The notes below the pieces were generated by a model, which did no database searches, had not been told where the DNA came from, and was given only the letters and a program-made list of their open reading frames with translations. Positions 1 to 64,000 of a DNA stretch of 64,000 nt are shown piece by piece. Numbering within the stretch: the first letter of the stretch is position 1; every line of letters begins with the position of its first letter. Source of the DNA: a virus. The translations under genes were made by a program, and so were the position numbers. The stretch lies in IMG/VR virus record IMGVR_UViG_3300027721_000734, positions 1-64,000 of that record. One strand, written 5' to 3'.

Positions 1-974
1 TAACTCGCCAACCATTCCTCTTCCGTTTCATAAATTGTTGGATTTGGTGCGTAATGTTTATCTAAAGTATATTGTTGTACAGCCCTATTTGAAAATTTAA
101 GTCCTGAATAAATTTCATAATCTCTTAAAGTTCTTTCCGTTCCAAAACCGTAATAACTAAAATCCATAGTGACCTCTTCACCATCCATACCAAATAATTG
201 ACGATTTTTTAAATGAGATAATTCATTTTTCTTACCCCACTCTTTATCATCATCCCATTGTTTGGTTCTACCCTTACGAGTATATTCATGCCAAATAACG
301 GTTTTATGTGGGTGGAATAAATCATATCCGTGAGTATAAGCTCTAACGGCGATTGAGATTTCCTCTCCGTGAAAATAAAATTCAGGGTCATGCTGAACCT
401 CAACACTAAATTGACCTAATGTAAAGGCCATGTGAGCGGAATAAAATCTTGAGGTAACGGGTTCTTTAAGAGTTTCCCACCCCGGAATTGTTTCAGGTAA
501 GAAGAAGACAGCACCTTCGGGTATAAATCTGTCAAACGACATTCTCCACGGGTCTGTGACTCTTCCTGCCGGGTCATTATCAGGGTCAAATGAAGAAACA
601 TATCCCGTCAGTAAAGGCTTCTTAAATCCTTTCTTTTGAAGTTGTTTAACCATTTTAATTAAGGTGTCATCCCAATCTTTCTCAAATCTCATATGAGAAT
701 CGATTTGTAGGGTATATTCCTCACCTTTATATAATTGTTGTACTTGGTTTCTAGCCCAACAAACACCTTTAGACTCTGAGTATAAAACATCAACAACTCT
801 AAATCTTTTATCTTTTGAGTATTCAGATAAATCATCAAACCCATCTTCTGGGTGATATTGACGACATATTCCAATTACCAAATTTTTAGGTTTTTTCGCA
901 TTCTCCAACATTGACTTAATTGTTGGAATAAGTTGGGGGTCACGATAGGACGCGATTTGCACAAAAATTTTCAT
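1..974 (-). CDS. Glycosyltransferase, GlcNAc-transferase-like (partial, C-terminus off the left edge)
   Basis: This reading frame is open from an ATG at 974 through base 1, giving 324 codons with no stop, so the gene is truncated by the window edge. The N-terminus (MKIFVQIASYRDPQL) and the following segments (ESKGVCWARN, then LQIDSHMRFEKDWD) fit the GlcNAc-type glycosyltransferase family (Pfam 'GlcNAc', related to polypeptide and Skp1 GlcNAc transferases). The DSH stretch near residue 93 is the likely metal and sugar-nucleotide site. A later histidine-rich stretch (FYFHGEEISIAVRAYTHGYD) also fits the family. No signal peptide is visible, so it should act in the cytoplasm. It lies downstream of the 1072-5706 fibre gene on the same strand, but a strong terminator separates them. 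Family assignment is from motif memory. The acceptor is unknown. Confidence 0.8.
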   Translation of the reverse strand, partial: MKIFVQIASYRDPQLIPTIKSMLENAKKPKNLVIGICRQYHPEDGFDDLSEYSKDKRFRVVDVLYSESKGVCWARNQVQQLYKGEEYTLQIDSHMRFEKDWDDTLIKMVKQLQKKGFKKPLLTGYVSSFDPDNDPAGRVTDPWRMSFDRFIPEGAVFFLPETIPGWETLKEPVTSRFYSAHMAFTLGQFSVEVQHDPEFYFHGEEISIAVRAYTHGYDLFHPHKTVIWHEYTRKGRTKQWDDDKEWGKKNELSHLKNRQLFGMDGEEVTMDFSYYGFGTERTLRDYEIYSGLKFSNRAVQQYTLDKHYAPNPTIYETEEEWLAS

Positions 975-1025
975 ATTTATCTTATTTTAACTAAAAAATA
1001 ATATTTTTAATTAAAAAATAAATAT

Positions 1026-1068
1026 AAAAAAAAATAACTTTAACACTATAATAATGTTAAAGTTATTT
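1026..1068 (-). terminator. Intrinsic terminator after the 1544-residue fibre gene
   Basis: A perfect 14-bp inverted repeat (1032-1045 with 1055-1068, AAATAACTTTAACA) encloses a 9-base loop. On the minus strand it is followed by a run of nine T (1034-1026). It begins 4 bases past the stop codon of the gene at 1072-5706. This is a textbook rho-independent terminator for that gene, so the glycosyltransferase at 974 needs its own promoter. Confidence 0.85.
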
Positions 1069-1071
1069 ATT

Positions 1072-4000
1072 CTATTGACGATAAATTTCCGAATATGTTA
1101 CGATAGAACAATTACTAAGAATTGGTGATGTGTTTGGATAACAATATACCGTTTTATATGTTCCCACACCAACAAAAACCGTTACAAATACTTTTTCACA
1201 GTTAAGGTAATAAAAATAACATCCATTATCACCTATCAGACTATTTTGTTCTTCGTAATTATTTATCATACCATTTTCATCAACCCAACCACCATCCGGT
1301 ATAGAATTAGCATCATCAACACTTACAATAGTCCAATTATTTGAGTTTGTATAATTATCACCACCGGGAGGTGAATTATCTAAACCATACGCTTTCCATG
1401 CTGCCCACGATATAAACCCATATTTTCTACCATTATTAAGTAACCAAACAGAACTTGATTCATTTGTTTTTATTGCTTTAACCCCCTCATAATAATTTGA
1501 ATTTAATTCAAATTCAAGACAAATTAAAGTGTTTTGTGTTGGTGTGGATATAGGAGGTAAATAACTAAAGTCATCCACAATACAACGAACCGAAAGACCA
1601 TTTTTAAGTTCTTTATACACATTTATTTCAATATCACTACCAAAAGAATTAATTGTTATTGTTTTATTATAATCTAACAATCCTTTTGATGTCCAAAACG
1701 ATGCTAAATATTTAAAAGATTCTTCATATTCAAAAACACCACTAACTTGATTAATGCCTCTAACACCTGCTGGCAGAATAGATAACCCAATCGTATCGGT
1801 CGTGATAAAAGATTTATTTTGAATCCAGTGTTTTGAACCTACCTCACACATTTTAGGTCCTGATGTAAGTCCACCTATTGAGGTAATTAAATTATCCCAC
1901 TCAACACTTGTTGGTATACGATACCCATCCGGAGCTAATCCACCATGAGAAGTATCATTAACAGCGTATGAATTATAAAGTCTACCATATCCTGGTTCAT
2001 TACCAATTGTTATTTTAATATTCCAAATACTAGATACTCTAAGACCATCAACTAAAGATATCACACCAATACCTTGATTAAAACTAATAATATTTGGTGT
2101 TATCCCACTTTGACTTCCTGTTAATGGACCTATAGTTGGTGTTGATGGTTCTAATGTTAATTCATCAAATTCTTTGAATGCGTAAAGACATACTGTTGAT
2201 GTTGTTTTACTATATTTAACGACTACAAGATATATTTCATTAAAATTATAAACTGATGTGGTTTGTATTGTTGGGGATAATGAATCGAATGATAACCCAA
2301 ACTTAAATGTTGATGTTGTTATAGGTATTATAAATACTCTACCTCTCTCATCACCGTCTTTACTCTCTCTTAAACTAAAAAATCTTCCACCGTTATTTGT
2401 TAACCTTGTTGATTTAATAACAAACGAACAATAAATATTATCTGAACCCAAACCGTTAAATGTATTATAAATACTTTCACCGCTATAATTTAGAGAAATA
2501 GAGTTATTAGTTAAAACTTGATTATAATTTGTAAATGTTAATCCTGTTGGAACTATTTTAATTGGGTTAATACCCTCGTTTAGTGTATGAGGTAACCATT
2601 GATGAGGATTACCTAAATAGTCAATAGTTGATTGGTAAGATAAATTAGTTGTTGCTAAATAATCAAAATTATCATCTAAAAGTATGTTCTCAAATGAATC
2701 AATATAATCGTAATTAATTCTATTATTTGGATAACACCAAGCACCTTCAATCAACCCTAACCATTGTGAGTTAGTATAATTACTGGCATCTATAAGTGGT
2801 GTCCCATCTCTATATGTTGTTACATTTAAATTAGTTCTTTGCCAAATATTACCACCTGAATAATTATTATTACTTTGTTTCACATTCCCAAGACGACCAG
2901 TCTTTGATGGGAAAATAGTTTTAATAGTTGACTCTATAACAATTGTGATAGTTACATCCCCACCAGGTGGTTTAAGTATAAAACTCTGACCATTATTATA
3001 TATTTTATCAACCCAATTAGCCCCATCCCAAATAGATATAGTAACATAGTTGCGTTTATAATAAAATAAATCACCAAGGGTAACGGCACCATATTGATTT
3101 CCTACCATATTTAGATTAAATTCCACAGAATCATTTAACCCTATTATATCCGACGATAGATTAACACTTTCATGTCTAATATTACCGCCAACATATACAC
3201 CCCAATTAGAAATCATAAACGACCCATTTATTGGATTTGATAGTGTCCATTTACCATATAATGGTTGACCTGGTGTATAATCAACAAATGTTAATGTTGA
3301 GCTATTAGAGTATATTGGTTTTTTTGTTGGTGAAGGTGTGTTTGTTGGTGTTGGAGTATTTGTTGGTGTTTTTGTTGGTGTTTTTGTTGGTGTTTTTGTG
3401 GGTTTAGGTGTTTTTGTTGGTGTTTTTGTTTGAGTAGGTGTCGATGTTGGTGATGCTTCAAATGTTGGGGTAGGTGTTGATGTAGGTGTGGGTGTTTTAG
3501 TTTGAGTTCTTGTTGGTGTTGGTGTTTTAGTTAATGTCAATGTTGGTGTGACTGTTGGTGTGACTGTTGGTGTCGGACTTGGTGTTAAAGTATGGGTTGC
3601 GGTGGGTGTTTGAGTATTTGTTGGGGTTATCGTTGGTGTTTTAGTAGGTGTTGGTGTTGGGGTTGATGACGCATTTGGTGTTAGTGTTGGTGTTTGGGAT
3701 AACCCTGGTGTTTGAGTTGGTGTTTGTGTTATTGTTGGAGTTGTCGTAGGTGTTATTGTTGGAGTTATTGTTGGAGTTGTCGTAGGTGTTATTGTTGGAG
3801 TTGTTGTTGGTGTTTTAGTAGGTGTTTGAGTGTTAGTTGATGTTTGAGTTGGTGTTGGTGTAACTACATTTAAATTTGATGTAACACATTCAGGTATTTG
3901 AGATGCCCCAAAAATAGGTTCATTAATAGTGTCTATATATATGGCATCATATGGATAATTTTTATTAATAAGATATAAACTAGTTGATGTACCATCAATA

Positions 4001-5706
4001 TTGATTGAGGTTATATAGATTTGACCATCGTCTTCAAAAATACCATATGTTTCACAACTATTATTAGATAATAATAATGGTATATCAATTTCTAAATTCC
4101 CTGTCAAATAATTCCATTGACTTAAATAACATTCGTTAGTATTAATATCGGCATTTAGAGCTAAAAATTTATTAGTGGATGTTTTATAAAAATCCCCACT
4201 GATATACCTATCAGTTATCAATGAAAATTTAACACTCATGATTGTACTTTTACCTGAAATGTTAAGCTCAACCACTTGTCTCGGACTATATTTATTATTT
4301 ACCGCCAAAAGAATTGAATTTGAAATTGCTGCAAATCCGGTTGATGGTAAAAAATTAGATGGGTAGGGGATATAACGAACAAACGTTGCGGTAAAACCTG
4401 TTAAAATTAAATTATATTCGTTAAACCCCTTATTACCAGGTACCCAAAGTTTAGTTTGAGTGTGGGCAATATCTGGCGCCCCCAAAGGCATATTCGGTAT
4501 GTTTAATAATGTTGATTCGTTTGTTAAAGAATTATAATAATAAACATTGTTGTAATTATCGTTATATAAAACAGCACAGGGCGGTACCAAAGGTTTGCTG
4601 GTTCGTGTTGGTGTTGGTGTGTTTGTTGGTGTTTTTGTTGGTGTTTTTGTTGGTGTTTTTGTGGGTTTAGGTGTTTTTGTTACTGTAGGTGTAGGTTTAG
4701 GTGTTTTTGTTGGTGTTTTTGTTTGAGTAGGTGTTGGTTTAGGCGTTCTTGTGGCTGTAGGTGTAGGTGTAGGAGTCACTAACCATATAATAGTTGAATC
4801 ACATAACTCATAAGTATGATTTGAAGTTAAATATTGATAATCACTATTATTAGCAAAATATATGGTATTATTTAGGTATTGGGAATTATTCCGATTATCT
4901 GATTGTAATACTGTTTTAAAAGTTAAATCACTATTATATTTAAAATCTAATGTTGACGAAATTTTAAATGTATAAACATCCGAAGTATTAACATTTCTAC
5001 TATCAGTTGTAAGTATATTAAGATTATTATTAATTAAGTCATGACCCGAAATTTTAAGTAAATTACCAACATTATCACAACAAACCCAAGTAGTTGCTGA
5101 ATACCAATTATTTTTTGGGTAGGATGTGTCCACTTGTTTATATGGGTTAGTTTGAAGAAACCAGTGGTCAAAACTATTATTATATTGGTTATTGGGGGTG
5201 TACTCAACATTTGGAGTGTTGTTAGTTATATCATTTGATTTAACAACATTAACTATTTTAAGGGAGTCTTCAAGTTCTATACCATTTTTAAATAAATGAA
5301 TTCTAAATGTGAATGTTTCGTTTGTCCAAACAATTATTTGTAAGTTAACTTCTCTAAGATAATAAGACCCTTGATTAAACAAAAAACTACCACCGTTATT
5401 ATTAAAAGAAAATCCATTATTATTACCTAAACAGATTGGGTTTCGATAATAATTATTAAATGTTAATAATTTTTTATCGGAAAAATTAGTTTTTATTACT
5501 GAAATATATGATGTGTTATCGGGTACCTCAACTCTAACTCCTGGTTCGGTTGTTAAACTCAATTGAGGTATATTAGTAGCCAAAACTTGGCTAGTCCCTA
5601 TTGGGTTATATATTTTTGAAAGATATCTTAGTCTCCCTATATTATAATAAATGGAGTAAATACCGTCGGTAGTTTGTTGATTTAATCTTACATCAAATTG
5701 TTTCAT
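1072..5706 (-). CDS. Giant fibre/adhesin-like protein with Thr-Pro linkers and a FISUMP domain
   Basis: This 1544-residue protein is probably a virion fibre or surface adhesin. An N-terminal beta-rich region (about 1-310) is followed by a Thr-Pro-Lys linker (about 312-370). A second globular domain (about 375-615) looks propeller-like, and a second, longer Thr-Pro linker follows (about 618-805). The C-terminal half holds a FISUMP (Fibrobacter succinogenes major paralogous) domain. Its first half ([17 protein letters not shown], then GAWCYPNN) lies at about 949-989. Its second half ([12 protein letters not shown], then [15 protein letters not shown], then GLSVRC) lies at about 1239-1380. The roughly 250 residues between them look like an inserted jelly-roll/LamG-like domain. 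A final domain covers about 1390-1544. There is no signal peptide, which fits a virion protein rather than a secreted host protein. It is first of four similar minus-strand genes. Confidence 0.7.
3310..3870 (-). repeat. Low-complexity Thr-Pro linker coding repeat (long)
   Basis: The DNA is dominated by GTTGGTGTT-type units on the plus strand, which encode TPTPTPTxTPT on the minus strand. The tract spans about 185 residues inside the 1544-residue fibre gene. Related tracts occur at about 4600-4770, 12880-12960, 13160-13210, 32000-32215, 33140-33240 and 35840-35910. They are in frame in every case, so this is coding low complexity and not a CRISPR or satellite. Such linkers are typically extended and often O-glycosylated in extracellular proteins. 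Confidence 0.85.
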
Positions 5707-5737
5707 TTTATTTAATTCTTTTTTTTTTATTATGTAA

Positions 5738-8700
5738 TTATGTTAGAGTTATTGTTTTGGTTGCACCATCAATAGTTCCAAAAGGATTTGATGTAACAAT
5801 ACTCCATCTCCACCAAGGTTGATATGGTGAGTTATATCCCATATAAGTAAATGATGTTCTATTATACGAGACGCCATTTATAGTTAATGTTGTCCAGTTA
5901 TTTGGGGATATAGTAGTAGACCCATTTGTAATATAAAATTCAAGACGACTTGTTGACATATTATAAAATAATGAATAGATTACAGGATTTACTCCTCCAA
6001 CATTAATACTAATTTGTCGGTCTGAGATAGACCCAACAGCATCTAAAGAACTCTCTAAATCACCCCATATTAGGCTTTCTCTATTTGACCCTACTACCAT
6101 AGTAGTGGTAAATGATGGTAAAGGTGTTGGTGTTGATGTGTTAATCGGAGATGGTGATGGTACCACAATTTCTTGTACAATGTAATTATAACTATTCCCT
6201 ACCCCCAAATATTGACCAAGTGTATTAAAGGCGTCGTAGGAGGTTGTTATATATACTCTAGCAACATATGTCATAGGTTGTGTATAATCAATACTAAATG
6301 TATAATAATCCGTAACGTTTTCACATTTAACAGTGCTAGATAATAAAGTACCACCTAAAGACCATTCATTTTCAATTGTATTTACCGTTACGCTAGAAAA
6401 GAATATATTGTTTTTATATATTGATAATGTAATAGGGACGTTACCAACTGATGATTTTATTTGTAAAGATGCTGTCCTTGTTTTGTATGGACTTGACAAT
6501 ACAAACTCATTACATCTTGAGAATGAAATAGAATCTCTTGTATTATCAAAAACAAAACCAAATCTATTATCAGGTGATACGGTTATACCATCACTTTTAA
6601 CTCGATATTTAAATGGTGTTATGTTGGGTAATGTATTACAATTCAAATTATCAATACTCCAATTTGACCCTCCTATTGGAGAAATTATAACAATTCTAAT
6701 TGTTGATGGAGAAGAAGTTAATTTATTAAACTTTAATCTTATATTACCATCAGATATATCGTTACCGTAATATCTATCAACACCTATTTGAGGTGATGGT
6801 ACAGAACTTTCTGAAAGTCGGACACCGGTACTTGCGATATCACTTAAAGAATACGATGTGTTAATTGTTGGAATTAAATTTGGTATCCATTCATTATTTT
6901 TTAATATATACCTATTTAAAGATTTTGTGTTAATAATTTGGGCAACAAAGTTTTCACGTCCATCACTGACCAAAGAATCCCCAACAAATAAAGAATCCCC
7001 AACCAATTTGTTATCCCAATAAATTTGAAATCTATCCGGTGCGTATCCGGCATTAAAGTCTATTGAGACGATACTACTTAATTCCCCAATGTTTGTTACT
7101 AATTCATAATACCCAACACTTAAATTTGAGTTAGGGGTGAACGCACCACTACAAGGTATTATTACGGAGGTGGTGCTCGGACATAGATATGTTAAACCAA
7201 TGGTATATGTTATATTATACATTGGAGATGGTGTAATAATTTTAGTTATGGTTATTTCATTTATAATATCGGAAGAACTAAAAAAAGTTCCATAAGGTAT
7301 TAATGTTTTAGATAATGTTGATGATGTCGTTGCGGTATAGATTTTACTTTTATTAACACTTTTAACATTAACTTCCAACATAACTTCATTATGTACAGGT
7401 GTATTAGTATTTGTTGTTTTACTAATGCCGACAATATAAAAACCTCTAGATGTTTTACTATCACAATTTTCAGAAATGTTTAATATAATCTCTTGAGGTT
7501 TACTGTAATAAAAGGGGTCATAATTAATCCAATCTATTAAAGGTAAATAAAACCCTTCCGGCGCTGAAACATATGAACCGCCTGAAAATAATAATAAATC
7601 CTCAACTACGGAATAATCTGATGATGTTTTTTTAATTAAACCTTGATAGCACTCAATATTATTTTCCAATGTTGTTGGGTCAAAAGTTCGAGAATTATCC
7701 ATTAATATTTTAGTTTTGATTAGTGTTGAAATAGACACATCTGTTAAAAACCAATTGCTAATATACGAAGGGTAGAAAGACTTGGTTTTGACTTCATTAT
7801 TAATTGTTTTTATTTTACCGGACTCTACTTGATATGTTTTAACTGGTTGATTGATAAGTATTGTTGAGGGATTTTCGTCATTACTCCCACCATATGGTGC
7901 TCCGGTGTAAAAACCTTTTAACGCTTTCTGACAACCAGAAGGGTCAAAATAAACAGTTTTACCAACTGTTAATCCTAACATATCTCTATTATCAAAAAAT
8001 AACCTTGCAAATTCCGAAATGACCGGAGTATTTAAAGTTCCAGATTCAAACCATAATATATTTGTGAATTTTGAATCTAAAATTCCGTAATATTCATCCG
8101 GAATTGATTCTGAATAGTTTCCGTGTGTTATGGCAAATTCATATGACGAATCCAATAAATTTTTTGCTTTGTTATTGGCGTCCAATTGACTAACACAACT
8201 AAATTCTTGTCCTGCAGGAATTGTTATTTTTGTTGATGTAAATATTTCTAAACCACAACAATTATTAGGTATTTCCTTTTCAAATAATGTATTATAATAA
8301 AGATTACCATCACGACATATTGGTTCAGGCTTACCTGATGTGTAAGGTAATACGATTAAATGTTCCCAAAATGTAACTAATGTTGGGTTGTCAGCCATCA
8401 TTGAATATTGTTGGGAGTAAGTAATGTTGGTCGACCCTTCTCGGAAATAATCATAAAAAACCCCAGAACATTGAGTTTTACTTGTTATTGTCCCATCGTA
8501 ATTTTGATAGTAATAGTAAATACCGTCACAATAATGTCCGGCGGTGGCGTTTGAACCTGTTTTATCAACTAATTTACGATTAGTTTCTATATATGGTGTT
8601 GATGTATATCTATGTAAAAATATTTTACACGGTTCTTCTGTTTTTACAGTTGTTTTTTTGAAAAGTTTAATCACTATAAAAATCACCAAAAGTACAATTG

Positions 8701-9949
8701 AGATTATTGTACCTATACCGGGGATAACATTCAAACCCATAATTGTTGACGCAGCTGTGTATGTACAGACACAAGTACCGGCAACAATTATGGCGTTTAT
8801 CGCTAAACTTGCAAGACCCACCCCAACGCCTGTGGCAGCAAAATTGTTACCATTTTTCCAATTCATGATTCCTGACATTCCTTGGAAACTTACTATTTTA
8901 CTCCAATCTGTTTCCCCTGAATCATAACCATTAACTAACCCTGACCCCAATTTAATTAATGCGTGTAAAGACCCTATAATTGGGTAATGTGATTTATTGG
9001 TGAAACTATATAAAGTAAAAGTGTTTTTACTTGACTTTTCTTGAGAAGAACTATCAAACCCAAAATAATAACGATATGTAAATGGTTGTATTAATGTTCT
9101 GAAATAAATTGTTTCTTTAATTTTACCTATATCACTCATTTTTGGAACAACACAAGCCGGTGATTCATCTTTAATTGAATTATAATATGACCTAGGTCCA
9201 TCTGTTATTGTTGTTGTTTTTGTTTTTGAGAAAGCATTTTTTTTAACTGTTCTATAATAAGTTGTTGTACCAAATGCCCTATCAAGTGACCCACCGACTT
9301 TATATACCAAATTACCATAACCATAATAATAAGGTAATGCTGGATTACTAAAAAATGGTGAGGAATAAACTAAAGTATTAATTGTCCATTGAGTTAATTC
9401 GGTGAAAGAATATAAGATAGTTCTCAATTTAGGTGAGTATACTGAATCATAAGGTGAATAAACATGTATTCCCATATTATAAGAATATACATCAACAGGA
9501 CATCCATATGATATAGAAATTGAAGATATCTCATCTTTAACTTTAATTTGACCCAAACCGATGTTAATTAATAACATATCTGATGTATTGTTTTGGTCAG
9601 AGTTTACAATAATATAATATTTTGTGTTTTTTCTAATACCGTCTTTCTTAAACACATTTACATTCATTAATGTTGTGTTCGAAGGAATAAATAAACTATC
9701 TTTATTTGATGAGTCTGATGTTGACGAACCATTTGGGTGTACAAAAGATACACATCCGTAATCTATATTATCGGAAGGGTGAATCTCAATCGTTATCACG
9801 GCATGATTTGTAGTACTTAATTTTAACGGAATTACTTTAGTTGCGAATCGTAAATTTCTAGGAAAATCGGAACTTGTTATAAATTTAGGTGAAGATGAAT
9901 CATAGTCAGATTCGGTAAAAGTGTAAATTGGTGATGTATTTTGTAACAT
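5738..9949 (-). CDS. Large fibre/surface protein with an internal membrane-spanning segment
   Basis: This 1403-residue protein is not recognised by family. It starts with a beta-rich region (about 1-365). An unusual hydrophobic stretch (about 370-434: [13 protein letters not shown], then [20 protein letters not shown]) would form two transmembrane helices ending in a positive cluster. The rest is long, Ser/Thr/Tyr/Asn-rich and beta-like, with a short Pro-Ser-Thr linker near 1255-1275. The C-terminal region (about 1280-1403) includes a possible carbohydrate-binding-like domain. It sits between two FISUMP-containing genes on the same strand with gaps of only 13 and 31 bases, so it is probably co-expressed with them. 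A virion-attached fibre or a membrane-inserted host-contact protein are both possible. Coding is certain and function is a guess. Confidence 0.6.
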
Positions 9950-9962
9950 ATATATTAATTTA

Positions 9963-11675
9963 TTAATTTCTTATTAATCTTATTGACATTCCAGACGCTT
10001 TACCCCAATTGGTTGCTGTCATTAAGTCAGACAGATGGGTAATATAAACGTGATTTGCGGTAATTGTTTGAGTAGAACTAGAACTCCAAAAATAGGCTGT
10101 TTTGTTTATATCTATAAACACATTAGACCCCATGTTTATTCCTGACAGCTTAAAACTTACATTTCTAAAACCACCGGGTAAAGCGGTAAAACCAGTTTCG
10201 TTAGTTGCTCCTAAATTAGGGGTTAACCAGTGACTTGCACCAGTTTCTTTTAATTTACCACCCAATTTTGGGTTTAAATTGTAACTCATTTCATTCCAAT
10301 CACCCATTGTGGGAATTTTCCATCCTGTTGGTGCTAATCCTCTTGAGTCATTTACCGCATACCAATTATATAATAATCCGTATGTACTACCATTGGATGT
10401 GTTATTATTATAATAACAATAAGCTCCCGTGGTTAAGTTCGCCCATTCTGTTGCTTCGGTAACATGTGGGATTGGGTCTCCATTACGATAATGATTTACA
10501 TCTAAATTTTTAGATGACCAAATTCTGTTGTAATTTGTCCCTTGAATACTTACAGAATCAATCACCCCTATGGTGGTATATTGACTATTACATTCAAGAA
10601 TATCTGAACCACAAAATGTTTTATTTACAATTATACCTCCTCTTACTTCATATATGGCTGAATATGTTGAATATTGACCATTATTTAATTGTGAGTAAAA
10701 ACCATCGGGAGCTATTAAACTGGGTGTTGTTGCTCGAGTATCAACAGTTGAGTAATATTTATCAGAACCCCCATTACAAAATATTCCTCCGGTGGATATT
10801 CTAAATACTGTTTCGGTTGATATTTTAAATGAAATAGGTTCAGTCCCGTCGGATACATATTTTAATTTATAAATAGGGTTTATAGAGTTTCCACCTAGAT
10901 TCAATATCACAAAATCGGAATTTCCTGTACCAATAAATCTACTAAATTTTTCACCATTTTTATATAAAAAAACAATATAAGGGATTGTTAAATTTGTTGG
11001 TCGACACTCAAGTGTTATTATTTTTTTATCAAGCATTCTAGAACATCCTGGGTCATAACCATTTAAAAAAACTTCTTTAAACTCACCCCCTCCAGACGAT
11101 TCCTGAGATGACGTACTGAAACTCCACCCAACTCTGTTTGTCGTACTTACTTTTGTAAAAGTGATTAAAGTTTCTAATGTAGAATTTCCATACCAATATG
11201 TGTTGTTAGTTATACCTTCATCGTCATATATATTATTGGTATTGTCAAAATATACTGTTTTTTGTTCTTCACATGATGAACATAATTTATCTTTATCAGT
11301 GTTAAAACAAAACACTTCATTTTTATTTGAACAATCTAAGTCGAATAATGCGTACCAAGTAGTACCATTATTTATTGGAAAATTGATTGACACGTCAGAT
11401 TTTGTACCTGAATATCCTGAAACCCCTCTCCACTTTTCAGTTGTCCAACCTTTAAATATTGAATTTTTTTTAGGTATTGCCGTTATTAAAACTAAACTAT
11501 TTTCTTTACCAATTTTAGTTATTGTTGTACCTGTGATACTTCCATCAGTAATTAAACCTTCAGCACAATCGGATTGAAGTAAAACTGTAAAAACAGTTGT
11601 GGCAGAATTTGGGTAAACTTGAGTAACGGATACCCCATATTCACAAATATCTTCAGGTGTTGGTAATGGCCCCAT
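9963..11675 (-). CDS. FISUMP-domain fibre protein
   Basis: This 570-residue protein ends in a complete FISUMP domain (about 380-570). The signature runs in the usual order: RIWSSKNLDVNHYRNGDPIP, TGAYCYYNN, YGLLYNWYAVND, GLAPTGWKIPT, KLKETGASHW, GFTALPGGFRN, FWSSSS and MSIRLIRN. Such domains are common in Bacteroidota surface proteins and have a C-type-lectin-like character, which fits ligand binding. The N-terminal part contains an InlB_B-like bacterial repeat segment (GKENSLVLITAIPKKNSIFKGW, compare 'A.P..Gy.F.gW') and Cys pairs (CSSCEEQ). No signal peptide is seen. It lies between the 1403-residue gene and the delta-60 gene, all in the same direction. The likely role is a receptor-binding tip or fibre. 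Confidence 0.75.
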   Translation of the reverse strand: MGPLPTPEDICEYGVSVTQVYPNSATTVFTVLLQSDCAEGLITDGSITGTTITKIGKENSLVLITAIPKKNSIFKGWTTEKWRGVSGYSGTKSDVSINFPINNGTTWYALFDLDCSNKNEVFCFNTDKDKLCSSCEEQKTVYFDNTNNIYDDEGITNNTYWYGNSTLETLITFTKVSTTNRVGWSFSTSSQESSGGGEFKEVFLNGYDPGCSRMLDKKIITLECRPTNLTIPYIVFLYKNGEKFSRFIGTGNSDFVILNLGGNSINPIYKLKYVSDGTEPISFKISTETVFRISTGGIFCNGGSDKYYSTVDTRATTPSLIAPDGFYSQLNNGQYSTYSAIYEVRGGIIVNKTFCGSDILECNSQYTTIGVIDSVSIQGTNYNRIWSSKNLDVNHYRNGDPIPHVTEATEWANLTTGAYCYYNNNTSNGSTYGLLYNWYAVNDSRGLAPTGWKIPTMGDWNEMSYNLNPKLGGKLKETGASHWLTPNLGATNETGFTALPGGFRNVSFKLSGINMGSNVFIDINKTAYFWSSSSTQTITANHVYITHLSDLMTATNWGKASGMSIRLIRN

Positions 11676-11766
11676 TTTTAATTTTTTTATTAATTTTTAT
11701 TTTTAATCTTATCTTATTATATATATCTGTAAATTCACATTCAACCATTAATTTTTATATTTTTTA

Positions 11767-13428
11767 TTACGGGTAAGTCATAATTAGTTCTAAATAACCG
11801 GTAGATTGTTGTCCGTATAATTTATTACCAATTGCAAATATTAAATTATATTCCGTTGTAAATGATTGGAAGACCGTCCCATCGGAATTTAAAATTATCC
11901 AATTTAATGATGGTGTACCATTATATGAAGTAAAAGTACCCCAAAGTAATAATTTATTTGTCCATATTATTGTACAGTAAGAACTAAGGTCTGCTGTTCC
12001 ACCTGATAATCCGGTACCACTATTAAAACTAGGGTCAATAGTTCCATCAGACATTAATTTAAGAATTCTGTTGACAGGTGTTCCATTGTACATAGTAAAT
12101 CCTCCACCATTGTAATTAGTACCAACAACATAAAAGGATGTTTCTCCGGATATTCGAAAAGTATTAATTGCTTCCTCTCCGTAACTATTAAACCCTGTAC
12201 CATAATTAAAACTATCGTCTTTATATCCATTAGATTGTAATTTAATAATATGGTTTGCAGAAATACCACTAAACGACGTGAAATACCCCGTAACATACAT
12301 AGAATCATCAGGATTAACTAACACACCTTGAGGGATAGTAGGTGCTCCGGCAAATCCTGTTGTTGCTGAGAAAGTCATATCCATAGTACCACCACTACTT
12401 AGTTTTGCTAAACCATAGATAGGGGTAGTAACTCCATTATATGTCGAAAAATATCCCGGAACTATAATATTACCCAATGAATCAATTCCCGGTACCGCCG
12501 TATAAAAACCGTTAAATCCTGAACCCATAACAAAAGTGTTATCAATACTACCATCAACATTTAATCTAACGATTCTATTTTTGGATACACCACTATATGA
12601 TGTTAAAAATCCTGTCGCAATTATCTTACCGTCAGGTTGTTGTATGATTGATTCACCATTGTAAAAATAGTCATATGGACCAGCAAATCCTGTACCACCA
12701 GTAAATGAATAATCAATTGTTAAATCTTGATTTAATTTTATTATACCTCCAGCAGGAACCACATTATTTTCACTATAACCTGTATATGCACCATAGAAAT
12801 ATCCGCTAGTGGAATTATCAATAAAATCAATTAAATAGGCTGAGTCGTTAGGTTCAAATCTATATTGAGGTGTTGGTGACGGTGTCATTGTTTGAGTTGG
12901 AGTTATTGTTGGTGTCAAAGTCGGAGTTGGGGTATTCGTTGGTGTTGGCGTTATTTCGGATGTCGGACAACTATTATCAACACAAACATCATTAATTGAG
13001 ATTATTACATCTTCATCCGCAAACGGTAATCTACCACAAACATAAAAAGTTGTTGATTGAGGGATAACACCTGTAAATATAGTTTCGTCACATAGAATAT
13101 AACCAAAATTTAAATTTCCGGTTCCAACATTAATAAAGGCGATGCAACTACAAGAAAGATTTGTTGGTGTTATTGTTGGTGTTGGTGTTAGTGTTGGGGT
13201 GGGTGTAGGTGTAAAACAGTTAATGTAATTTATTGTTTCACATCCTTTACTGTCGGTAATAACTACTAATAATTGGTTAACCCCATTTAGTTGTGTAGGT
13301 GGCGTTATTGTTATGGGTGCTGAAGTCACACCACTAATCGCAAAATAACAATAAGTATATGTAATATCACATATTGTGATACTAAATGGTGGATGCCCTA
13401 CTAAACTAGTTATTTCTATTGATTGCAT
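11767..13428 (-). CDS. Delta-60 repeat beta-propeller-like fibre protein
   Basis: This is a 553-residue protein. Residues about 215-545 carry delta-60 repeats (TIGR02608 type) in which a unit such as 'G.I.kLn.DGs.D.sF..GtGF.g' recurs. Examples are IIKLNQDLTIDYSF, RIVRLNVDGSIDNTF and HIIKLQSNGYKDDSF, each followed by a Gly-Phe motif. They probably fold as a beta-propeller. The N-terminal 75 residues (VVITDSKGCETI) faintly resemble SprB-type repeats of gliding Bacteroidota adhesins. Two short Thr-Pro linkers (about 76-90 and 160-185) separate the domains. It is the first gene of the leftward fibre cluster and is divergent from the glycosyltransferase operon at 13508. Function as a virion surface protein is inferred from context. 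Confidence 0.7.
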   Translation of the reverse strand: MQSIEITSLVGHPPFSITICDITYTYCYFAISGVTSAPITITPPTQLNGVNQLLVVITDSKGCETINYINCFTPTPTPTLTPTPTITPTNLSCSCIAFINVGTGNLNFGYILCDETIFTGVIPQSTTFYVCGRLPFADEDVIISINDVCVDNSCPTSEITPTPTNTPTPTLTPTITPTQTMTPSPTPQYRFEPNDSAYLIDFIDNSTSGYFYGAYTGYSENNVVPAGGIIKLNQDLTIDYSFTGGTGFAGPYDYFYNGESIIQQPDGKIIATGFLTSYSGVSKNRIVRLNVDGSIDNTFVMGSGFNGFYTAVPGIDSLGNIIVPGYFSTYNGVTTPIYGLAKLSSGGTMDMTFSATTGFAGAPTIPQGVLVNPDDSMYVTGYFTSFSGISANHIIKLQSNGYKDDSFNYGTGFNSYGEEAINTFRISGETSFYVVGTNYNGGGFTMYNGTPVNRILKLMSDGTIDPSFNSGTGLSGGTADLSSYCTIIWTNKLLLWGTFTSYNGTPSLNWIILNSDGTVFQSFTTEYNLIFAIGNKLYGQQSTGYLELIMTYP

Positions 13429-13463
13429 ATTGATAAATATAATTATAACCCATTTTAATTAAA

Positions 13464-13493
13464 TTGTTTTTCTTGACAAACATATTCATTTTG
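13464..13493 (+). promoter_or_regulatory. Weak Bacteroidota-type promoter for the glycosyltransferase operon
   Basis: TTG at 13464-13466 is separated by 19 bases from TCATTTTG (13486-13493). This is one mismatch from the Bacteroidota -7 element TAnnTTTG. Initiation would fall about 10 bases before the ATG at 13508. The 79-base gap between the divergent genes is the only place for such a signal. Confidence 0.4.
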
Positions 13494-13507
13494 TTATTTT
13501 TATATCT

Positions 13508-16225
13508 ATGAAAAAAGTTTTAATTATAACCCCCCATTTAAGTACTGGTGGAGCACCACAAGTAACACTTAATAAGATAAAGTTATTAAAGAACGATTAT
13601 ATTATTAAATGTGTTGAATATTCTTTGGTTGCGTGGAACTATGTGGTTCAACGAAATCAAATTGAAAATATGTTATTAGATAATTTCCACCCATTAGGAG
13701 ATAATAAATCTGAACTTATTAATATTTTAAAAGATTTTAATCCTGATGTTGTTAGTATGGAAGAATTCCCTGAATTCTTTATGGACGATGAAATAACAAA
13801 AGAAATATATAAGCAAGACCGTAGATACACTATTTTTGAAACTACCCACGATTCTAGCTTTCCTGTTACATCAAAAAGATTTTTTCCTGATAAATTCATA
13901 TTTGTAAGTGCGTTTAACGCCTTTAGATATTCTATCTTTGATATTCCATATGAAATAATAGAATATCCTGTAGATGTCAAAATAAAAAACCAAAAAGAGA
14001 ATCAAGAGAAATTAGATTTAAACCCTAATTGGAAACATGTGGTTAATGTTGGTTTATTTACCGCTAGAAAAAACCAAAAATATCTTTTTGAGATTGCCGA
14101 ATACTTAAAGAATTATAAAATTAAATTTCATTTTATTGGGAATCAAGCGGACAACTTTAAAGATTATTGGGGACCATTGATAACTAACAAACCAAAGAAT
14201 GCCATTATATGGGGTGAAAGAAATGATGTGGGTAGTTTTATTCAAGCATCCGATGTATTTTTCTTTTCATCAAAAGGTGACCGAAATAATAAGGAATTAA
14301 ACCCTATCGCCATTAAAGAGGCTTTAGAGTATAAGATACCGATGATGATGTATAATTTGGAGGTTTATTGTGATAAATACAATGATAAAGAATCAATAAC
14401 CTTTTTAACCGGAGATATAAAACAAGATTCCGAAAACTTATTAAACATATTAGGTCTTGAGATTGACAATAATTTAATCTCATCCATAAATGATGATGAA
14501 GTAATTATTATCAGTACTTACCCCGACACCATTAAACGCAAAAATCTAACGATTGAGTGTATAGAAAGTTTCAAAAAATTAGGTAGAAAAATTATATTAG
14601 TTTCTCATTATCCGGTACCAAATGAAATACAGGAGATGGCGGATTATTATATATTTGACTCAAATAATTTAATGATACCTCATTCATATTATACTCACTT
14701 CTATAATAATACAGACCAATATAATACTCAAATAAACATCAATGGGTTATCAAATTCAAATCAATCTTTGGCGGTACACATGAATTTTATGAATGGTGCT
14801 AAATTGGCTAAAGATATTGGTGCAACCAAATTTATGATAATCACTTATGATGTTATTCTAAATGATTTAGACATACCATTAATTGAAGAATATTTTAATA
14901 AATTAACAACTTGGAACTGTTGTTTATCCTATATGGATAATGGTATTGAAACGACATCAATGGTGTTTAAAACCAGTTATTTTCTAAATACTTTTTTAGA
15001 TATTAATGATGAAGTTACCTTTAATAATCATTGTTTAGAATTAAAATGTCACAATTTTTTAGAAAATTACTATATGAAAATTTTAGAAGGTAAAGAAAAT
15101 ATTTGGATTGAATATAATAATAAAAAAACAATATTACCGAATTCAGGTTTGGGGGTATCATCTAATTCTGAATATTATTCAATTTTACCAGTTAATGATA
15201 CTAAAAATAGGTGGGTGTTTTATTTTTATACATATAATATTGATAATCGTAGATTGGAATTATCAATTAATAAATCGGGTAAAAACATCTTTAATGATTC
15301 TATAATTATTTCCGAACATAAGTTAGATTTAGTAACCAATAGAGCAAAATATTTTAAACATATCGATTATGATGGAGAACCTATTGAAATTATCATTTCA
15401 TTTTATGATGGAAATAATTTACATAAAACAGAAACTTACGAATTAAATGATGTAACAATTCACGAATATCGTAATAACGGGTTCTTTAAAGAAATTAATA
15501 TTAACCAATCTTTAAAATATAATGTTAAAGTATTACATTTACAAACAACCATAGACGACAGTAGAGAGCAACTATCAAGAGAATCTGTTAAAAGAGTTTG
15601 TGATTTTGGGTTTAATTATGTATTACATCAAAATGAGGTGTTTTCATCATTACCACCATCACATAATTGTTTAAGACCTCATAATGTTAGATTAGAAAAA
15701 TATACTAATATTAACGACCCTGAATACGGGAATGCTTTAACCCCAACTCATTATGGATGTTTTGAATCATTCAAATTGGGGATTATGTCTGAATTTGATA
15801 AAGATTTAGATTTTCTAATTGTGTGTGAAGGAGATTGTATAATTGAGGTCCCTATGGAGGAATTTGTAAATAAAGTCAATCAAGTTTGTGAAATCATTAA
15901 TAATGAAGATATATCTTATTTCTCATTTGGAGATACTAAAACATTAGATTTTGGGTGGCATCAATCTGATGTGGTTAGAGAAATACCTAATCAAGATTTA
16001 CTTTTTATTACTGATAAAATAATTGGTTTGCAATGTATCATGTTTCCAATAAAAACTAAAGAATACCTTATCAATAAATTAAGAACCGAAAAATGGGATT
16101 GTATGGACACATTTTTTAATATAATTTTTTCAGGTAAAAATATGGGGATACTAAAAAATAGAATAACAACTCAATCAGACGGATATTCTTTAATTGATAA
16201 AGAATTAAAAACATTTATAAAATAA
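13508..16225 (+). CDS. Three-domain glycosyltransferase (GT4 + GT-A-like + GT25-like)
   Basis: This 905-residue protein appears to be a fusion of three catalytic units. Residues 1-325 match a GT4-type GT-B enzyme: KKVLIITPHLSTGGAPQVTL at the N-terminus and an NVGLFTARKNQKYLFE motif opening the second Rossmann domain. Residues about 330-560 form a second, GT-A-like unit (VIIISTYPDTIKRKNLTIECI, then FMIITYDVILND). A beta-rich spacer follows (about 590-690). Residues about 690-905 resemble GT25-type enzymes, with GNALTPTHYGCFESF and an EGDC acidic motif near residue 773. It opens a rightward operon; the next gene begins 4 bases after its stop. No membrane segment is visible, so it should be cytoplasmic. 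Family labels are inferred from motifs and the sugar donor cannot be read. Confidence 0.7.
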   Translation: MKKVLIITPHLSTGGAPQVTLNKIKLLKNDYIIKCVEYSLVAWNYVVQRNQIENMLLDNFHPLGDNKSELINILKDFNPDVVSMEEFPEFFMDDEITKEIYKQDRRYTIFETTHDSSFPVTSKRFFPDKFIFVSAFNAFRYSIFDIPYEIIEYPVDVKIKNQKENQEKLDLNPNWKHVVNVGLFTARKNQKYLFEIAEYLKNYKIKFHFIGNQADNFKDYWGPLITNKPKNAIIWGERNDVGSFIQASDVFFFSSKGDRNNKELNPIAIKEALEYKIPMMMYNLEVYCDKYNDKESITFLTGDIKQDSENLLNILGLEIDNNLISSINDDEVIIISTYPDTIKRKNLTIECIESFKKLGRKIILVSHYPVPNEIQEMADYYIFDSNNLMIPHSYYTHFYNNTDQYNTQININGLSNSNQSLAVHMNFMNGAKLAKDIGATKFMIITYDVILNDLDIPLIEEYFNKLTTWNCCLSYMDNGIETTSMVFKTSYFLNTFLDINDEVTFNNHCLELKCHNFLENYYMKILEGKENIWIEYNNKKTILPNSGLGVSSNSEYYSILPVNDTKNRWVFYFYTYNIDNRRLELSINKSGKNIFNDSIIISEHKLDLVTNRAKYFKHIDYDGEPIEIIISFYDGNNLHKTETYELNDVTIHEYRNNGFFKEININQSLKYNVKVLHLQTTIDDSREQLSRESVKRVCDFGFNYVLHQNEVFSSLPPSHNCLRPHNVRLEKYTNINDPEYGNALTPTHYGCFESFKLGIMSEFDKDLDFLIVCEGDCIIEVPMEEFVNKVNQVCEIINNEDISYFSFGDTKTLDFGWHQSDVVREIPNQDLLFITDKIIGLQCIMFPIKTKEYLINKLRTEKWDCMDTFFNIIFSGKNMGILKNRITTQSDGYSLIDKELKTFIK

Positions 16226-16229
16226 TAAA

Positions 16230-17393
16230 ATGGAAATAACTGGAAGTCATATTTATAAAAATTTAAAAATATCCCAACATGATTCAATATCGGAAAGTTT
16301 TGAAGAACTAATCATTTCTCTCAAACCTAGTCAAATTTTAGAAATAGGTGCTTTTGGGGGTGGATTAACTTTATTAATTAGAGATTTATTAGATAATAAC
16401 GGATTAAAAAATACTAGATTAATAACCTACGATATTAACACACCTTCCCATCTTATGGATTATGTGAGAGAAGGTTCAAAGATAGATGTTAGAGTTAAAA
16501 ATATTTTCAATTCCGATTATAATGGTTTAATTGATGAACAGGAGATAATAGATATTATACAATCAAATGGGACAACATTAGTTTTATGTGATGGGGGTAA
16601 TAAAATAAATGAATTTAAAATATTGTCAAATTATTTAAAAGTTGGTGATGTAATTATGGCACATGATTACTCCCCAAATGAAGAATATTTTCAAAAACAT
16701 ATTAATAATCAAATATGGAATTGGTTTGAAATACAAGATTCAGATATTATTGACTCTTGTATTAAAAATAGTTTAATCTCTTATATGGAAGAAAAATTTA
16801 GAAATGTTGTTTGGGTTTGTAAAATCAAATCACAAGTTTTGTTATCTATTTTAGTATGTTCTTTACTTGAGAGAAATAATACATTTTTAAATAAATTAAT
16901 TAATTCGGTTGAATCTCAAATCGGTGATAATCCGGTAGAATTTTTAGTATTTTCGGATAACGCGAAAAGGTCTATTGGTGCAAAAAGAAATGATTTATTA
17001 AGATTATCAAAAGGAAAGTATGTTTCATTCATTGATGATGATGACCGAATTTCCGATACATACATTAAAGACATTCTTAACGAAATTGTTAATTGGTCAC
17101 CAGATGTTATCGTTTTTGATGCGGAAATTTCATTTAATGGTTCTAACAATAAATTAGTTAAATATGGTAGGGAATACGATTATTGTGAAAAATCCGATGC
17201 GTATTATAGACACCCAAATCATTTAATGGTTCATAAAAAAGAAAATATTACCGAATTTTTTAACAACATTAATTTTGGTGAAGACGATGAATGGGCGTCG
17301 AGAATGTTACCAAGAATCGTAACACAGTCAAGAATAAATAAAATTTTATATTTTTACGATTACAACACCTCAACTAAAAAAATAATTAAATAA
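16230..17393 (+). CDS. Methyltransferase-GT2 fusion
   Basis: This 387-residue protein has two parts. Residues about 30-200 look like a class I SAM-dependent enzyme of the cephalosporin-hydroxylase/CmcI kind (ILEIGAFGGGLTLLIRDLL as motif I, then TTLVLCDGGNK and GDVIMAHDYSPNEEY). Residues about 205-387 look like a GT-A glycosyltransferase (VLLSILVCSLLERN, SIGAKRNDLLRLSKG, then FIDDDDRIS, the metal-binding acidic cluster). The ATG follows the previous stop by 4 bases. Its stop codon overlaps the ATG of the next gene, so the pair is translationally coupled. Coupling a sugar transferase to an O-methylating domain suggests capping of a growing glycan. This is inference. Confidence 0.7.
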   Translation: MEITGSHIYKNLKISQHDSISESFEELIISLKPSQILEIGAFGGGLTLLIRDLLDNNGLKNTRLITYDINTPSHLMDYVREGSKIDVRVKNIFNSDYNGLIDEQEIIDIIQSNGTTLVLCDGGNKINEFKILSNYLKVGDVIMAHDYSPNEEYFQKHINNQIWNWFEIQDSDIIDSCIKNSLISYMEEKFRNVVWVCKIKSQVLLSILVCSLLERNNTFLNKLINSVESQIGDNPVEFLVFSDNAKRSIGAKRNDLLRLSKGKYVSFIDDDDRISDTYIKDILNEIVNWSPDVIVFDAEISFNGSNNKLVKYGREYDYCEKSDAYYRHPNHLMVHKKENITEFFNNINFGEDDEWASRMLPRIVTQSRINKILYFYDYNTSTKKIIK

Positions 17394-18019
17394 TGGAAAG
17401 ATTTAATATTATAAATTACTTGATAGAAAACAATAATTATAAAAGTTTTTTGGAAATTGGGACTCAGGAGCGTATCAATTTATCCAAAATAATTATTGAT
17501 AAAAAAATTAGTGTTGACCCAGACCCAAATGTTAATAGTGATTTTAATATATCTTCCGATGATTTTTTTAAACAAAATATGGATAAATTTGATATTATTT
17601 TTATAGATGGACTACATCATGCCGATTTTGCGTATAGAGATATAATAAATTCATTAAAAATATTAAATAAAGACGGTTGCATTGTTGTTCACGATGTTAT
17701 ACCACATTCATATGAAAGCCAACTAATCCCGTTAGAAAAAACATTGTTAAACGGTACATCAATATGGAATGGTGATGTTTGGAAAACATGGATTAAATTA
17801 AGAACTGAAAGAAAAGATTTAATGATGAAAGTTGTGAATACCGACCACGGATGTGGTATCATACATTTAACAAACTATAATAACGGAGATTTTTTAGAAT
17901 CTTACAATAATGGCTATTATGAATATAATAAAGAACTTATATTACCATCATTAAATCTAATTTCTTCTGACAAATTTTTAACATTATTTAAAACCCCAAT
18001 TTCTAAACAATATGATTAA
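17393..18019 (+). CDS. Class I SAM methyltransferase (Methyltransf_24-like)
   Basis: This 208-residue protein has the compact layout of small class I methyltransferases found in glycan gene clusters. It has a SAM-binding loop (SFLEIGTQERINL), an acidic strand end (ISVDPDPN), and the catalytic-region signature FDIIFIDGLHHADFAYRDI followed by DGCIVVHDVIPHS. The start overlaps the previous stop by one base (TAATG). The last codons overlap the start of the 953-residue gene by 8 bases. It probably methylates a sugar in the same pathway as its neighbours. The substrate is unknown. Confidence 0.75.
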   Translation: MERFNIINYLIENNNYKSFLEIGTQERINLSKIIIDKKISVDPDPNVNSDFNISSDDFFKQNMDKFDIIFIDGLHHADFAYRDIINSLKILNKDGCIVVHDVIPHSYESQLIPLEKTLLNGTSIWNGDVWKTWIKLRTERKDLMMKVVNTDHGCGIIHLTNYNNGDFLESYNNGYYEYNKELILPSLNLISSDKFLTLFKTPISKQYD

Positions 18020-20873
18020 TAATATTTTTAACATAGATAAAAATACCATATCTATTGATGTGATTTGTTTATCAAACACTAAAGATAAAAGTTTTTATAA
18101 TTTAACAAAACAGACATTAGACACCCTTTTACTAACCAAAGGGGGGTATGTTTTTAACATAAAATTAATAGAATCTAATATTGAATCTAAATTTATTTAT
18201 GATTATCCGAATTTAAATGTTATCACACCAAATGAAAAATTTAATTATAATAAATTCTTAAATATTGGGTTGTCATATTGTGAAAGTGAATGGATATTAA
18301 TTATCAATAATGATTTAAAATTTACTGAAGATTGGTTAAATAACATATTAATTGAATATTCTTTAAATCCTAACATAAAATCTTTTTCACCCTTTGAACC
18401 TGAATGGGTTCAAAATTATTATAATGGTTCATTTAAAGAGGGTAATGTTTTTTTAGGTTATAATCCTTGTGTTGAGTTATACGGGTGGTGTATATTAGTT
18501 AAGAAAGAAGTAATAGATTTAATAGGCGGGTTTGATGAACAATTTGAATTTTATTATCAAGATAATGATTATGGTTTAACTTTACAAAAGCACAATATTC
18601 CACATGCTTTAATTAAAAATTCTATAGTTTATCATTTAGTATCTAAAAGCCATGAATTAATACCGAATGATAAACACAAGTCAAACACAAGAATAATGGA
18701 AAAATTATTTAGAAATAAATGGGAAAAATGGGAAAAAATAAATAACTATATGAGAATAACACAAGTAACTCCGGGAGTAATCCCAATACCCCCTAATGGA
18801 TGGGGAGCCGTCGAAAAAATATTATGGTGCTACCATAACGAATTTAATTCTTTGGGTCACGAATGTACTATAAAATATTTAAATGAGGCGTCTACCGATA
18901 ATTCGGATATTATACATATCCATATTGCCAATTTAGCATTAGATGCTGCGGAAAGAGGTGTCCCTTACATCTTTTCATTACACGACCATCATGTTGTTCA
19001 TTATGGAAAAGATTCATTTAACTATCGTCAAAATTTAGAAGCAATACAAAAATCCGTAATTTCATTTTGTCACGCAGAATATTTAGTTGATTACTTTGAA
19101 GGGACTGATAAATTATTCTATCTATCTCATGGAGTGGAAGTTGATTATTTTAAAGTCGATAATTTATATAGAGAAGAACATAAATTACTTTGTATTGCTA
19201 ATAATGGTATTGGAGGTGACTCCTCGTTTGATAGAAAAGGGTTTAGATACGCAATAGAATCTGCAAAAAAATTAAATCTTCCAATAACAATTGCCGGACC
19301 GGAAAACAATAAATTATTTTTTCAACACCACCCTGACTTATTAGAATACGAAAAATTAACGCTATTATTAACCAATTTAAGTGAAGATGAAATTTTAGAG
19401 TTATATAAATCACACTCAATATTTTTACACCCATCCATATTGGAAGCTGGTCACCCAAATTTAACATTATTAGAGGCTGTCTCTTGTGGACTTCCTGTTG
19501 TTGGAACTTACGAGGGGTCTCAAAAGATTGACGGTATGATTATATCCGAAAGAAATTCTGATTTAGTTGCGAATGCTATCTCGGAAATAATAAATCAATA
19601 TAAACATTATGTTGATTTAACCCAAAACAATAGAACTAAATTTGATTGGACAACTATTTGTAAAAGAATGGTTAAAATGTATGAGGTGGTTACCTCAATA
19701 AAAAAGGAATACTCATCTGAAGAAACCAAAAATTTATTTATAAAAAATTTTAACAATATAACGAAAACAATGGGATTAATAAACTCAAATAACCAAAATG
19801 TAAAACCAGATGTAAAATATAATTTTCATTTTGTTAATCAACCTTTTTTTGAAATATTAGGTGATAGTGATAAAAAATTTAATGTTGAATTTTATGATAG
19901 TAGTGGATTGCATCATCACACAGAATTATCGTCAAATATGTGGACTAAAGTAAGTCGAGAATACTTTACAAATTGGTATATCAAAGTTTCTTGTGATAAT
20001 GATATTGTTTTTGAATATAACCTTGATTTAACAAATAGAAGAGTTTTCATTTCTTTTGAATCTAGTTCATTGGGAGATAGTATTGCTTGGATACCTTATG
20101 TTTTAGAATTTAAAAAACAACATAATTGTATTGTAATTGTCTCAACTTTTTGGAATAAATTATTTAAAAAATCCTATCCTGAATTAGAGTTTATTGAACC
20201 GGGTTCAACGGTACATAATTTATTTGCCTTATACAGAATTGGGTGGTTTGAAAACGAAACAAAAGAACCGTTTTACCCTAATACAATACCATTACAAAAA
20301 ACAATCACAAATCTTTTAAAATTAGAACATTCCGAAATTAAAGCAACACTTGATTTTACACCTAAAGTAAAACCTATGGTTGAGAAGTATATAACAATTG
20401 CCGATGAATCAACCGCAGGATTAAAACTATGGAATAACCCAAAAGGGTGGCAAGAACTTATTGATTATTTAACTGGATTAGGTTATAAAATTATTAATAT
20501 ATCTAAACACGGTGGAAATTATAAAAATGTTACAAAATTAAAAGACACATCAATAGAGAATACAATGAACTATATTCACCATAGTGAATTCTTTATTGGG
20601 TTATCAAGTGGATTGTCTTGGCTTTCATGGGCGTTAGGAAAACATGTTGTTATGATTTCTAATTTTACCGAATCTGACCATGAATTTACCACAAACTGTA
20701 CTAGAATTACAAATGATTCTGTATGTAATGGATGTTGGAATAAGTCAGAATTTAGATTTGACCGTGGTGATTGGAATTGGTGTCCCGAAAATAAAGGAAC
20801 ACCTCGTCAGTTTGAGTGTCACAAATCAATAACCTCTGAAATGGTGATAAAACAGATACAACATTTATTATAA
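18012..20873 (+). CDS. GT2-GT4-BAHT fusion: autotransporter-type O-heptosyltransferase
   Basis: This 953-residue protein contains three glycosyltransferase units. Residues 1-245 are GT2-like (WILIINNDLKFTEDWL, then GGFDEQFEFYYQDNDYG). Residues 246-570 are GT4-like (MRITQVTPGVIPIPPNGWGA, HPSILEAGHPNLTLLEAVSC). Residues about 603-953 match the bacterial autotransporter heptosyltransferase (BAHT, TibC/Aah) family along the whole domain: SLGDSIAWIPYVLEFKKQH, LYRIGWF, LWNNPKGWQEL and FFIGLSSGLSWLSWALG. The family's cysteine metal finger follows: Cys905, Cys908, Cys924 and Cys936, the last in GTPRQFECHKSIT. In known members this finger binds iron and the enzyme adds heptose to Ser in strand-loop-strand repeats of AIDA-I-type adhesins. 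It ends the operon at a bidirectional terminator. Domain identity is strong. The target in this phage is inferred. Confidence 0.85.
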   Translation: MINNIFNIDKNTISIDVICLSNTKDKSFYNLTKQTLDTLLLTKGGYVFNIKLIESNIESKFIYDYPNLNVITPNEKFNYNKFLNIGLSYCESEWILIINNDLKFTEDWLNNILIEYSLNPNIKSFSPFEPEWVQNYYNGSFKEGNVFLGYNPCVELYGWCILVKKEVIDLIGGFDEQFEFYYQDNDYGLTLQKHNIPHALIKNSIVYHLVSKSHELIPNDKHKSNTRIMEKLFRNKWEKWEKINNYMRITQVTPGVIPIPPNGWGAVEKILWCYHNEFNSLGHECTIKYLNEASTDNSDIIHIHIANLALDAAERGVPYIFSLHDHHVVHYGKDSFNYRQNLEAIQKSVISFCHAEYLVDYFEGTDKLFYLSHGVEVDYFKVDNLYREEHKLLCIANNGIGGDSSFDRKGFRYAIESAKKLNLPITIAGPENNKLFFQHHPDLLEYEKLTLLLTNLSEDEILELYKSHSIFLHPSILEAGHPNLTLLEAVSCGLPVVGTYEGSQKIDGMIISERNSDLVANAISEIINQYKHYVDLTQNNRTKFDWTTICKRMVKMYEVVTSIKKEYSSEETKNLFIKNFNNITKTMGLINSNNQNVKPDVKYNFHFVNQPFFEILGDSDKKFNVEFYDSSGLHHHTELSSNMWTKVSREYFTNWYIKVSCDNDIVFEYNLDLTNRRVFISFESSSLGDSIAWIPYVLEFKKQHNCIVIVSTFWNKLFKKSYPELEFIEPGSTVHNLFALYRIGWFENETKEPFYPNTIPLQKTITNLLKLEHSEIKATLDFTPKVKPMVEKYITIADESTAGLKLWNNPKGWQELIDYLTGLGYKIINISKHGGNYKNVTKLKDTSIENTMNYIHHSEFFIGLSSGLSWLSWALGKHVVMISNFTESDHEFTTNCTRITNDSVCNGCWNKSEFRFDRGDWNWCPENKGTPRQFECHKSITSEMVIKQIQHLL

Positions 20874-20874
20874 C

Positions 20875-20901
20875 AAAAAACCCCAATTAAGGGGTTTTTT
20901 T
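20875..20901. terminator. Bidirectional intrinsic terminator
   Basis: AAAAAACCCC and GGGGTTTTTT (20875-20884 with 20891-20900) enclose the loop AATTAA. T runs follow on both strands. It lies between convergent genes and overlaps the stop codon of the leftward GT9 gene (20900-20902), so it can serve both the rightward operon and the leftward operon. Confidence 0.9.
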
Positions 20902-21775
20902 ATTGTTTTCTAATTGAATCTATAATTTGATTTACATCAAAAATTTCATTTAAATCATTATACGGAATACTTGTCATATCTTGGAATAATAAATATTTAG
21001 AATAATGACTATGGTCTAACATAATCTCTTTTGTTGGGGTATTTGCCGTTATATTTGTATTGGTGTGATATCCGAAAACATTGGGGTTAGTTCCAACCCA
21101 AGTAACAACCGATGGTAAATTTAATGCCATCGCAATGTGCATAACGCTTGAATCTATTAACAATCGTTTTTTAGATAAACTTAATAGAATTGCTATACTC
21201 CTAAAATCGTCTAACGCTTGTAATGTATCTTCATAAACAAATTGGTCTTCCCTTTTAATGTGGAGAATTGCGTAATCATTTTTAAAATATCTAATCACTT
21301 CCTCTATTGTTGGTTGAGGTATATCACGAGTCCAACTATATTTTAATGGTTGTCCAGCCGCTCCACCGTTTGGTTGGATAACCATAATTGGTTTATCCAC
21401 TTTATAGAATTGCGTGAAGTATTGTTTTTCAGCTTCAGATATAAAAATTTCAGGTAATTCTCCTCTATATTCAACCTTGAACATTTCACACCAAATTTGA
21501 ATTAAATGTTTGGATTCTGTAATGTAATCTGATGTTTGATATGGTTCACCAACGAATACTTTAGCCTCTTGGTCCATAATGTATTTAGCGTACAGCCCGG
21601 ATAATTGTCCGTGATTTAATACCTTGTTCATATTTGGATTGTTAATAAAAACATCCGGAAAACCAGTTACTACAATTATATAAGCGTCAGGATATTGTCT
21701 TCTAATGGCTTTTAATACGGCGGTTCCCATTACACTTTTTCCGAGACCACCTTCTATTGAAAATATTATATTCAT
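20900..21775 (-). CDS. GT9 heptosyltransferase-like protein
   Basis: This 291-residue protein has the GT9 (ADP-heptose:LPS heptosyltransferase) architecture. The N-terminal Rossmann segment is NIIFSIEGGLGKSVMGTAVLKAI, broken by a Gly-rich loop, followed by YPDAYIIVVTGFPDVF. The C-terminal donor-site segment is LLIDSSVMHIAMALNLPSVVTW, which corresponds to the family's 'D.G..H.A.A...P.v.lfG'. The size is slightly short for the family. It is the last gene of a leftward operon with the APS kinase-like and sulfotransferase genes, 10 bases downstream of the former. A second heptosyltransferase-type fold so close to the BAHT fusion suggests a heptose- or ADP-sugar-based glycan. The exact donor is not provable from sequence. 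Confidence 0.75.
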   Translation of the reverse strand: MNIIFSIEGGLGKSVMGTAVLKAIRRQYPDAYIIVVTGFPDVFINNPNMNKVLNHGQLSGLYAKYIMDQEAKVFVGEPYQTSDYITESKHLIQIWCEMFKVEYRGELPEIFISEAEKQYFTQFYKVDKPIMVIQPNGGAAGQPLKYSWTRDIPQPTIEEVIRYFKNDYAILHIKREDQFVYEDTLQALDDFRSIAILLSLSKKRLLIDSSVMHIAMALNLPSVVTWVGTNPNVFGYHTNTNITANTPTKEIMLDHSHYSKYLLFQDMTSIPYNDLNEIFDVNQIIDSIRKQ

Positions 21776-21785
21776 CTTTGTTTTT

Positions 21786-22232
21786 TTAATTGTTTAATAT
21801 TTTTTTTATACATTCATTAACCCCAATGTTTGTGGTGTCAACATTAATAAAGTTATCAGTAGGAGATTCATAGTCGTCAACAAACAAATTTTCCCTACCT
21901 CTAATTTCTGATGTGTGAACATAAATCTCTGTGATTTTTCTACCCATCTTTTTCTTAAATTCTTCTCTTTGGTCTTTATACGGAGATACTAATGAAACAA
22001 CGACATGAACACTTTTAGAATTAAGGTATTGAGACATTTGTTGAGCAAGTTGTATATTTTTTCTTCTACCCTCTTCAGAATAATCTTTATTATCAAATAA
22101 ATCTCTAATATCATCACCATCAATATGGAAACATAATTCTCTTTTAGAATCAACAATTGATGAACATAATTCTTTCGCCATTGTTGTTTTACCGGCTCCC
22201 GGCTGACCTGTTATCCAAAATATATTAGACAT
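21786..22232 (-). CDS. Adenylylsulfate kinase-like protein
   Basis: I place the start at the ATG at 22232, which gives 148 residues. A longer in-frame start at 22313 would add a tail unlike the family and overlap the sulfotransferase by almost 90 bases. The P-loop is immediately at the N-terminus (IFWITGQPGAGKTTMA), as in CysC. DGDDIRDLF matches the APS-kinase DGDnvR motif, RKNIQLAQQM follows, and SLVSPYKDQRE matches the 'iSPyr..R' motif. APS kinase makes PAPS from adenylylsulfate and ATP. It overlaps the upstream sulfotransferase by 8 bases, which supports a paired role in sulfation. The substrate APS would have to come from the host. A close CysC-like kinase with a different substrate is the alternative. 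Confidence 0.75.
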   Translation of the reverse strand: MSNIFWITGQPGAGKTTMAKELCSSIVDSKRELCFHIDGDDIRDLFDNKDYSEEGRRKNIQLAQQMSQYLNSKSVHVVVSLVSPYKDQREEFKKKMGRKITEIYVHTSEIRGRENLFVDDYESPTDNFINVDTTNIGVNECIKKILNN

Positions 22233-23046
22233 ACCCAAAATAATCATAAAACCATTTATAGTGATTCTTAATATTGGTGGATAATTCATAACCCAATATA
22301 TCCAAATAATCATCCGGTAATTTTCTAAATTCTTTTCTCAATACATGGTCACCATATATACCGTGAACAACATCATTTTCGTTTGTCACCTGTTCGATAT
22401 ATTCAAAATTGTGTCCTTGATACATTGGTTGTCCAACATAGTCGTAAAATCGTTTTAATTCTCTTTCAGGGTTATCCATTAAATCCTCATATCTAATAAA
22501 TAAAATTTTAGTATGAAGTCCTTGTTGGAAGATATCTTGTAGTCGGTCTAATGTGACACCAACCGGTGGTCCACTAGCCCAAATATCAATTCGTTTATTT
22601 ACAGTTGTTCCAACCAATTCGTTTGGGTTCTGTACATGACTTTCTTTGTGGGGGTTTTTTCTAAAGTTCTTTTCCATTGAGGAATAGACACATCTGATGT
22701 CTCTAACCATACAAACAATCTTTGGGTCTTCTTTGAATAAACTCAATAGATTGTAATTAATACCCCACCCTCGACTCTTATCTAACACATAGGGTTTATC
22801 TGTTAATTCCTCAAAGAATCCTTGAATCCCTTTTCTACAAAAATTAATGAATGCTTTTTCCATTAATTTAGGGTCTTGTGCTCTAATTTCTTGAGAACCA
22901 TTATAATGATTTTTTGCTCCTGACACCAACTCAATTAATCCTGATGTTGGGGTTACGTAAAATTGGGGGTTTTGTCCGATTAAATTTTGAAATAGGGTTG
23001 AACCTGCTCTAGGTAGAGAAGAGTTAAAAAAGATTATCTTATCCAT
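22225..23046 (-). CDS. PAPS-dependent sulfotransferase
   Basis: This 273-residue protein has the sulfotransferase signature in order. The 5'-phosphosulfate-binding loop lies near the N-terminus (FFNSSLPRAGSTLFQNLI, compare PRSGTTLL). The 3'-phosphate-binding motif is CMVRDIRCVYSSM, with the Arg and Ser expected to hold PAP. Downstream are ILFIRYEDLMDNPERELKRF and YDYVGQP, which recur in this family. Its length matches bacterial sulfotransferases. Together with the overlapping APS-kinase-like gene it could transfer sulfate to a sugar or tyrosine acceptor. The ATG at 23046 is preceded by an AT-rich stretch and by two hairpins (23097-23189) that separate it from the membrane-protein gene. Confidence 0.85.
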   Translation of the reverse strand: MDKIIFFNSSLPRAGSTLFQNLIGQNPQFYVTPTSGLIELVSGAKNHYNGSQEIRAQDPKLMEKAFINFCRKGIQGFFEELTDKPYVLDKSRGWGINYNLLSLFKEDPKIVCMVRDIRCVYSSMEKNFRKNPHKESHVQNPNELVGTTVNKRIDIWASGPPVGVTLDRLQDIFQQGLHTKILFIRYEDLMDNPERELKRFYDYVGQPMYQGHNFEYIEQVTNENDVVHGIYGDHVLRKEFRKLPDDYLDILGYELSTNIKNHYKWFYDYFGYV

Positions 23047-23096
23047 AAATTATAACATATATTTGTGTTAATAATAAACGGATATTGAATTGTTGT

Positions 23097-23128
23097 AAAC
23101 CCTATTGAAGTAATTTTTAATAGGGTTT
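23097..23128. terminator. Hairpin upstream of the sulfotransferase gene
   Basis: A perfect 10-bp inverted repeat (AAACCCTATT at 23097-23106 with AATAGGGTTT at 23119-23128) has a 12-base loop. The flanking T tract is weak on both strands. It probably marks the end of the leftward transcript from 36980-23188, but a regulatory role before the sulfotransferase gene is also possible. Confidence 0.5.
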
Positions 23129-23141
23129 ATTCGAAAAAATA

Positions 23142-23189
23142 AAGTGGTCTTGTCCTCTCCGACCAGCTAATTCCCGTAGCAACCACCTT
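23142..23189 (-). ncRNA. Possible three-way-junction RNA element overlapping a stop codon
   Basis: On the minus strand, three helices can form. P1 pairs 23181-23189 with 23142-23149, with one bulge. P2 is GCTA-N7-TAGC (23166-23180). P3 is GTC-N6-GAC (23152-23163). They are joined by only 0-2 bases and followed by TTTATTTTTT, so the element may end transcription. TGGTC at 23161-23165 can instead pair with GACCA at 23145-23149, an alternative fold that excludes P1. I do not recognise a known family. It starts inside the stop codon of the membrane-protein gene. Confidence 0.4.
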
Positions 23190-23451
23190 ATATCAATATC
23201 GTTCCGATGATAGCTCCTAAGGTTGTGAAGGCGATGTCATAGTAATCAAAAGGGGCTTCGTGATATTTTCCATGGTACCATTCCCAAACAAATCCTATTA
23301 CATATCCAAATAGACCTGCCACTATAAGTTGACCTATTTTCCCAATATCAAAGGAGGGGTCAAATTTGATTAGTAGCCAAATAATCGGCGTTACTGTTAA
23401 AATACCACCAAGTATGTGTAAGTGATATCGTTGTTTAAAAAAATTATTCAT
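23188..23451 (-). CDS. Small three-helix membrane protein (holin-like candidate)
   Basis: This 87-residue protein has three hydrophobic stretches. The first is at about 14-27 (LGGILTVTPIIWLLI), the second at about 39-52 (QLIVAGLFGYVIGFVW) and the third at about 71-87 (DIAFTTLGAIIGTILI). The first loop carries charged residues (KFDPSFDIGKIG) and the second a WEWYHGKYHEAPFDYYD segment. The ending resembles the 'D..aNtlGaliG' helix of VanZ-like proteins. Size and topology would suit a phage holin, but no lysis gene is adjacent, so this is only a suggestion. The start lies 4 bases after the stop of the 57-residue gene upstream, so the two are likely co-translated. Confidence 0.6.
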   Translation of the reverse strand: MNNFFKQRYHLHILGGILTVTPIIWLLIKFDPSFDIGKIGQLIVAGLFGYVIGFVWEWYHGKYHEAPFDYYDIAFTTLGAIIGTILI

Positions 23452-23455
23452 AATT

Positions 23456-23629
23456 TTAATTATTATTGTTTATATAAGGTTGTTCATTATACCAAGTCCA
23501 TCCTTCAACGGGGTAGGTGTAAGTATCTTTTAATTCTTTTACTAATGTGAAATCGGGGGAGTATACAAAGTTAGGTGCGTATAGCCAATGATTGTCTTCA
23601 AATTTATAAAATCCTGATGTATCTTCCAT
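23456..23629 (-). CDS. Small Trp/Tyr-rich protein, 57 residues
   Basis: This short gene runs from the ATG at 23629 to TAA at 23456-23458. It fills the gap between the LRR fibre gene (ends 23645) and the membrane-protein gene (starts 23451) without overlap and with an A-rich start region. The product is unusually aromatic and acidic: MEDTSGFYKFEDNHWLYAPN opens it, followed by FVYSPDFTLVKELKDTYTYP and then EGWTWYNEQPY. The pattern resembles small tail-fibre-associated or chaperone-like proteins encoded beside phage fibre genes, but I cannot name a family. Tight packing and good composition make it likely to be real. Confidence 0.6.
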   Translation of the reverse strand: MEDTSGFYKFEDNHWLYAPNFVYSPDFTLVKELKDTYTYPVEGWTWYNEQPYINNNN

Positions 23630-23644
23630 ATTTTTTTATTTATT

Positions 23645-25819
23645 TTATCCTGTTACCGTCCAACCTTTTCCGGTTGCGATACTTCTTGTACAAGTTGCTG
23701 CTCCTGAACATCCTGTTATATTTATTGTTTTTGTTGTTACTGTTGTTAAATCACCAAATAAAGTGTTTAATGCAGCTGCAGATAAATCAGTGTACGATAC
23801 GTTTATTTGTGGTGAAGTTCCTGTCCATTGTCCGGCACCTGTATTAAGAAGTCTTAAACCACTTAATTTACTAAAGTTTGTTGCACTGGAACCATTAATC
23901 GCTAATGCCGAGAAGGGACAACTAAAACTTAACGATGGTAATTTGTTAGATTGAGTAATGGCTGTAGCACCTACTAACGGTGTTGCAGTTAGGCTACCTA
24001 ATCTATCCAGATTATTTATTGTTGTTAAATTAGAACATTGTGCAAAAACTGATGTTAATGTAGTTAGTAATGATGTTTGAGTTGTTGGTAAAGTTAATGT
24101 TTGTAAATTAACGCACTGTATGAATGCTTGTGTATAGGTTGTTAACGATGTAGAGACGGTTGATGGCATTGTTATAGTGGTTAGTGACCAGCAACCATTA
24201 AACGTATTGAGGAAAGTTGTACAACTACTCATACTAGTTGGCATTGTAACTGAAGCTAGTGATTCACAAGTATTAAAACAGTTAGCTGCAGTAGTTACCA
24301 AATTCATTGTTGATGGAAAAGTTACACCAGTGAGTGATAAACAATTCTGAAATGTTCCTGATAATGAAGTGGCTGCGGTCATACTAGTCGGTAGAGTTAT
24401 TGATTCTAATTTAGTACATCCATTACACATTGATGTCATTAAAGTAATGCTGTTTTGAGTGTTATTTGGAAGAACTATCGTTTTTAAATTAACACAATCT
24501 ACAAAAGCACTATTCAAACTAGTTATTGTCCATCCAGATGGTATTGTTATTGATTCAAGAGAAATACAACTATCAAACATTAACACCATTGTTATTGTTG
24601 CACCAACTGTTGTTGGTAAAGTAAGTGATGTTAATCTATAACAATTAACGAAACAACTGGTTAAAACAGTTAAATTCGGCATCGCCGATTGAAAAGTAAC
24701 ATTTGTTAATGAATAACACCCACTAAAGGCTGTTGACATTGTTGAAGCATTAAAACTTGTCGGAAAAGTTATGTTTTTTAAATTATTACATCCCTGAAAT
24801 GAGGTTGTTCCATTATATACCGCATTACCAGAACAAGTGGGTGGAAAATATACGTTTTGTAAACTGTAACTAGAAGCAAAACAGTTAGTAATATCAACAG
24901 CTACACTACTCACTGGTGATGGTAATGCTGTGAATTTAACCCACTGCAGTGAGCGACAAGACTCAAATGCGCTCTCTAAACTTGTTAATAAGTTAATACT
25001 AGGTAAGGTAATATTTTTTAAACTATCACAGTTTTGAAATGCTGTTAGTAGGGTTGTACAACTATTCAATGTTGTTGGGAAGGATATTGTCCTAAGATTT
25101 TTACAATTATTAAATGTTAGAGTTAAGTTGGTTATGGTAGTGGCGTTTGATGGTAGTACTATATCTCGTAGATTAGTACAACCATTACACATGCTTGTTA
25201 AATTAGTTAATGAATTGGCGGATGTTGGCATCACAATTTTGTATAAACCACCACAATTCATAAACATAGCAGTCATTTGAGTTGTCCAAGCAACTGAAGA
25301 AGGAAGTTTTACATATTCCAATAATTCAAAAGTGGAAACTGAAGTTGTACCACCAACAGAAGAAAAATAAGTACCGGTTAATTCTGTTGTATTACAAGTG
25401 TTATCCCCAAAATACACCTCTAACAATCCAACATTATAGTAAACACCACCTCCGGTAACTGTAAAATTAGATAGATGTTTGGTATTAGTTATGACACAGG
25501 TTGCGTCTCCATATATTCTTATTTTAAATGTGTTATACCCTCTAGAACAAGGTGTACCTCCGGTTGAATAGACATGTTCGGTTGTTACAGAAGTAATGGT
25601 TGATATTGTATCTACAGTACCATCACCCCAATCTATATAAATATTTCCTGATGTTCTTGTGAATGTTGTTTGAATGGCGAACGCCTTTGCCCCTGTATCG
25701 GCAACTAAAAACTGAACCTCATTTGCGGTGTCAGTAATTGTTATCCAATCAGGTGGTCTTACCCAATCAGAAGGTGTGTCAATTGGTGCTATTGAATTTA
25801 TTGGTACGTTAAAAGCCAT
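23645..25819 (-). CDS. BspA-type leucine-rich-repeat fibre protein
   Basis: This 724-residue protein begins with a short beta domain (about 1-115), including IYIDWGDGTVDTI and an HVYSTGG close, a PKD-like pattern. From about 115 to 645 it carries some 20 repeats of about 23 residues of the LRR_5/BspA type, with a core like 'L.sit.Pss.....tsl...F.nC.sL'. Examples are FQNCLSLTGVTFPS, FNTCESLASVTMPT and FNGCWSLTTITMPS. The C-terminal region (about 650-724) ends TGCSGAATCTRSIATGKGWTVTG, which recurs at the ends of similar proteins. BspA-like LRRs are surface adhesion modules in Bacteroidota and protists. In this phage the protein is probably a host-recognition fibre, next to the beta-roll fibre gene. 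Confidence 0.75.
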   Translation of the reverse strand: MAFNVPINSIAPIDTPSDWVRPPDWITITDTANEVQFLVADTGAKAFAIQTTFTRTSGNIYIDWGDGTVDTISTITSVTTEHVYSTGGTPCSRGYNTFKIRIYGDATCVITNTKHLSNFTVTGGGVYYNVGLLEVYFGDNTCNTTELTGTYFSSVGGTTSVSTFELLEYVKLPSSVAWTTQMTAMFMNCGGLYKIVMPTSANSLTNLTSMCNGCTNLRDIVLPSNATTITNLTLTFNNCKNLRTISFPTTLNSCTTLLTAFQNCDSLKNITLPSINLLTSLESAFESCRSLQWVKFTALPSPVSSVAVDITNCFASSYSLQNVYFPPTCSGNAVYNGTTSFQGCNNLKNITFPTSFNASTMSTAFSGCYSLTNVTFQSAMPNLTVLTSCFVNCYRLTSLTLPTTVGATITMVLMFDSCISLESITIPSGWTITSLNSAFVDCVNLKTIVLPNNTQNSITLMTSMCNGCTKLESITLPTSMTAATSLSGTFQNCLSLTGVTFPSTMNLVTTAANCFNTCESLASVTMPTSMSSCTTFLNTFNGCWSLTTITMPSTVSTSLTTYTQAFIQCVNLQTLTLPTTQTSLLTTLTSVFAQCSNLTTINNLDRLGSLTATPLVGATAITQSNKLPSLSFSCPFSALAINGSSATNFSKLSGLRLLNTGAGQWTGTSPQINVSYTDLSAAALNTLFGDLTTVTTKTINITGCSGAATCTRSIATGKGWTVTG

Positions 25820-25896
25820 TTAATTACGTTGTTTGTGTTGTTAATGATTTGTCAGTTATTGTTAAATATTTTTTAATATAAATTATATCGTTTAAT

Positions 25897-28800
25897 TTAG
25901 TCACAAATAGTTAAAATGTTTCCTATAACTCCTAGATTATTAATTGGATAACCACTCGTAATACTTGTTCCGATATTAATGACGTTATTACCAACGTCCA
26001 ATGGGGTAGTTAACGTAATATCGGAGTAAACGGTAATTCCTGGTTCAAAAACTGATGAGAGTGAATAACCTGTATAGATGTTACCACCACAATTTGATAA
26101 AATAAGTGTAGTTGCTCCCAAATTTGTTGATGTTATTACTATATCTACCGTCATATTCGCGTCAGGCGGAAATTGAGAATAAAATGTTGCCACTCCTGAC
26201 GCTACTCCCACATATGGTAATACTTGTGCATTATATGCCGTAAGATAACTCGCATTTTGTGGTGTGACAGATACATCACAATTTGTGGTGATATTTACAT
26301 TACTGAATGAATATGTGTAATATCCTGACACTAATGTCCACGATGCTGCGGTTAATGTTTGACCTGTAAGTTTAATTGGTGTTGAACCTCCACCACCTGA
26401 ACTTGTTCCGCTGGAACCTGATATACCTGATGTTCCTGCAATACCATTGGCTCCTGATGTTCCTGAAGAACCATTACCTCCAGTACTTCCGGATGTTATT
26501 ACTAATAAACCACCGGCTCCAACACAGATTGAACATCCTGATGAACCTGTGAAACTACATACAGATAAATCATTAACAAATGTGGTACATGCTCTGTTTG
26601 ATGTAATACTACTACCTATGATATTAGAATTGATATGTGCTGATAATATCTTGTTATTAAATCCTCCCAATACTGAAGAACAAGCACCAGAAGCGACATT
26701 ACATCTACCCCCACCAACTGTTGAATAATTACCAGAAGCAGTATTGGAATAACCCCCACCAACTGTTGAGGTATTACCAGAAGCAGTGTTATTTTTACCA
26801 CCACCAATAGACGAATATGAACCAAGTGCGGTATTCCTACCAAAATATAGTTGTGAACCTCCACCAGCAATTGTTGAGTTACAACCAGAAGCATTATTAT
26901 ATTGACCACCACCAATTGTTGAAGCATAACCAGAAGCACAATTACCCTGACCACCACCAATAGTTGCTTGACCACATTTAGTATAATTACCAATACCACC
27001 ACCAATTGTTGAATAAGTACCAAAAGCTTTGTTTTGATAACCACCTCCAATTGTTGAACAACCCCCTGAAGCAATATTACCTTTACCACCACCAATTGTC
27101 ACCAAACAAGAAGAAACAGTATTACCACAACCACCACCAATGGTTGAACACGCTCCCATTGCGAAGTTTCTAAATCCACCAGAAATTGTTGATAATCTAC
27201 CAGAGTTAGCACAATAAATTGTTCCGGTTAATAAACCTGTTGTTGAGTTAAATGTTCCTCCTGATGTGTTGTGTCCAATACCTCCACCAATTGTTACTCC
27301 TAATGAACAGTAGTCGTTTGTTGGTGATTGAATAATATTTCTATGTCCTCCACCAATGAACGACATTCTAGAGTTTGTTATATTACAATAACCACCATTA
27401 ACACTAACAAACGAACCGTAAGTACAGTTACATTTTCCACCACTAATGACTGAATTACAAGTTACGGTAGAACTAAACGGACCTGTTACTTTATTTAGGG
27501 AACCTCCACCGATAGTTCCAAATGAGTTATTACCACAGTTAGTATTCTGACATCCACCGCCAATAAACGAAAAACTTCCATTAACTGTGTTTCCGCTACC
27601 GGCTAATGATGCCGAATAACATCCTGTTGCAGTATTCCCAACACCACATCTAATAGTTGAACAAGTACCACCACCTAATACTATTATAGGAGGTGTAGGA
27701 CTTGTTCCGCTAGAACCTGAAGTCCCTGATGTTCCTCTGGTTCCTGATGTTCCGCTAGAACCATTATTTCCACTTGTTCCTGATGAACCTGCTGCTCCAA
27801 CACCACTTGTTCCACTAGAACCTGAGGCTCCTGATGTTCCGCTAGAACCACTATTACCAGTACCACCTGATGTTGTAACTAATAAACCATTTGCGCCAAC
27901 ACAGATTGAACATCCTGATGAACCTGTAAAACTACATACAGATAAATCATTAACAAATGTTGTACAAGTTCTATTTGCAATTATATTACTACCAATAATA
28001 TTGGTATTTGTAAACGCTGATGATATAGTGTTATTTCTACCACCAAGTATTGATGAATAAAGTGAACAAGCACTATTACATAAACCACCAGCAATTGTCG
28101 AATACCACCCACAAACACAGTTGTTTATTCCACCTCCAATGGTAGTTGCAAGCCCACAACTTGTATTCCGATAACCACCGGCAATTGTATTATGTTCAAT
28201 ACTTCCACAAATTTTATTTAATCCACCACCACCAATTGTATTGTATTGACTTGTAGTAACAATACAATTGTAATATCCTCCACCAATTGTTGAGTGATAA
28301 CCATTATTTAGATTTCCAATACCACCACCAATTGTTGAATTTACACCACCACAAATATTATTATTTTGACCACCACCAATTGTTGAACAAGCACCTGTTG
28401 CGCAGTTTCTATATCCACCACCAATGGTTGATAATCTACCCGAAGATGATATAGTATTAAGACAACCACCAAGGATTGATGAACAACTACCATTAACGGT
28501 ATTTCTTGTACCACCACCGATAAACGATGTTGCTCCTGATGCTATATTACCTATACCACCACCAATGGTGCTACCACAACCACCGGCAGTATTTCTAATA
28601 ACAGATAAAGGGTATGAATCACTAACTGTGTGAATTCCACCACCTCCGATTGTTGAATGATTACCTTTGGCGTAATTTCCTTGACCTCCACCAATTGTTG
28701 AGTAAAGTCCAGAAGCGACATTATCACATATTAAATAAGTAAAATTTTGGGATTCAACCAGAAAGCAACTTTTACCACCACCAATTGTCGAGCCATTTCC

Positions 28801-31413
28801 TAACGCTTTATTTCCACCACCACCACCAATAGTTGAATAATTTCCTGTGGATTCATTAGTCGTTCTTCTTGTGTATCCATTACTACTGTTAATCCTTACC
28901 TCACCACCCCCACCAATAGTGCTTAAATATCCAATAGCTTTATTACATCTACCACCACCAATTGTAGATGTATGTCCTGATGCAAAATTTATAATACCAC
29001 CACCGATTGTTGAATGATTACCTTTAGCGTAATTTCCACCACCACCACCTATAGTTGATAAACACCCTATGGTTTTATTATTACACATTGTTAAGGTATT
29101 TGGTTGATAATCGTCGACTTGCCAAACAAATACACCACCACCACCAATTGTTGATGTATGTCCTGATGCATAATTTCCTCCACCTCCACCTATGGTTGAG
29201 AACTGTCCTGAAGCTATATTATATTTAACTATATTAGAACAATAAGAGTTTCCTCCACAAGAAAATCTTCCACCACCACCAATTACAGAATAACAACTGG
29301 TTATAGTATTTAAATAACCACCACCAATTGTTGAGTAAGTCGCATTAACACAAAGTTTATTACCATAACCACCCGATATAGTTCCTAGTCCAGATAAAAC
29401 ACGATTACAATAACCACCACCAATGAATGACCTACTACCTGAAACTATATTATTGACACCTCCGCCAATGAATGAGATACTTCCAAACTCACAAATTACA
29501 TTACCTATACCACCAACAATTGATGATGTACTTCCTGATACACTATTAAGAGTACCACCAACAATTGATGAGGCACCTCCTGATACGGTATTATTTTTAC
29601 CCCCAACAATTGATGAACAACTACCACTTAAAGTGATTGTATTTCCACTACCTCCTAATGCTGCCGAAAAATTTCCTGATGCGGTATTTCCAACACCACA
29701 TCTAATAGTTGAATTAACACCTGTTCCTGTAATGATTATACCACCCCCACCTATTGGACTTGTTCCACTTGTTCCAGCAATTCCGTTTGCTCCTGAGGTT
29801 CCTGAAGAACCGCTAGAGCCATAAACAGCTCCAAGAGTTGTTACCACATAAGAATAATACTGTGTCCCTTCCGTATACCAAGTAACTGGATGATTACCAC
29901 TTGATTGGTCAACCACATATATTTTAACAATCATTCTATCGGTAGGAAGAATATAAAATGATGTTGGTATTACTAAATCTACATATACTTCAACAGGTAG
30001 GACAGAACTAATCCAAGGAATTAACACTTGATTAGTTTGTAATGGACTACCACTATATGGTGTTCCTGTAGAATCGGCTAATTGTATTGTACAGAATGTG
30101 TCTGTATTAAATCCTTGACCTCCCTTTAAGAAATGTAAATGAAATCTTTGTAGTCCAGGTGGAATAACAGTAACATCCAATCCTGACGCATTGGTGATAA
30201 ATTCTTGAACTAATACAGGTGTTGCCCCATTAGTTGTTCTTGTTATTGTTTCTCCGGTTGATGATGTTGGTAATATATCAATCTGTTTATACGATAAAGG
30301 TGTTTGGGTTACAGATTCATTAAAATAGAATATTTGACCTGATGAAACTCCACTAACACCTGAAGAACCACTAGTACCTGAAGAACCACTAGTGCCTGAA
30401 GAACCGCTAGTACCTGATGTTCCGTCAATACCGCTAGTACCTGATGAGCCTGATGTTCCATCTATACCGCTAGTACCTGATGAGCCTGATGTTCCTGAAG
30501 AACCGCTAGTACCTGATGAGCCTGATGTTCCATCTGTACCGCTAGTACCTGATGAGCCTGATGTTCCTGAAGAACCGCTAGTACCTGATGAGCCTGATGT
30601 TCCATCTATACCGCTAGTACCTGATGAGCCTGATGTTCCGTCTATACCGCTAGTGCCTGAAGAGCCTGATGTTCCATCTATACCATTGGTACCGGATGTC
30701 CCACTAGACCCTGAAGAACCACTGGTTCCATCAACTCCGCTAGTTCCTGATGTACCATCAATTCCGGTCGCTTCGATAGATACTGTCGCCCCATCATTCC
30801 TATATAAATCTAAAGTAGATGTTGCTGAAAAATAAGTTCCTCCCGTAACATATACATCTTGTATTGCTGTTGCAAACTTTCTCCATCTAGCATTAATTCT
30901 AATAACTCCATCAACACCCTCAATTGTTGACCCCGTCCAAGTATCAATAAATAATTGACCTTCTGTTGAGTTATTTTTAACTGTTGTACCAAAATCAGAA
31001 ACAACAACAGTGTTACCACCAGGTCCTGAAGCTCCTAAAGCGTCAGACCATAATGTATTATAATTATCTATCGAAAATTGATATACTTGGTCTGTTTCAT
31101 ATACATAAACCAACATACCCAATCTTCTTCTACCTGATGAGATATTATCAGAATTTAATGTTAGCGTGTCAAATGAAAACGAAGAATTAATCCCTTTATA
31201 AAATTGGATAGGAATAGTATTACCCGAAAATTCAATATCACCATTATCACCAAAAGGTATTGTGTAAATTAAATCATTTAAGGTGTAAACCTCCATAAAA
31301 CCACCCGTATTTAAAACACTAAATGTTGTTCCAAATGTGCTAGTTCTTAATGAAGATTGACTCCCTAAGGCTATTATTGGTGATAACGGATTTTTATAAT
31401 TTAAGTTAGACAT
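25897..31413 (-). CDS. Trimeric-adhesin-like fibre with collagen-like and beta-roll repeats
   Basis: This 1838-residue protein has an N-terminal globular region (about 1-215) followed by collagen-like Gly-X-Y triplets (about 216-352) such as GTSGSSGTSGIDGTSG, nearly all Ser/Thr and with no proline. A beta domain (about 355-525) and a short Gly-Ser stretch follow. Next comes a long array (about 565-1130) of 14-residue-type repeats STIGGGxxNxASG, like the YadA/Hep_Hag head repeat of trimeric autotransporters. A segment with FVNDLSVCSFTGSSGCSICV and a Gly-Ser stalk is then followed by a second array (about 1250-1590), a second copy of the FVNDLSV segment, another stalk and a C-terminal domain (about 1685-1838). 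It has no membrane anchor or signal peptide, so it should be a trimeric virion fibre. It is the best candidate substrate for the BAHT fusion. Confidence 0.75.
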   Translation of the reverse strand: MSNLNYKNPLSPIIALGSQSSLRTSTFGTTFSVLNTGGFMEVYTLNDLIYTIPFGDNGDIEFSGNTIPIQFYKGINSSFSFDTLTLNSDNISSGRRRLGMLVYVYETDQVYQFSIDNYNTLWSDALGASGPGGNTVVVSDFGTTVKNNSTEGQLFIDTWTGSTIEGVDGVIRINARWRKFATAIQDVYVTGGTYFSATSTLDLYRNDGATVSIEATGIDGTSGTSGVDGTSGSSGSSGTSGTNGIDGTSGSSGTSGIDGTSGSSGTSGIDGTSGSSGTSGSSGTSGSSGTSGTDGTSGSSGTSGSSGTSGSSGTSGIDGTSGSSGTSGIDGTSGTSGSSGTSGSSGTSGSSGVSGVSSGQIFYFNESVTQTPLSYKQIDILPTSSTGETITRTTNGATPVLVQEFITNASGLDVTVIPPGLQRFHLHFLKGGQGFNTDTFCTIQLADSTGTPYSGSPLQTNQVLIPWISSVLPVEVYVDLVIPTSFYILPTDRMIVKIYVVDQSSGNHPVTWYTEGTQYYSYVVTTLGAVYGSSGSSGTSGANGIAGTSGTSPIGGGGIIITGTGVNSTIRCGVGNTASGNFSAALGGSGNTITLSGSCSSIVGGKNNTVSGGASSIVGGTLNSVSGSTSSIVGGIGNVICEFGSISFIGGGVNNIVSGSRSFIGGGYCNRVLSGLGTISGGYGNKLCVNATYSTIGGGYLNTITSCYSVIGGGGRFSCGGNSYCSNIVKYNIASGQFSTIGGGGGNYASGHTSTIGGGGVFVWQVDDYQPNTLTMCNNKTIGCLSTIGGGGGNYAKGNHSTIGGGIINFASGHTSTIGGGRCNKAIGYLSTIGGGGEVRINSSNGYTRRTTNESTGNYSTIGGGGGNKALGNGSTIGGGKSCFLVESQNFTYLICDNVASGLYSTIGGGQGNYAKGNHSTIGGGGIHTVSDSYPLSVIRNTAGGCGSTIGGGIGNIASGATSFIGGGTRNTVNGSCSSILGGCLNTISSSGRLSTIGGGYRNCATGACSTIGGGQNNNICGGVNSTIGGGIGNLNNGYHSTIGGGYYNCIVTTSQYNTIGGGGLNKICGSIEHNTIAGGYRNTSCGLATTIGGGINNCVCGWYSTIAGGLCNSACSLYSSILGGRNNTISSAFTNTNIIGSNIIANRTCTTFVNDLSVCSFTGSSGCSICVGANGLLVTTSGGTGNSGSSGTSGASGSSGTSGVGAAGSSGTSGNNGSSGTSGTRGTSGTSGSSGTSPTPPIIVLGGGTCSTIRCGVGNTATGCYSASLAGSGNTVNGSFSFIGGGCQNTNCGNNSFGTIGGGSLNKVTGPFSSTVTCNSVISGGKCNCTYGSFVSVNGGYCNITNSRMSFIGGGHRNIIQSPTNDYCSLGVTIGGGIGHNTSGGTFNSTTGLLTGTIYCANSGRLSTISGGFRNFAMGACSTIGGGCGNTVSSCLVTIGGGKGNIASGGCSTIGGGYQNKAFGTYSTIGGGIGNYTKCGQATIGGGQGNCASGYASTIGGGQYNNASGCNSTIAGGGSQLYFGRNTALGSYSSIGGGKNNTASGNTSTVGGGYSNTASGNYSTVGGGRCNVASGACSSVLGGFNNKILSAHINSNIIGSSITSNRACTTFVNDLSVCSFTGSSGCSICVGAGGLLVITSGSTGGNGSSGTSGANGIAGTSGISGSSGTSSGGGGSTPIKLTGQTLTAASWTLVSGYYTYSFSNVNITTNCDVSVTPQNASYLTAYNAQVLPYVGVASGVATFYSQFPPDANMTVDIVITSTNLGATTLILSNCGGNIYTGYSLSSVFEPGITVYSDITLTTPLDVGNNVINIGTSITSGYPINNLGVIGNILTICD
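26640..29710 (-). repeat. Two arrays of beta-roll head repeats
   Basis: The period is about 42-75 bases, with a CACCACCAATTGTTGA-like core on the plus strand encoding STIGGG on the minus strand. The arrays cover about 26640-27660 and 28010-29710 and are separated by a stalk and linker. Between units, variable inserts occur (for example about 28700-28780, 28860-28900 and 29080-29130), which would form loops on the beta-roll. Confidence 0.8.
30355..30765 (-). repeat. Collagen-like Gly-X-Y coding repeat
   Basis: Imperfect 9-18 base repeats (CCTGATGAGCCTGATGTTCC type on the plus strand) encode about 45 Gly-X-Y triplets, mostly GTS, GSS, GID and GTD. Shorter tracts recur at about 26400-26480, 27700-27860 and 29760-29820. 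The absence of proline and the high Ser/Thr content are unusual for collagen-like triple helices. Confidence 0.8.
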
Positions 31414-31430
31414 ATTTTGATAATTATTTG

Positions 31431-32432
31431 TTACGAAGAAACAGTATTTCCTCTGAAATAAATACTTTGGTTATTGTTTAATGCAAAGATTCTATTTGGA
31501 AAAGTTGTGTAAACTTTATATGTTGTTGGTGGAATTGTGCCACCACTATATGTGAAAGTATAAGTGTTAATTGCTCTTTCTGTATTCACCGTAACTAATG
31601 AATTAGGGTCACCATCACTATTCACATCAATCGCCGTTTGTGTTTCATTATTTGTTAATGAAATTGGTATTATCCAAGTATACCAAGCCGATACCGGAAT
31701 TGTCTGTTCAAATACTTCTGTTGTTAAGAAATTGTATCTAACAATTGGATTACCAAAAGTGTCGAATCCACCACTTTGTTGTGGAACTGATTGTCTAATA
31801 ACTGACGGGAATAAACCGCTAGTCCAACCACTAAAATCAACATAACGATTCATATCAATGTTGAATTGTGTTTGGTTTTGATTTGGCTGACTATTATTTG
31901 TGAAACCAAAGAAATTAGAACCACCATCAAACATCCATTGACCTATATTAGTTGCTCCCGATATTGGCTCAATAAATAAATGAGCAAAATAAACAGGTGT
32001 TGGTGTTGGTGTTGGTGTTTGAGTCGGAGTTTGAGTTGGTGTTCTTGTTGGTGACGCTCCTGGCGTATGTGTAATTGTTGGTGTTGGTGTTCTTGTCGGT
32101 GTTTGAGATGGAACCGGACAAGGGTCGTAAGTTGGTGTAACCGTTGGTGTTGCTGTGGGTGTTGGAGTTTGAGTTTTTGTGGTTGTAGGTGTAGGTGTTA
32201 CCGTAGGTGTTGGCATTGGAACATTTAAAATGTTTGGGCAATCACTATCCAATACTAATATAGTATAAGTTCCATATACACCTCTAGGTGGTGTTAATAA
32301 TCCGGGAACAAATAAATAAGGTAACTCTTGATTACCCAAATTAATAACAACAATTTCGTTATAAGGTTTGAATAAAATATTTGCTACTTCTCCATCGTAA
32401 TTAACACTTTTTATCGTTATTGATTGTGACAT
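31431..32432 (-). CDS. Fibre protein with central Thr-Pro linker
   Basis: This 333-residue protein has a compact N-terminal domain (about 1-73). A Thr-Pro-rich linker follows (about 74-148), broken by a PCPVPSQ patch. The C-terminal beta-rich domain (about 150-333) includes a DVNSDGDPNSLVTVN stretch that may bind calcium. The gene lies 17 bases upstream of the beta-roll adhesin gene and 11 bases downstream of the C1q-like gene. The N-terminus (MSQSITIKSVNYDGEVANIL) looks like a virion attachment domain. Function as a tail-fibre or baseplate-attached protein is inferred from context only. Confidence 0.6.
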   Translation of the reverse strand: MSQSITIKSVNYDGEVANILFKPYNEIVVINLGNQELPYLFVPGLLTPPRGVYGTYTILVLDSDCPNILNVPMPTPTVTPTPTTTKTQTPTPTATPTVTPTYDPCPVPSQTPTRTPTPTITHTPGASPTRTPTQTPTQTPTPTPTPVYFAHLFIEPISGATNIGQWMFDGGSNFFGFTNNSQPNQNQTQFNIDMNRYVDFSGWTSGLFPSVIRQSVPQQSGGFDTFGNPIVRYNFLTTEVFEQTIPVSAWYTWIIPISLTNNETQTAIDVNSDGDPNSLVTVNTERAINTYTFTYSGGTIPPTTYKVYTTFPNRIFALNNNQSIYFRGNTVSS

Positions 32433-32443
32433 TTATAATATGT

Positions 32444-33022
32444 TTACGAAATTGTGCTGATTGTTATTGCAACTCCAGGTGTTACGGGTCTATTATATGG
32501 GGATGTAATGGATGGAACAGATTTGATAAATACGGTATCATCTGATGATGCAAAAACAAATTCAACATATTGACCAGCAGTTAAAACATATGAGTATGGT
32601 ATAAAGGGTAATTGTTCGTTATTGTTATTAAGTAAAACTAACTCACCAGTAGTTCTATCTGCATCAACACCATCAACTCTAGTCCAAAAATATACCGTTG
32701 CGTTTGCTGGAGATAATGTGTTTTTATCCAATTGGAATGACACCCCAAATAAGTATGTTCCATCCTGTAATGCCGTGAATTTTGAATTATCAACAAGGTC
32801 AAACCCCACTTGACCTTCTATGGTATCAACCAATATAACAGTTGGAGTATTTGAACCTGACACTGTTTGACTTATTGTTGATGTGTATGAAGCATTTGGT
32901 TTTGATAAAATTTGAGAGTAGTTAATATGGTAAGTTACACCACTTAATTCCACTGGAGCAACCATATTTGGATTTGGTGTTGATAATAATGGTAATTCGC
33001 TAATTGTTTTTCCTGTTAACAT
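32444..33022 (-). CDS. Jelly-roll (C1q/TNF-like) tail-associated protein
   Basis: This 192-residue protein starts with TGKTISELPLLSTPNPNMV, then PVELSGVTYHINYSQI. This is the 'isELP' pattern common at the N-termini of phage tail and fibre proteins. Residues about 60-192 look like a C1q/TNF-type jelly roll: FTALQDGTYLFGVSFQL, YFWTRVDG, and VLTAGQYVEFVFASSDDTVFI near the end. It is probably a trimeric receptor-binding or fibre-tip protein. A palindromic TATTTATAAATA element lies 10 bases before its ATG. Confidence 0.7.
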   Translation of the reverse strand: MLTGKTISELPLLSTPNPNMVAPVELSGVTYHINYSQILSKPNASYTSTISQTVSGSNTPTVILVDTIEGQVGFDLVDNSKFTALQDGTYLFGVSFQLDKNTLSPANATVYFWTRVDGVDADRTTGELVLLNNNNEQLPFIPYSYVLTAGQYVEFVFASSDDTVFIKSVPSITSPYNRPVTPGVAITISTIS

Positions 33023-33032
33023 AATTTTGTTT

Positions 33033-33044
33033 TATTTATAAATA
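33033..33044 (-). promoter_or_regulatory. Candidate T4-like late promoter element
   Basis: TATTTATAAATA is a perfect palindrome containing TATAAATA, the T4 late promoter core, and ends 10 bases before the ATG at 33022. The same 12-mer precedes the genes at 53516 and 55016. If it acts as a -10 box the leader would be almost absent, so a role in translation is also possible. Confidence 0.45.
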
Positions 33045-33053
33045 TTGTTATTT

Positions 33054-36000
33054 TTAATTAAATTTTAAATATTCCTGATTACCTACCGATAAATATTCGT
33101 TATCGTTAATTAAAAGAACATCATTAATAATTTGTTCGGGGATTGTCGGTGTGGGAGTAGGTGTTTGAGTTATTGTTGGGGTAAGTGTGATTGTAGGTGT
33201 TATTGTAGGGGTTATTGTAGGAGTAGGTGTGGGAGTTGCGGTATATTCAGTGATTTCATATTCAAAATCATCAACTAAACAAACATTAGTATTACAATCC
33301 GGACAATCCGGATTAAACATTTTGAAAGTATCTTTTAATAATTTAAAGTTATGTTTTATTTCAGGTGCTGATAATGGTGAAACATACATTCTAAATTGAG
33401 AGATTCCCCCATCAAAAGTTCCGGCAAAATTCTGTTCTATTAATATATTGGTATTTAAACCTGAAAATGTTGTTCCACTTAAATCATTAATTGGAAGACA
33501 TTCAGGGTCTTGTATATATGGACCTAATGGAGATGTGGATGAAGAGAATGTTAAATTTTCTCTTAAACCTTGAGTACCTCCACCCCACGAAACATTAAAA
33601 GGAACCCCAACTTGTTTTTCCTTATCTGTATTTAATCCCCTTGGGATAATCTCTTCAAAATCCTCAATAGTATAAAATAACTTACCATTAATATAAATTT
33701 TTAATCTACCTTTTCTGTAGTCTTTATCTAATAACCATTTTTCATTTAAATTAACTAATTCTATTTGTTCAGGTATACGACCATTTGTATGTGTATAAGG
33801 TGCTGTGATTAACGATGCCGTATTATTGGCTAATGATTCTAAATATTTTCTTTCTGTAATATCACCAAGTCCCCCGCGATACCATAAATCACAAGTGTCT
33901 AACCAAGTATATCTTTCCCAAACAGCGTTTAACTGAAACCAATGTTCCTCATCTAAATAAGCTGGATTAATTAATTCACAATCTGGGTATATTCCACCAG
34001 GTGAACAATATTCTGTAATGGTATATCCTGTTGTATAAGTGATTCCGGTTGTCTCACAACTACCTGTTGTTTCACATCCTCCGGTGAATCTTAAAACTTT
34101 CACACCAATTTGGGGATTCTTTGGGTCTCCACAAAGTTTAAACGATAATGCGTTGGACATTGAATCATATAATGGGTCAACCTCACAAGTATTTTCTATT
34201 GATGTAAATCCGGTTGGATTACAAGTGTCGCAAGTATCACAAGTGGTACAGGTATCACAACTTGGTGTACAAACAGGTGTAATATTACAATTAGATTGAG
34301 TTGATGTTAGTGTAGAAGTTGGTATTTCTATTATTGTTACTGTATTGTTTGCTTGTAAGTATTGAATGTCTCCATCAGGTGAACCTACATTACAAGTCAT
34401 AAGTGCGGCTGGTATTGTTAGTGTTATTGTCTTACCTATTATATTATAAAATACATTATTATTACCTGTTGTTAATCCTAGATTAGTACATGATGGTAAA
34501 CTTACACTTGTTAATGAAGTACATAGAAAAAAACATGAATCCCCTATAGTAATTGCTGATGGTAGGTCAATATTTACTAATACTCCAGACTGTTTAAAAC
34601 ACGCAACACCTATGTTTATAGATGATGGTAAATAAACTGTAGTTAATGAATTACAGTAAGAAAAACACCCATTTCCTTTAATACCTACTGTAATAAGATT
34701 AGGTAAACTAACACTAATTAAAGATGTACAAGCAAAAAAACATTCGTCTATAATATAGGCAATACATGAACCACTAAATGATAATATATTATTATTATTT
34801 AAAAATATATCTCTCACGGCAATGTTCTCACCACCTATTAATGTAACTTCATTAATGTTAACAACTACACTTGTAAATTGGGTTGACCAATTTGGTAAAT
34901 TAAAAAATAAATTCCAATCCAAAACTGAACTTGAATCACCTACTAATAAATTAGCATTAGTTATATCATCAAAATCAATAACTAAATTACCTGAATATCC
35001 AATAAATGGTTGATAAGGTGAATTATTAATAATTAAATCATTATCAAATGATAAACGAATAATATCATCATCTAATATAATAGATTCATCAATAGTTAAT
35101 GTTATATTGTTTCCTACTATACCAACAAATACATAATCATATCCTATTGTTCCACCTAAATCTGTACAAACTGGAATATTTATTGTTGTTAATGAAGTAC
35201 AAACACCAAAACAACCACTTCCTGCAATAGTTAAGTTAGGTAAATTTATTGTTGTTAATGAATTACAATTATCGAAACAATAATCACCTGCAGTAGCTAA
35301 TAAAGGCAATTCTAATATTGTTAATTCAGAATAACCATAAAAACAATAATTACCTGCCGTAGTTAAGTTAGGTAAAGATAAATTAGTTAATTGGCTAACA
35401 CCATAACTACCTGTAGTATCATCACCAAAACACTGTACTCCAGCAGTTTCCAAAAGAGGTAAATTAAATAATGTGACTTTTGGTGTAATATCAAAACAAT
35501 AGTCACCCGCAGTAACTAATGATGGTAAATTTACCGTTGTTAAATTTAATGTAAATGCAAAAGTAAATCCTTCTAATGATATTATACTATTGGCATTATC
35601 AATAATGCTTATTAAATTTATATTATCACTAAATAACCTATCTTTTATAGTTATATTACTACCACCAAATAATTGTACTTCGTTTCCAATAACTATAACT
35701 GATGTAAATGGATTACCATAAGCAGGTAAATCAAAGAATGTATTCCAATCATTAACATCTGATGAATCTCCTACAAGAGCATTAACATTAGCTATATCAT
35801 CAAATGTTAATTTTAATGATGATGGTAATTGTGTTGGTGTTGGTGTTGATGTTGGTGATAAACCAGGTGTTTGAGTGGGTGTTTTAGTAGGTGTTGGTGT
35901 AGGTGTTACATTAATAATTGTTTCACAGATGTGGTTTTGACATTCCCACCCACAAGTTGCGCAAGAACTTTCATTACAACCACAACCACAACTAGTTTTA

Positions 36001-36980
36001 GTTTCGGGATTCCCCCCACATAAATCACAACCATAACTAACACGAGTATCGTGTTGATTATTAACGGACCTAGGTGGATAAACATATATACAACGACTAT
36101 TAGTTATTGTATTATCACAACAAGCGCAAGTTGTAACACCGGTTAATTCAGATGTTATTCTCGTATATCCTGTAAAACAATTTGGTGTACCATTTGCGTG
36201 ATGATAAAATTTATTTTCCGCCCTTGTACCTAAATAAAAGAATGTGTTCTTATTTTGGGGATATATCTCGTTAAGAGTTGTTTCACCTGAACTTGGTGTG
36301 TATTCATCAATTAAACGAGGTTTTAAAACCATCTCAACGCTCCACCCTTTATTTACTCGTTCAGGGAAAATTTCATAATCATATCCAAATAATTTATAAA
36401 ACCCTTGGTAGAATCCACCATATAATTCGTGATACTTACCTTCCGTTAACCCTTCTTTACTTACAACTTCATATAGTATGGTTTTATCAAACCCTGAAAA
36501 TCTAACATTAGGTGATTGGGTGTTACCAGTAACTTGAAACAATTTTAATCTTCTATCAAACGATAATCTATCAAATTTAATAAAATCTGAATATAATCCT
36601 TTAGTAAAATTAATAGTTTCACCGCTCATTTTATCAACCAAACCATTATCAATCCCCGTTAATCCAATATCGCAAGATGTTGATGATGAAAAACAAGAAA
36701 AATCTTCGTTATTTGGGTTATAATAATTTTGAGAAACAAAAATATTGTTAACATTATAATTTTTATAAGTTAATGTTTGGTCTTGAGCTGTGAGAGGATT
36801 ATTTATGTCAAAATAGAATGGTAATCTATTGCCATATGTTTGAGCAATCAAATATGGTGAGAAAATTACTTCCTCATTATAGTCTCGTTCATCGTTAGTT
36901 AACGACATATCTTGTGAGTCTAAACTCAACTTTAGAGACCAATTTGACTTATAATATTGATTTATATTTTGACTCGCCAT
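33054..36980 (-). CDS. Large Cys-rich virion protein with inserted LRR modules and LamG-like domain
   Basis: This 1308-residue protein has an N-terminal region (about 1-265) that looks like a virion structural domain. A Cys-rich patch follows (about 270-345; many CxxC pairs, such as CGCGCNESSCATCGWEC), then a short Thr-Pro linker (about 355-378). Two tandem modules, about 390-665 and 668-880, each begin with a related 60-residue cap (LVGDSSDVNDWNTFF and LVGDSSSVLDWNLFF) and continue as BspA-like LRR. A second Cys patch (CTPSCDTCTTCDTCDTC) follows at about 890. A LamG/concanavalin-like domain covers about 925-1220 (GRLKIYINGKLFYTIEDFEE, then GGISQFRMYVSP). A Thr-Pro linker and a short tail close it. 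It is the first gene of the leftward fibre cluster. Confidence 0.65.
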   Translation of the reverse strand: MASQNINQYYKSNWSLKLSLDSQDMSLTNDERDYNEEVIFSPYLIAQTYGNRLPFYFDINNPLTAQDQTLTYKNYNVNNIFVSQNYYNPNNEDFSCFSSSTSCDIGLTGIDNGLVDKMSGETINFTKGLYSDFIKFDRLSFDRRLKLFQVTGNTQSPNVRFSGFDKTILYEVVSKEGLTEGKYHELYGGFYQGFYKLFGYDYEIFPERVNKGWSVEMVLKPRLIDEYTPSSGETTLNEIYPQNKNTFFYLGTRAENKFYHHANGTPNCFTGYTRITSELTGVTTCACCDNTITNSRCIYVYPPRSVNNQHDTRVSYGCDLCGGNPETKTSCGCGCNESSCATCGWECQNHICETIINVTPTPTPTKTPTQTPGLSPTSTPTPTQLPSSLKLTFDDIANVNALVGDSSDVNDWNTFFDLPAYGNPFTSVIVIGNEVQLFGGSNITIKDRLFSDNINLISIIDNANSIISLEGFTFAFTLNLTTVNLPSLVTAGDYCFDITPKVTLFNLPLLETAGVQCFGDDTTGSYGVSQLTNLSLPNLTTAGNYCFYGYSELTILELPLLATAGDYCFDNCNSLTTINLPNLTIAGSGCFGVCTSLTTINIPVCTDLGGTIGYDYVFVGIVGNNITLTIDESIILDDDIIRLSFDNDLIINNSPYQPFIGYSGNLVIDFDDITNANLLVGDSSSVLDWNLFFNLPNWSTQFTSVVVNINEVTLIGGENIAVRDIFLNNNNILSFSGSCIAYIIDECFFACTSLISVSLPNLITVGIKGNGCFSYCNSLTTVYLPSSINIGVACFKQSGVLVNIDLPSAITIGDSCFFLCTSLTSVSLPSCTNLGLTTGNNNVFYNIIGKTITLTIPAALMTCNVGSPDGDIQYLQANNTVTIIEIPTSTLTSTQSNCNITPVCTPSCDTCTTCDTCDTCNPTGFTSIENTCEVDPLYDSMSNALSFKLCGDPKNPQIGVKVLRFTGGCETTGSCETTGITYTTGYTITEYCSPGGIYPDCELINPAYLDEEHWFQLNAVWERYTWLDTCDLWYRGGLGDITERKYLESLANNTASLITAPYTHTNGRIPEQIELVNLNEKWLLDKDYRKGRLKIYINGKLFYTIEDFEEIIPRGLNTDKEKQVGVPFNVSWGGGTQGLRENLTFSSSTSPLGPYIQDPECLPINDLSGTTFSGLNTNILIEQNFAGTFDGGISQFRMYVSPLSAPEIKHNFKLLKDTFKMFNPDCPDCNTNVCLVDDFEYEITEYTATPTPTPTITPTITPTITLTPTITQTPTPTPTIPEQIINDVLLINDNEYLSVGNQEYLKFN

Positions 36981-36991
36981 CTTTTTTAATG

Positions 36992-37018
36992 ATAAATACT
37001 CTAAAACGAAGTATTTAT
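36992..37018. promoter_or_regulatory. Divergent inverted element between fibre and morphogenesis clusters
   Basis: ATAAATACT (36992-37000) and AGTATTTAT (37010-37018) form a perfect 9-bp inverted repeat with a 9-base spacer. It is centred in the 51-base gap between divergent genes. Each arm points to one gene and lies 11-13 bases before its ATG. This is the pattern expected of back-to-back late promoters or a shared operator. Confidence 0.5.
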
Positions 37019-37031
37019 ATGAAAAAGTTAT

Positions 37032-37862
37032 ATGATAAATTTTAACACGGAGTACTTCAGTAATAATTATTACTTCTTTTTAAAAGATAGAGGAGATAAA
37101 ATATCCCTATATTATTCTGTTGCGGATACTTTAACCGAATCAAGAAAAAAAGATGACAAGATTGACTTTGATAAAAAAGATACAAAAAAAATTAAAGATG
37201 TTATGTCTAAAGTTTTAAAGTCAAAGAAAAAGGTGTCAAAAGATGATTTAACTAAAACTTTAAAAAATGTTAAATCCAAAACGGAAATAGAAGAATTTGT
37301 TGATGAGGATGGAACAATGTTAACATCTAGAATACCATATATTAATACCGCCTTATCTCCACGAAAAACGATGGACCAGACCGTTCCTATGGCAAGAACA
37401 ACTAACGACCCTGTTACTAGAGGTTATAGAGTTTATTATGGTGAGAGTGAAGAAAAGGGTGATGAGATGATAAATGAGGTTGATTATTCGGAAGCATTTG
37501 GATATGTTGAAACTGAAAATATGGATTACGATAATACGGTTAAAACTCTTGCTAAAATGGGTGTTGAAAATCCTGAAGAAAGAGCTCAAGAATTTGGAAA
37601 ACTTCCAAAACAAAAAAAACACGATGGTAAGTTAAAACAAAGATTATCGGAGAAGGATACAATAGAAGAACAACAGAAACAACAAATGACTAAAATGGTT
37701 GAGGATATTTTAACCAAAAAATCAAAAGACGATTCTGGTGTTATCAAAAATAATGGTATCAGTAAAATATTAATGAAAAATCTCCAATCTATTAAAAAAA
37801 TTGCTGAAAAAGAAGGTATTAGTATTAATATGTTAATTAAATCACTAAAATCAAATGAATAA
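37032..37862 (+). CDS. Lys/Glu-rich hypothetical morphogenesis protein
   Basis: This 276-residue protein is not recognised. It is highly charged, with a Lys/Asp-rich helical stretch (about 35-90), a central ordered segment (TLSPRKTM-like region through TRGYRVYYGESEEKG, about 105-140) and a helical C-terminal half (about 180-276). It begins the rightward late cluster and overlaps the next gene by 8 bases. A tiny upstream ATG at 37019 encodes only MKKLYDKF, so I chose 37032. Position next to other small packaged-looking proteins suggests a head or internal virion component. Confidence 0.5.
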   Translation: MINFNTEYFSNNYYFFLKDRGDKISLYYSVADTLTESRKKDDKIDFDKKDTKKIKDVMSKVLKSKKKVSKDDLTKTLKNVKSKTEIEEFVDEDGTMLTSRIPYINTALSPRKTMDQTVPMARTTNDPVTRGYRVYYGESEEKGDEMINEVDYSEAFGYVETENMDYDNTVKTLAKMGVENPEERAQEFGKLPKQKKHDGKLKQRLSEKDTIEEQQKQQMTKMVEDILTKKSKDDSGVIKNNGISKILMKNLQSIKKIAEKEGISINMLIKSLKSNE

Positions 37863-38325
37863 GGATTTATACGGAAAATCTTTTGCTATCCCCCAAGATG
37901 TCATTGAATATTTACATCAATGCAATCAAGCTGTTGGTGAAGTGGATGAAACAACCGAAGGGTTTAAAAGAAATAAAGATTTAAGAGATAAGAAAGAAAT
38001 TACATACCAACAATTAAAACGAATGAAAAATTGGTTTGATAATTTTGATGGTCACGAAAATGATACCACACATATTTTAAATGGTGGACATTATGTGAAA
38101 AATTGGGTCAATGACACATTAAATTCTATGAGAGATAATGTTGAGAATACTAAACAGAATAAGTCTGAAGTATTACCAAATCAATTCATCCAACCTCACG
38201 AAAAAAATGATATGACAAAGATGAATAGACCAACTCAATCACATAAGTCAGCCGTGAATAGATATGATTCAGCAATTGTTGAGAATTTACAAAGAATAAA
38301 CGATTTAATAAAAAAAATAATTTAA
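37855..38325 (+). CDS. Hypothetical phage protein, 156 residues
   Basis: This protein has an ordered N-terminal half with KEITYQQLKRMKNWFDNFDG and THILNGGHYVKNWVNDTLNSMRD. I associate this arrangement with conserved small proteins in T4-like phages of Bacteroidota but cannot name it. The C-terminal part is polar and ends in a helix (NLQRINDLIKKI). It overlaps the upstream gene by 8 bases and is 3 bases from the next, so it is part of one operon. Probably a structural or assembly factor. Confidence 0.5.
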   Translation: MNKDLYGKSFAIPQDVIEYLHQCNQAVGEVDETTEGFKRNKDLRDKKEITYQQLKRMKNWFDNFDGHENDTTHILNGGHYVKNWVNDTLNSMRDNVENTKQNKSEVLPNQFIQPHEKNDMTKMNRPTQSHKSAVNRYDSAIVENLQRINDLIKKII

Positions 38326-38328
38326 GTT

Positions 38329-38622
38329 ATGGCAAATTTAGACCCAATAGACTTGGCTCAACCAGAAAATAAGTTGTCGTCTATCGCGACAGCACAAAGA
38401 GCAATATTATTCCCAAAAAACGATTATAAAACAACTAACCAATATTCTTCGGTTAATCCTGACGCATTGGCGGATGGAGATACTAAAGGTAAAGGGACTG
38501 GTGGTGATTTAGATGTTTATAATCAAGGTGCCGGAGCAATCCAAGACATTTTAGAAAGAAAATCTGAAATAGTTGTGAATACCTTTAAACCAAACGCACC
38601 TTACACCACACCAAGCGCTTAA
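38329..38622 (+). CDS. Hypothetical phage protein, 97 residues
   Basis: This short protein lacks obvious motifs. It begins MANLDPIDLAQPENKLSSIA, continues with an arginine-containing helix and a Gly-rich middle (GKGTGGDLDVYNQGAGAI), and ends in a disordered Pro/Thr tail. The stop overlaps the ATG of the next gene (TAATG at 38622), which supports translation. Likely a minor virion or assembly protein by context only. Confidence 0.45.
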   Translation: MANLDPIDLAQPENKLSSIATAQRAILFPKNDYKTTNQYSSVNPDALADGDTKGKGTGGDLDVYNQGAGAIQDILERKSEIVVNTFKPNAPYTTPSA

Positions 38623-39038
38623 TGAAACTTTACAATACATTTAAGTCCCTTATTTTAGAAGTAGCGTCAGTTGACTCAATAGTCAGTGCTATAAAAAATA
38701 AAGACAAGATAATAATTTACTACGATGGTGATGAACCTGGTGGTCGTGGATTAAGGGAGATAGAACCTGTATGTTTTGGATACAGTAAAGCCGATAACCC
38801 TGTTCTACGAGCTTGGGATACTCAAGGAGCGTCTCACACCGGTTATAAAGGAGAACAACCTCTACCAGGATGGAGACTTTTTAGAGCAGATAAAATTCTC
38901 TCTTTTAAACCATCCGGAGAAAAGTTTAACACACCAAAACCCGGCTATAATACAGCCGGAGATAAAAGTATGACAAGAGTTATCATAAATGCGGTTTTTA
39001 ATGAGCAACCAACTCAAACAGAACCAACACAATATTAA
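38622..39038 (+). CDS. WYL-like domain protein with an internal-protein-like N-terminus
   Basis: This 138-residue protein carries a WYL-like SH3-barrel fold: DKIIIYYDGDEPGGRGLREI, then EPVCFGYSKADNP, VLRAWDTQGASHTG and GWRLFRADKILSF. The WYL domain usually senses nucleic acids or nucleotides. The N-terminus (MKLYNTFKSLILE) strongly resembles the short capsid-targeting peptide of T4 internal proteins (MKTYQEFIAE) and ends in an (I/L)-X-E site at residue 13. I infer that it may be packaged in the head and cleaved. It is not fused to a helix-turn-helix, unlike WYL transcription factors. Confidence 0.6.
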   Translation: MKLYNTFKSLILEVASVDSIVSAIKNKDKIIIYYDGDEPGGRGLREIEPVCFGYSKADNPVLRAWDTQGASHTGYKGEQPLPGWRLFRADKILSFKPSGEKFNTPKPGYNTAGDKSMTRVIINAVFNEQPTQTEPTQY

Positions 39039-39044
39039 AACATT

Positions 39045-39656
39045 ATGACAAACGAAAATAGTTTAATGGAAAAATTAATGGTGTCTAAAAAAATGATAGA
39101 CATTCATAACCAAACACCAAGAGGGGGATTACCTTCTATGAATTCATATAATTCACCTGAAGTGGAATCATACGATGCTCCACAAGCGAAGTATTCGTTA
39201 CCTCAAGAATTTTTACAAGAAAATTCATCATCAAATGAACCTTATTTATCGTCAATACCTAAAACACCAACGATGCCACAACCTCTTACAAGTGATAGAG
39301 TTATGTCGTCTAAATTACCTGACGAAATAAAACGATTAATGATAGAACATCCAATCAGTCAACCAAACTCTATGGGTGGTGGTTCAGTTTTATCTGATGA
39401 ATTAGTTGAGAAAGCCTCAAAATTAATGAATTTAAAAGGTCCTCAACAACCAAAACAAGTTGTTAAAGAACAATCACCTCAACCAAATTTTAACAACAAA
39501 CAATTAAAAGAAATGTTAAAAGAAGTTGTTGAGGAAGTTTTATTAGAAAATGGTGTGATTGCCGAATCAACACAAAAATCAAACGAACTCTTCTCTTTTA
39601 AAGTTGGAAAACATGTTTTTGAAGGTAAGGTAACCAAGATTAAAAAATTATCTTAA
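39045..39656 (+). CDS. Hypothetical morphogenesis protein, Pro/Gln-rich
   Basis: This 203-residue protein is mostly disordered (about 25-140, rich in Pro, Ser and Gln). A helical segment follows (about 145-175; KQLKEMLKEVVEEVLLENG, which resembles the 'L..lI..vL.E' peptides elsewhere in the window). It ends in a short beta domain (FSFKVGKHVFEGKVTKIKKL). It is the last gene before a terminator. The layout would suit a scaffold or internal head protein, but no family is recognised. Confidence 0.45.
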   Translation: MTNENSLMEKLMVSKKMIDIHNQTPRGGLPSMNSYNSPEVESYDAPQAKYSLPQEFLQENSSSNEPYLSSIPKTPTMPQPLTSDRVMSSKLPDEIKRLMIEHPISQPNSMGGGSVLSDELVEKASKLMNLKGPQQPKQVVKEQSPQPNFNNKQLKEMLKEVVEEVLLENGVIAESTQKSNELFSFKVGKHVFEGKVTKIKKLS

Positions 39657-39678
39657 CTTTATATATAATTTAAAACTT

Positions 39679-39707
39679 AATCCCTACTGTGAAGTGGGGA
39701 TTTTTTT
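39679..39707 (+). terminator. Intrinsic terminator
   Basis: AATCCCTAC (39679-39687) pairs with GTGGGGATT (39694-39702), including one T-G pair, around a 6-base loop. Seven T follow (39701-39707). It closes the 37032-39656 operon. Confidence 0.85.
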
Positions 39708-39768
39708 ATGGGGTTATGGTTGATATTCTCATTAACTATCATTATATTTTCATTTATAATTTAATAAT

Positions 39769-40986
39769 ATGAAAGAAAAAATTAATGTATTAGTTCTACC
39801 ATCAGATACTTCAGGTGTTGGAAAATTTCGTTCGGTAGACCCTCATGTATTCTTACAAAACCAATATCCTGATGATTTTCATGTGGATATAGATTATACC
39901 CCAAAGATAGATGATATTAATTATTGGAAAAAATATCAGATAGTTCACGCTCATAGAACTATTGGTAATAATTACGAAGTGTCGGCACAAATAATTAAAG
40001 GATTAAAAGAATTGGGTATTATTGTTATTGTTGACATTGACGATTATTGGTTACCGACAGTAGACCATCCAATTCATAGTATTATCGTAAAACATAAAAT
40101 TCACGAGAAAATTGTTGCAAACTTAAAAGAAGCCAGTTATGTTACAACGACAACTGATTTATTTGCAAACGAAATTCGTAAGCTTAATAAAAATGTATTA
40201 GTTTTACCAAACGCTATAAATCCAAAAGAAGGTCAATTTAATCAACCAACACCACCATCAGATAAGATTAGAGTTGGATGGCTCGGAGGTAGTTCACACA
40301 TTGAGGATTTAAATTTGTTGGGGAATTTTGTTCAAAAAAATCAAGACATAAATGATAAATTACAATATGTTATTTGTGGTTTTGATATTAGAGGTACCGT
40401 AACGGAAATGAATCCACAAACAGGTGAAGAAAGAAAAAGAGATATATTACCTCACGAAACTGTTTGGACTAAATATGAAGATATTTTCACTAACAAGTAT
40501 AAAACCATAGATGAGAACTATAAAAAACATTTATTAGAGTTCAAAGAAAGAGAATTTTTATCAACAAGTGATTTACCATATGTTAGAGTTTGGACAAAAC
40601 CTGTTACAACTTACGCTATGAATTATTCAAAATTTGATATATCTTTGGCACCAATTAAAAATCATATATTCAATAGGATGAAATCTCAATTAAAGGTGAT
40701 TGAGGCTGGGTTTTATAAAAAAGCGTTAATTGCTTCAGAAATCGGACCTTACACCATTGATTTAAAACATTGTTTGAAAAATGGTAATTTTACAGATGGT
40801 AACGCAATTTTAATACCCGAGAATAGAAATCATAGTGATTGGTCTAAATCAATTAAAAAATTGGTTCAAAACCCTGAAATGATTACTGAATTAGGCGAGA
40901 GATTATTTGAAACTGTTAAAGACAAATATGATTTAAAAAATGTGACCGTTACAAGAGCAGAATTTTACAAATCTTTAATTAAATAA
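39769..40986 (+). CDS. Glycosyltransferase (GT4-like, GT-B fold)
   Basis: This 405-residue protein begins KINVLVLPSDTSGVGKFRSV and continues with an acceptor-domain segment VDIDDYWLPTVDHPIHS. The second Rossmann domain opens with VLPNAINPKEG and VGWLGGSSHIEDLNLL. Near the C-terminus LAPIKNHIFNRMKSQLKVIEAGFY provides the usual GT4 donor-binding glutamate region. No membrane segment is visible. It starts a new transcription unit after the terminator at 39707 and is followed 3 bases later by the exonuclease gene, so a sugar transferase and DNA enzymes share one operon. The acceptor is unknown. Confidence 0.75.
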   Translation: MKEKINVLVLPSDTSGVGKFRSVDPHVFLQNQYPDDFHVDIDYTPKIDDINYWKKYQIVHAHRTIGNNYEVSAQIIKGLKELGIIVIVDIDDYWLPTVDHPIHSIIVKHKIHEKIVANLKEASYVTTTTDLFANEIRKLNKNVLVLPNAINPKEGQFNQPTPPSDKIRVGWLGGSSHIEDLNLLGNFVQKNQDINDKLQYVICGFDIRGTVTEMNPQTGEERKRDILPHETVWTKYEDIFTNKYKTIDENYKKHLLEFKEREFLSTSDLPYVRVWTKPVTTYAMNYSKFDISLAPIKNHIFNRMKSQLKVIEAGFYKKALIASEIGPYTIDLKHCLKNGNFTDGNAILIPENRNHSDWSKSIKKLVQNPEMITELGERLFETVKDKYDLKNVTVTRAEFYKSLIK

Positions 40987-40989
40987 AAA

Positions 40990-41691
40990 ATGATAAACAT
41001 ACCTTTAACCAAAATATTGTTTCTTGATATTGAAACAGTTGGTGGATGTAAAAACTATACCGAGTGTAAAGTTAACAATCCTAATGTGGCAAAACAATTT
41101 GAAAAATATTTTGATTGGTTTCAAAAAAGATTTCCGGAAGATGTTGGTCAGTCATTTGACTATGTCTTTGAAAAACGAGCGGCATTAGTTCCCGAGTTTG
41201 CAAAAATTGTTTGTGTTAGTGTTGCTTTCGTTATGGATAATGGAGATATTAAAAAACAATCATTCTCCGGAGATGATGAAAAAAAATTACTAAAAGATTG
41301 CCAAACATTACTTAATCGTTGTGGTAAATTAGATTTTTATCTATGTGGACATAATCTTAAAAATTTTGACATCCCAATGTTGGCAAAAAGAATGATAATT
41401 AACGGATTAAAACCATCCTCAATACTACCGTCTTACAATACAAAACCGTGGGAGATTAAAGCCATTGACACCAAAGAAATTTGGCAATACGGAGCTTACA
41501 CCGCAATTGGTTCATTGGACTTAATGTGTTCTTGTATGGATGTTCCATCACCAAAGGAAGGTGATGTTACTGGAGATAAAGTTCACGACGCGTATTGGAA
41601 TAAAAATATGTTATCAGAAATCACTGCTTATTGTGAGCGTGATGTGTTAGTATTAATTGATGTAATAAAAAAATTAAAAGAATTAGAATAA
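40990..41691 (+). CDS. DnaQ-superfamily 3'-5' exonuclease
   Basis: This 233-residue protein has the three exonuclease motifs in order. Exo I is FLDIETVGG near residue 11, Exo II is GHNLKNFDIPMLAKR near 116, and Exo III is AYCERDVLVLIDV near 217. It resembles the predicted PolB-type 3'-5' exonucleases (PF10108). It probably degrades or proofreads DNA in the cytoplasm during phage replication. Its stop overlaps the dUTPase ATG by one base (TAATG), so the two nucleotide-related genes are coupled. Confidence 0.8.
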   Translation: MINIPLTKILFLDIETVGGCKNYTECKVNNPNVAKQFEKYFDWFQKRFPEDVGQSFDYVFEKRAALVPEFAKIVCVSVAFVMDNGDIKKQSFSGDDEKKLLKDCQTLLNRCGKLDFYLCGHNLKNFDIPMLAKRMIINGLKPSSILPSYNTKPWEIKAIDTKEIWQYGAYTAIGSLDLMCSCMDVPSPKEGDVTGDKVHDAYWNKNMLSEITAYCERDVLVLIDVIKKLKELE

Positions 41692-42287
41692 TGGAATATA
41701 ATAATTTAGATTTTTTAGAGGAAAAGGCTAAAGAATTAAGACAAAGATTAGAGGGTGATTTTGAAGATTTAGATATGACCGAAATGATGAATGAATTGGG
41801 TGTTGATATTAAAGATTTAGAGGATAAAATGTTAAATCATAGAACTAAATTACCTTTACAATTTAATAAATTACATCCCGATGCCGTAACACCTAAATAC
41901 AATTACGAAGGTGATTCAGGGTTTGATTTACATTCTATTGATGAAGTAATTATCCCCCCATTTGGAAGAGCATTAGTCCCAACAGGATTATCCTTTGACA
42001 TTAAAGAGGGATATGAAATTCAAGTTAGAACCAAAAGTGGGTTAGCCATTAATCAGGGTCTTATGATATTAAATTCTCCAGGAACAGTAGATTCCTCATA
42101 CACTGGAGAAATAAAAGGTATTATTTTTAACACTAACCCTTTTGAGTTTACAATACCTAAAGGTATGAAAATAGGACAAGCTGTTCTATGTCCTGTTGTA
42201 AATGGGGGATGGGTTGACTTGATTGAGGTAAATAAAATAAACGAAAAAGATAGGGGCGAAAATGGATTCGGGTCAACAGGAATTTAA
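41691..42287 (+). CDS. dut: dUTPase (deoxyuridine triphosphate nucleotidohydrolase)
   Basis: This 198-residue protein carries the trimeric dUTPase motifs: EGDSGFDLHS (motif 1), RTKSGLA (motif 2), NSPGTVDSSYTGEIKG (motif 3, with the catalytic Asp) and RGENGFGSTG (motif 5). It hydrolyses dUTP to dUMP, lowering uracil incorporation and feeding dTMP synthesis. It has an extra N-terminal acidic helical segment of about 55 residues (LEEKAKELRQRLEGDFEDLD) beyond the usual core, whose role is unknown. It is coupled to the exonuclease upstream and the next gene starts 1 base after its stop. Confidence 0.92.
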   Translation: MEYNNLDFLEEKAKELRQRLEGDFEDLDMTEMMNELGVDIKDLEDKMLNHRTKLPLQFNKLHPDAVTPKYNYEGDSGFDLHSIDEVIIPPFGRALVPTGLSFDIKEGYEIQVRTKSGLAINQGLMILNSPGTVDSSYTGEIKGIIFNTNPFEFTIPKGMKIGQAVLCPVVNGGWVDLIEVNKINEKDRGENGFGSTGI

Positions 42288-42288
42288 T

Positions 42289-42846
42289 ATGGAACATTTT
42301 TACACAGAGATTGATGGATGGTCATCAGATGCTGAACAAGGTGAATTACTTAGAATTATATTAACTAAAATTGATGCTAAATCAAATATTAATATTGCGG
42401 AAATTGGTGTTTATAAAGGAAGAGGGACATCATTATGGAACGTAGAATTAATGAATCATAGTATTGAATATAACTATTACGCAATAGACCATTTCATGGG
42501 GTCTAACGAACATGATAAATCGTTAGATTATTATAAGGTAACATTAGATAATTTACAACCAATACTTAATAAAATACATTTAATAAAAAACGATTCAATT
42601 TCTGAATCACAGAATTATCCTGATAATTTTTTTGACATTGTTTATATTGATGCTTCTCATGAATATGAATATGTTCTTGAGGATATTAAAAAATGGTTAC
42701 CAAAAGTTAAAGATGGTGGTATAATTTGTGGAGATGATTATATTATTGGATGGGACGGTGTAATAATGGCTGTTAATGAAATATTCCAAGATAAAGTAAA
42801 TATTGTAGGAGCACAACAATGGTGGGTAAAAAAAATAATAGTATGA
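42289..42846 (+). CDS. Class I SAM methyltransferase (Methyltransf_24-like)
   Basis: I choose the ATG at 42289, directly after the dUTPase stop, rather than the in-frame ATG at 42262, which would overlap the conserved dUTPase tail. The 185-residue protein shows the SAM loop (NIAEIGVYKGRGTSLW), an acidic AIDHFMGS stretch, the core FDIVYIDASHEYEYVLEDI and a GGIICGDDYIIGWDGV catalytic region. The family acts on sugars or small molecules in glycan clusters. It is coupled by ATGA to the next glycosyltransferase gene. Confidence 0.75.
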   Translation: MEHFYTEIDGWSSDAEQGELLRIILTKIDAKSNINIAEIGVYKGRGTSLWNVELMNHSIEYNYYAIDHFMGSNEHDKSLDYYKVTLDNLQPILNKIHLIKNDSISESQNYPDNFFDIVYIDASHEYEYVLEDIKKWLPKVKDGGIICGDDYIIGWDGVIMAVNEIFQDKVNIVGAQQWWVKKIIV

Positions 42847-43574
42847 GAGTAGCGTTAGTTTGTATTGCAAAAAATGAAGATAATTACATCCAAGAATGGG
42901 TTAATTATAATAAAAAATTGGGATTTGATGATATTTTTATTTATCAAAATAATTGGAGATGCTCAATTGACGAACCTAACGTAATTAAAATAGAGTATGA
43001 TGGTGTAAATAGACAAATTCCTTGTTATAACGAATTCATTAATAACTATAAAAAAGATTATGATTGGGTAGCATTTTTTGATGTTGACGAATTTTTAGTA
43101 TTAAAAAAACATAAAAACATTAAAGAATTTATTTTTGACTATAAAGACCATAATGGTATTGGAATTAATTGGGTTCTATTTGGTAATAATGGTTTATCTG
43201 AAATTAATGACGAATATAGTGTGGTTAAAAGATTTACAAAATGTCAATCAAAACCGGATGAACACATTAAAACAATTCTCAATTTAAAATCACCTAATTT
43301 TATGAATGTTCACGCCCCAAATAGAGAAATTGTTGATACTAATCATAGAAAATTTAGTGGACCCTTTAACTATGAAGGATTAATAGATGTTGCACAAATT
43401 AATCATTACTTTTGTAAGACAAAAGAAGAGTTTGAATTTAAATGTAATAGAGGTAGAGCTGATATAAGTGTTGGGAGGAATCTAAACGAATTTGAAAGAC
43501 ATAATTTTAACGAAATAACCGATTTAACCGCACTCAATTTTTTATATGATAACAATAATATACTCAACACATAA
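42843..43574 (+). CDS. Glycosyltransferase (GT92/GT2-like)
   Basis: The start is placed at 42843, where ATGA overlaps the previous stop, giving 243 residues. It starts MRVALVCIAKNEDNYIQEWV, typical of GT2_4/GT92 enzymes. The donor-binding DVDEF lies near residue 80 (DWVAFFDVDEFLVL) and is followed by GIGINWVLFGNNGL. HAPNREIVDTNHRKF and QINHYFCKTKEEFEFKCNRG complete the family pattern. These enzymes transfer hexoses to glycans. It overlaps the next gene by 29 bases, which indicates tight translational coupling. Confidence 0.78.
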   Translation: MRVALVCIAKNEDNYIQEWVNYNKKLGFDDIFIYQNNWRCSIDEPNVIKIEYDGVNRQIPCYNEFINNYKKDYDWVAFFDVDEFLVLKKHKNIKEFIFDYKDHNGIGINWVLFGNNGLSEINDEYSVVKRFTKCQSKPDEHIKTILNLKSPNFMNVHAPNREIVDTNHRKFSGPFNYEGLIDVAQINHYFCKTKEEFEFKCNRGRADISVGRNLNEFERHNFNEITDLTALNFLYDNNNILNT

Positions 43575-45069
43575 AGACGAAGCATACAATAACAAATTTA
43601 GACAACATTTGTTACAAAGTTCAGGTTTAAAAGATATTCAAATATTAGAATATGTTAACCACAATCAATATAGTTTATCCGAATTATACAATAGAGGTAT
43701 TTCTGAATCAGAGAATGATATTATCGTATGTTGTCATAACGATATTAAACTTGAAAATGGTTGGGGTAAGAAATTATTAAAAGATTTTGACGAAAACCCT
43801 GATTATGGTATTATAGGTAAAGCAGGTTCTTGTTATTTTCCGGAATCAGGGGTTTACTGGGAAAAAATGAATGAAACAATGGTTGGACAAGTTTACCACC
43901 ACCCTAAAGGACAGAATAAGTGGTTAAGTACTTATTCATCAAAATCACCTTATTTAATACCTGTTGTGACTATTGACGGGTTATTCATATCATTTAATAA
44001 GTTAAAAGTTAAACATCAATTTGATGAGACAATAGGTAGATTTCATTTTTATGACCATTTATTTTGTGTTCCAAATTACTTAGATGGTATTAAAATTGGT
44101 GTTACCTCGTCTTTTGAAATTACTCACGAATCCGTTGGTAAACCTAATATAGAATTTTATCAGTCAAAAGATATGTTCATTAAAAAATGGGGTGATAAAT
44201 TACCTTTGGATTTAAAACCTTTGGAGGTTTATATACCAATTATAAAAGAAAAACAATTAAAAAATATTGGTAGAGTTGCTGTAATTATACCAACAAAAAG
44301 TAAGACAGACTTATTATTTTCCTGTGTAAACTCTTTTATAAAAAATTGTAATCCCCAATTATTTGATGTATTTATTGCCGACACTGGGTCGTCAGATTTT
44401 GAAAAAAAAGAAATTAAAGAATTTATATTAGATAACCAAACTAATATTAGGATAACCTTAATTGAGTATGATTATTATAATTTTGCAAAAATTAATAATG
44501 ATGTGGTTAAAAATCATATAACCGATGAATACGAATTTTTATTATTTTGCAATAACGATATTAAAATCCTTAACAACGTTATTTACGGGATGTTAAAACA
44601 TTTTAAAGAAAATCCAAAAATTGGGACTGTTGGATGTAGATTACATTACGGAAATAACACAATACAACATAATGGTATTGTCGCCAATTTTGATTCTGTT
44701 GGTAATTTTGGAGTAGGTCATATAGACTTAAATAAATACTATTCTAAAACATATAAAGTTAATGATGTTATCGGTTCAACGGGTGGACTACTGATGATTA
44801 AAAAAATTATTTTTGAAAAATTAGGTTATTTTAACGAAAATTACATTTCTTGTTTCGAGGATGTTGAATTAAATTTAAAATCCACTTTATTAGGTTATCG
44901 GAATATTTGCGACACTAGCTTAGTGGCGTATCATTTTGAAAGTCAAACTCGAAATGATGACCCTGAAAATTTAAAAAAATTACAACTTGATTTTAAGAAT
45001 AATTTATTTCCATTTGTTTCTAATAATATAGAGAGACTACACAAACATATTTTAATGATTAAAACATAG
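43546..45069 (+). CDS. Two-domain GT2 glycosyltransferase
   Basis: This 507-residue protein has two GT-A-like units. The N-terminal unit (1-235) includes ITIIYSTHKDEAYNNKF and IIVCCHNDIKLENGWGKKLL. The C-terminal GT2 domain (about 243-507) includes VAVIIPTKSKTDLLFSCVNS, FLLFCNNDIKILNNVIYGM as the nucleotide-sugar site, and GGLLMIKKIIFEKLGYFNEN, with CFEDVELNLKSTLLGYRN near the end. The layout matches rhamnosyl- or galactosyl-type transferases building repeat units. Its first codons lie inside the previous gene. A 48-base gap to the phoH gene follows. Substrates cannot be inferred from sequence. Confidence 0.8.
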   Translation: MITIIYSTHKDEAYNNKFRQHLLQSSGLKDIQILEYVNHNQYSLSELYNRGISESENDIIVCCHNDIKLENGWGKKLLKDFDENPDYGIIGKAGSCYFPESGVYWEKMNETMVGQVYHHPKGQNKWLSTYSSKSPYLIPVVTIDGLFISFNKLKVKHQFDETIGRFHFYDHLFCVPNYLDGIKIGVTSSFEITHESVGKPNIEFYQSKDMFIKKWGDKLPLDLKPLEVYIPIIKEKQLKNIGRVAVIIPTKSKTDLLFSCVNSFIKNCNPQLFDVFIADTGSSDFEKKEIKEFILDNQTNIRITLIEYDYYNFAKINNDVVKNHITDEYEFLLFCNNDIKILNNVIYGMLKHFKENPKIGTVGCRLHYGNNTIQHNGIVANFDSVGNFGVGHIDLNKYYSKTYKVNDVIGSTGGLLMIKKIIFEKLGYFNENYISCFEDVELNLKSTLLGYRNICDTSLVAYHFESQTRNDDPENLKKLQLDFKNNLFPFVSNNIERLHKHILMIKT

Positions 45070-45117
45070 ACATTTAAATTAAAAGAAGTATTCTTATAAA
45101 ATAAAAACAATTATAAA

Positions 45118-45882
45118 ATGGCTGAACAACGAAAAAAGAAACCAACAACAACTACTTCTACCCCTGAACCAACAGGTAAACCGGTAAATAAAAAAGATTT
45201 AATTGGTCAAATCATTAAGAGAAAAACTAAAGAAAAGTTTTTAACTCTAAATCAAAAAAAGTATTACGACACTTTAATTGATAGTGAAATTACTGTTTGT
45301 TCTGGACCTGCGGGTGTTGGTAAAAGTTATATAACAATGAAAGCAGCAATTGATTTACTTTCTGAACCAAAAAACTCTTACGAGAAAATAATCATTGTTA
45401 GACCGGCTGTTGAGGCTGAAGAAAAATTAGGTTCATTGCCCGGTAATGTTGAGGAGAAACTTGACCCATATATTTTTCCATCTTATTACTTATTAAATAA
45501 AATAATAGGTAAAGAAGCTAGGGAGAAATTAAAAGAGATTGAAGTTATTGAAGTATTCGCATTAGCATTTATGAGAGGTATGAATATAGATAATTCTATA
45601 TTAATTTTTGAAGAAGGACAAAACGCTTCTCCAAGTCAAATGAAACTACTTTTAACAAGGATTGGATATAATAGTAAGTTTTTTATCTCTGGTGATGTAG
45701 AACAGTCAGACAAATATAAAAATAAGACACATAGTGGTTTATGGGACGCTATTGAAAAATTTAGAGATGATGATTACGTATCAACATTTGAATTTAAAGA
45801 TAAGAATGATATTGTAAGAAATCCTTTAATTAGTAAAATATTACGTAAATACGATAACGAATCAGATGAGAATAGCAATTGA
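45118..45882 (+). CDS. phoH: PhoH-like ATPase
   Basis: This 254-residue protein has a Thr/Pro/Lys-rich tail (1-25) followed by a PhoH domain. The Walker A motif is CSGPAGVGKSYITMKAA (about 63-78). Conserved PhoH motifs follow: IIIVRPAVEAEEKLGSLPGN, then FMRGMNIDNSILIFEEGQN, the Walker B region, and LTRIGYNSKFFISGDVEQSD. Walker B reads EEGQN where most relatives have DEAQN. PhoH-type ATPases are common in T4-like phages and are thought to act in RNA or phosphate metabolism, though the phage role is unclear. The end overlaps the next gene by 17 bases. Confidence 0.9.
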   Translation: MAEQRKKKPTTTTSTPEPTGKPVNKKDLIGQIIKRKTKEKFLTLNQKKYYDTLIDSEITVCSGPAGVGKSYITMKAAIDLLSEPKNSYEKIIIVRPAVEAEEKLGSLPGNVEEKLDPYIFPSYYLLNKIIGKEAREKLKEIEVIEVFALAFMRGMNIDNSILIFEEGQNASPSQMKLLLTRIGYNSKFFISGDVEQSDKYKNKTHSGLWDAIEKFRDDDYVSTFEFKDKNDIVRNPLISKILRKYDNESDENSN

Positions 45883-46465
45883 AATTAATGGTGTTTTAAG
45901 AAACACTATTAATAAAATAGAACAAACATATCAAAAATATTATATTGATAAAACTGACGGTATAGAAGATGAGATATTCAGTTATGGTATGTCTTTACCA
46001 GTAACATCACTAACATTACAAAACCATTTCAAATTTCAAGATGATGACGAACTATTCTCATTTTTATATGAAGAATTTCCGATGGAAATATTTGGTCACT
46101 CACAGTCATCGGAGTATTCAACATTTACTGAGTTAAACGAATTATATGTAAATTTAAGAGATAATCACGAGTTATTAATTGTGTCTGATGAAATCGGTAG
46201 GTCTAAACCAGCATCATTATTTTTCTTATCAAAATTTGGTTGTTTATTAGAAAAAGTAAAATTTTATAGTAATTCTACAATAAATTCTATGTGGAGTGAA
46301 ATTGATGTTTTACTTACATCAAATCCTACCTTATTATTAGAACATCCTTCAGATAAAATATTAATAAAATTTGAGACGGAGTACAATAAAGAGATTAACA
46401 CAATCCATTCAATAACATCAATTAAAGAACTGGAAGATAAATTAAAAAAAATTATAGAATGTTAA
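45866..46465 (+). CDS. HAD-like protein with altered active site
   Basis: This 199-residue protein starts MRIAIEINGVLRNTINKI. Many phages encode a HAD-fold protein with an 'iAiDiDGVLrd' start in this place. Here the two catalytic aspartates of the DxD motif read E and N (EIN), so phosphatase activity is doubtful. Further HAD-like signals are the mid-region LLIVSDEIGRSKPASLFFLSKFG and IDVLLTSNPTLLLEHPSDKILIKF. It sits between phoH and a small conserved gene, with overlaps on both sides (17 and 7 bases). It may be a binding protein derived from an enzyme. Assignment is moderate. Confidence 0.55.
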   Translation: MRIAIEINGVLRNTINKIEQTYQKYYIDKTDGIEDEIFSYGMSLPVTSLTLQNHFKFQDDDELFSFLYEEFPMEIFGHSQSSEYSTFTELNELYVNLRDNHELLIVSDEIGRSKPASLFFLSKFGCLLEKVKFYSNSTINSMWSEIDVLLTSNPTLLLEHPSDKILIKFETEYNKEINTIHSITSIKELEDKLKKIIEC

Positions 46466-46734
46466 AAGTATTAGGTGAAAATTATTACTTGGATTTAGAT
46501 AAAATTGATGCTTATGTTCAAATAGAAGAGAAAGTATCATCATCCGGAGAAACAGAGGGTACGGCAATTAGTATTATAAAATACGAAACAATTAAATTAA
46601 TGTTAGAAATTATAATGGACGAACAGGAAGAAATTGACGATAAATTAGGAATTAAAGGTATTAGTCAATTATCGATTCCGTTTAAATTAGCTTTTAACAC
46701 TTTATTATATAAAAATTTACTAAATAAATTATAA
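46459..46734 (+). CDS. Small conserved hypothetical protein, 91 residues
   Basis: This protein starts with a beta segment (MLKVLGENYYLDLDKIDAYV) and a Ser/Gly-rich turn, then forms two helices (ETIKLMLEIIMDEQEEIDD and PFKLAFNTLLYKNLLNKL). It overlaps the HAD-like gene by 7 bases and is 4 bases from the next glycosyltransferase gene. The same small gene type occurs in other phages next to phoH, in my recollection. Function is unknown. Confidence 0.5.
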   Translation: MLKVLGENYYLDLDKIDAYVQIEEKVSSSGETEGTAISIIKYETIKLMLEIIMDEQEEIDDKLGIKGISQLSIPFKLAFNTLLYKNLLNKL

Positions 46735-46738
46735 CACA

Positions 46739-47800
46739 ATGACACAAGAACAAATTTCAAAAATAGAGAAATCTATAGAGAACATGAAAGATAGGAAATC
46801 AAGGATTTATCTTTTGGTTCAAGACACTAAAGGTAATGCAAAGGCTTCCTTATCTTATATCTATAATTTAGGTATATCATTATTAAACGAAGGTTATAAT
46901 GTAATTATGTTACACGAAAAATCTGACTACACAGGAGTGCAAAGTTGGTTAGGTCAAGAGTACATGGATTTATTACCTCATAAACCAATTGAAGGTGAAA
47001 ATTTAGAAGTTTCACCTGAAGATTTTATTATTTTACCAGAACTTTACGGATTCGTAATGAGTCAAATTTCCAAATTACCTTGTGGTAAAATAGTATTATG
47101 TCAAGCATATGACCACATATTAGAAACTTTACAACCAGGTCAAACTTGGTCACAATTAGGGTTTTTTAAATGTATTACAACATCAGAGATTCAAAAAGAA
47201 TATTTAGAAAATATTATGAGAAATGTGTCATTTGATATATTAAAACCTTTTATCTCCGATGAATTTATTCCAAATACATTACCGTCAAAACCAATAATTG
47301 CAATACATGCGAGAGACCAAAGAGATTCCACTAACATAATAAAATCTTTTTATATTAAATTCCCCCAATATAGATGGGTAACATTTAGAGATATGAGAGG
47401 GTTATCAGAAACTGAATTTGCTAAAGCATTAAAAGAATGTTTCCTTTCTGTGTGGATTGATGAAACAAGTTCATACGGTACTTTCCCTTTAGAATCTATG
47501 AAATGTAATGTTCCGGTTTTAGGGTTAGCACCTAATTTAGTACCTGAATGGATGAATGAAGATAATGGTATTTGGATTAATAATAAAATACAAATTGTTG
47601 ATTATATTTCTGACTTTTTACAAAATTGGTTAGAAGATAGTATTAACGAAAATTTAGAAGGTGAAATGTTGAAAACTGTTGAAACACTGTCAACCAAAGA
47701 AACTTTCAACTCCGAAGTTATAAACCTTTTTGAAAGATACTTGTCTGTTAGATTAGAATCATTTGAAGAACAATTATCTAAACTAGAAACAATAGAATAA
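46739..47800 (+). CDS. Glycosyltransferase-like protein (GT-B fold)
   Basis: This 353-residue protein has a GT-B-like plan. A helical lead (1-20) comes before the first Rossmann domain (KSRIYLLVQDTKGNAKASLS, YIYNLGISLLNEGYNVIML). The second domain (about 185-330) opens KPIIAIHARDQRDSTNIIKS and contains SVWIDETSSYGTFPLESMKC and VPVLGLAPNLVPEWM, the usual donor-site glutamate and glycine-rich turn of GT4 enzymes. The C-terminus is a long helix. It is followed 1 base after its stop by a GT2 gene, so the two are probably co-translated. Confidence 0.65.
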   Translation: MTQEQISKIEKSIENMKDRKSRIYLLVQDTKGNAKASLSYIYNLGISLLNEGYNVIMLHEKSDYTGVQSWLGQEYMDLLPHKPIEGENLEVSPEDFIILPELYGFVMSQISKLPCGKIVLCQAYDHILETLQPGQTWSQLGFFKCITTSEIQKEYLENIMRNVSFDILKPFISDEFIPNTLPSKPIIAIHARDQRDSTNIIKSFYIKFPQYRWVTFRDMRGLSETEFAKALKECFLSVWIDETSSYGTFPLESMKCNVPVLGLAPNLVPEWMNEDNGIWINNKIQIVDYISDFLQNWLEDSINENLEGEMLKTVETLSTKETFNSEVINLFERYLSVRLESFEEQLSKLETIE

Positions 47801-47801
47801 T

Positions 47802-48614
47802 ATGGAAGAAACTAAAACATTTGATGTATCCGTAATATTACCAATAAAATCAGGTAAAACATTAGGATTTGCAGAGTATTTTGAAAAATGTATACTATCA
47901 TTACAAAATCAAAAAGTAGAAATAAATGAACTAATAATTGTTCATACTAACGAAAGTTATTTGACTGATTATTTAAATGAGTTTGACTTTGGAAGTTTAA
48001 CGGTTAAAAAATATGAATGGACTAAAGACCCTAACTACGCCGACCAAATAAACTATGGTGTTAGAAATTCAAATTCAGAATGGGTTTCATTGTTTGAATT
48101 TGATGATGAGTATTCCAGTATTTGGTTTAAAAATGTTAACCTTTACAGTGAGGTGTATCCCGATGTAAATGCGTTTTTACCAATCGTTGTAGATACTGAC
48201 GAATCAGGTAAATTTGCCGGATTCACAAATGAAGCAACTTTTGCGGCCAATTTTACTGAAGAAATGGGTGTATTAACTAATGAAACATTACTTGACTATC
48301 AAAATTTCCAAACATCAGGTATGGTGATTAAAAAATCATCATTTATTGATTTTGGATTAATTAAGTCATCATTTAAATTAACCTTTGGTTATGAATTCTT
48401 TTTAAGAATGACACATAACTCGGTAAAAATTATATCAATCCCAAAAATAGGTTATAAACATACAAATTTAAGACAAGGGTCTATTTTTTGGAATTATAAA
48501 AATGGTGAAAATGTGTTAACCGATGATGAGATTAAGTTTTGGATTGATTCAGCAAAAAAAGAATATTTCTTTATTAATGATAGAAACATAAAATACGAAC
48601 CTCAAGAAGTTTAA
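47802..48614 (+). CDS. GT2 glycosyltransferase
   Basis: This 270-residue protein begins FDVSVILPIKSGKTLGFAEY, as in GT2 enzymes. It carries NYADQINYGVRNSNSEWVSL followed by FEFDDEYSS, the acidic donor-site motif near residue 103. MVIKKSSFIDFGLIKSSFKL and GYEFFLRMTHNSVK make up the acceptor region. It lies between the GT-B gene and the sigma-factor gene and shares one base with the latter's start (TAATG). The acceptor is unknown. It is the last sugar-transferase gene of this block. Confidence 0.75.
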   Translation: MEETKTFDVSVILPIKSGKTLGFAEYFEKCILSLQNQKVEINELIIVHTNESYLTDYLNEFDFGSLTVKKYEWTKDPNYADQINYGVRNSNSEWVSLFEFDDEYSSIWFKNVNLYSEVYPDVNAFLPIVVDTDESGKFAGFTNEATFAANFTEEMGVLTNETLLDYQNFQTSGMVIKKSSFIDFGLIKSSFKLTFGYEFFLRMTHNSVKIISIPKIGYKHTNLRQGSIFWNYKNGENVLTDDEIKFWIDSAKKEYFFINDRNIKYEPQEV

Positions 48615-49363
48615 TGAGTGAAATAGTTAATTTAACAGGAGATACCGTTGTTGAGTTAAAAAAGAAAGGTAGAAAACCAACTCAATTAAATTACTTTGAT
48701 GTTCGGGAAGAATTAGCGGTTGTTAGATTTCTAGCAACCGATAATTATGAAGAAAGAAATAAAATTTATAATGAGTTTTTAAAACAACCTTTAGATAAGA
48801 TGATATCCTCGATTATTCGTAGATATAAATTATATAGAAAAGATATGGATTTCACAGAAATTCATGTAGATACTCATTCATTTTTAATGACCAAGATTGA
48901 AAAATTTAAACCTTCCAGAGAAAAGAAGGCGTATTCTTATTTTGGTACCATATGTAAAAATTATTTAATGGGTCAAATCATTAAAGACCAAAAAGAAACA
49001 AATAGAAAAATATCATACGAGGATATTTCAACAAGTATTGAAAATAATGAAATGTTTTCATATAGCATAGAAAACGATGGATTAGACCCCGAAAGAATTA
49101 TCAGACATTTTTTGTTAGATTTAGAAAAATTTATTAAAGATGGTAACCTGTCAGAAAATGAAGTTAAACTAGGTCATGCATTATACGAAATATTTGAGAA
49201 TTACGATAAAATTTTTGTAGGAAATGATAATAATAAATTTAACAAAAACATTATTTTATTATCGTTGAGAGAGATGACAAACTTAACAACAAAAGAAATT
49301 AGAGGGTCTATGAAAAAATTTAAAAATATGTATTTGGTGTTAATTCAAAATATGGTTAAATAA
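48614..49363 (+). CDS. gp55-like late-transcription sigma factor
   Basis: This 249-residue protein resembles T4 gp55-type divergent sigma factors. A basic N-terminus is followed by LAVVRFLATDNYEERNKIYN and IIRRYKLYRKDMDFTEIHVD. The region-2-like segment is SFLMTKIEKFKPSREKKAYS and YFGTICKNYLMGQIIKDQKE. The C-terminal half carries TKEIRGSMKKFKNMYLVLIQ. gp55 redirects host RNA polymerase to late promoters with a TATAAATA core. TATTTATAAATA elements occur in this window before structural genes, which fits. No region 4 is seen, also as in gp55. It precedes the baseplate/structural block. Confidence 0.75.
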   Translation: MSEIVNLTGDTVVELKKKGRKPTQLNYFDVREELAVVRFLATDNYEERNKIYNEFLKQPLDKMISSIIRRYKLYRKDMDFTEIHVDTHSFLMTKIEKFKPSREKKAYSYFGTICKNYLMGQIIKDQKETNRKISYEDISTSIENNEMFSYSIENDGLDPERIIRHFLLDLEKFIKDGNLSENEVKLGHALYEIFENYDKIFVGNDNNKFNKNIILLSLREMTNLTTKEIRGSMKKFKNMYLVLIQNMVK

Positions 49364-49388
49364 ATTACACATCTAAATATTTATCATT

Positions 49389-49769
49389 ATGGGAAGACCG
49401 AAAAAAAACGAAATTAATTTATCAAAAGAATCAATGTTATCATTGATGCAAGAAATCTATAATGAATTAGTTGAACAGAGAAATACCGCAATTAGAATTC
49501 AAAATAAAATGTTAACAATGATGAAGGAACCGGAAGATATGACTATCATAGGACCTGTGATTGAGAAACAACAAAAAATAATTAATGATTGTGTTGAGAA
49601 AAAATTAACTCTTTCTAAACTCCAATCCGGTATGTGGGAAAAATCTAATAACAATAATAATAACGAAAGTTTTTCTATTACTGATTTAGGTGATGACGAC
49701 GATTTATTAAAAACCTTAATTGAAAAAGACATATCCAAAAGTTCTGATTCTTATAAAATGAAAAAATAA
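49389..49769 (+). CDS. Coiled-coil hypothetical protein with a basic GRPKK start
   Basis: This 126-residue protein starts MGRPKKNEINLSKESM, a basic patch that could bind DNA. A helical hairpin follows (about 14-95: LSLMQEIYNELVEQRNTAIR and VIEKQQKIINDCVEKKLTLS), then an Asn run and an acidic tail (DLGDDDDLLKTLIEKD). The layout loosely recalls small terminase subunits, but this is a guess. It lies between the sigma factor and a large structural gene with gaps of 25 and 6 bases. A TATTTAT box lies 4 bases before the ATG. Confidence 0.45.
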   Translation: MGRPKKNEINLSKESMLSLMQEIYNELVEQRNTAIRIQNKMLTMMKEPEDMTIIGPVIEKQQKIINDCVEKKLTLSKLQSGMWEKSNNNNNNESFSITDLGDDDDLLKTLIEKDISKSSDSYKMKK

Positions 49770-49775
49770 TTTAAA

Positions 49776-51698
49776 ATGGGATTAGATTTAAACTTTGACT
49801 ATAATTCTGTTCAAAATAAAATAAATGCAACAAAATCATATACCGATTTAAAAGGTCAGTATGATGATACTACTAAAAAAGCGGGTGAATCATTTGAGAA
49901 AGCAAAATCAGACGTTACCGGTCAAATCCAAAATTTAAAAAATCAATCTAAAAGATATCAAAAAGAGATTAAAACTCAACTTGAACAACTATTAGATATT
50001 AACAAAATCACTGGTGGTAAGGGAGGGAATTCAACTAAATATGTTAAAAGATTATTTTTAACAGCCCTTAAAAATATTGAACCTAAAATCGCTAAAATTT
50101 TATCTGAAGAGGCTTTAAATGCTGTTGGATGTGACCAACAGCAATCTTTTAGTGCTCAAACTATCTATATTAAAGTTAAGTCCATTGATTTAATCAATCT
50201 TTTAAAATTATCACCAACTGAAGATGATGGAAAACCATTGTACGAAAAACAACCAATATCTGTACAAAATTATCCATTTGCAATGAATAAAGAATTATAC
50301 GAATTAATTCAAAATGGTAATCCATATTCAACTACTAATGGTCAATTATATAAAGGACAATCGGGTAAAGATTTATTTGATATTCAATATGTTGAACAAA
50401 ACAATTTAGGTCTTACTGGACCTTGGTACAAAGTAACTTTAAAAGACCGTATTGGGATTGGGGGTGGAACACCAAATAAAGTCGGTGAATTTATGGTAGA
50501 TTATTTCAAAACAATTAGAGTTGTTGATACCACAAATATAATGGCAAATATTATGGAAGCCTTATCAGGGGCGGTTTCAATAAAAGCCAACGCTGGTATT
50601 GGTCAAATTGGTGACCAAACTAAATTTGGAGCAATTGTTCAAAGAATATTAGGGTTATGTTTTGATAATAGAAAAGAAATTGATGTTAGTGGAATTGCCA
50701 AATTAGCCGATTTAGATGGTGTTGATGAATCATTTTTTGAATTTAATGAAATTGATTTAAGAAAAATAGAACAGACAATCACAAATATAAAAAATGGGGT
50801 TATAGAATTTGAAGGATGTGATAACATTAAAGTTCCTGTGAATGCAAATGCAATTTTTGAAGATTTAAATAATTTAAATTTTGTATCCGATAATGATTTG
50901 GTTGATGCGATGGATAATTTAACCAATTCGTTAATTAATGACCCTGTTTGGGGTTTATCACCTCAAATAGATGTGCAAGCGGCGGTTGATTTTAATTTTA
51001 TAAAATTAATGTGTCAAGGAATTGCGTCATCATTATTATCTCCAAAAATATTATTGCCAATTTACATTATGTTAAAATCTTTAGGTCAATCAGCGGTTGA
51101 TTTAATTAATTCTTTTATGACTTTTATTAAAGAATTTAAAAAATTTGCAATTAATGTTATCTCAAAAGTTGGTGCGATTTTTATTGAAGAATTATTTGAA
51201 TTGATTAAAAGAGACATTATGGTATTAATTCAGAAAGTAGTTACTGATTTAATAAAAGAAAAAATTAATAAAAGATTAACGATGATTTTAAAATTAGTAC
51301 AATTATTATTAATTGTGTCAAGTTTTATTAGTGATTGGAGACGATGTAAAAGCGTTGTTGATGAAATATTATCAATGTTATCGTTAATAACATCATCAAT
51401 ACCTGGTCTTGGTGGTGGAATACCATTACCATTATTATTCGCCTCACAATTATTGGACGGGTATTCAGCATCAAGAGCTTTTATTGGTTCTATTGAGGAA
51501 TTCCAAAAAATTGGGGTCCCAACAGGTGCATTACCAGATGGGAGTCCAAATTTAGACATATTATCAAAATTTGGACAAATGAAAGCTATGGCAAATGAAG
51601 AAGATTCAAATGGTAAATTAGAGATAGCTATAGGACCATTAACAATGACACCAGCAGGTTTAACTATCCCATCTAAAGCCTCCGGAAAAAAAATATAA
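49776..51698 (+). CDS. Large structural protein with hydrophobic helical C-terminal region
   Basis: This 640-residue protein is not recognised by family. The N-terminal 75 residues are helical and charged (YDDTTKKAGESFEKAKSDVT, KNQSKRYQKEIKTQLEQL). A middle globular region follows (about 85-400). A long, mostly hydrophobic helical stretch comes next (about 405-565: SSLLSPKILLPIYIMLKSLG, VIFIEELFELIKRDIMVLI and LILKLVQLLLIVSSFISDW), then a Gly-rich turn and a short tail ending GPLTMTPAGLTIPSKASGKK. It lies upstream of the gp5-like spike gene, so it is probably a baseplate or tail component. It may serve as a hub or tape-like element. Confidence 0.5.
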   Translation: MGLDLNFDYNSVQNKINATKSYTDLKGQYDDTTKKAGESFEKAKSDVTGQIQNLKNQSKRYQKEIKTQLEQLLDINKITGGKGGNSTKYVKRLFLTALKNIEPKIAKILSEEALNAVGCDQQQSFSAQTIYIKVKSIDLINLLKLSPTEDDGKPLYEKQPISVQNYPFAMNKELYELIQNGNPYSTTNGQLYKGQSGKDLFDIQYVEQNNLGLTGPWYKVTLKDRIGIGGGTPNKVGEFMVDYFKTIRVVDTTNIMANIMEALSGAVSIKANAGIGQIGDQTKFGAIVQRILGLCFDNRKEIDVSGIAKLADLDGVDESFFEFNEIDLRKIEQTITNIKNGVIEFEGCDNIKVPVNANAIFEDLNNLNFVSDNDLVDAMDNLTNSLINDPVWGLSPQIDVQAAVDFNFIKLMCQGIASSLLSPKILLPIYIMLKSLGQSAVDLINSFMTFIKEFKKFAINVISKVGAIFIEELFELIKRDIMVLIQKVVTDLIKEKINKRLTMILKLVQLLLIVSSFISDWRRCKSVVDEILSMLSLITSSIPGLGGGIPLPLLFASQLLDGYSASRAFIGSIEEFQKIGVPTGALPDGSPNLDILSKFGQMKAMANEEDSNGKLEIAIGPLTMTPAGLTIPSKASGKKI

Positions 51699-51700
51699 TT

Positions 51701-51916
51701 ATGACAAAAATAGAAGAATCAGAAAAGGCGTTAGATATTATAAAAAATTATAAATCTTCATCAAACAAAGATTTAATTTTTGTTATGGATTTTATCCAAG
51801 AAGATTTTAAATTAACAAAAGAAACTATTATCAAATTAACAGAACATTTAGATAAGGTTGAGGTTACCTATAACACAATTTTAAAAGAATATCAAAAAAG
51901 AACAAATACTAAATAA
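51701..51916 (+). CDS. Small helical protein, 71 residues
   Basis: This is a highly charged helical protein (MTKIEESEKALDIIKNYKSS, then DLIFVMDFIQEDFKLTKETI and IKLTEHLDKVEVTYNTILKE). It sits 2 bases after the large structural gene and shares one base with the start of the spike gene (TAATG), so it is translated in the same unit. It may be a chaperone or a coiled-coil assembly factor. No family is recognised. Confidence 0.5.
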   Translation: MTKIEESEKALDIIKNYKSSSNKDLIFVMDFIQEDFKLTKETIIKLTEHLDKVEVTYNTILKEYQKRTNTK

Positions 51917-53493
51917 TGCAAATAGATAGTCAAAATAAGTATCAAATATTATTTGCCGGTAGAGTATATGATAACCAAGACCCCACTATGCTTGGTCGTT
52001 TACGTGTTTTACCTGAAAGTAAAGATTATTCAGCCATAATAGGCGCTGTTCCAGATTGGGATGAAGAGATTGATAAATGGACAATTAAAGACCCAATTGT
52101 TTTTATACCATTATTACCTTTCTACTTTAGTCAAACACCTAAAATTGATGAATATGTTCATATAATTTATATGAACAAAAAATTTCCAAATCAAAATCAA
52201 TTTTATATTCAAGGACCATTTTCTTCACCAACAAAAACATCGTTTGAACAATTTAATGCTGCTCAAACATTTTTAGCGGCAGGTGATAAAATAAAAGAGG
52301 GGTTATCAATTAAAAATCAAAATGGTGAATACAGAAACCCAACTTTAAATAAGGGTATTTATCCTGAGCCCGGAGATAACGCTTTATTAGGTAGAGGGTC
52401 TGCTGATGTCATTGTAAAAGAACAAGAAGTGTTAATTAGAGCTGGTAAATCAAAACCTCTTACCGGAGCATTACCTGAAGTTAACACAAAAAGGGGGTTT
52501 TTACAATTATCTAATTTCTCAACACAAGAAATTCCTGGTACACCAACAATGGACACTAGGTTTGAGGAGGTCGTTGATATGGTTAAAAAAATGATAATAT
52601 GGGATATTTCAAATTTAGAGAGTAATTTTAATTTTACCGGAACTGTTAGTTTACATAATGTAATACCAAGTATTTCAGTTAATACTAAAAATTTTAAACC
52701 GGAAAGTATTACATCTTTAAGTATTGGAACTAACTATACAAATGCGGTTGAAAATTATTCTTTTGTTGGTGATACCTTTGAAACTTGTATCAATAAAATT
52801 AATAAATTTATTTCTTCTGTTTTTAATGGTCATATTGATATTCCAGGATATGCCGTTAAAAACCCACAAAATTTTGTAAAAGGAGCTAATCTACCTTTAA
52901 TTGTTACACCATCAAAATTATCTTATGAAACAGGTAATAAATTTGATGCAACTCAAACCTCTAACGATGTGTTAGAATTAACAAATTACATTAAATTTTA
53001 CTCTAAAATTAAATGTAATTCAACACAAACTAAAACTGGTTTTTTTCTTATATCAACAACAAATTCAAAAGGGGCTCCATTTATCGGACCACAATTTGAT
53101 AAAAAAGAGGAGATTTCAATATTAAACAATTTTAATAATTCTGACATAACTTATGGAGTATTAGGTAGTCAAAGAATCTATTTATTATCTCACGATTCAA
53201 GAGGGCCAAAAGGTTTAATTGATTTATCCGATACTCTTTACGGTATTCCCCAAGATAAATTTGTTAGAGGTGAAGGGAGTATTCTCAATAAAACTTACCC
53301 TGTTGTTAGAGGAGACCAATTGATGATATTACTCCGAAAAATGTTTGCGTTTGTTACCGGTCACGTACACCCCATAGCTACAATGCCACCTGTTCCGATA
53401 GCGGCGGGTAACGCACAATCTAGTTTTGAAATAGAAAGTATCTTAGCTAATGCGGAAAATGACATATTAAATCAAAATATTCGAATTAATTGA
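51916..53493 (+). CDS. gp5-like baseplate central spike protein
   Basis: This 525-residue protein has the OB-fold N-terminal domain of T4 gp5: FAGRVYDNQDPTMLGRLRVL, DPIVFIPLLPFYFSQTPKID and EYVHIIYMNKKFPNQNQFYI, then QGPFSSP. A central segment contains GRGSADVIVKEQEVLIRAGK, the usual beta-strand register before a spike. The C-terminal part includes a segment with Gly-Val-Leu-Gly and RGPKGLIDLSDTLYG, and ends with RGDQLMILLRKMFAFVTGHV and HPIATMPP. I see no lysozyme domain, unlike T4 gp5. It should form the cell-puncturing trimer under the tail tube. The overlap with 51701 is one base. Confidence 0.75.
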   Translation: MQIDSQNKYQILFAGRVYDNQDPTMLGRLRVLPESKDYSAIIGAVPDWDEEIDKWTIKDPIVFIPLLPFYFSQTPKIDEYVHIIYMNKKFPNQNQFYIQGPFSSPTKTSFEQFNAAQTFLAAGDKIKEGLSIKNQNGEYRNPTLNKGIYPEPGDNALLGRGSADVIVKEQEVLIRAGKSKPLTGALPEVNTKRGFLQLSNFSTQEIPGTPTMDTRFEEVVDMVKKMIIWDISNLESNFNFTGTVSLHNVIPSISVNTKNFKPESITSLSIGTNYTNAVENYSFVGDTFETCINKINKFISSVFNGHIDIPGYAVKNPQNFVKGANLPLIVTPSKLSYETGNKFDATQTSNDVLELTNYIKFYSKIKCNSTQTKTGFFLISTTNSKGAPFIGPQFDKKEEISILNNFNNSDITYGVLGSQRIYLLSHDSRGPKGLIDLSDTLYGIPQDKFVRGEGSILNKTYPVVRGDQLMILLRKMFAFVTGHVHPIATMPPVPIAAGNAQSSFEIESILANAENDILNQNIRIN

Positions 53494-53505
53494 TATTTAT
53501 AAATA
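53494..53505 (+). promoter_or_regulatory. Candidate T4-like late promoter element
   Basis: TATTTATAAATA begins 1 base after the stop of the spike gene and ends 10 bases before the ATG at 53516. It is preceded by GA and followed by AAAC, as at 54997-55008. A separate late start for the next gene is plausible. Confidence 0.45.
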
Positions 53506-53515
53506 AAACACTTAA

Positions 53516-54991
53516 ATGTCAATTAATAACTCGTATTTCAGCAAGAACAATACAATTACTTCAAATAGTTTTGTAAATACAGGAAGAAATCCTGTCACAG
53601 AACTATTTTTTGGTTCAGTTATTAGTTCTCAATACCCAAACGGGTATAGTAGATTTATCTTTGATTTAGATTTTACCTTATTAAATCAAAAAGTCTCTGA
53701 TGGTACCATAAATTTAAATTGTGGTGAACTACCTACACATACTTTAAGAATGGTGAACACCTCATCATTTAATGAAGAACTATTAAATACTACCACATCT
53801 CAAGGTAGAATGAGAGCCACTTCATTTGATTTAATTTTATTTAGAATACCATATATTGATAATGACCCTGACCAACCCCAAGTTTGGGATGAAGGTGTTG
53901 GGTATGATTTTGCCGATTTAATTTACGATTATAGTCCATCAGATAAAAACTTTTCTGATAGAGCATCAAATTGGTTTCAAACAACCACTATTGGTACTTG
54001 GGAAGAAGAAGGTATATATAATAATCAAAACATTGGTAATGTTCCTTATAGTGGGTTAACCATTGTTGATACCCAACATTTTGAATTTGGTAATGAAAAT
54101 GTTAGTTTTAATATGTCGGACGAAATTAATGCTATATTAACCGGTCAATTAACTAATGTTTCAGGATGGGGAATTGCTTACAAACCACAAGTTGAGAACA
54201 TAACAGGTATTACCGATAACTACGAAGTTCAATTTTTTACTCGTCATACACAAACATTTTACGAACCATTTTTAGAAACATCTTACGATGATTTAATTCA
54301 AGATGATAGAAATTTATTTAGTTTGGGAAAAGTAAATAAATTATACCTATATCTTTTTGATAATGGTAATCCGATTAATTTAGATAATAATCCAATGGTG
54401 GATATTTTAGATTCGACAGGTACTGAAATATCTGGTCTAATTGGTCTTAGTACTTGTCAAAAAACTAAAGGTGTGTATGAAGTTATTATCCCTCCTCTTT
54501 TAGGTTATAAAACACCTTGCACATTTTCTGATAGATGGTATAATTTAAATTTAAACGGATTTGGATTACCTCAAATGACTAACGATTTTGTTATATACCC
54601 ATTAAAAAATTCAATTCAAATGGGGGTTGTTTCATCTGAACCTAAATTATATGGTTTTGACTTTTATGGTTTAAAACAAGATGAAAAAATATATAATACC
54701 GACATGAGAAAAGTTGGTGTGGTTATTAAACAAGCATATTCTACACAAAAATTATTGCAAAATGTTAGTGCGTATTATAGAATTTATGTTAGAGAAGGTC
54801 AAACAGAAGTTCAAGTACAAGATTGGACAAAAATTAATCGAACACCAAATGAATATTATTTTATGTTCGACACAAGAGATAAAATACCAAATGAATATTA
54901 CATAGATATAAAAGTCGAAAGTAGTGGGGAAATAAACACTTACAAAAAACAAATCAAATTTCAGATTGTTAATGTAAAATATTCAGAATAA
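53516..54991 (+). CDS. Structural protein, probably baseplate or tail
   Basis: This 491-residue protein is Asn/Asp/Thr/Phe-rich and beta-like, with no recognised domain. It begins SINNSYFSKNNTITSNSFVN followed by TGRNPVTELFFGSVISSQYP. A middle segment (DFADLIYDYSPSDKNFSDRA, then NWFQTTTIGTWEEEGIYN) and a C-terminal immunoglobulin-like region (about 370-491: EYYIDIKVESSGEINTYKKQ) follow. It sits downstream of the spike gene behind its own candidate late element. The position and composition suggest a baseplate wedge or tail surface protein. Confidence 0.5.
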   Translation: MSINNSYFSKNNTITSNSFVNTGRNPVTELFFGSVISSQYPNGYSRFIFDLDFTLLNQKVSDGTINLNCGELPTHTLRMVNTSSFNEELLNTTTSQGRMRATSFDLILFRIPYIDNDPDQPQVWDEGVGYDFADLIYDYSPSDKNFSDRASNWFQTTTIGTWEEEGIYNNQNIGNVPYSGLTIVDTQHFEFGNENVSFNMSDEINAILTGQLTNVSGWGIAYKPQVENITGITDNYEVQFFTRHTQTFYEPFLETSYDDLIQDDRNLFSLGKVNKLYLYLFDNGNPINLDNNPMVDILDSTGTEISGLIGLSTCQKTKGVYEVIIPPLLGYKTPCTFSDRWYNLNLNGFGLPQMTNDFVIYPLKNSIQMGVVSSEPKLYGFDFYGLKQDEKIYNTDMRKVGVVIKQAYSTQKLLQNVSAYYRIYVREGQTEVQVQDWTKINRTPNEYYFMFDTRDKIPNEYYIDIKVESSGEINTYKKQIKFQIVNVKYSE

Positions 54992-54996
54992 ATGGA

Positions 54997-55008
54997 TATT
55001 TATAAATA
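54997..55008 (+). promoter_or_regulatory. Candidate T4-like late promoter element
   Basis: TATTTATAAATA ends 7 bases before the ATG at 55016. The neighbouring bases (GGA before, AAAA after) match the element at 53494-53505. The two genes it would serve (55016 and 55397) encode small proteins that look like abundant virion components. Confidence 0.45.
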
Positions 55009-55015
55009 AAAAATT

Positions 55016-55381
55016 ATGGCAAATATATATTACTCAGGGACATCTTGTATTGATGATTCACCAATTGAACTTATTTCGGTTGAGGGTCTTTTAACCGGAA
55101 AAACATATCAAGATACTAATTTAAATTGTATTTCATTGGATTTTAGCGCGTCTACAACCGGAGAAACTAATACAACATTCGTATATGGTCCGTTCGACGA
55201 TTGTACCGAGTGTAATGCTCCACTATCAGCAGGAACTGAATATAATGTATGTGTATTAGATTGTAGTGGTAACACTATATCTATAATACCCCCTCATCCG
55301 ACTTATACAAATGGATTAGGTAAAGCGGTAGTTCAATTAAACGCAATTGCGTTAGGAGGAATAAACGGATTAAACAATTAA
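55016..55381 (+). CDS. Small virion-like protein, 121 residues
   Basis: This is a beta-rich protein with several Cys residues (SGTSCIDDSPIELISVEGLL, FDDCTECNAPLSAG, NVCVLDCSGNTISIIPPHPT). It ends in an alanine-leucine-rich tail (VVQLNAIALGGINGLNN). It lacks a signal peptide. The strong upstream TATTTATAAATA element and the compact size suggest an abundant structural or decoration protein. I cannot name a family. It is 15 bases from the next gene and probably shares a transcript with it. Confidence 0.5.
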   Translation: MANIYYSGTSCIDDSPIELISVEGLLTGKTYQDTNLNCISLDFSASTTGETNTTFVYGPFDDCTECNAPLSAGTEYNVCVLDCSGNTISIIPPHPTYTNGLGKAVVQLNAIALGGINGLNN

Positions 55382-55396
55382 AAATAAATAAAAATT

Positions 55397-55738
55397 ATGT
55401 TATACGCACAAATTACACCGGCAGCTGAAAAAACAACACAAGTAACCCCTTTCTCAGCAATTACTGAATCCGCAGACTTAATGTTTGCTGTGGCAAGACC
55501 ATACACATTAGGAGCTTCAAGAGTTAACTTCCAAGTAACTTTCGGAAATGGAACTATCGCCGACGGTTTAGTTTCTAACTTTCAAGAATTATTATCGTCA
55601 AATGTTACTCTAACGAGTGATGAACTTTCAAATTGGGGTACTGATGATTCCGTTGTATTAGGAACTATCGCAACCAAATTAGGAACAACATCTTTAGGTG
55701 TTTATACCTCAGCTCCACAACAAGGAAACAATTTTTAA
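55397..55738 (+). CDS. Small virion-like protein, 113 residues
   Basis: This is a neutral, Thr/Ala/Leu-rich protein (MLYAQITPAAEKTTQVTPFS, then ESADLMFAVARPYTLGASRV, NFQVTFGNG and TIATKLGTTSLGVY). The composition is closer to that of the capsid protein than to the AT-driven hypothetical genes, which hints at high expression. It could be a decoration or tail-associated protein. It follows 55016-55381 after 15 bases. No domain is recognised. Confidence 0.5.
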   Translation: MLYAQITPAAEKTTQVTPFSAITESADLMFAVARPYTLGASRVNFQVTFGNGTIADGLVSNFQELLSSNVTLTSDELSNWGTDDSVVLGTIATKLGTTSLGVYTSAPQQGNNF

Positions 55739-55778
55739 TTAAAAGTTTAATTTTTCTTTTTTATATCATTTTTATTAT

Positions 55779-55786
55779 TATCTTTG
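55779..55786 (+). promoter_or_regulatory. Bacteroidota-type promoter -7 element (TATCTTTG)
   Basis: TATCTTTG at 55779-55786 fits the Bacteroidota TAnnTTTG consensus and lies 21 bases before the ATG at 55808. The -33 region is T-rich but has no clear TTG, so the promoter is only moderately supported. Confidence 0.5.
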
Positions 55787-55807
55787 TAGAATAATCTAAA
55801 AATAAAA

Positions 55808-56218
55808 ATGATGAAAATTTTAAGGAGATTAAGGAAAAAAATTAATTATAAGATTGTTAAATTCTTCAGAAATCTAACAAGTAATGATAGACCAATACTT
55901 GAGGATAATGAAAGAATATGTACATCTGTATGTAGAAAATTAATTAATCACCCAAATTCTAAATTTTTAATCGCCCCCCTTTCAATGAAGAGGTACATTA
56001 AGAATAGCGAATTAGAATTATTTATTGTTTTACAAGATAGACAAATTAGTATCACTAACCATGTATATCATTATGATGTTGTTATTAGTAATAGAAATTG
56101 GGAAAGAGTTACAACTATGTACGATAATAAAACCGAGAAGATTAGACAAGAATTTGAAACTGAAATGAGTTCTCAAATAAAACATTCTTTATCAACAATA
56201 CTGTCTAAATTAGATTAG
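55808..56218 (+). CDS. Hypothetical protein with basic N-terminus
   Basis: This 136-residue protein has a very basic start (MMKILRRLRKKINYKIVKFF), then an ordered alpha/beta region (ERICTSVCRKLINHPNSKFL, ELELFIVLQDRQISITNHVY) and a helical tail (EKIRQEFETEMSSQIKHSLS). It stands alone behind a host-type promoter and before a terminator, so it may be expressed early rather than late. It could bind nucleic acid, but nothing more can be said. Confidence 0.5.
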   Translation: MMKILRRLRKKINYKIVKFFRNLTSNDRPILEDNERICTSVCRKLINHPNSKFLIAPLSMKRYIKNSELELFIVLQDRQISITNHVYHYDVVISNRNWERVTTMYDNKTEKIRQEFETEMSSQIKHSLSTILSKLD

Positions 56219-56245
56219 TGTTTTTCAGATAAAACCTTTTTAATT

Positions 56246-56277
56246 AAATCCCTTAACGATTCGTTTTGGGATTTTTT
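56246..56277. terminator. Intrinsic terminator between convergent genes
   Basis: AAATCCC (56246-56252) pairs with GGGATTT (56268-56274). The inner helix AACG/CGTT is separated by a small internal mismatch and has a 3-base loop. Six T follow on the plus strand (56272-56277). It ends the 55808 gene and lies just before the stop of the leftward zincin gene. Confidence 0.75.
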
Positions 56278-56280
56278 ATT

Positions 56281-57276
56281 TTAAAACATATCTTCTAATT
56301 TATCTAAATGTTTTTTAACAACATCTAAATCACTTATGTCGGTATAAGTCATACCTTGTTTTTTTAATATTTGAACTTGGTTATGTAATTGTGTCATCAT
56401 CTGTTTAACCATAGAAGACATCATAGGGTAGTTTGTAATCATTTGGTCTAATTGATAATACTCATTAGGTAGTCCTAAACCTTTCCCAATTTTATTAACC
56501 CAATCTTTACCATAATTATCAGCATCCATTTCCATATCCCAATAAATTTGGTAGAACTCTTCAAAGTCCTCAATATCCCCCATATAGGAATCTGCTAAAC
56601 CAAAATCTATCATTTGTTGTTCGTGTTTTAATTCGTGAAATAAAACATAAACGAACCCCGCTAAATTAGGTATTGTATCCGGAGAACATAAAATAATTGA
56701 ATCTCTTGTACGAACACCTCTATATCCTGTCTGACATCCATTAATAACTTTTATGTTAAATCCTCGGTCTTGTATAAACTCCTTTACCTTATTAAACATA
56801 ACATCAAGTTTATGATGATACTCTTGTGGTATCTTACTTTTAAATTTGTTAATTACTCTATCGTAATTAGAGGGTGTTTTTAGACCGTTTGGGGTAATAT
56901 CTTCTAAAATGGTGTCTTTGGTTATCTCAAACCATTCCGTTACAATAGGGACTATCTCCTTCTTCTTACCGGGGGTTTGATTAATATTATTTCCGTCCTC
57001 ATCACTTGATGTTAACTCCGGATGTTTTTCCATATACTTGGAAATTTTTTTAGATTTAGACTCAATCTTTTTGATTTGTTTTTTTGGTTCATCCATAGAC
57101 CCATCATAACTATCGTACTCCAACATTGCGTCATCATATTTAGAAACAGGGATGTTAAACGGTTGCATATCAGATTTTTTAAATATTCTAATTCCCGGTT
57201 GCATTGGCCCAACATAAGAACCTCTTCCCCCACCATCACTTGTTCCCTCGTTAATATGTATTTTATTATTTTTCAT
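56281..57276 (-). CDS. Zincin-type metallopeptidase with a capsid-protease-like N-terminal site
   Basis: This 331-residue protein has an HExxH motif (FHELKHEQQ; His214, Glu215, His218). MDADNYGKDW follows about 35 residues later and could supply the third ligand. This fits gluzincin-like or minor metallopeptidases. The N-terminus reads MKNNKIHINE then GTSDGGGRGS. Residues 8-10 (INE) match the T4 gp21 site (I/L)-X-E, and the following GTSDG is nearly the same as ATSDG after the capsid-protein site. A 10-residue leader is also the length of T4 internal-protein targeting peptides. I infer packaging in the head. A disordered charged stretch covers about 45-105. Confidence 0.6.
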   Translation of the reverse strand: MKNNKIHINEGTSDGGGRGSYVGPMQPGIRIFKKSDMQPFNIPVSKYDDAMLEYDSYDGSMDEPKKQIKKIESKSKKISKYMEKHPELTSSDEDGNNINQTPGKKKEIVPIVTEWFEITKDTILEDITPNGLKTPSNYDRVINKFKSKIPQEYHHKLDVMFNKVKEFIQDRGFNIKVINGCQTGYRGVRTRDSIILCSPDTIPNLAGFVYVLFHELKHEQQMIDFGLADSYMGDIEDFEEFYQIYWDMEMDADNYGKDWVNKIGKGLGLPNEYYQLDQMITNYPMMSSMVKQMMTQLHNQVQILKKQGMTYTDISDLDVVKKHLDKLEDMF

Positions 57277-57308
57277 AGTATAATTATAAATATCTTATAT
57301 AATTAAAT

Positions 57309-57545
57309 ATGGAACAACAACCTGAAATATTCGGAAAACTATTTGAATCAATCCCCCTACACACTGAAGAGCACTTAGATATTCTTTTAGATACTATGGA
57401 TAATGATAGAGCAAACTACTTTTTAATACAAGCCGTTAAATACGCCTTCCATTCTGGAATATACTCTTTGGGTGAAGCCGAAGTGATTTCTAAATCAATT
57501 AGGGTTTTATCTAAAAAAAATGTAGAAAAAGTTGTAGAGGAATAA
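57309..57545 (+). CDS. Small hypothetical protein, 78 residues
   Basis: This is an acidic helical protein (MEQQPEIFGKLFESIPLHTE, then EHLDILLDTMDNDRANYFLI and EAEVISKSIRVLSKKNVEKV). It is divergent from the zincin gene and upstream of the small HExxH gene. A TATTTAT box faces the zincin gene in the 32-base gap. No family is recognised. Similar small acidic genes are common in T4-like phages. Confidence 0.45.
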   Translation: MEQQPEIFGKLFESIPLHTEEHLDILLDTMDNDRANYFLIQAVKYAFHSGIYSLGEAEVISKSIRVLSKKNVEKVVEE

Positions 57546-57561
57546 TTTTTTTGTATCTTTG
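57532..57561 (+). promoter_or_regulatory. Bacteroidota-type promoter (TTG-N19-TATCTTTG)
   Basis: TTG at 57532-57534 and TATCTTTG at 57554-57561 are exactly 19 bases apart, as in Bacteroidota sigma-ABfr promoters. The gene start follows at 57580, giving a leader of about 13 bases. It is the clearest host-type promoter in the window. Confidence 0.65.
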
Positions 57562-57579
57562 TACTCTAAATTAATTGGT

Positions 57580-57891
57580 ATGAAAAAATATACATTAATA
57601 ACTTTACTTATATTATTAACTTATTTCTCATTTAAAAAAGATAAAATTTACTACATTCCTTTTAATATCCCCGGAAGTCAAATGGCTGCAACAATACCAC
57701 CATTTGGGACTTTTATCGAATCTAAATATAAAACAGATAAAACAATGCTAAAACATGAAATGATACATTGGGAACAATTTCATAGAATGGGATTCATTAC
57801 TTTTTATTCCACATACATATCTGAATACATTAAATACGGTAGAAAATACGGGCCTATGGAGATTGAGGCTAGAAAATTAAGTAAATCGTAA
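57580..57891 (+). CDS. Small membrane-anchored HExxH protein
   Basis: I choose the ATG at 57580. The in-frame ATG at 57559 would lie inside the -7 promoter box and adds a non-family tail. The 103-residue protein has an N-terminal hydrophobic helix (KKYTLITLLILLTYFSF) that could be a signal or membrane anchor. A zinc-binding HEMIHWEQ motif (His59, Glu60, His63) follows, with a compact helical C-terminus (YISEYIKYGRKYGPMEIEAR). The size and motif resemble small DUF4157/M48-like zincins. The promoter suggests early or host-polymerase expression, possibly a membrane-acting enzyme. Confidence 0.6.
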   Translation: MKKYTLITLLILLTYFSFKKDKIYYIPFNIPGSQMAATIPPFGTFIESKYKTDKTMLKHEMIHWEQFHRMGFITFYSTYISEYIKYGRKYGPMEIEARKLSKS

Positions 57892-57895
57892 TATA

Positions 57896-58780
57896 TTATT
57901 TAACACAACCAAACTTATTGGCGTACCCAACAACTTCTTTCAAATACCCAGTACTTGAAATATATTTATTATCGGATGTTTTGGTTTTAAATGTTGGTAC
58001 ATAATTTCTAACCACTTGATTTTTATCTACTTTTAATTTTAAATTAGGGTTATCTTTAGGGTATGGTTGATATATCCCATTTGGTGATTCACAAGACGCC
58101 AAATATTCAGGACTATTTGTTTTACAATATTTTTTTTTAAATTTAGTCGGACCTAAATTATAAGACATAATAGCGGCATCTAAAGCCGCGTTACCCGTAG
58201 ATGAAGGATTATTAATTAATTGTTTATTATAAATTATTTTTGAAGGTTGATTTGTGTCGTAAAAATTTTTAGTCTCGGAGTATAAGTCAATCAAATAATT
58301 AGATGCTGCAAATAATGACCCTGAAACAGACATTAATTGTTCCAAATTTACATTATATTTTTTAGCAATATCCGGTGTCATTTGAGCAACACCCATACTC
58401 GGTACCCAATTAGTTTTATTAAATACTTTTTTTGCCCCCCATTGTAATAAACTTTTAAATCCCGGAATAACTTCAGACATTTTATTCATAATATATTCAG
58501 GAGCGGCTTTAACACCAAACTTACCCATAACTTTACCAAAATCAGACTCTCTACCCAAAATACCCATTGCGTATTTAACATAAAATGAATCAACACCGTG
58601 TGAAATTGTATATTGTGCCGCAGCAGAAAGTTCTGGTGTTGTACAACTAAACTTTTGAGGTAGGGACGATGGTTGAGTTATCGCCCCACCATTAGGGGCT
58701 CCCGCAACTGATTGTTCGTCTAACACTCTTTTAATAATGTCAACCAAATCGGATTCTTTTAATTTTACAACTTTTTTCAT
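57896..58780 (-). CDS. Lytic transglycosylase (SLT-type)
   Basis: I place the start at 58780, one base after the upstream stop, giving 294 residues. The longer ATG at 58828 would overlap the upstream gene and breaks the N-terminal motif. The catalytic Glu is in GILGRESDFGKV (Glu78). The usual SLT signatures follow: PSMGVAQMTPDIAKKYNVNL, then AIMSYNLGPTKFKKKY. It should cleave the glycan strands of peptidoglycan. The N-terminus (MKKVVKLKESDLVDIIKRVL, then DEQ) is an amphipathic helix ending in an (L)-X-E site at residue 22, like the propeptides of packaged phage proteins. It follows the putative Cys peptidase gene, so the pair may act together in cell entry. Confidence 0.75.
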   Translation of the reverse strand: MKKVVKLKESDLVDIIKRVLDEQSVAGAPNGGAITQPSSLPQKFSCTTPELSAAAQYTISHGVDSFYVKYAMGILGRESDFGKVMGKFGVKAAPEYIMNKMSEVIPGFKSLLQWGAKKVFNKTNWVPSMGVAQMTPDIAKKYNVNLEQLMSVSGSLFAASNYLIDLYSETKNFYDTNQPSKIIYNKQLINNPSSTGNAALDAAIMSYNLGPTKFKKKYCKTNSPEYLASCESPNGIYQPYPKDNPNLKLKVDKNQVVRNYVPTFKTKTSDNKYISSTGYLKEVVGYANKFGCVK

Positions 58781-58781
58781 A

Positions 58782-59960
58782 TTATGATACAGCATTACCC
58801 GACCAAACAATTGATAATCCATCACCACCTAATTTAGTAACCGGATAAGCAAATACTTGATTATGGACATTATGAACAACATATGGAGTACCTTTACTAT
58901 CAATATAACCTATAAACCCTAAATGAGTATTAGGTGAAAACGCTTTACCACTTGATAATGTATTACCAGGATAAAATTTAACATTCTTATTTAAATCATT
59001 TTGAGACCAAGTGGTTGATGAACAATTTTTTGGGTTTTTACAAAAATAAGGTTTAGAAATTACATCGTGTAATTTACCACTATCATCACGAGATTTTCCA
59101 ATTGCCGACTGAAAGAACGCTAAGTCGTAATTTACTGAACCCGGAAAATATAATCCAACCACAGTACCAATTGGTAAATTTTTAAATTTAGATTGATTCG
59201 GTATTAATTGTTGTATAATTGATTTAGCCTCAGAATCAAAAGGTCCTTCTTCTCCTAATTTTGGTATAGACCCCGATTTATTCATTTTATTAAATAAATT
59301 AGTCATTTGCTGAACTAACGATGGTGACACCCCAACTTCAGCATTAACTTTAGAATACGCTTGCCAAGCATCTCCCAAACTTGTATTTAACATATTATTG
59401 GTGAATTCAGCACATCCTTGTTCTTTACACGCAGAAACAAAATATCCTAAATTTGGCTCAAAACCCGCTTTAACATCAACAGTGAACCCTTTATTTTTTA
59501 AAGATTTAAGAATTTTTGCACCACCAACTTTTTCTCCACCTAATTTAGTTTTTTTAACAGGTGTTTTATCTGTAGTCTTTACTTGTTGAGGTGTAGTTCT
59601 TTTTTTTGTTGGGGGTGTTATTGTTTTCGCAACAGGAATTTTTTCGTTAAATATTTTACTTTTAATCGCATTAATCGCATTTTGTTTTGTCGCCAATATC
59701 CAATTAGGGTTGTCCCCATCAGATAATTTACCATAATAATAATCATTCCCAAATTTGGCGTAAACATAGGGGTCTTTTCCTAACCCTTGTTTAATTACTG
59801 TTCCTGATGTATCTTGGAGATTTTGTGGACCCGCAATTGGTTGAGTTGGTTGTCCTAACTCTAAACCTTGTTCTGATAAGTATTGTCTCTTTGTTGCACT
59901 CTCGTGAAGATTTAAAATCCTATCTTTTTCCCCTCCATCCAAGAAATATAAATTTTTCAT
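58782..59960 (-). CDS. Putative cysteine peptidase (NlpC/P60 or CHAP-like) with propeptide-like start
   Basis: This is a 392-residue protein. The C-terminal half (about 160-392) has a candidate catalytic Cys in CKEQGCAEFTNNMLNTSLGD and a candidate His in NTHLGFIGYIDSKGTPYVVH (then NVHNQVFAYPV), the order expected of NlpC/P60 or CHAP peptidoglycan hydrolases. The N-terminus (MKNLYFLDGGEKDRILNLHE, then SATKRQYLSEQ) has two (L)-X-E sites at residues 20 and 30, matching the gp21-type cleavage consensus. A Lys/Thr/Pro-rich linker lies near 95-140. It stands directly upstream of the transglycosylase gene. The enzyme class is a tentative call. Confidence 0.5.
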   Translation of the reverse strand: MKNLYFLDGGEKDRILNLHESATKRQYLSEQGLELGQPTQPIAGPQNLQDTSGTVIKQGLGKDPYVYAKFGNDYYYGKLSDGDNPNWILATKQNAINAIKSKIFNEKIPVAKTITPPTKKRTTPQQVKTTDKTPVKKTKLGGEKVGGAKILKSLKNKGFTVDVKAGFEPNLGYFVSACKEQGCAEFTNNMLNTSLGDAWQAYSKVNAEVGVSPSLVQQMTNLFNKMNKSGSIPKLGEEGPFDSEAKSIIQQLIPNQSKFKNLPIGTVVGLYFPGSVNYDLAFFQSAIGKSRDDSGKLHDVISKPYFCKNPKNCSSTTWSQNDLNKNVKFYPGNTLSSGKAFSPNTHLGFIGYIDSKGTPYVVHNVHNQVFAYPVTKLGGDGLSIVWSGNAVS

Positions 59961-59990
59961 AAAATTCTTTTAATATAAATATCCAATAAT

Positions 59991-60671
59991 TTATAATAAT
60001 TTATTGGATTTACGAATATTCTCCTCACCCCACATAGGTTGGAGATTGTCCAAACACCAACATCTCATAAATTCCTTATCTCCCATCTCCCGTATATCAA
60101 ATGATGTTATGGGTAGTTTGTGGTCAACATGCCAAACCCCATAGTTATCCCAACTCATCGTGTCCGTAAATTGTTTTTCTAAATGATTAATCAATTCCTC
60201 CGGTGTGTATTGTAGGATGTCAAAGTAATGACCGTATTTATCTACATTACTTTCTTTTAGTACTGTGTAAATTGCCGTTCTGAAATTACTGATTAGTTTA
60301 TAGAGGGGGTCACTTGATTTACGATTTCTTTCGTAATCACGTTTGGTTTTTCTCCACTTATCAACATTTTCAGTTCTCCATTGTTTATGGTATTCTCTAC
60401 GATGTTCTTGATTATTTTTTTGCCATTCCGCAAAATATTCTAATCGTTTTTCTCTATTTTTTAGATAATGTCTTTTATCCGATTCTGATTTACCACCTTT
60501 GAATTTTCTACCTGAAGGTCCAATAACCGCATTGTTTTCTTTTAGTGTTCGTAACACTACTTGTTTAGTTATATTTAATTTTTCAGATATAGATGGGGAA
60601 CCTAACATTTCCTCATTATATAATCTTAAAATTTCATCAATAACCGATTTTTCTAATATTATTTTTTTCAT
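59991..60671 (-). CDS. HNH endonuclease (homing type)
   Basis: This 226-residue protein starts with a helix-turn-helix-like segment (SVIDEILRLYNEEMLGSPSI, SEKLNITKQVVLRTLKEN). A basic helical region (about 60-125) with many Lys, Arg and Gln residues probably binds DNA. The HNH core near the C-terminus reads YGVWHVDHKLPITSFDI, then CWCLDNLQPMWGEENIRKS. It is a stand-alone homing endonuclease of the kind found beside essential phage genes. It lies just after the capsid-gene terminator and is preceded by a TATTTAT box 10 bases before the ATG. Confidence 0.85.
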   Translation of the reverse strand: MKKIILEKSVIDEILRLYNEEMLGSPSISEKLNITKQVVLRTLKENNAVIGPSGRKFKGGKSESDKRHYLKNREKRLEYFAEWQKNNQEHRREYHKQWRTENVDKWRKTKRDYERNRKSSDPLYKLISNFRTAIYTVLKESNVDKYGHYFDILQYTPEELINHLEKQFTDTMSWDNYGVWHVDHKLPITSFDIREMGDKEFMRCWCLDNLQPMWGEENIRKSNKLL

Positions 60672-60716
60672 ATATTATAAATACAATCATAAAATTGATT
60701 GTTTACAAATATAAAT

Positions 60717-60745
60717 AAAAAAAGGGACATTAGTCCCTTTTTTTT
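60717..60745 (-). terminator. Intrinsic terminator of the major capsid gene
   Basis: AAAAAAAGGGAC and GTCCCTTTTTTT (60717-60728 with 60733-60744) form a 12-bp perfect stem with the loop ATTA. On the minus strand a T run follows the G/C stem. It lies about 20 bases after the capsid stop (60765). Confidence 0.9.
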
Positions 60746-60764
60746 AATTATTTTAAGATTTTGA

Positions 60765-62624
60765 TTATCTCAATTCTCTTAAATCGAATGTTCTTACACC
60801 ATCAACAGTAATTCGTGCGTAAAATCTATTATTCACCATCTTTTTTGCGTAACGGGTCATAATACCTTTAATCGGTGTAAAGTTGAATGGGTTGTACATT
60901 GTTGGAGTTAATTGTAACGGTACGTATGGTGCGTAGATGTATCCTGTGTCTAACAATGATGTTCCTTTATGTCCAATTAACACTGTGTTAGCTGGGAAGT
61001 AAGGGTCACGGTAAACTTGGTAACGACCTGCTAATGTTCCAACTCTTTCAATACCCATGTTATATTGGTCTTGTTCAGGAGAAGCATTAGATACGTGGAA
61101 GTACTCTAAATCATCAAAGATAGCAGAAACCTCAGAAGATACAACAATCCAGTTTGCTCCACCTCTTAAAGTAGATTTGTGGATTTGTGCAGACAATTGG
61201 TTGATTGCTGTAATTAATGTTTGGTTCCAATCTTTTTGAGTATAAGAAGTTGTCAAAGATAAACGTTTCCAACCATTGTAATCCCATCTCAAGTTCCAAG
61301 CAGCACCTTTACGTAAATCTCTTAAGATTTCACGGTCAATTTCAGCAGCAACTTGTTCAGATAATAAAGCTGTTAATTCAGCTTCAGCATCGATGTTGTG
61401 GAAAGCAGCAACGTCTTGAGCTAACTCAGGAGACCATTGTGCTCTTAATTTTCTTTCTGTAACAGTAACAGTAACTGAATCTAATTCGAAAGAAACCTCA
61501 CCGATTTTATCTTCAAATTCTAATTCTTTATATCTTCTGAAAACAGCGCTGAAGTCATTATTTGCTAATGTTCCGATTGTTGTTCCTGTGTAACCGTCTA
61601 AAGAGTCAGCACCACATGAAATACATACAGGACAAGATAAATCAACTTCTAAGTAAATAACACCATCAATATCACAGATATCATTGTAGCTACCACCATT
61701 ACCATTAGTTGCCCAAGTAGTAGATGATTGACCACCGTAAGATACGATACCTTTACCATATTGTTGAGTAACAACTCTGAACAATAAAGAATTAGCTGTA
61801 CCTGCAGCGTTAAATACTACATCACAAGGAGAATCTCCAGACCAAGTACTATCTGTTGCAGTACCGTTAGCGAAAATTTTCAAATCAGATAAGAAAGTTT
61901 CTGAATCATATTCGTTACCATCAGGTCCGATTAATTTACCAGCACCAGTGTTAGCGAAACCTGACATTTTAACAATAATTTTTCTAATGTTTTGACCATT
62001 ATATTCTGTACCAGCGTTAACTAATCCACCATCTTGCCATACTTGAACTGTTGTTGTAGCAGTAACTGCTGACCATTGTCCTTTAGAATAATCAAACAAT
62101 CCTGGAGGGTCTAATTGACCTTCATTTCCTTCATAGAATAAATCATAAAGATTTTTCTTGTAAGTTGGGTTGTATGTTCCTGAAGAATCAGCCTCATTAT
62201 AACCTGCACCTATTGAAGTTGCGTTACTGTTTGGTGCTCCGTATGGAGAATAGTGTTCTCCTGATTCAGATGCACTTCCACCGTCATACCCTTGAATTTT
62301 AGGTACAAAGAAGAATAATTTACCGATTGGTAAATTCATTGCTTGTACAGATACGATTTCATTCGCTAATAATTTAGAGAATACTCTTCTTACGATAGGG
62401 AATACAACAGTTTCGAATGAACCTGAAGACCCGTCAGAAGTAGCTTCGTTGATTAGGAAAGACGCTTGGTTCTCATATAATTGAGCTACGTTTTCTTTTA
62501 AGTGACCTTTAAGTCCTTCTAGGAATCCTAATTTATCCCATTTGTTAATTGTGTCTTCTTTAATAACTTTAAGGTGTTTTAACCCTATGTTACCAACTAG
62601 ACCTGATTCTAATAATGCTCCCAT
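60765..62624 (-). CDS. Major capsid protein (T4 gp23-like)
   Basis: This 619-residue protein aligns by eye with T4 gp23. The start includes INKWDKLGFLEGLKGHLKEN and AQLYENQASFLINE, which parallel the NKWKPLLEG, ENQ and SFLTE stretches of gp23. A gp21-type cleavage site lies after Glu60 (T4: Glu65), followed by ATSDGSSGS. The mature chain opens with PIVRRVFSKLLANEIVSVQA and MNLPIGKLFFF, matching RRAIPNLIAF, QPMNSPTG of gp23. It is about 100 residues longer than T4 gp23, with the extra length around 190-330, perhaps a surface insertion. It is the most abundant virion protein in such phages. The scaffold gene is upstream, as in T4 (22 then 23). Confidence 0.92.
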   Translation of the reverse strand: MGALLESGLVGNIGLKHLKVIKEDTINKWDKLGFLEGLKGHLKENVAQLYENQASFLINEATSDGSSGSFETVVFPIVRRVFSKLLANEIVSVQAMNLPIGKLFFFVPKIQGYDGGSASESGEHYSPYGAPNSNATSIGAGYNEADSSGTYNPTYKKNLYDLFYEGNEGQLDPPGLFDYSKGQWSAVTATTTVQVWQDGGLVNAGTEYNGQNIRKIIVKMSGFANTGAGKLIGPDGNEYDSETFLSDLKIFANGTATDSTWSGDSPCDVVFNAAGTANSLLFRVVTQQYGKGIVSYGGQSSTTWATNGNGGSYNDICDIDGVIYLEVDLSCPVCISCGADSLDGYTGTTIGTLANNDFSAVFRRYKELEFEDKIGEVSFELDSVTVTVTERKLRAQWSPELAQDVAAFHNIDAEAELTALLSEQVAAEIDREILRDLRKGAAWNLRWDYNGWKRLSLTTSYTQKDWNQTLITAINQLSAQIHKSTLRGGANWIVVSSEVSAIFDDLEYFHVSNASPEQDQYNMGIERVGTLAGRYQVYRDPYFPANTVLIGHKGTSLLDTGYIYAPYVPLQLTPTMYNPFNFTPIKGIMTRYAKKMVNNRFYARITVDGVRTFDLRELR

Positions 62625-62656
62625 TTTTTTGGTTTTTATTAATTTTTAGTTTATTT

Positions 62657-64000
62657 TTATTTTAATTTACCCATTAAATCTTTCATTCTAAGGAATTGAG
62701 GATTTTCATAAGTTTTTGATTCAATTAAGTTAATCGCTGAACCTGATACAGGAGCTTTTTGAATTGCTCTTTCCATCGATTCGTTCATTGGTTGACTTGT
62801 ATTAACTGAAAGTTCATCTTTAAGACTTTGATATAAATTTTTAGATTCTTTGATAGTTTCAACACCATCAAATCTTCTTAAGATATTTATTTTTTCTTGT
62901 TTTGATGTTGAGTGTTCTGTAAACAAACGAGTAGCGTAAGCTAAGTTTGAATTAAATACCGCAACTTCATTCAATTTATTTCTAAATACATTAAGTGCTT
63001 TTCTATACTCTTCATTCTTTTCTCTAAGAATTGTTAATTCATTTGATTCTGTATTTTCAAATGTTAGATTTCTGTTAGGAGTAATTCCTTTTCTTAATCC
63101 TCTACCTGATTTAGAACCATTTCCGTATGTGTGAGCAGCTTCTTTAGTTTCTACTTTTTTAACGGACGCTTTTTTAACCGGTGCTTTTTTAATGGCTTTA
63201 AATTCACCATCAAGATTTTCACCTTCTTTGTATTCAAATTTAGCTTTACCTGTTCCAACTGATTTTGGTGCTTCTTTTTTCTTCACATCAAATCCTTTTC
63301 CTTGGTTTGGTTTAGCATCGTATTTGAATTTAGGACTTCCGATTCCAGTACCTTTAGGTTTTACAGACATTTTAGATTCCATAACAGGCTCCTCTTCGTC
63401 ACCCATATCGTCATCTTCATTCATCTCTTCTTCCTCTTCTTCGTCTTCATCGTCTTGTTCGTCTTGTTCGTCCATTTCAATTTCATAAACTAATTCTTCA
63501 GACTCATCGAATTCTTCAAAATCTTCTTCATCGTCAAAACTTTCTTCTTCGTCATCAAAAGAAAATTCCTCTTCTTCGTCGTTGTCGTTTCCAAAAATTC
63601 TTTCAACAATAGATTCGATAGATTCATCTAATTCATCAAATTCTTCTGATTCATCAAATTCTTGATATTCATTATCATCTTCTTCACCTTCTGTAACAAC
63701 CATATATTCAGCATCGGTTTCGTTGTCTTTAATACTAATGTTACCAGAATCATCTTTAGTAACAACAATATTATCGTCCGGTCCCATCAATTTGAATACA
63801 CGTAAGATTTCTTCGTCATCTTTAATGTTAGTTAGGTCGATAACATCTTCATCATCTGAATCGTCATCGTCCATATCAAGGTTATCCATATCCATTTCAT
63901 CACCTTCTTCATCGTCAGACTCTTCGTCATCCATGTCAGGTAATTCCATGTCAATGTCAGTTTCAATCTCATCTTCTTCTTGTTCAGTTAGAGATTCTTT
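62657..64000 (-). CDS. Prohead core scaffold-like protein (gp22-like, N-terminus off the right edge)
   Basis: The reading frame is open to base 64000, so the gene is partial. The visible 447 residues (an internal ATG at 63949 is unlikely to be the true start) are extremely acidic (long Asp/Glu runs over about 1-215) and then basic in a middle part (KPKGTGIGSPKFKYDAKPNQ, KKAPVKKASVKKVE). The C-terminal half is helical (about 310-447: ELTILREKNEEYRKALNVFR, then FDGVETIKESKNLYQSLKDE). Position upstream of the capsid gene, high charge and helical character fit a T4 gp22-like scaffold. (L)-X-E sites (KESLTE near the edge and NLIESK at the C-terminus) suggest cleavage during head maturation. The identification is contextual. 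Confidence 0.6.
   Translation of the reverse strand, partial: KESLTEQEEDEIETDIDMELPDMDDEESDDEEGDEMDMDNLDMDDDDSDDEDVIDLTNIKDDEEILRVFKLMGPDDNIVVTKDDSGNISIKDNETDAEYMVVTEGEEDDNEYQEFDESEEFDELDESIESIVERIFGNDNDEEEEFSFDDEEESFDDEEDFEEFDESEELVYEIEMDEQDEQDDEDEEEEEEMNEDDDMGDEEEPVMESKMSVKPKGTGIGSPKFKYDAKPNQGKGFDVKKKEAPKSVGTGKAKFEYKEGENLDGEFKAIKKAPVKKASVKKVETKEAAHTYGNGSKSGRGLRKGITPNRNLTFENTESNELTILREKNEEYRKALNVFRNKLNEVAVFNSNLAYATRLFTEHSTSKQEKINILRRFDGVETIKESKNLYQSLKDELSVNTSQPMNESMERAIQKAPVSGSAINLIESKTYENPQFLRMKDLMGKLK

Follow-up and report, generated by a model that had tools for sequence, protein, structure and literature searches.

The BAHT family of protein O-heptosyltransferases is known from bacterial adhesin systems, in which TibC glycosylates Ser, but not Thr, residues of repetitive β-helical adhesins (PMC4358343). 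Mutation of TibC Arg286 or of the tip of its thumb abolishes or largely reduces the activity, and the thumb is required for the active dodecamer (PMC4358343). Among phages, mycobacteriophages are reported to have glycosylated virions (Freeman et al. 2023, as cited in PMC12619734), and work on the glycosyltransferase clusters of pelagimyophages stresses GT8 enzymes and changes of the host O-chain, with heptosyltransferases going unmentioned (PMC7029224). A phage-encoded BAHT was not found in the open-access papers that we searched. The gene described here lies in the window, the 64,000-nucleotide stretch (positions 1‒64,000) of IMG/VR record IMGVR_UViG_3300027721_000734. The complete record (113,476 bases) encodes a T4-like major head protein, a portal, and a terminase, and the source of the gene is a T4-like tailed phage. 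The fusion gene, its modules, and its key residues are located as follows.

18012‒20873, + strand: fusion gene, 953 residues, with GT2-like, GT4, and BAHT/TibC-type modules
18012‒18746, + strand: GT2-like N-terminal module, residues 1‒245 (phrog_22332, 6e-14)
18747‒19811, + strand: GT4 module, residues 246‒600 (PF00534, 47.9 bits, cut-off 26.4)
19812‒20873, + strand: BAHT/TibC-type module, residues 601‒953, with a β barrel at residues 601‒670
20076‒20078, + strand: catalytic Asp689 (TibC D110), from the alignment; invariant in all viral rows
20508‒20546, + strand: site (residues 833‒845) at which the TibC β-hairpin thumb (tip F265, V266) is deleted, from the alignment
20562‒20564, + strand: Thr851, replacing TibC Arg286 (adenine contact), from the alignment
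20724‒20819, + strand: putative four-cysteine iron finger (C905, C908, C924, C936), aligned with TibC C339, C342, C358, and C370

Judged from its sequence, the C-terminus of the fusion protein is a TibC/BAHT domain preceded in the chain by a clear GT4 domain and a weaker GT2-like domain. The original prediction had named the motifs SLGDSIAWIPY, LWNNPKGW, and GLSSGLSWLSWALG and the four cysteines as TibC hallmarks; all are present, and the cysteines align with those of TibC. The profile check proposed with it gave a significant match of TIGR04414 to residues 622‒951 (277.5‒279.3 bits; curated cut-off, 200), and TibC (PDB 4rap) is the best PDB sequence match of the protein (phmmer, E = 5e-48). 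Superposition of an AlphaFold model, built from a 45-row alignment, revealed the TibC fold as well: the 21 top PDB structure matches are all TibC chains, with a TM-score of up to 0.83 (normalised to TibC). The pLDDT is mostly 90‒98 across residues 601‒953, and the strands of a TibC-like N-terminal β barrel at residues 601‒670 exceed 90. In the GT4 module, PF00534 covers residues 407‒542 (47.9 bits against a gathering score of 26.4), and the GT4 enzymes BshA and MshA rank after the TibC chains among the structural matches. The N-terminal residues 1‒245 are poorly modelled, and PF00535 (GT2) scores 21.4 bits, under its cut-off of 23.3. However, a glycosyltransferase family, phrog_22332, matches residues 11‒240 (6e-14), and the module is ~30% identical to glycosyltransferases of Gordonia phages. 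Of the GT2-GT4-BAHT architecture proposed earlier, the BAHT and GT4 domains and the phage origin hold, while GT2 is the weaker assignment.

We mapped the TibC residues onto the fusion protein with the roles given in PMC4358343. In the alignment, the ligand residues Thr226, Lys230, and Trp305 of TibC correspond to T801, K805, and W870, and the position of TibC P300 is occupied by Ser, as in AAH. The iron finger is assigned from its cysteine residues and is thus a predicted one. Among the 105 viral and 89 bacterial rows compared, the Asp, Lys, Trp, and four Cys are practically invariant, and the viral rows keep them throughout, one truncated row excepted; the homologues are not ordinary GT9 enzymes devoid of the cysteine finger.

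Two other elements of TibC are missing. The Arg286 position is Arg in 75 of the 89 bacterial rows, whereas 77 of the 105 viral rows have Thr and only 7 have Arg. The thumb segment comprises 23 residues in the fusion protein versus 33, and its length is 22‒24 in 85/105 viral rows and 33 in 66/89 bacterial rows; since the bacterial rows were drawn from the 80 loci closest to the viral alignment, these contrasts are, if anything, understated. Consistently, the AlphaFold model contains no thumb hairpin. The phage BAHT is thus not a copy of TibC, and most phage versions lack both the thumb and Arg286. The earlier description as an autotransporter-type enzyme is correct for the family but not in the literal sense. 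Without its thumb, the phage enzyme would not be expected to assemble into a dodecamer of the TibC type, and because Arg286 and the thumb are absent, both donor and assembly may differ from those of TibC. Two features regarded as essential in TibC can thus be lost even though the residues of the catalytic site and the iron finger remain invariant.

The system had been thought to be without a described counterpart in phages, but it is not unique. A profile scan gave at least 585 viral BAHT relatives in IMG/VR, and 410 related stretches occur in genome contigs, the top one being 48% identical. GT4 is present in 48/48 scanned fused proteins of the window's clade, where GT4 and BAHT normally occur fused. 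Larger forms of the family gain methyltransferase, FkbM, pyruvyl transferase, or extra glycosyltransferase domains. Named carriers are uncultured phages of 735 kb and 636 kb and Microcystis phage Mel-JY01, whose 1226-residue GT4-BAHT protein (WWT39291.1, locus L190; CDS 4750‒8430 of PP395634.1) is annotated as an FkbM methyltransferase.

A quick tree built from 103 rows places the window protein, represented by the near-copy L001 (951 of 953 residues identical), in a 47-row group of 46 viral rows and one MAG (SH-aLRT 99), and TibC in a separate bacterial group of 28 rows. A single clade of all viral BAHTs was rejected because the tree requires eight label changes. Some MAG contigs fall on the viral side of the tree and may be phage. 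L033, L036, L038, and L063 are contigs assigned to MAGs of bacteria or archaea; they carry BAHT fusions of 748‒996 residues and are possibly phage contigs binned with their hosts.

The module set is conserved even where the fusion is split. L007 carries three overlapping genes in unchanged order (GT2, 6306‒6995; GT4, 6989‒8008; BAHT, 7998‒9062), and L015, L137, and L138 have GT2 apart from a GT4-BAHT fusion. GT2 is an ORF of its own, of ~230 residues, in these four loci, as is GT4 in L007, L008, L185, L179, and L188. The fixed GT2-GT4-BAHT order, fused or split, supports a single pathway.

Around the fusion gene, the window contains further modifying enzymes and, beyond them, fibre-like genes.

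13508‒16225, + strand: 905-residue GT4-domain protein (PF00534, 37.9 bits), opening the co-directional cluster
16230‒17393, + strand: 387-residue methyltransferase-like and GT2 protein (PF00535, 27.5 bits; PF04989 and PF13578 under cut-off)
17393‒18019, + strand: 208-residue methyltransferase (PF13578, 34.3 bits), its 3' end overlapping the start of the fusion gene
20900‒21775, − strand: 291-residue GT9-like protein (PF01075, 18.6 bits, under cut-off)
21786‒22313, − strand: APS-kinase-like protein, a possible PAPS supply (PF01583, 72.5 bits)
22225‒23046, − strand: sulfotransferase (PF13469, 55.6 bits)
23645‒25819, − strand: 724-residue BspA-type LRR_5 solenoid protein (PF13306, 197 bits), a possible but not a general acceptor
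25897‒31413, − strand: 1838-residue fibre-like protein (PF01391, 76.3 bits) with (GSSGTSG)n collagen-like tracts and STIGGG..N.ASG β-roll-like repeats

Several of these neighbours recur near viral BAHT genes: a sulfotransferase at 12/53 viral loci versus 0/37 controls, an APS kinase at 11/53 versus 2/37, and a GT9-like gene at 9/53 versus 0/37. The APS-kinase-like and sulfotransferase genes of the window overlap (21786‒23046), and the pair is found again beside other viral BAHT genes, a hint that phages make sulfated glycans. A second glycosyltransferase/methyltransferase group lies beyond the structural genes at 39769‒48614 (e.g., 42819‒43574, 43546‒45069, and 47802‒48614). FISUMP (Fib_succ_major) domains occur in large phage proteins at 1072‒5706 and 9963‒11675, one of which has long PTPTxTPT linkers; these domains are a possible sign of a host in the Bacteroidota or Fibrobacterota.

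A giant repetitive gene, in most cases collagen-like and poor in proline, lies downstream of viral BAHT genes, usually in convergent orientation. Most of the records are genome fragments; the comparison took in 40 viral loci, made non-redundant and each with 5 kb or more of sequence downstream, and used 8.5-kb stretches of the same genomes as controls. An ORF rich in Ser, Thr, Gly, and Asn (at least 300 residues, at least 50% S+T+G+N) was present downstream in 28/40 loci, upstream in 1/39, and in 2/74 controls (Fisher p = 5e-15, with the loci treated as independent and relatedness not corrected). Ser/Thr-rich collagen-like tracts gave a similar picture (27/40 downstream, 2/39 upstream, and 1/74 controls). 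About 30% of the loci have no such fibre gene inside the flank, and the examined stretch of Mel-JY01 contains no collagen tracts. Conversely, among contigs of at least 60 kb picked solely by a (GTS)n collagen DNA pattern, 10/19 carry a BAHT, versus 2/14 contigs selected for a portal protein.

In 5,984 collagen-like triplets, X is Thr in 52% and Ser in 32%, and Y is Ser in 76% and Pro in 0.3%. STIGGG/NASG-type repeats occur in 12/47 BAHT records, each of which has a copy ~1‒7 kb from the BAHT gene; these β-roll repeats matched neither the YadA head nor any other Pfam family. By eye, several of the repetitive proteins end in a look-alike of the S74-type intramolecular chaperone, as expected for tail fibres. 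The 1838-residue protein, with both repeat types, is the prime acceptor candidate in the window. The same virus encodes a second protein with (GSSGTSG)n tracts, of 591 residues (L030, 4715‒6490; record positions 68715‒70490), near the portal gene. LRR_5 solenoids were rejected as a general acceptor, being present in only 2/48 records. The strand-loop-strand acceptor of the original prediction did not hold up: TIGR04415 autotransporter target repeats are absent from this virus and from the 47 other phage records, although the E. coli positive control was matched, and Ser-rich collagen-like or β-roll fibres adjoin the enzyme instead. The adjacency is a linkage and not an identification of the substrate, and it may partly be due to a general gathering of glycosyltransferase clusters in fibre regions.

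With a BAHT module next to long genes for Ser-periodic fibres, the fibre is the suggested acceptor, and Ser, the residue modified by TibC, also dominates the Y position of the collagen-like tracts. The constant presence of GT4 and GT2 hints at elongation of the chain, and the sulfotransferase/APS kinase pair at a sulfated cap. We incline slightly towards the reading that the fusion acts in the cytosol as an O-glycosyltransferase for the Ser/Thr-rich fibres of its own phage, with BAHT starting, GT4 and GT2 extending, and neighbouring enzymes capping the glycan. The sequence-based analysis establishes the family and fold of the enzyme, its intact catalytic and finger residues, the conserved set of modules, and the link to fibre genes; its activity, its substrates, the sequence of the reactions, and their advantage are inferred as follows. 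In the cytosol, late in infection, the BAHT module would transfer the first sugar onto Ser in repetitive tracts of the fibre, putatively collagen-like Gly-Thr/Ser-Ser triplets or β-roll repeats. Lengthening of the glycan would then fall to the GT4 and GT2 parts of the fusion; that one polypeptide starts it on Ser and then extends it, as first proposed, is plausible. Neighbouring methyltransferases and the sulfotransferase/APS kinase would cap it. The resulting glycan may shield the fibres from antagonists or stabilise a proline-poor collagen.

The donor would probably be a nucleotide-activated heptose out of the host pool. Our search for heptose-synthesis genes gave no match to GmhA or RfaE-II in this virus, so the virus would have to draw its donor from the host, and with Arg286 lost, a different nucleotide sugar is conceivable. 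ADP-heptose genes were rejected as a constant companion of BAHT, since GmhA occurs in 1/48 records and RfaE-II-like matches occur in 6/48, all under the family cut-off. The 636-kb phage LR756504.1 (L192) has GmhA at 430182‒430640 (251 bits, over the curated cut-off), ~27 kb from its BAHT gene.

Alternatively, the enzyme may alter the host surface (LPS or O-chain) and thereby block superinfection, as glycosyltransferase clusters beside the tail fibres of aquatic phages, the pelagimyophages, have been interpreted (PMC7029224). LPS heptosyltransferases belong to the GT9 relatives, and the protein does match the LPS heptosyltransferase I model TIGR02193 weakly. However, this score is 17.4 bits against a cut-off of 185.3, TIGR02195 (LPS heptosyltransferase II) gave no listed match, and the family matched at 277 bits is a protein O-heptosyltransferase with β barrel and iron finger. 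Since the adjoining gene is also specifically Ser-rich and repetitive, we consider a host-surface target unlikely. A host protein, such as an autotransporter or another adhesin, is a still less probable acceptor: bacterial adhesins are the substrates of the known BAHTs (PMC4358343), but the genes to which the phage enzyme is linked encode fibres of the phage rather than host-type adhesins, and TIGR04415 repeats occur in 0/48 records. Glycans on modified bases of phage DNA, possible in phages with several glycosyltransferases (Pyle et al. 2024, as cited in PMC12619734), are the most improbable product, as the scanned proteins (a subset of the ORFs) include no base-modifying enzyme and the TibC-like architecture and fibre linkage favour a protein acceptor.

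Glycosylation of the phage's own fibres is thus the reading that we retain, and the gene arrangement suggests that phages sugar-coat these structures. In a more specific and still tentative form, a widespread, previously undescribed phage system may use a thumbless TibC-type enzyme, fused to glycosyltransferases that extend the chain, to decorate the Y-position Ser of proline-poor, collagen-like (Gly-Thr/Ser-Ser)n fibres; the glycan may be sulfated. If true, sugar, not hydroxyproline, would stabilise and shield viral collagen, and phages would commonly coat their fibres by means of an enzyme family otherwise familiar from the adhesins of bacteria. Such a role would give a testable explanation of why aquatic phages carry so many glycosyltransferases of unexplained purpose near their fibre genes, and it would offer natural single-chain glycosyltransferase assemblies together with long Ser-rich collagen substrates.

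Compared with TibC and AAH (BAHT, TIGR04414; PDB 4rap and 4rb4), the phage enzyme shares the N-terminal β barrel fold, the catalytic Asp, the putative iron finger, the Lys and Thr near the phosphate, and the Trp, and it has the Ser of AAH at TibC P300. Unlike them, it lies behind GT4 and GT2 modules, has the thumb deleted and Arg286 changed to Thr, comes without an autotransporter or TIGR04415 repeat, and belongs to a separate clade of the tree. The GT2 enzymes of actinobacteriophages resemble the N-terminal module (the Gordonia phage identity above) and share the proposed end product, a sugared virion protein. However, the acceptor proposed for the BAHT fusion is different, and the actinobacteriophages bearing related GT2 glycosyltransferases gave no BAHT match. 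BclA of Bacillus is a glycosylated collagen-like spore protein with GPT triplets. It shares with the phage fibres the collagen-like triplets and hydroxyl residues as proposed sugar acceptors, whereas the fibres belong to a phage rather than a spore, have GTS and GSS triplets, and are candidate acceptors only. As in the pelagimyophages, which are aquatic phages, the glycosyltransferase cluster adjoins fibre genes, but the pelagimyophage clusters are described with an emphasis on GT8 and the host O-chain (PMC7029224), whereas the cluster in the window includes a BAHT enzyme.
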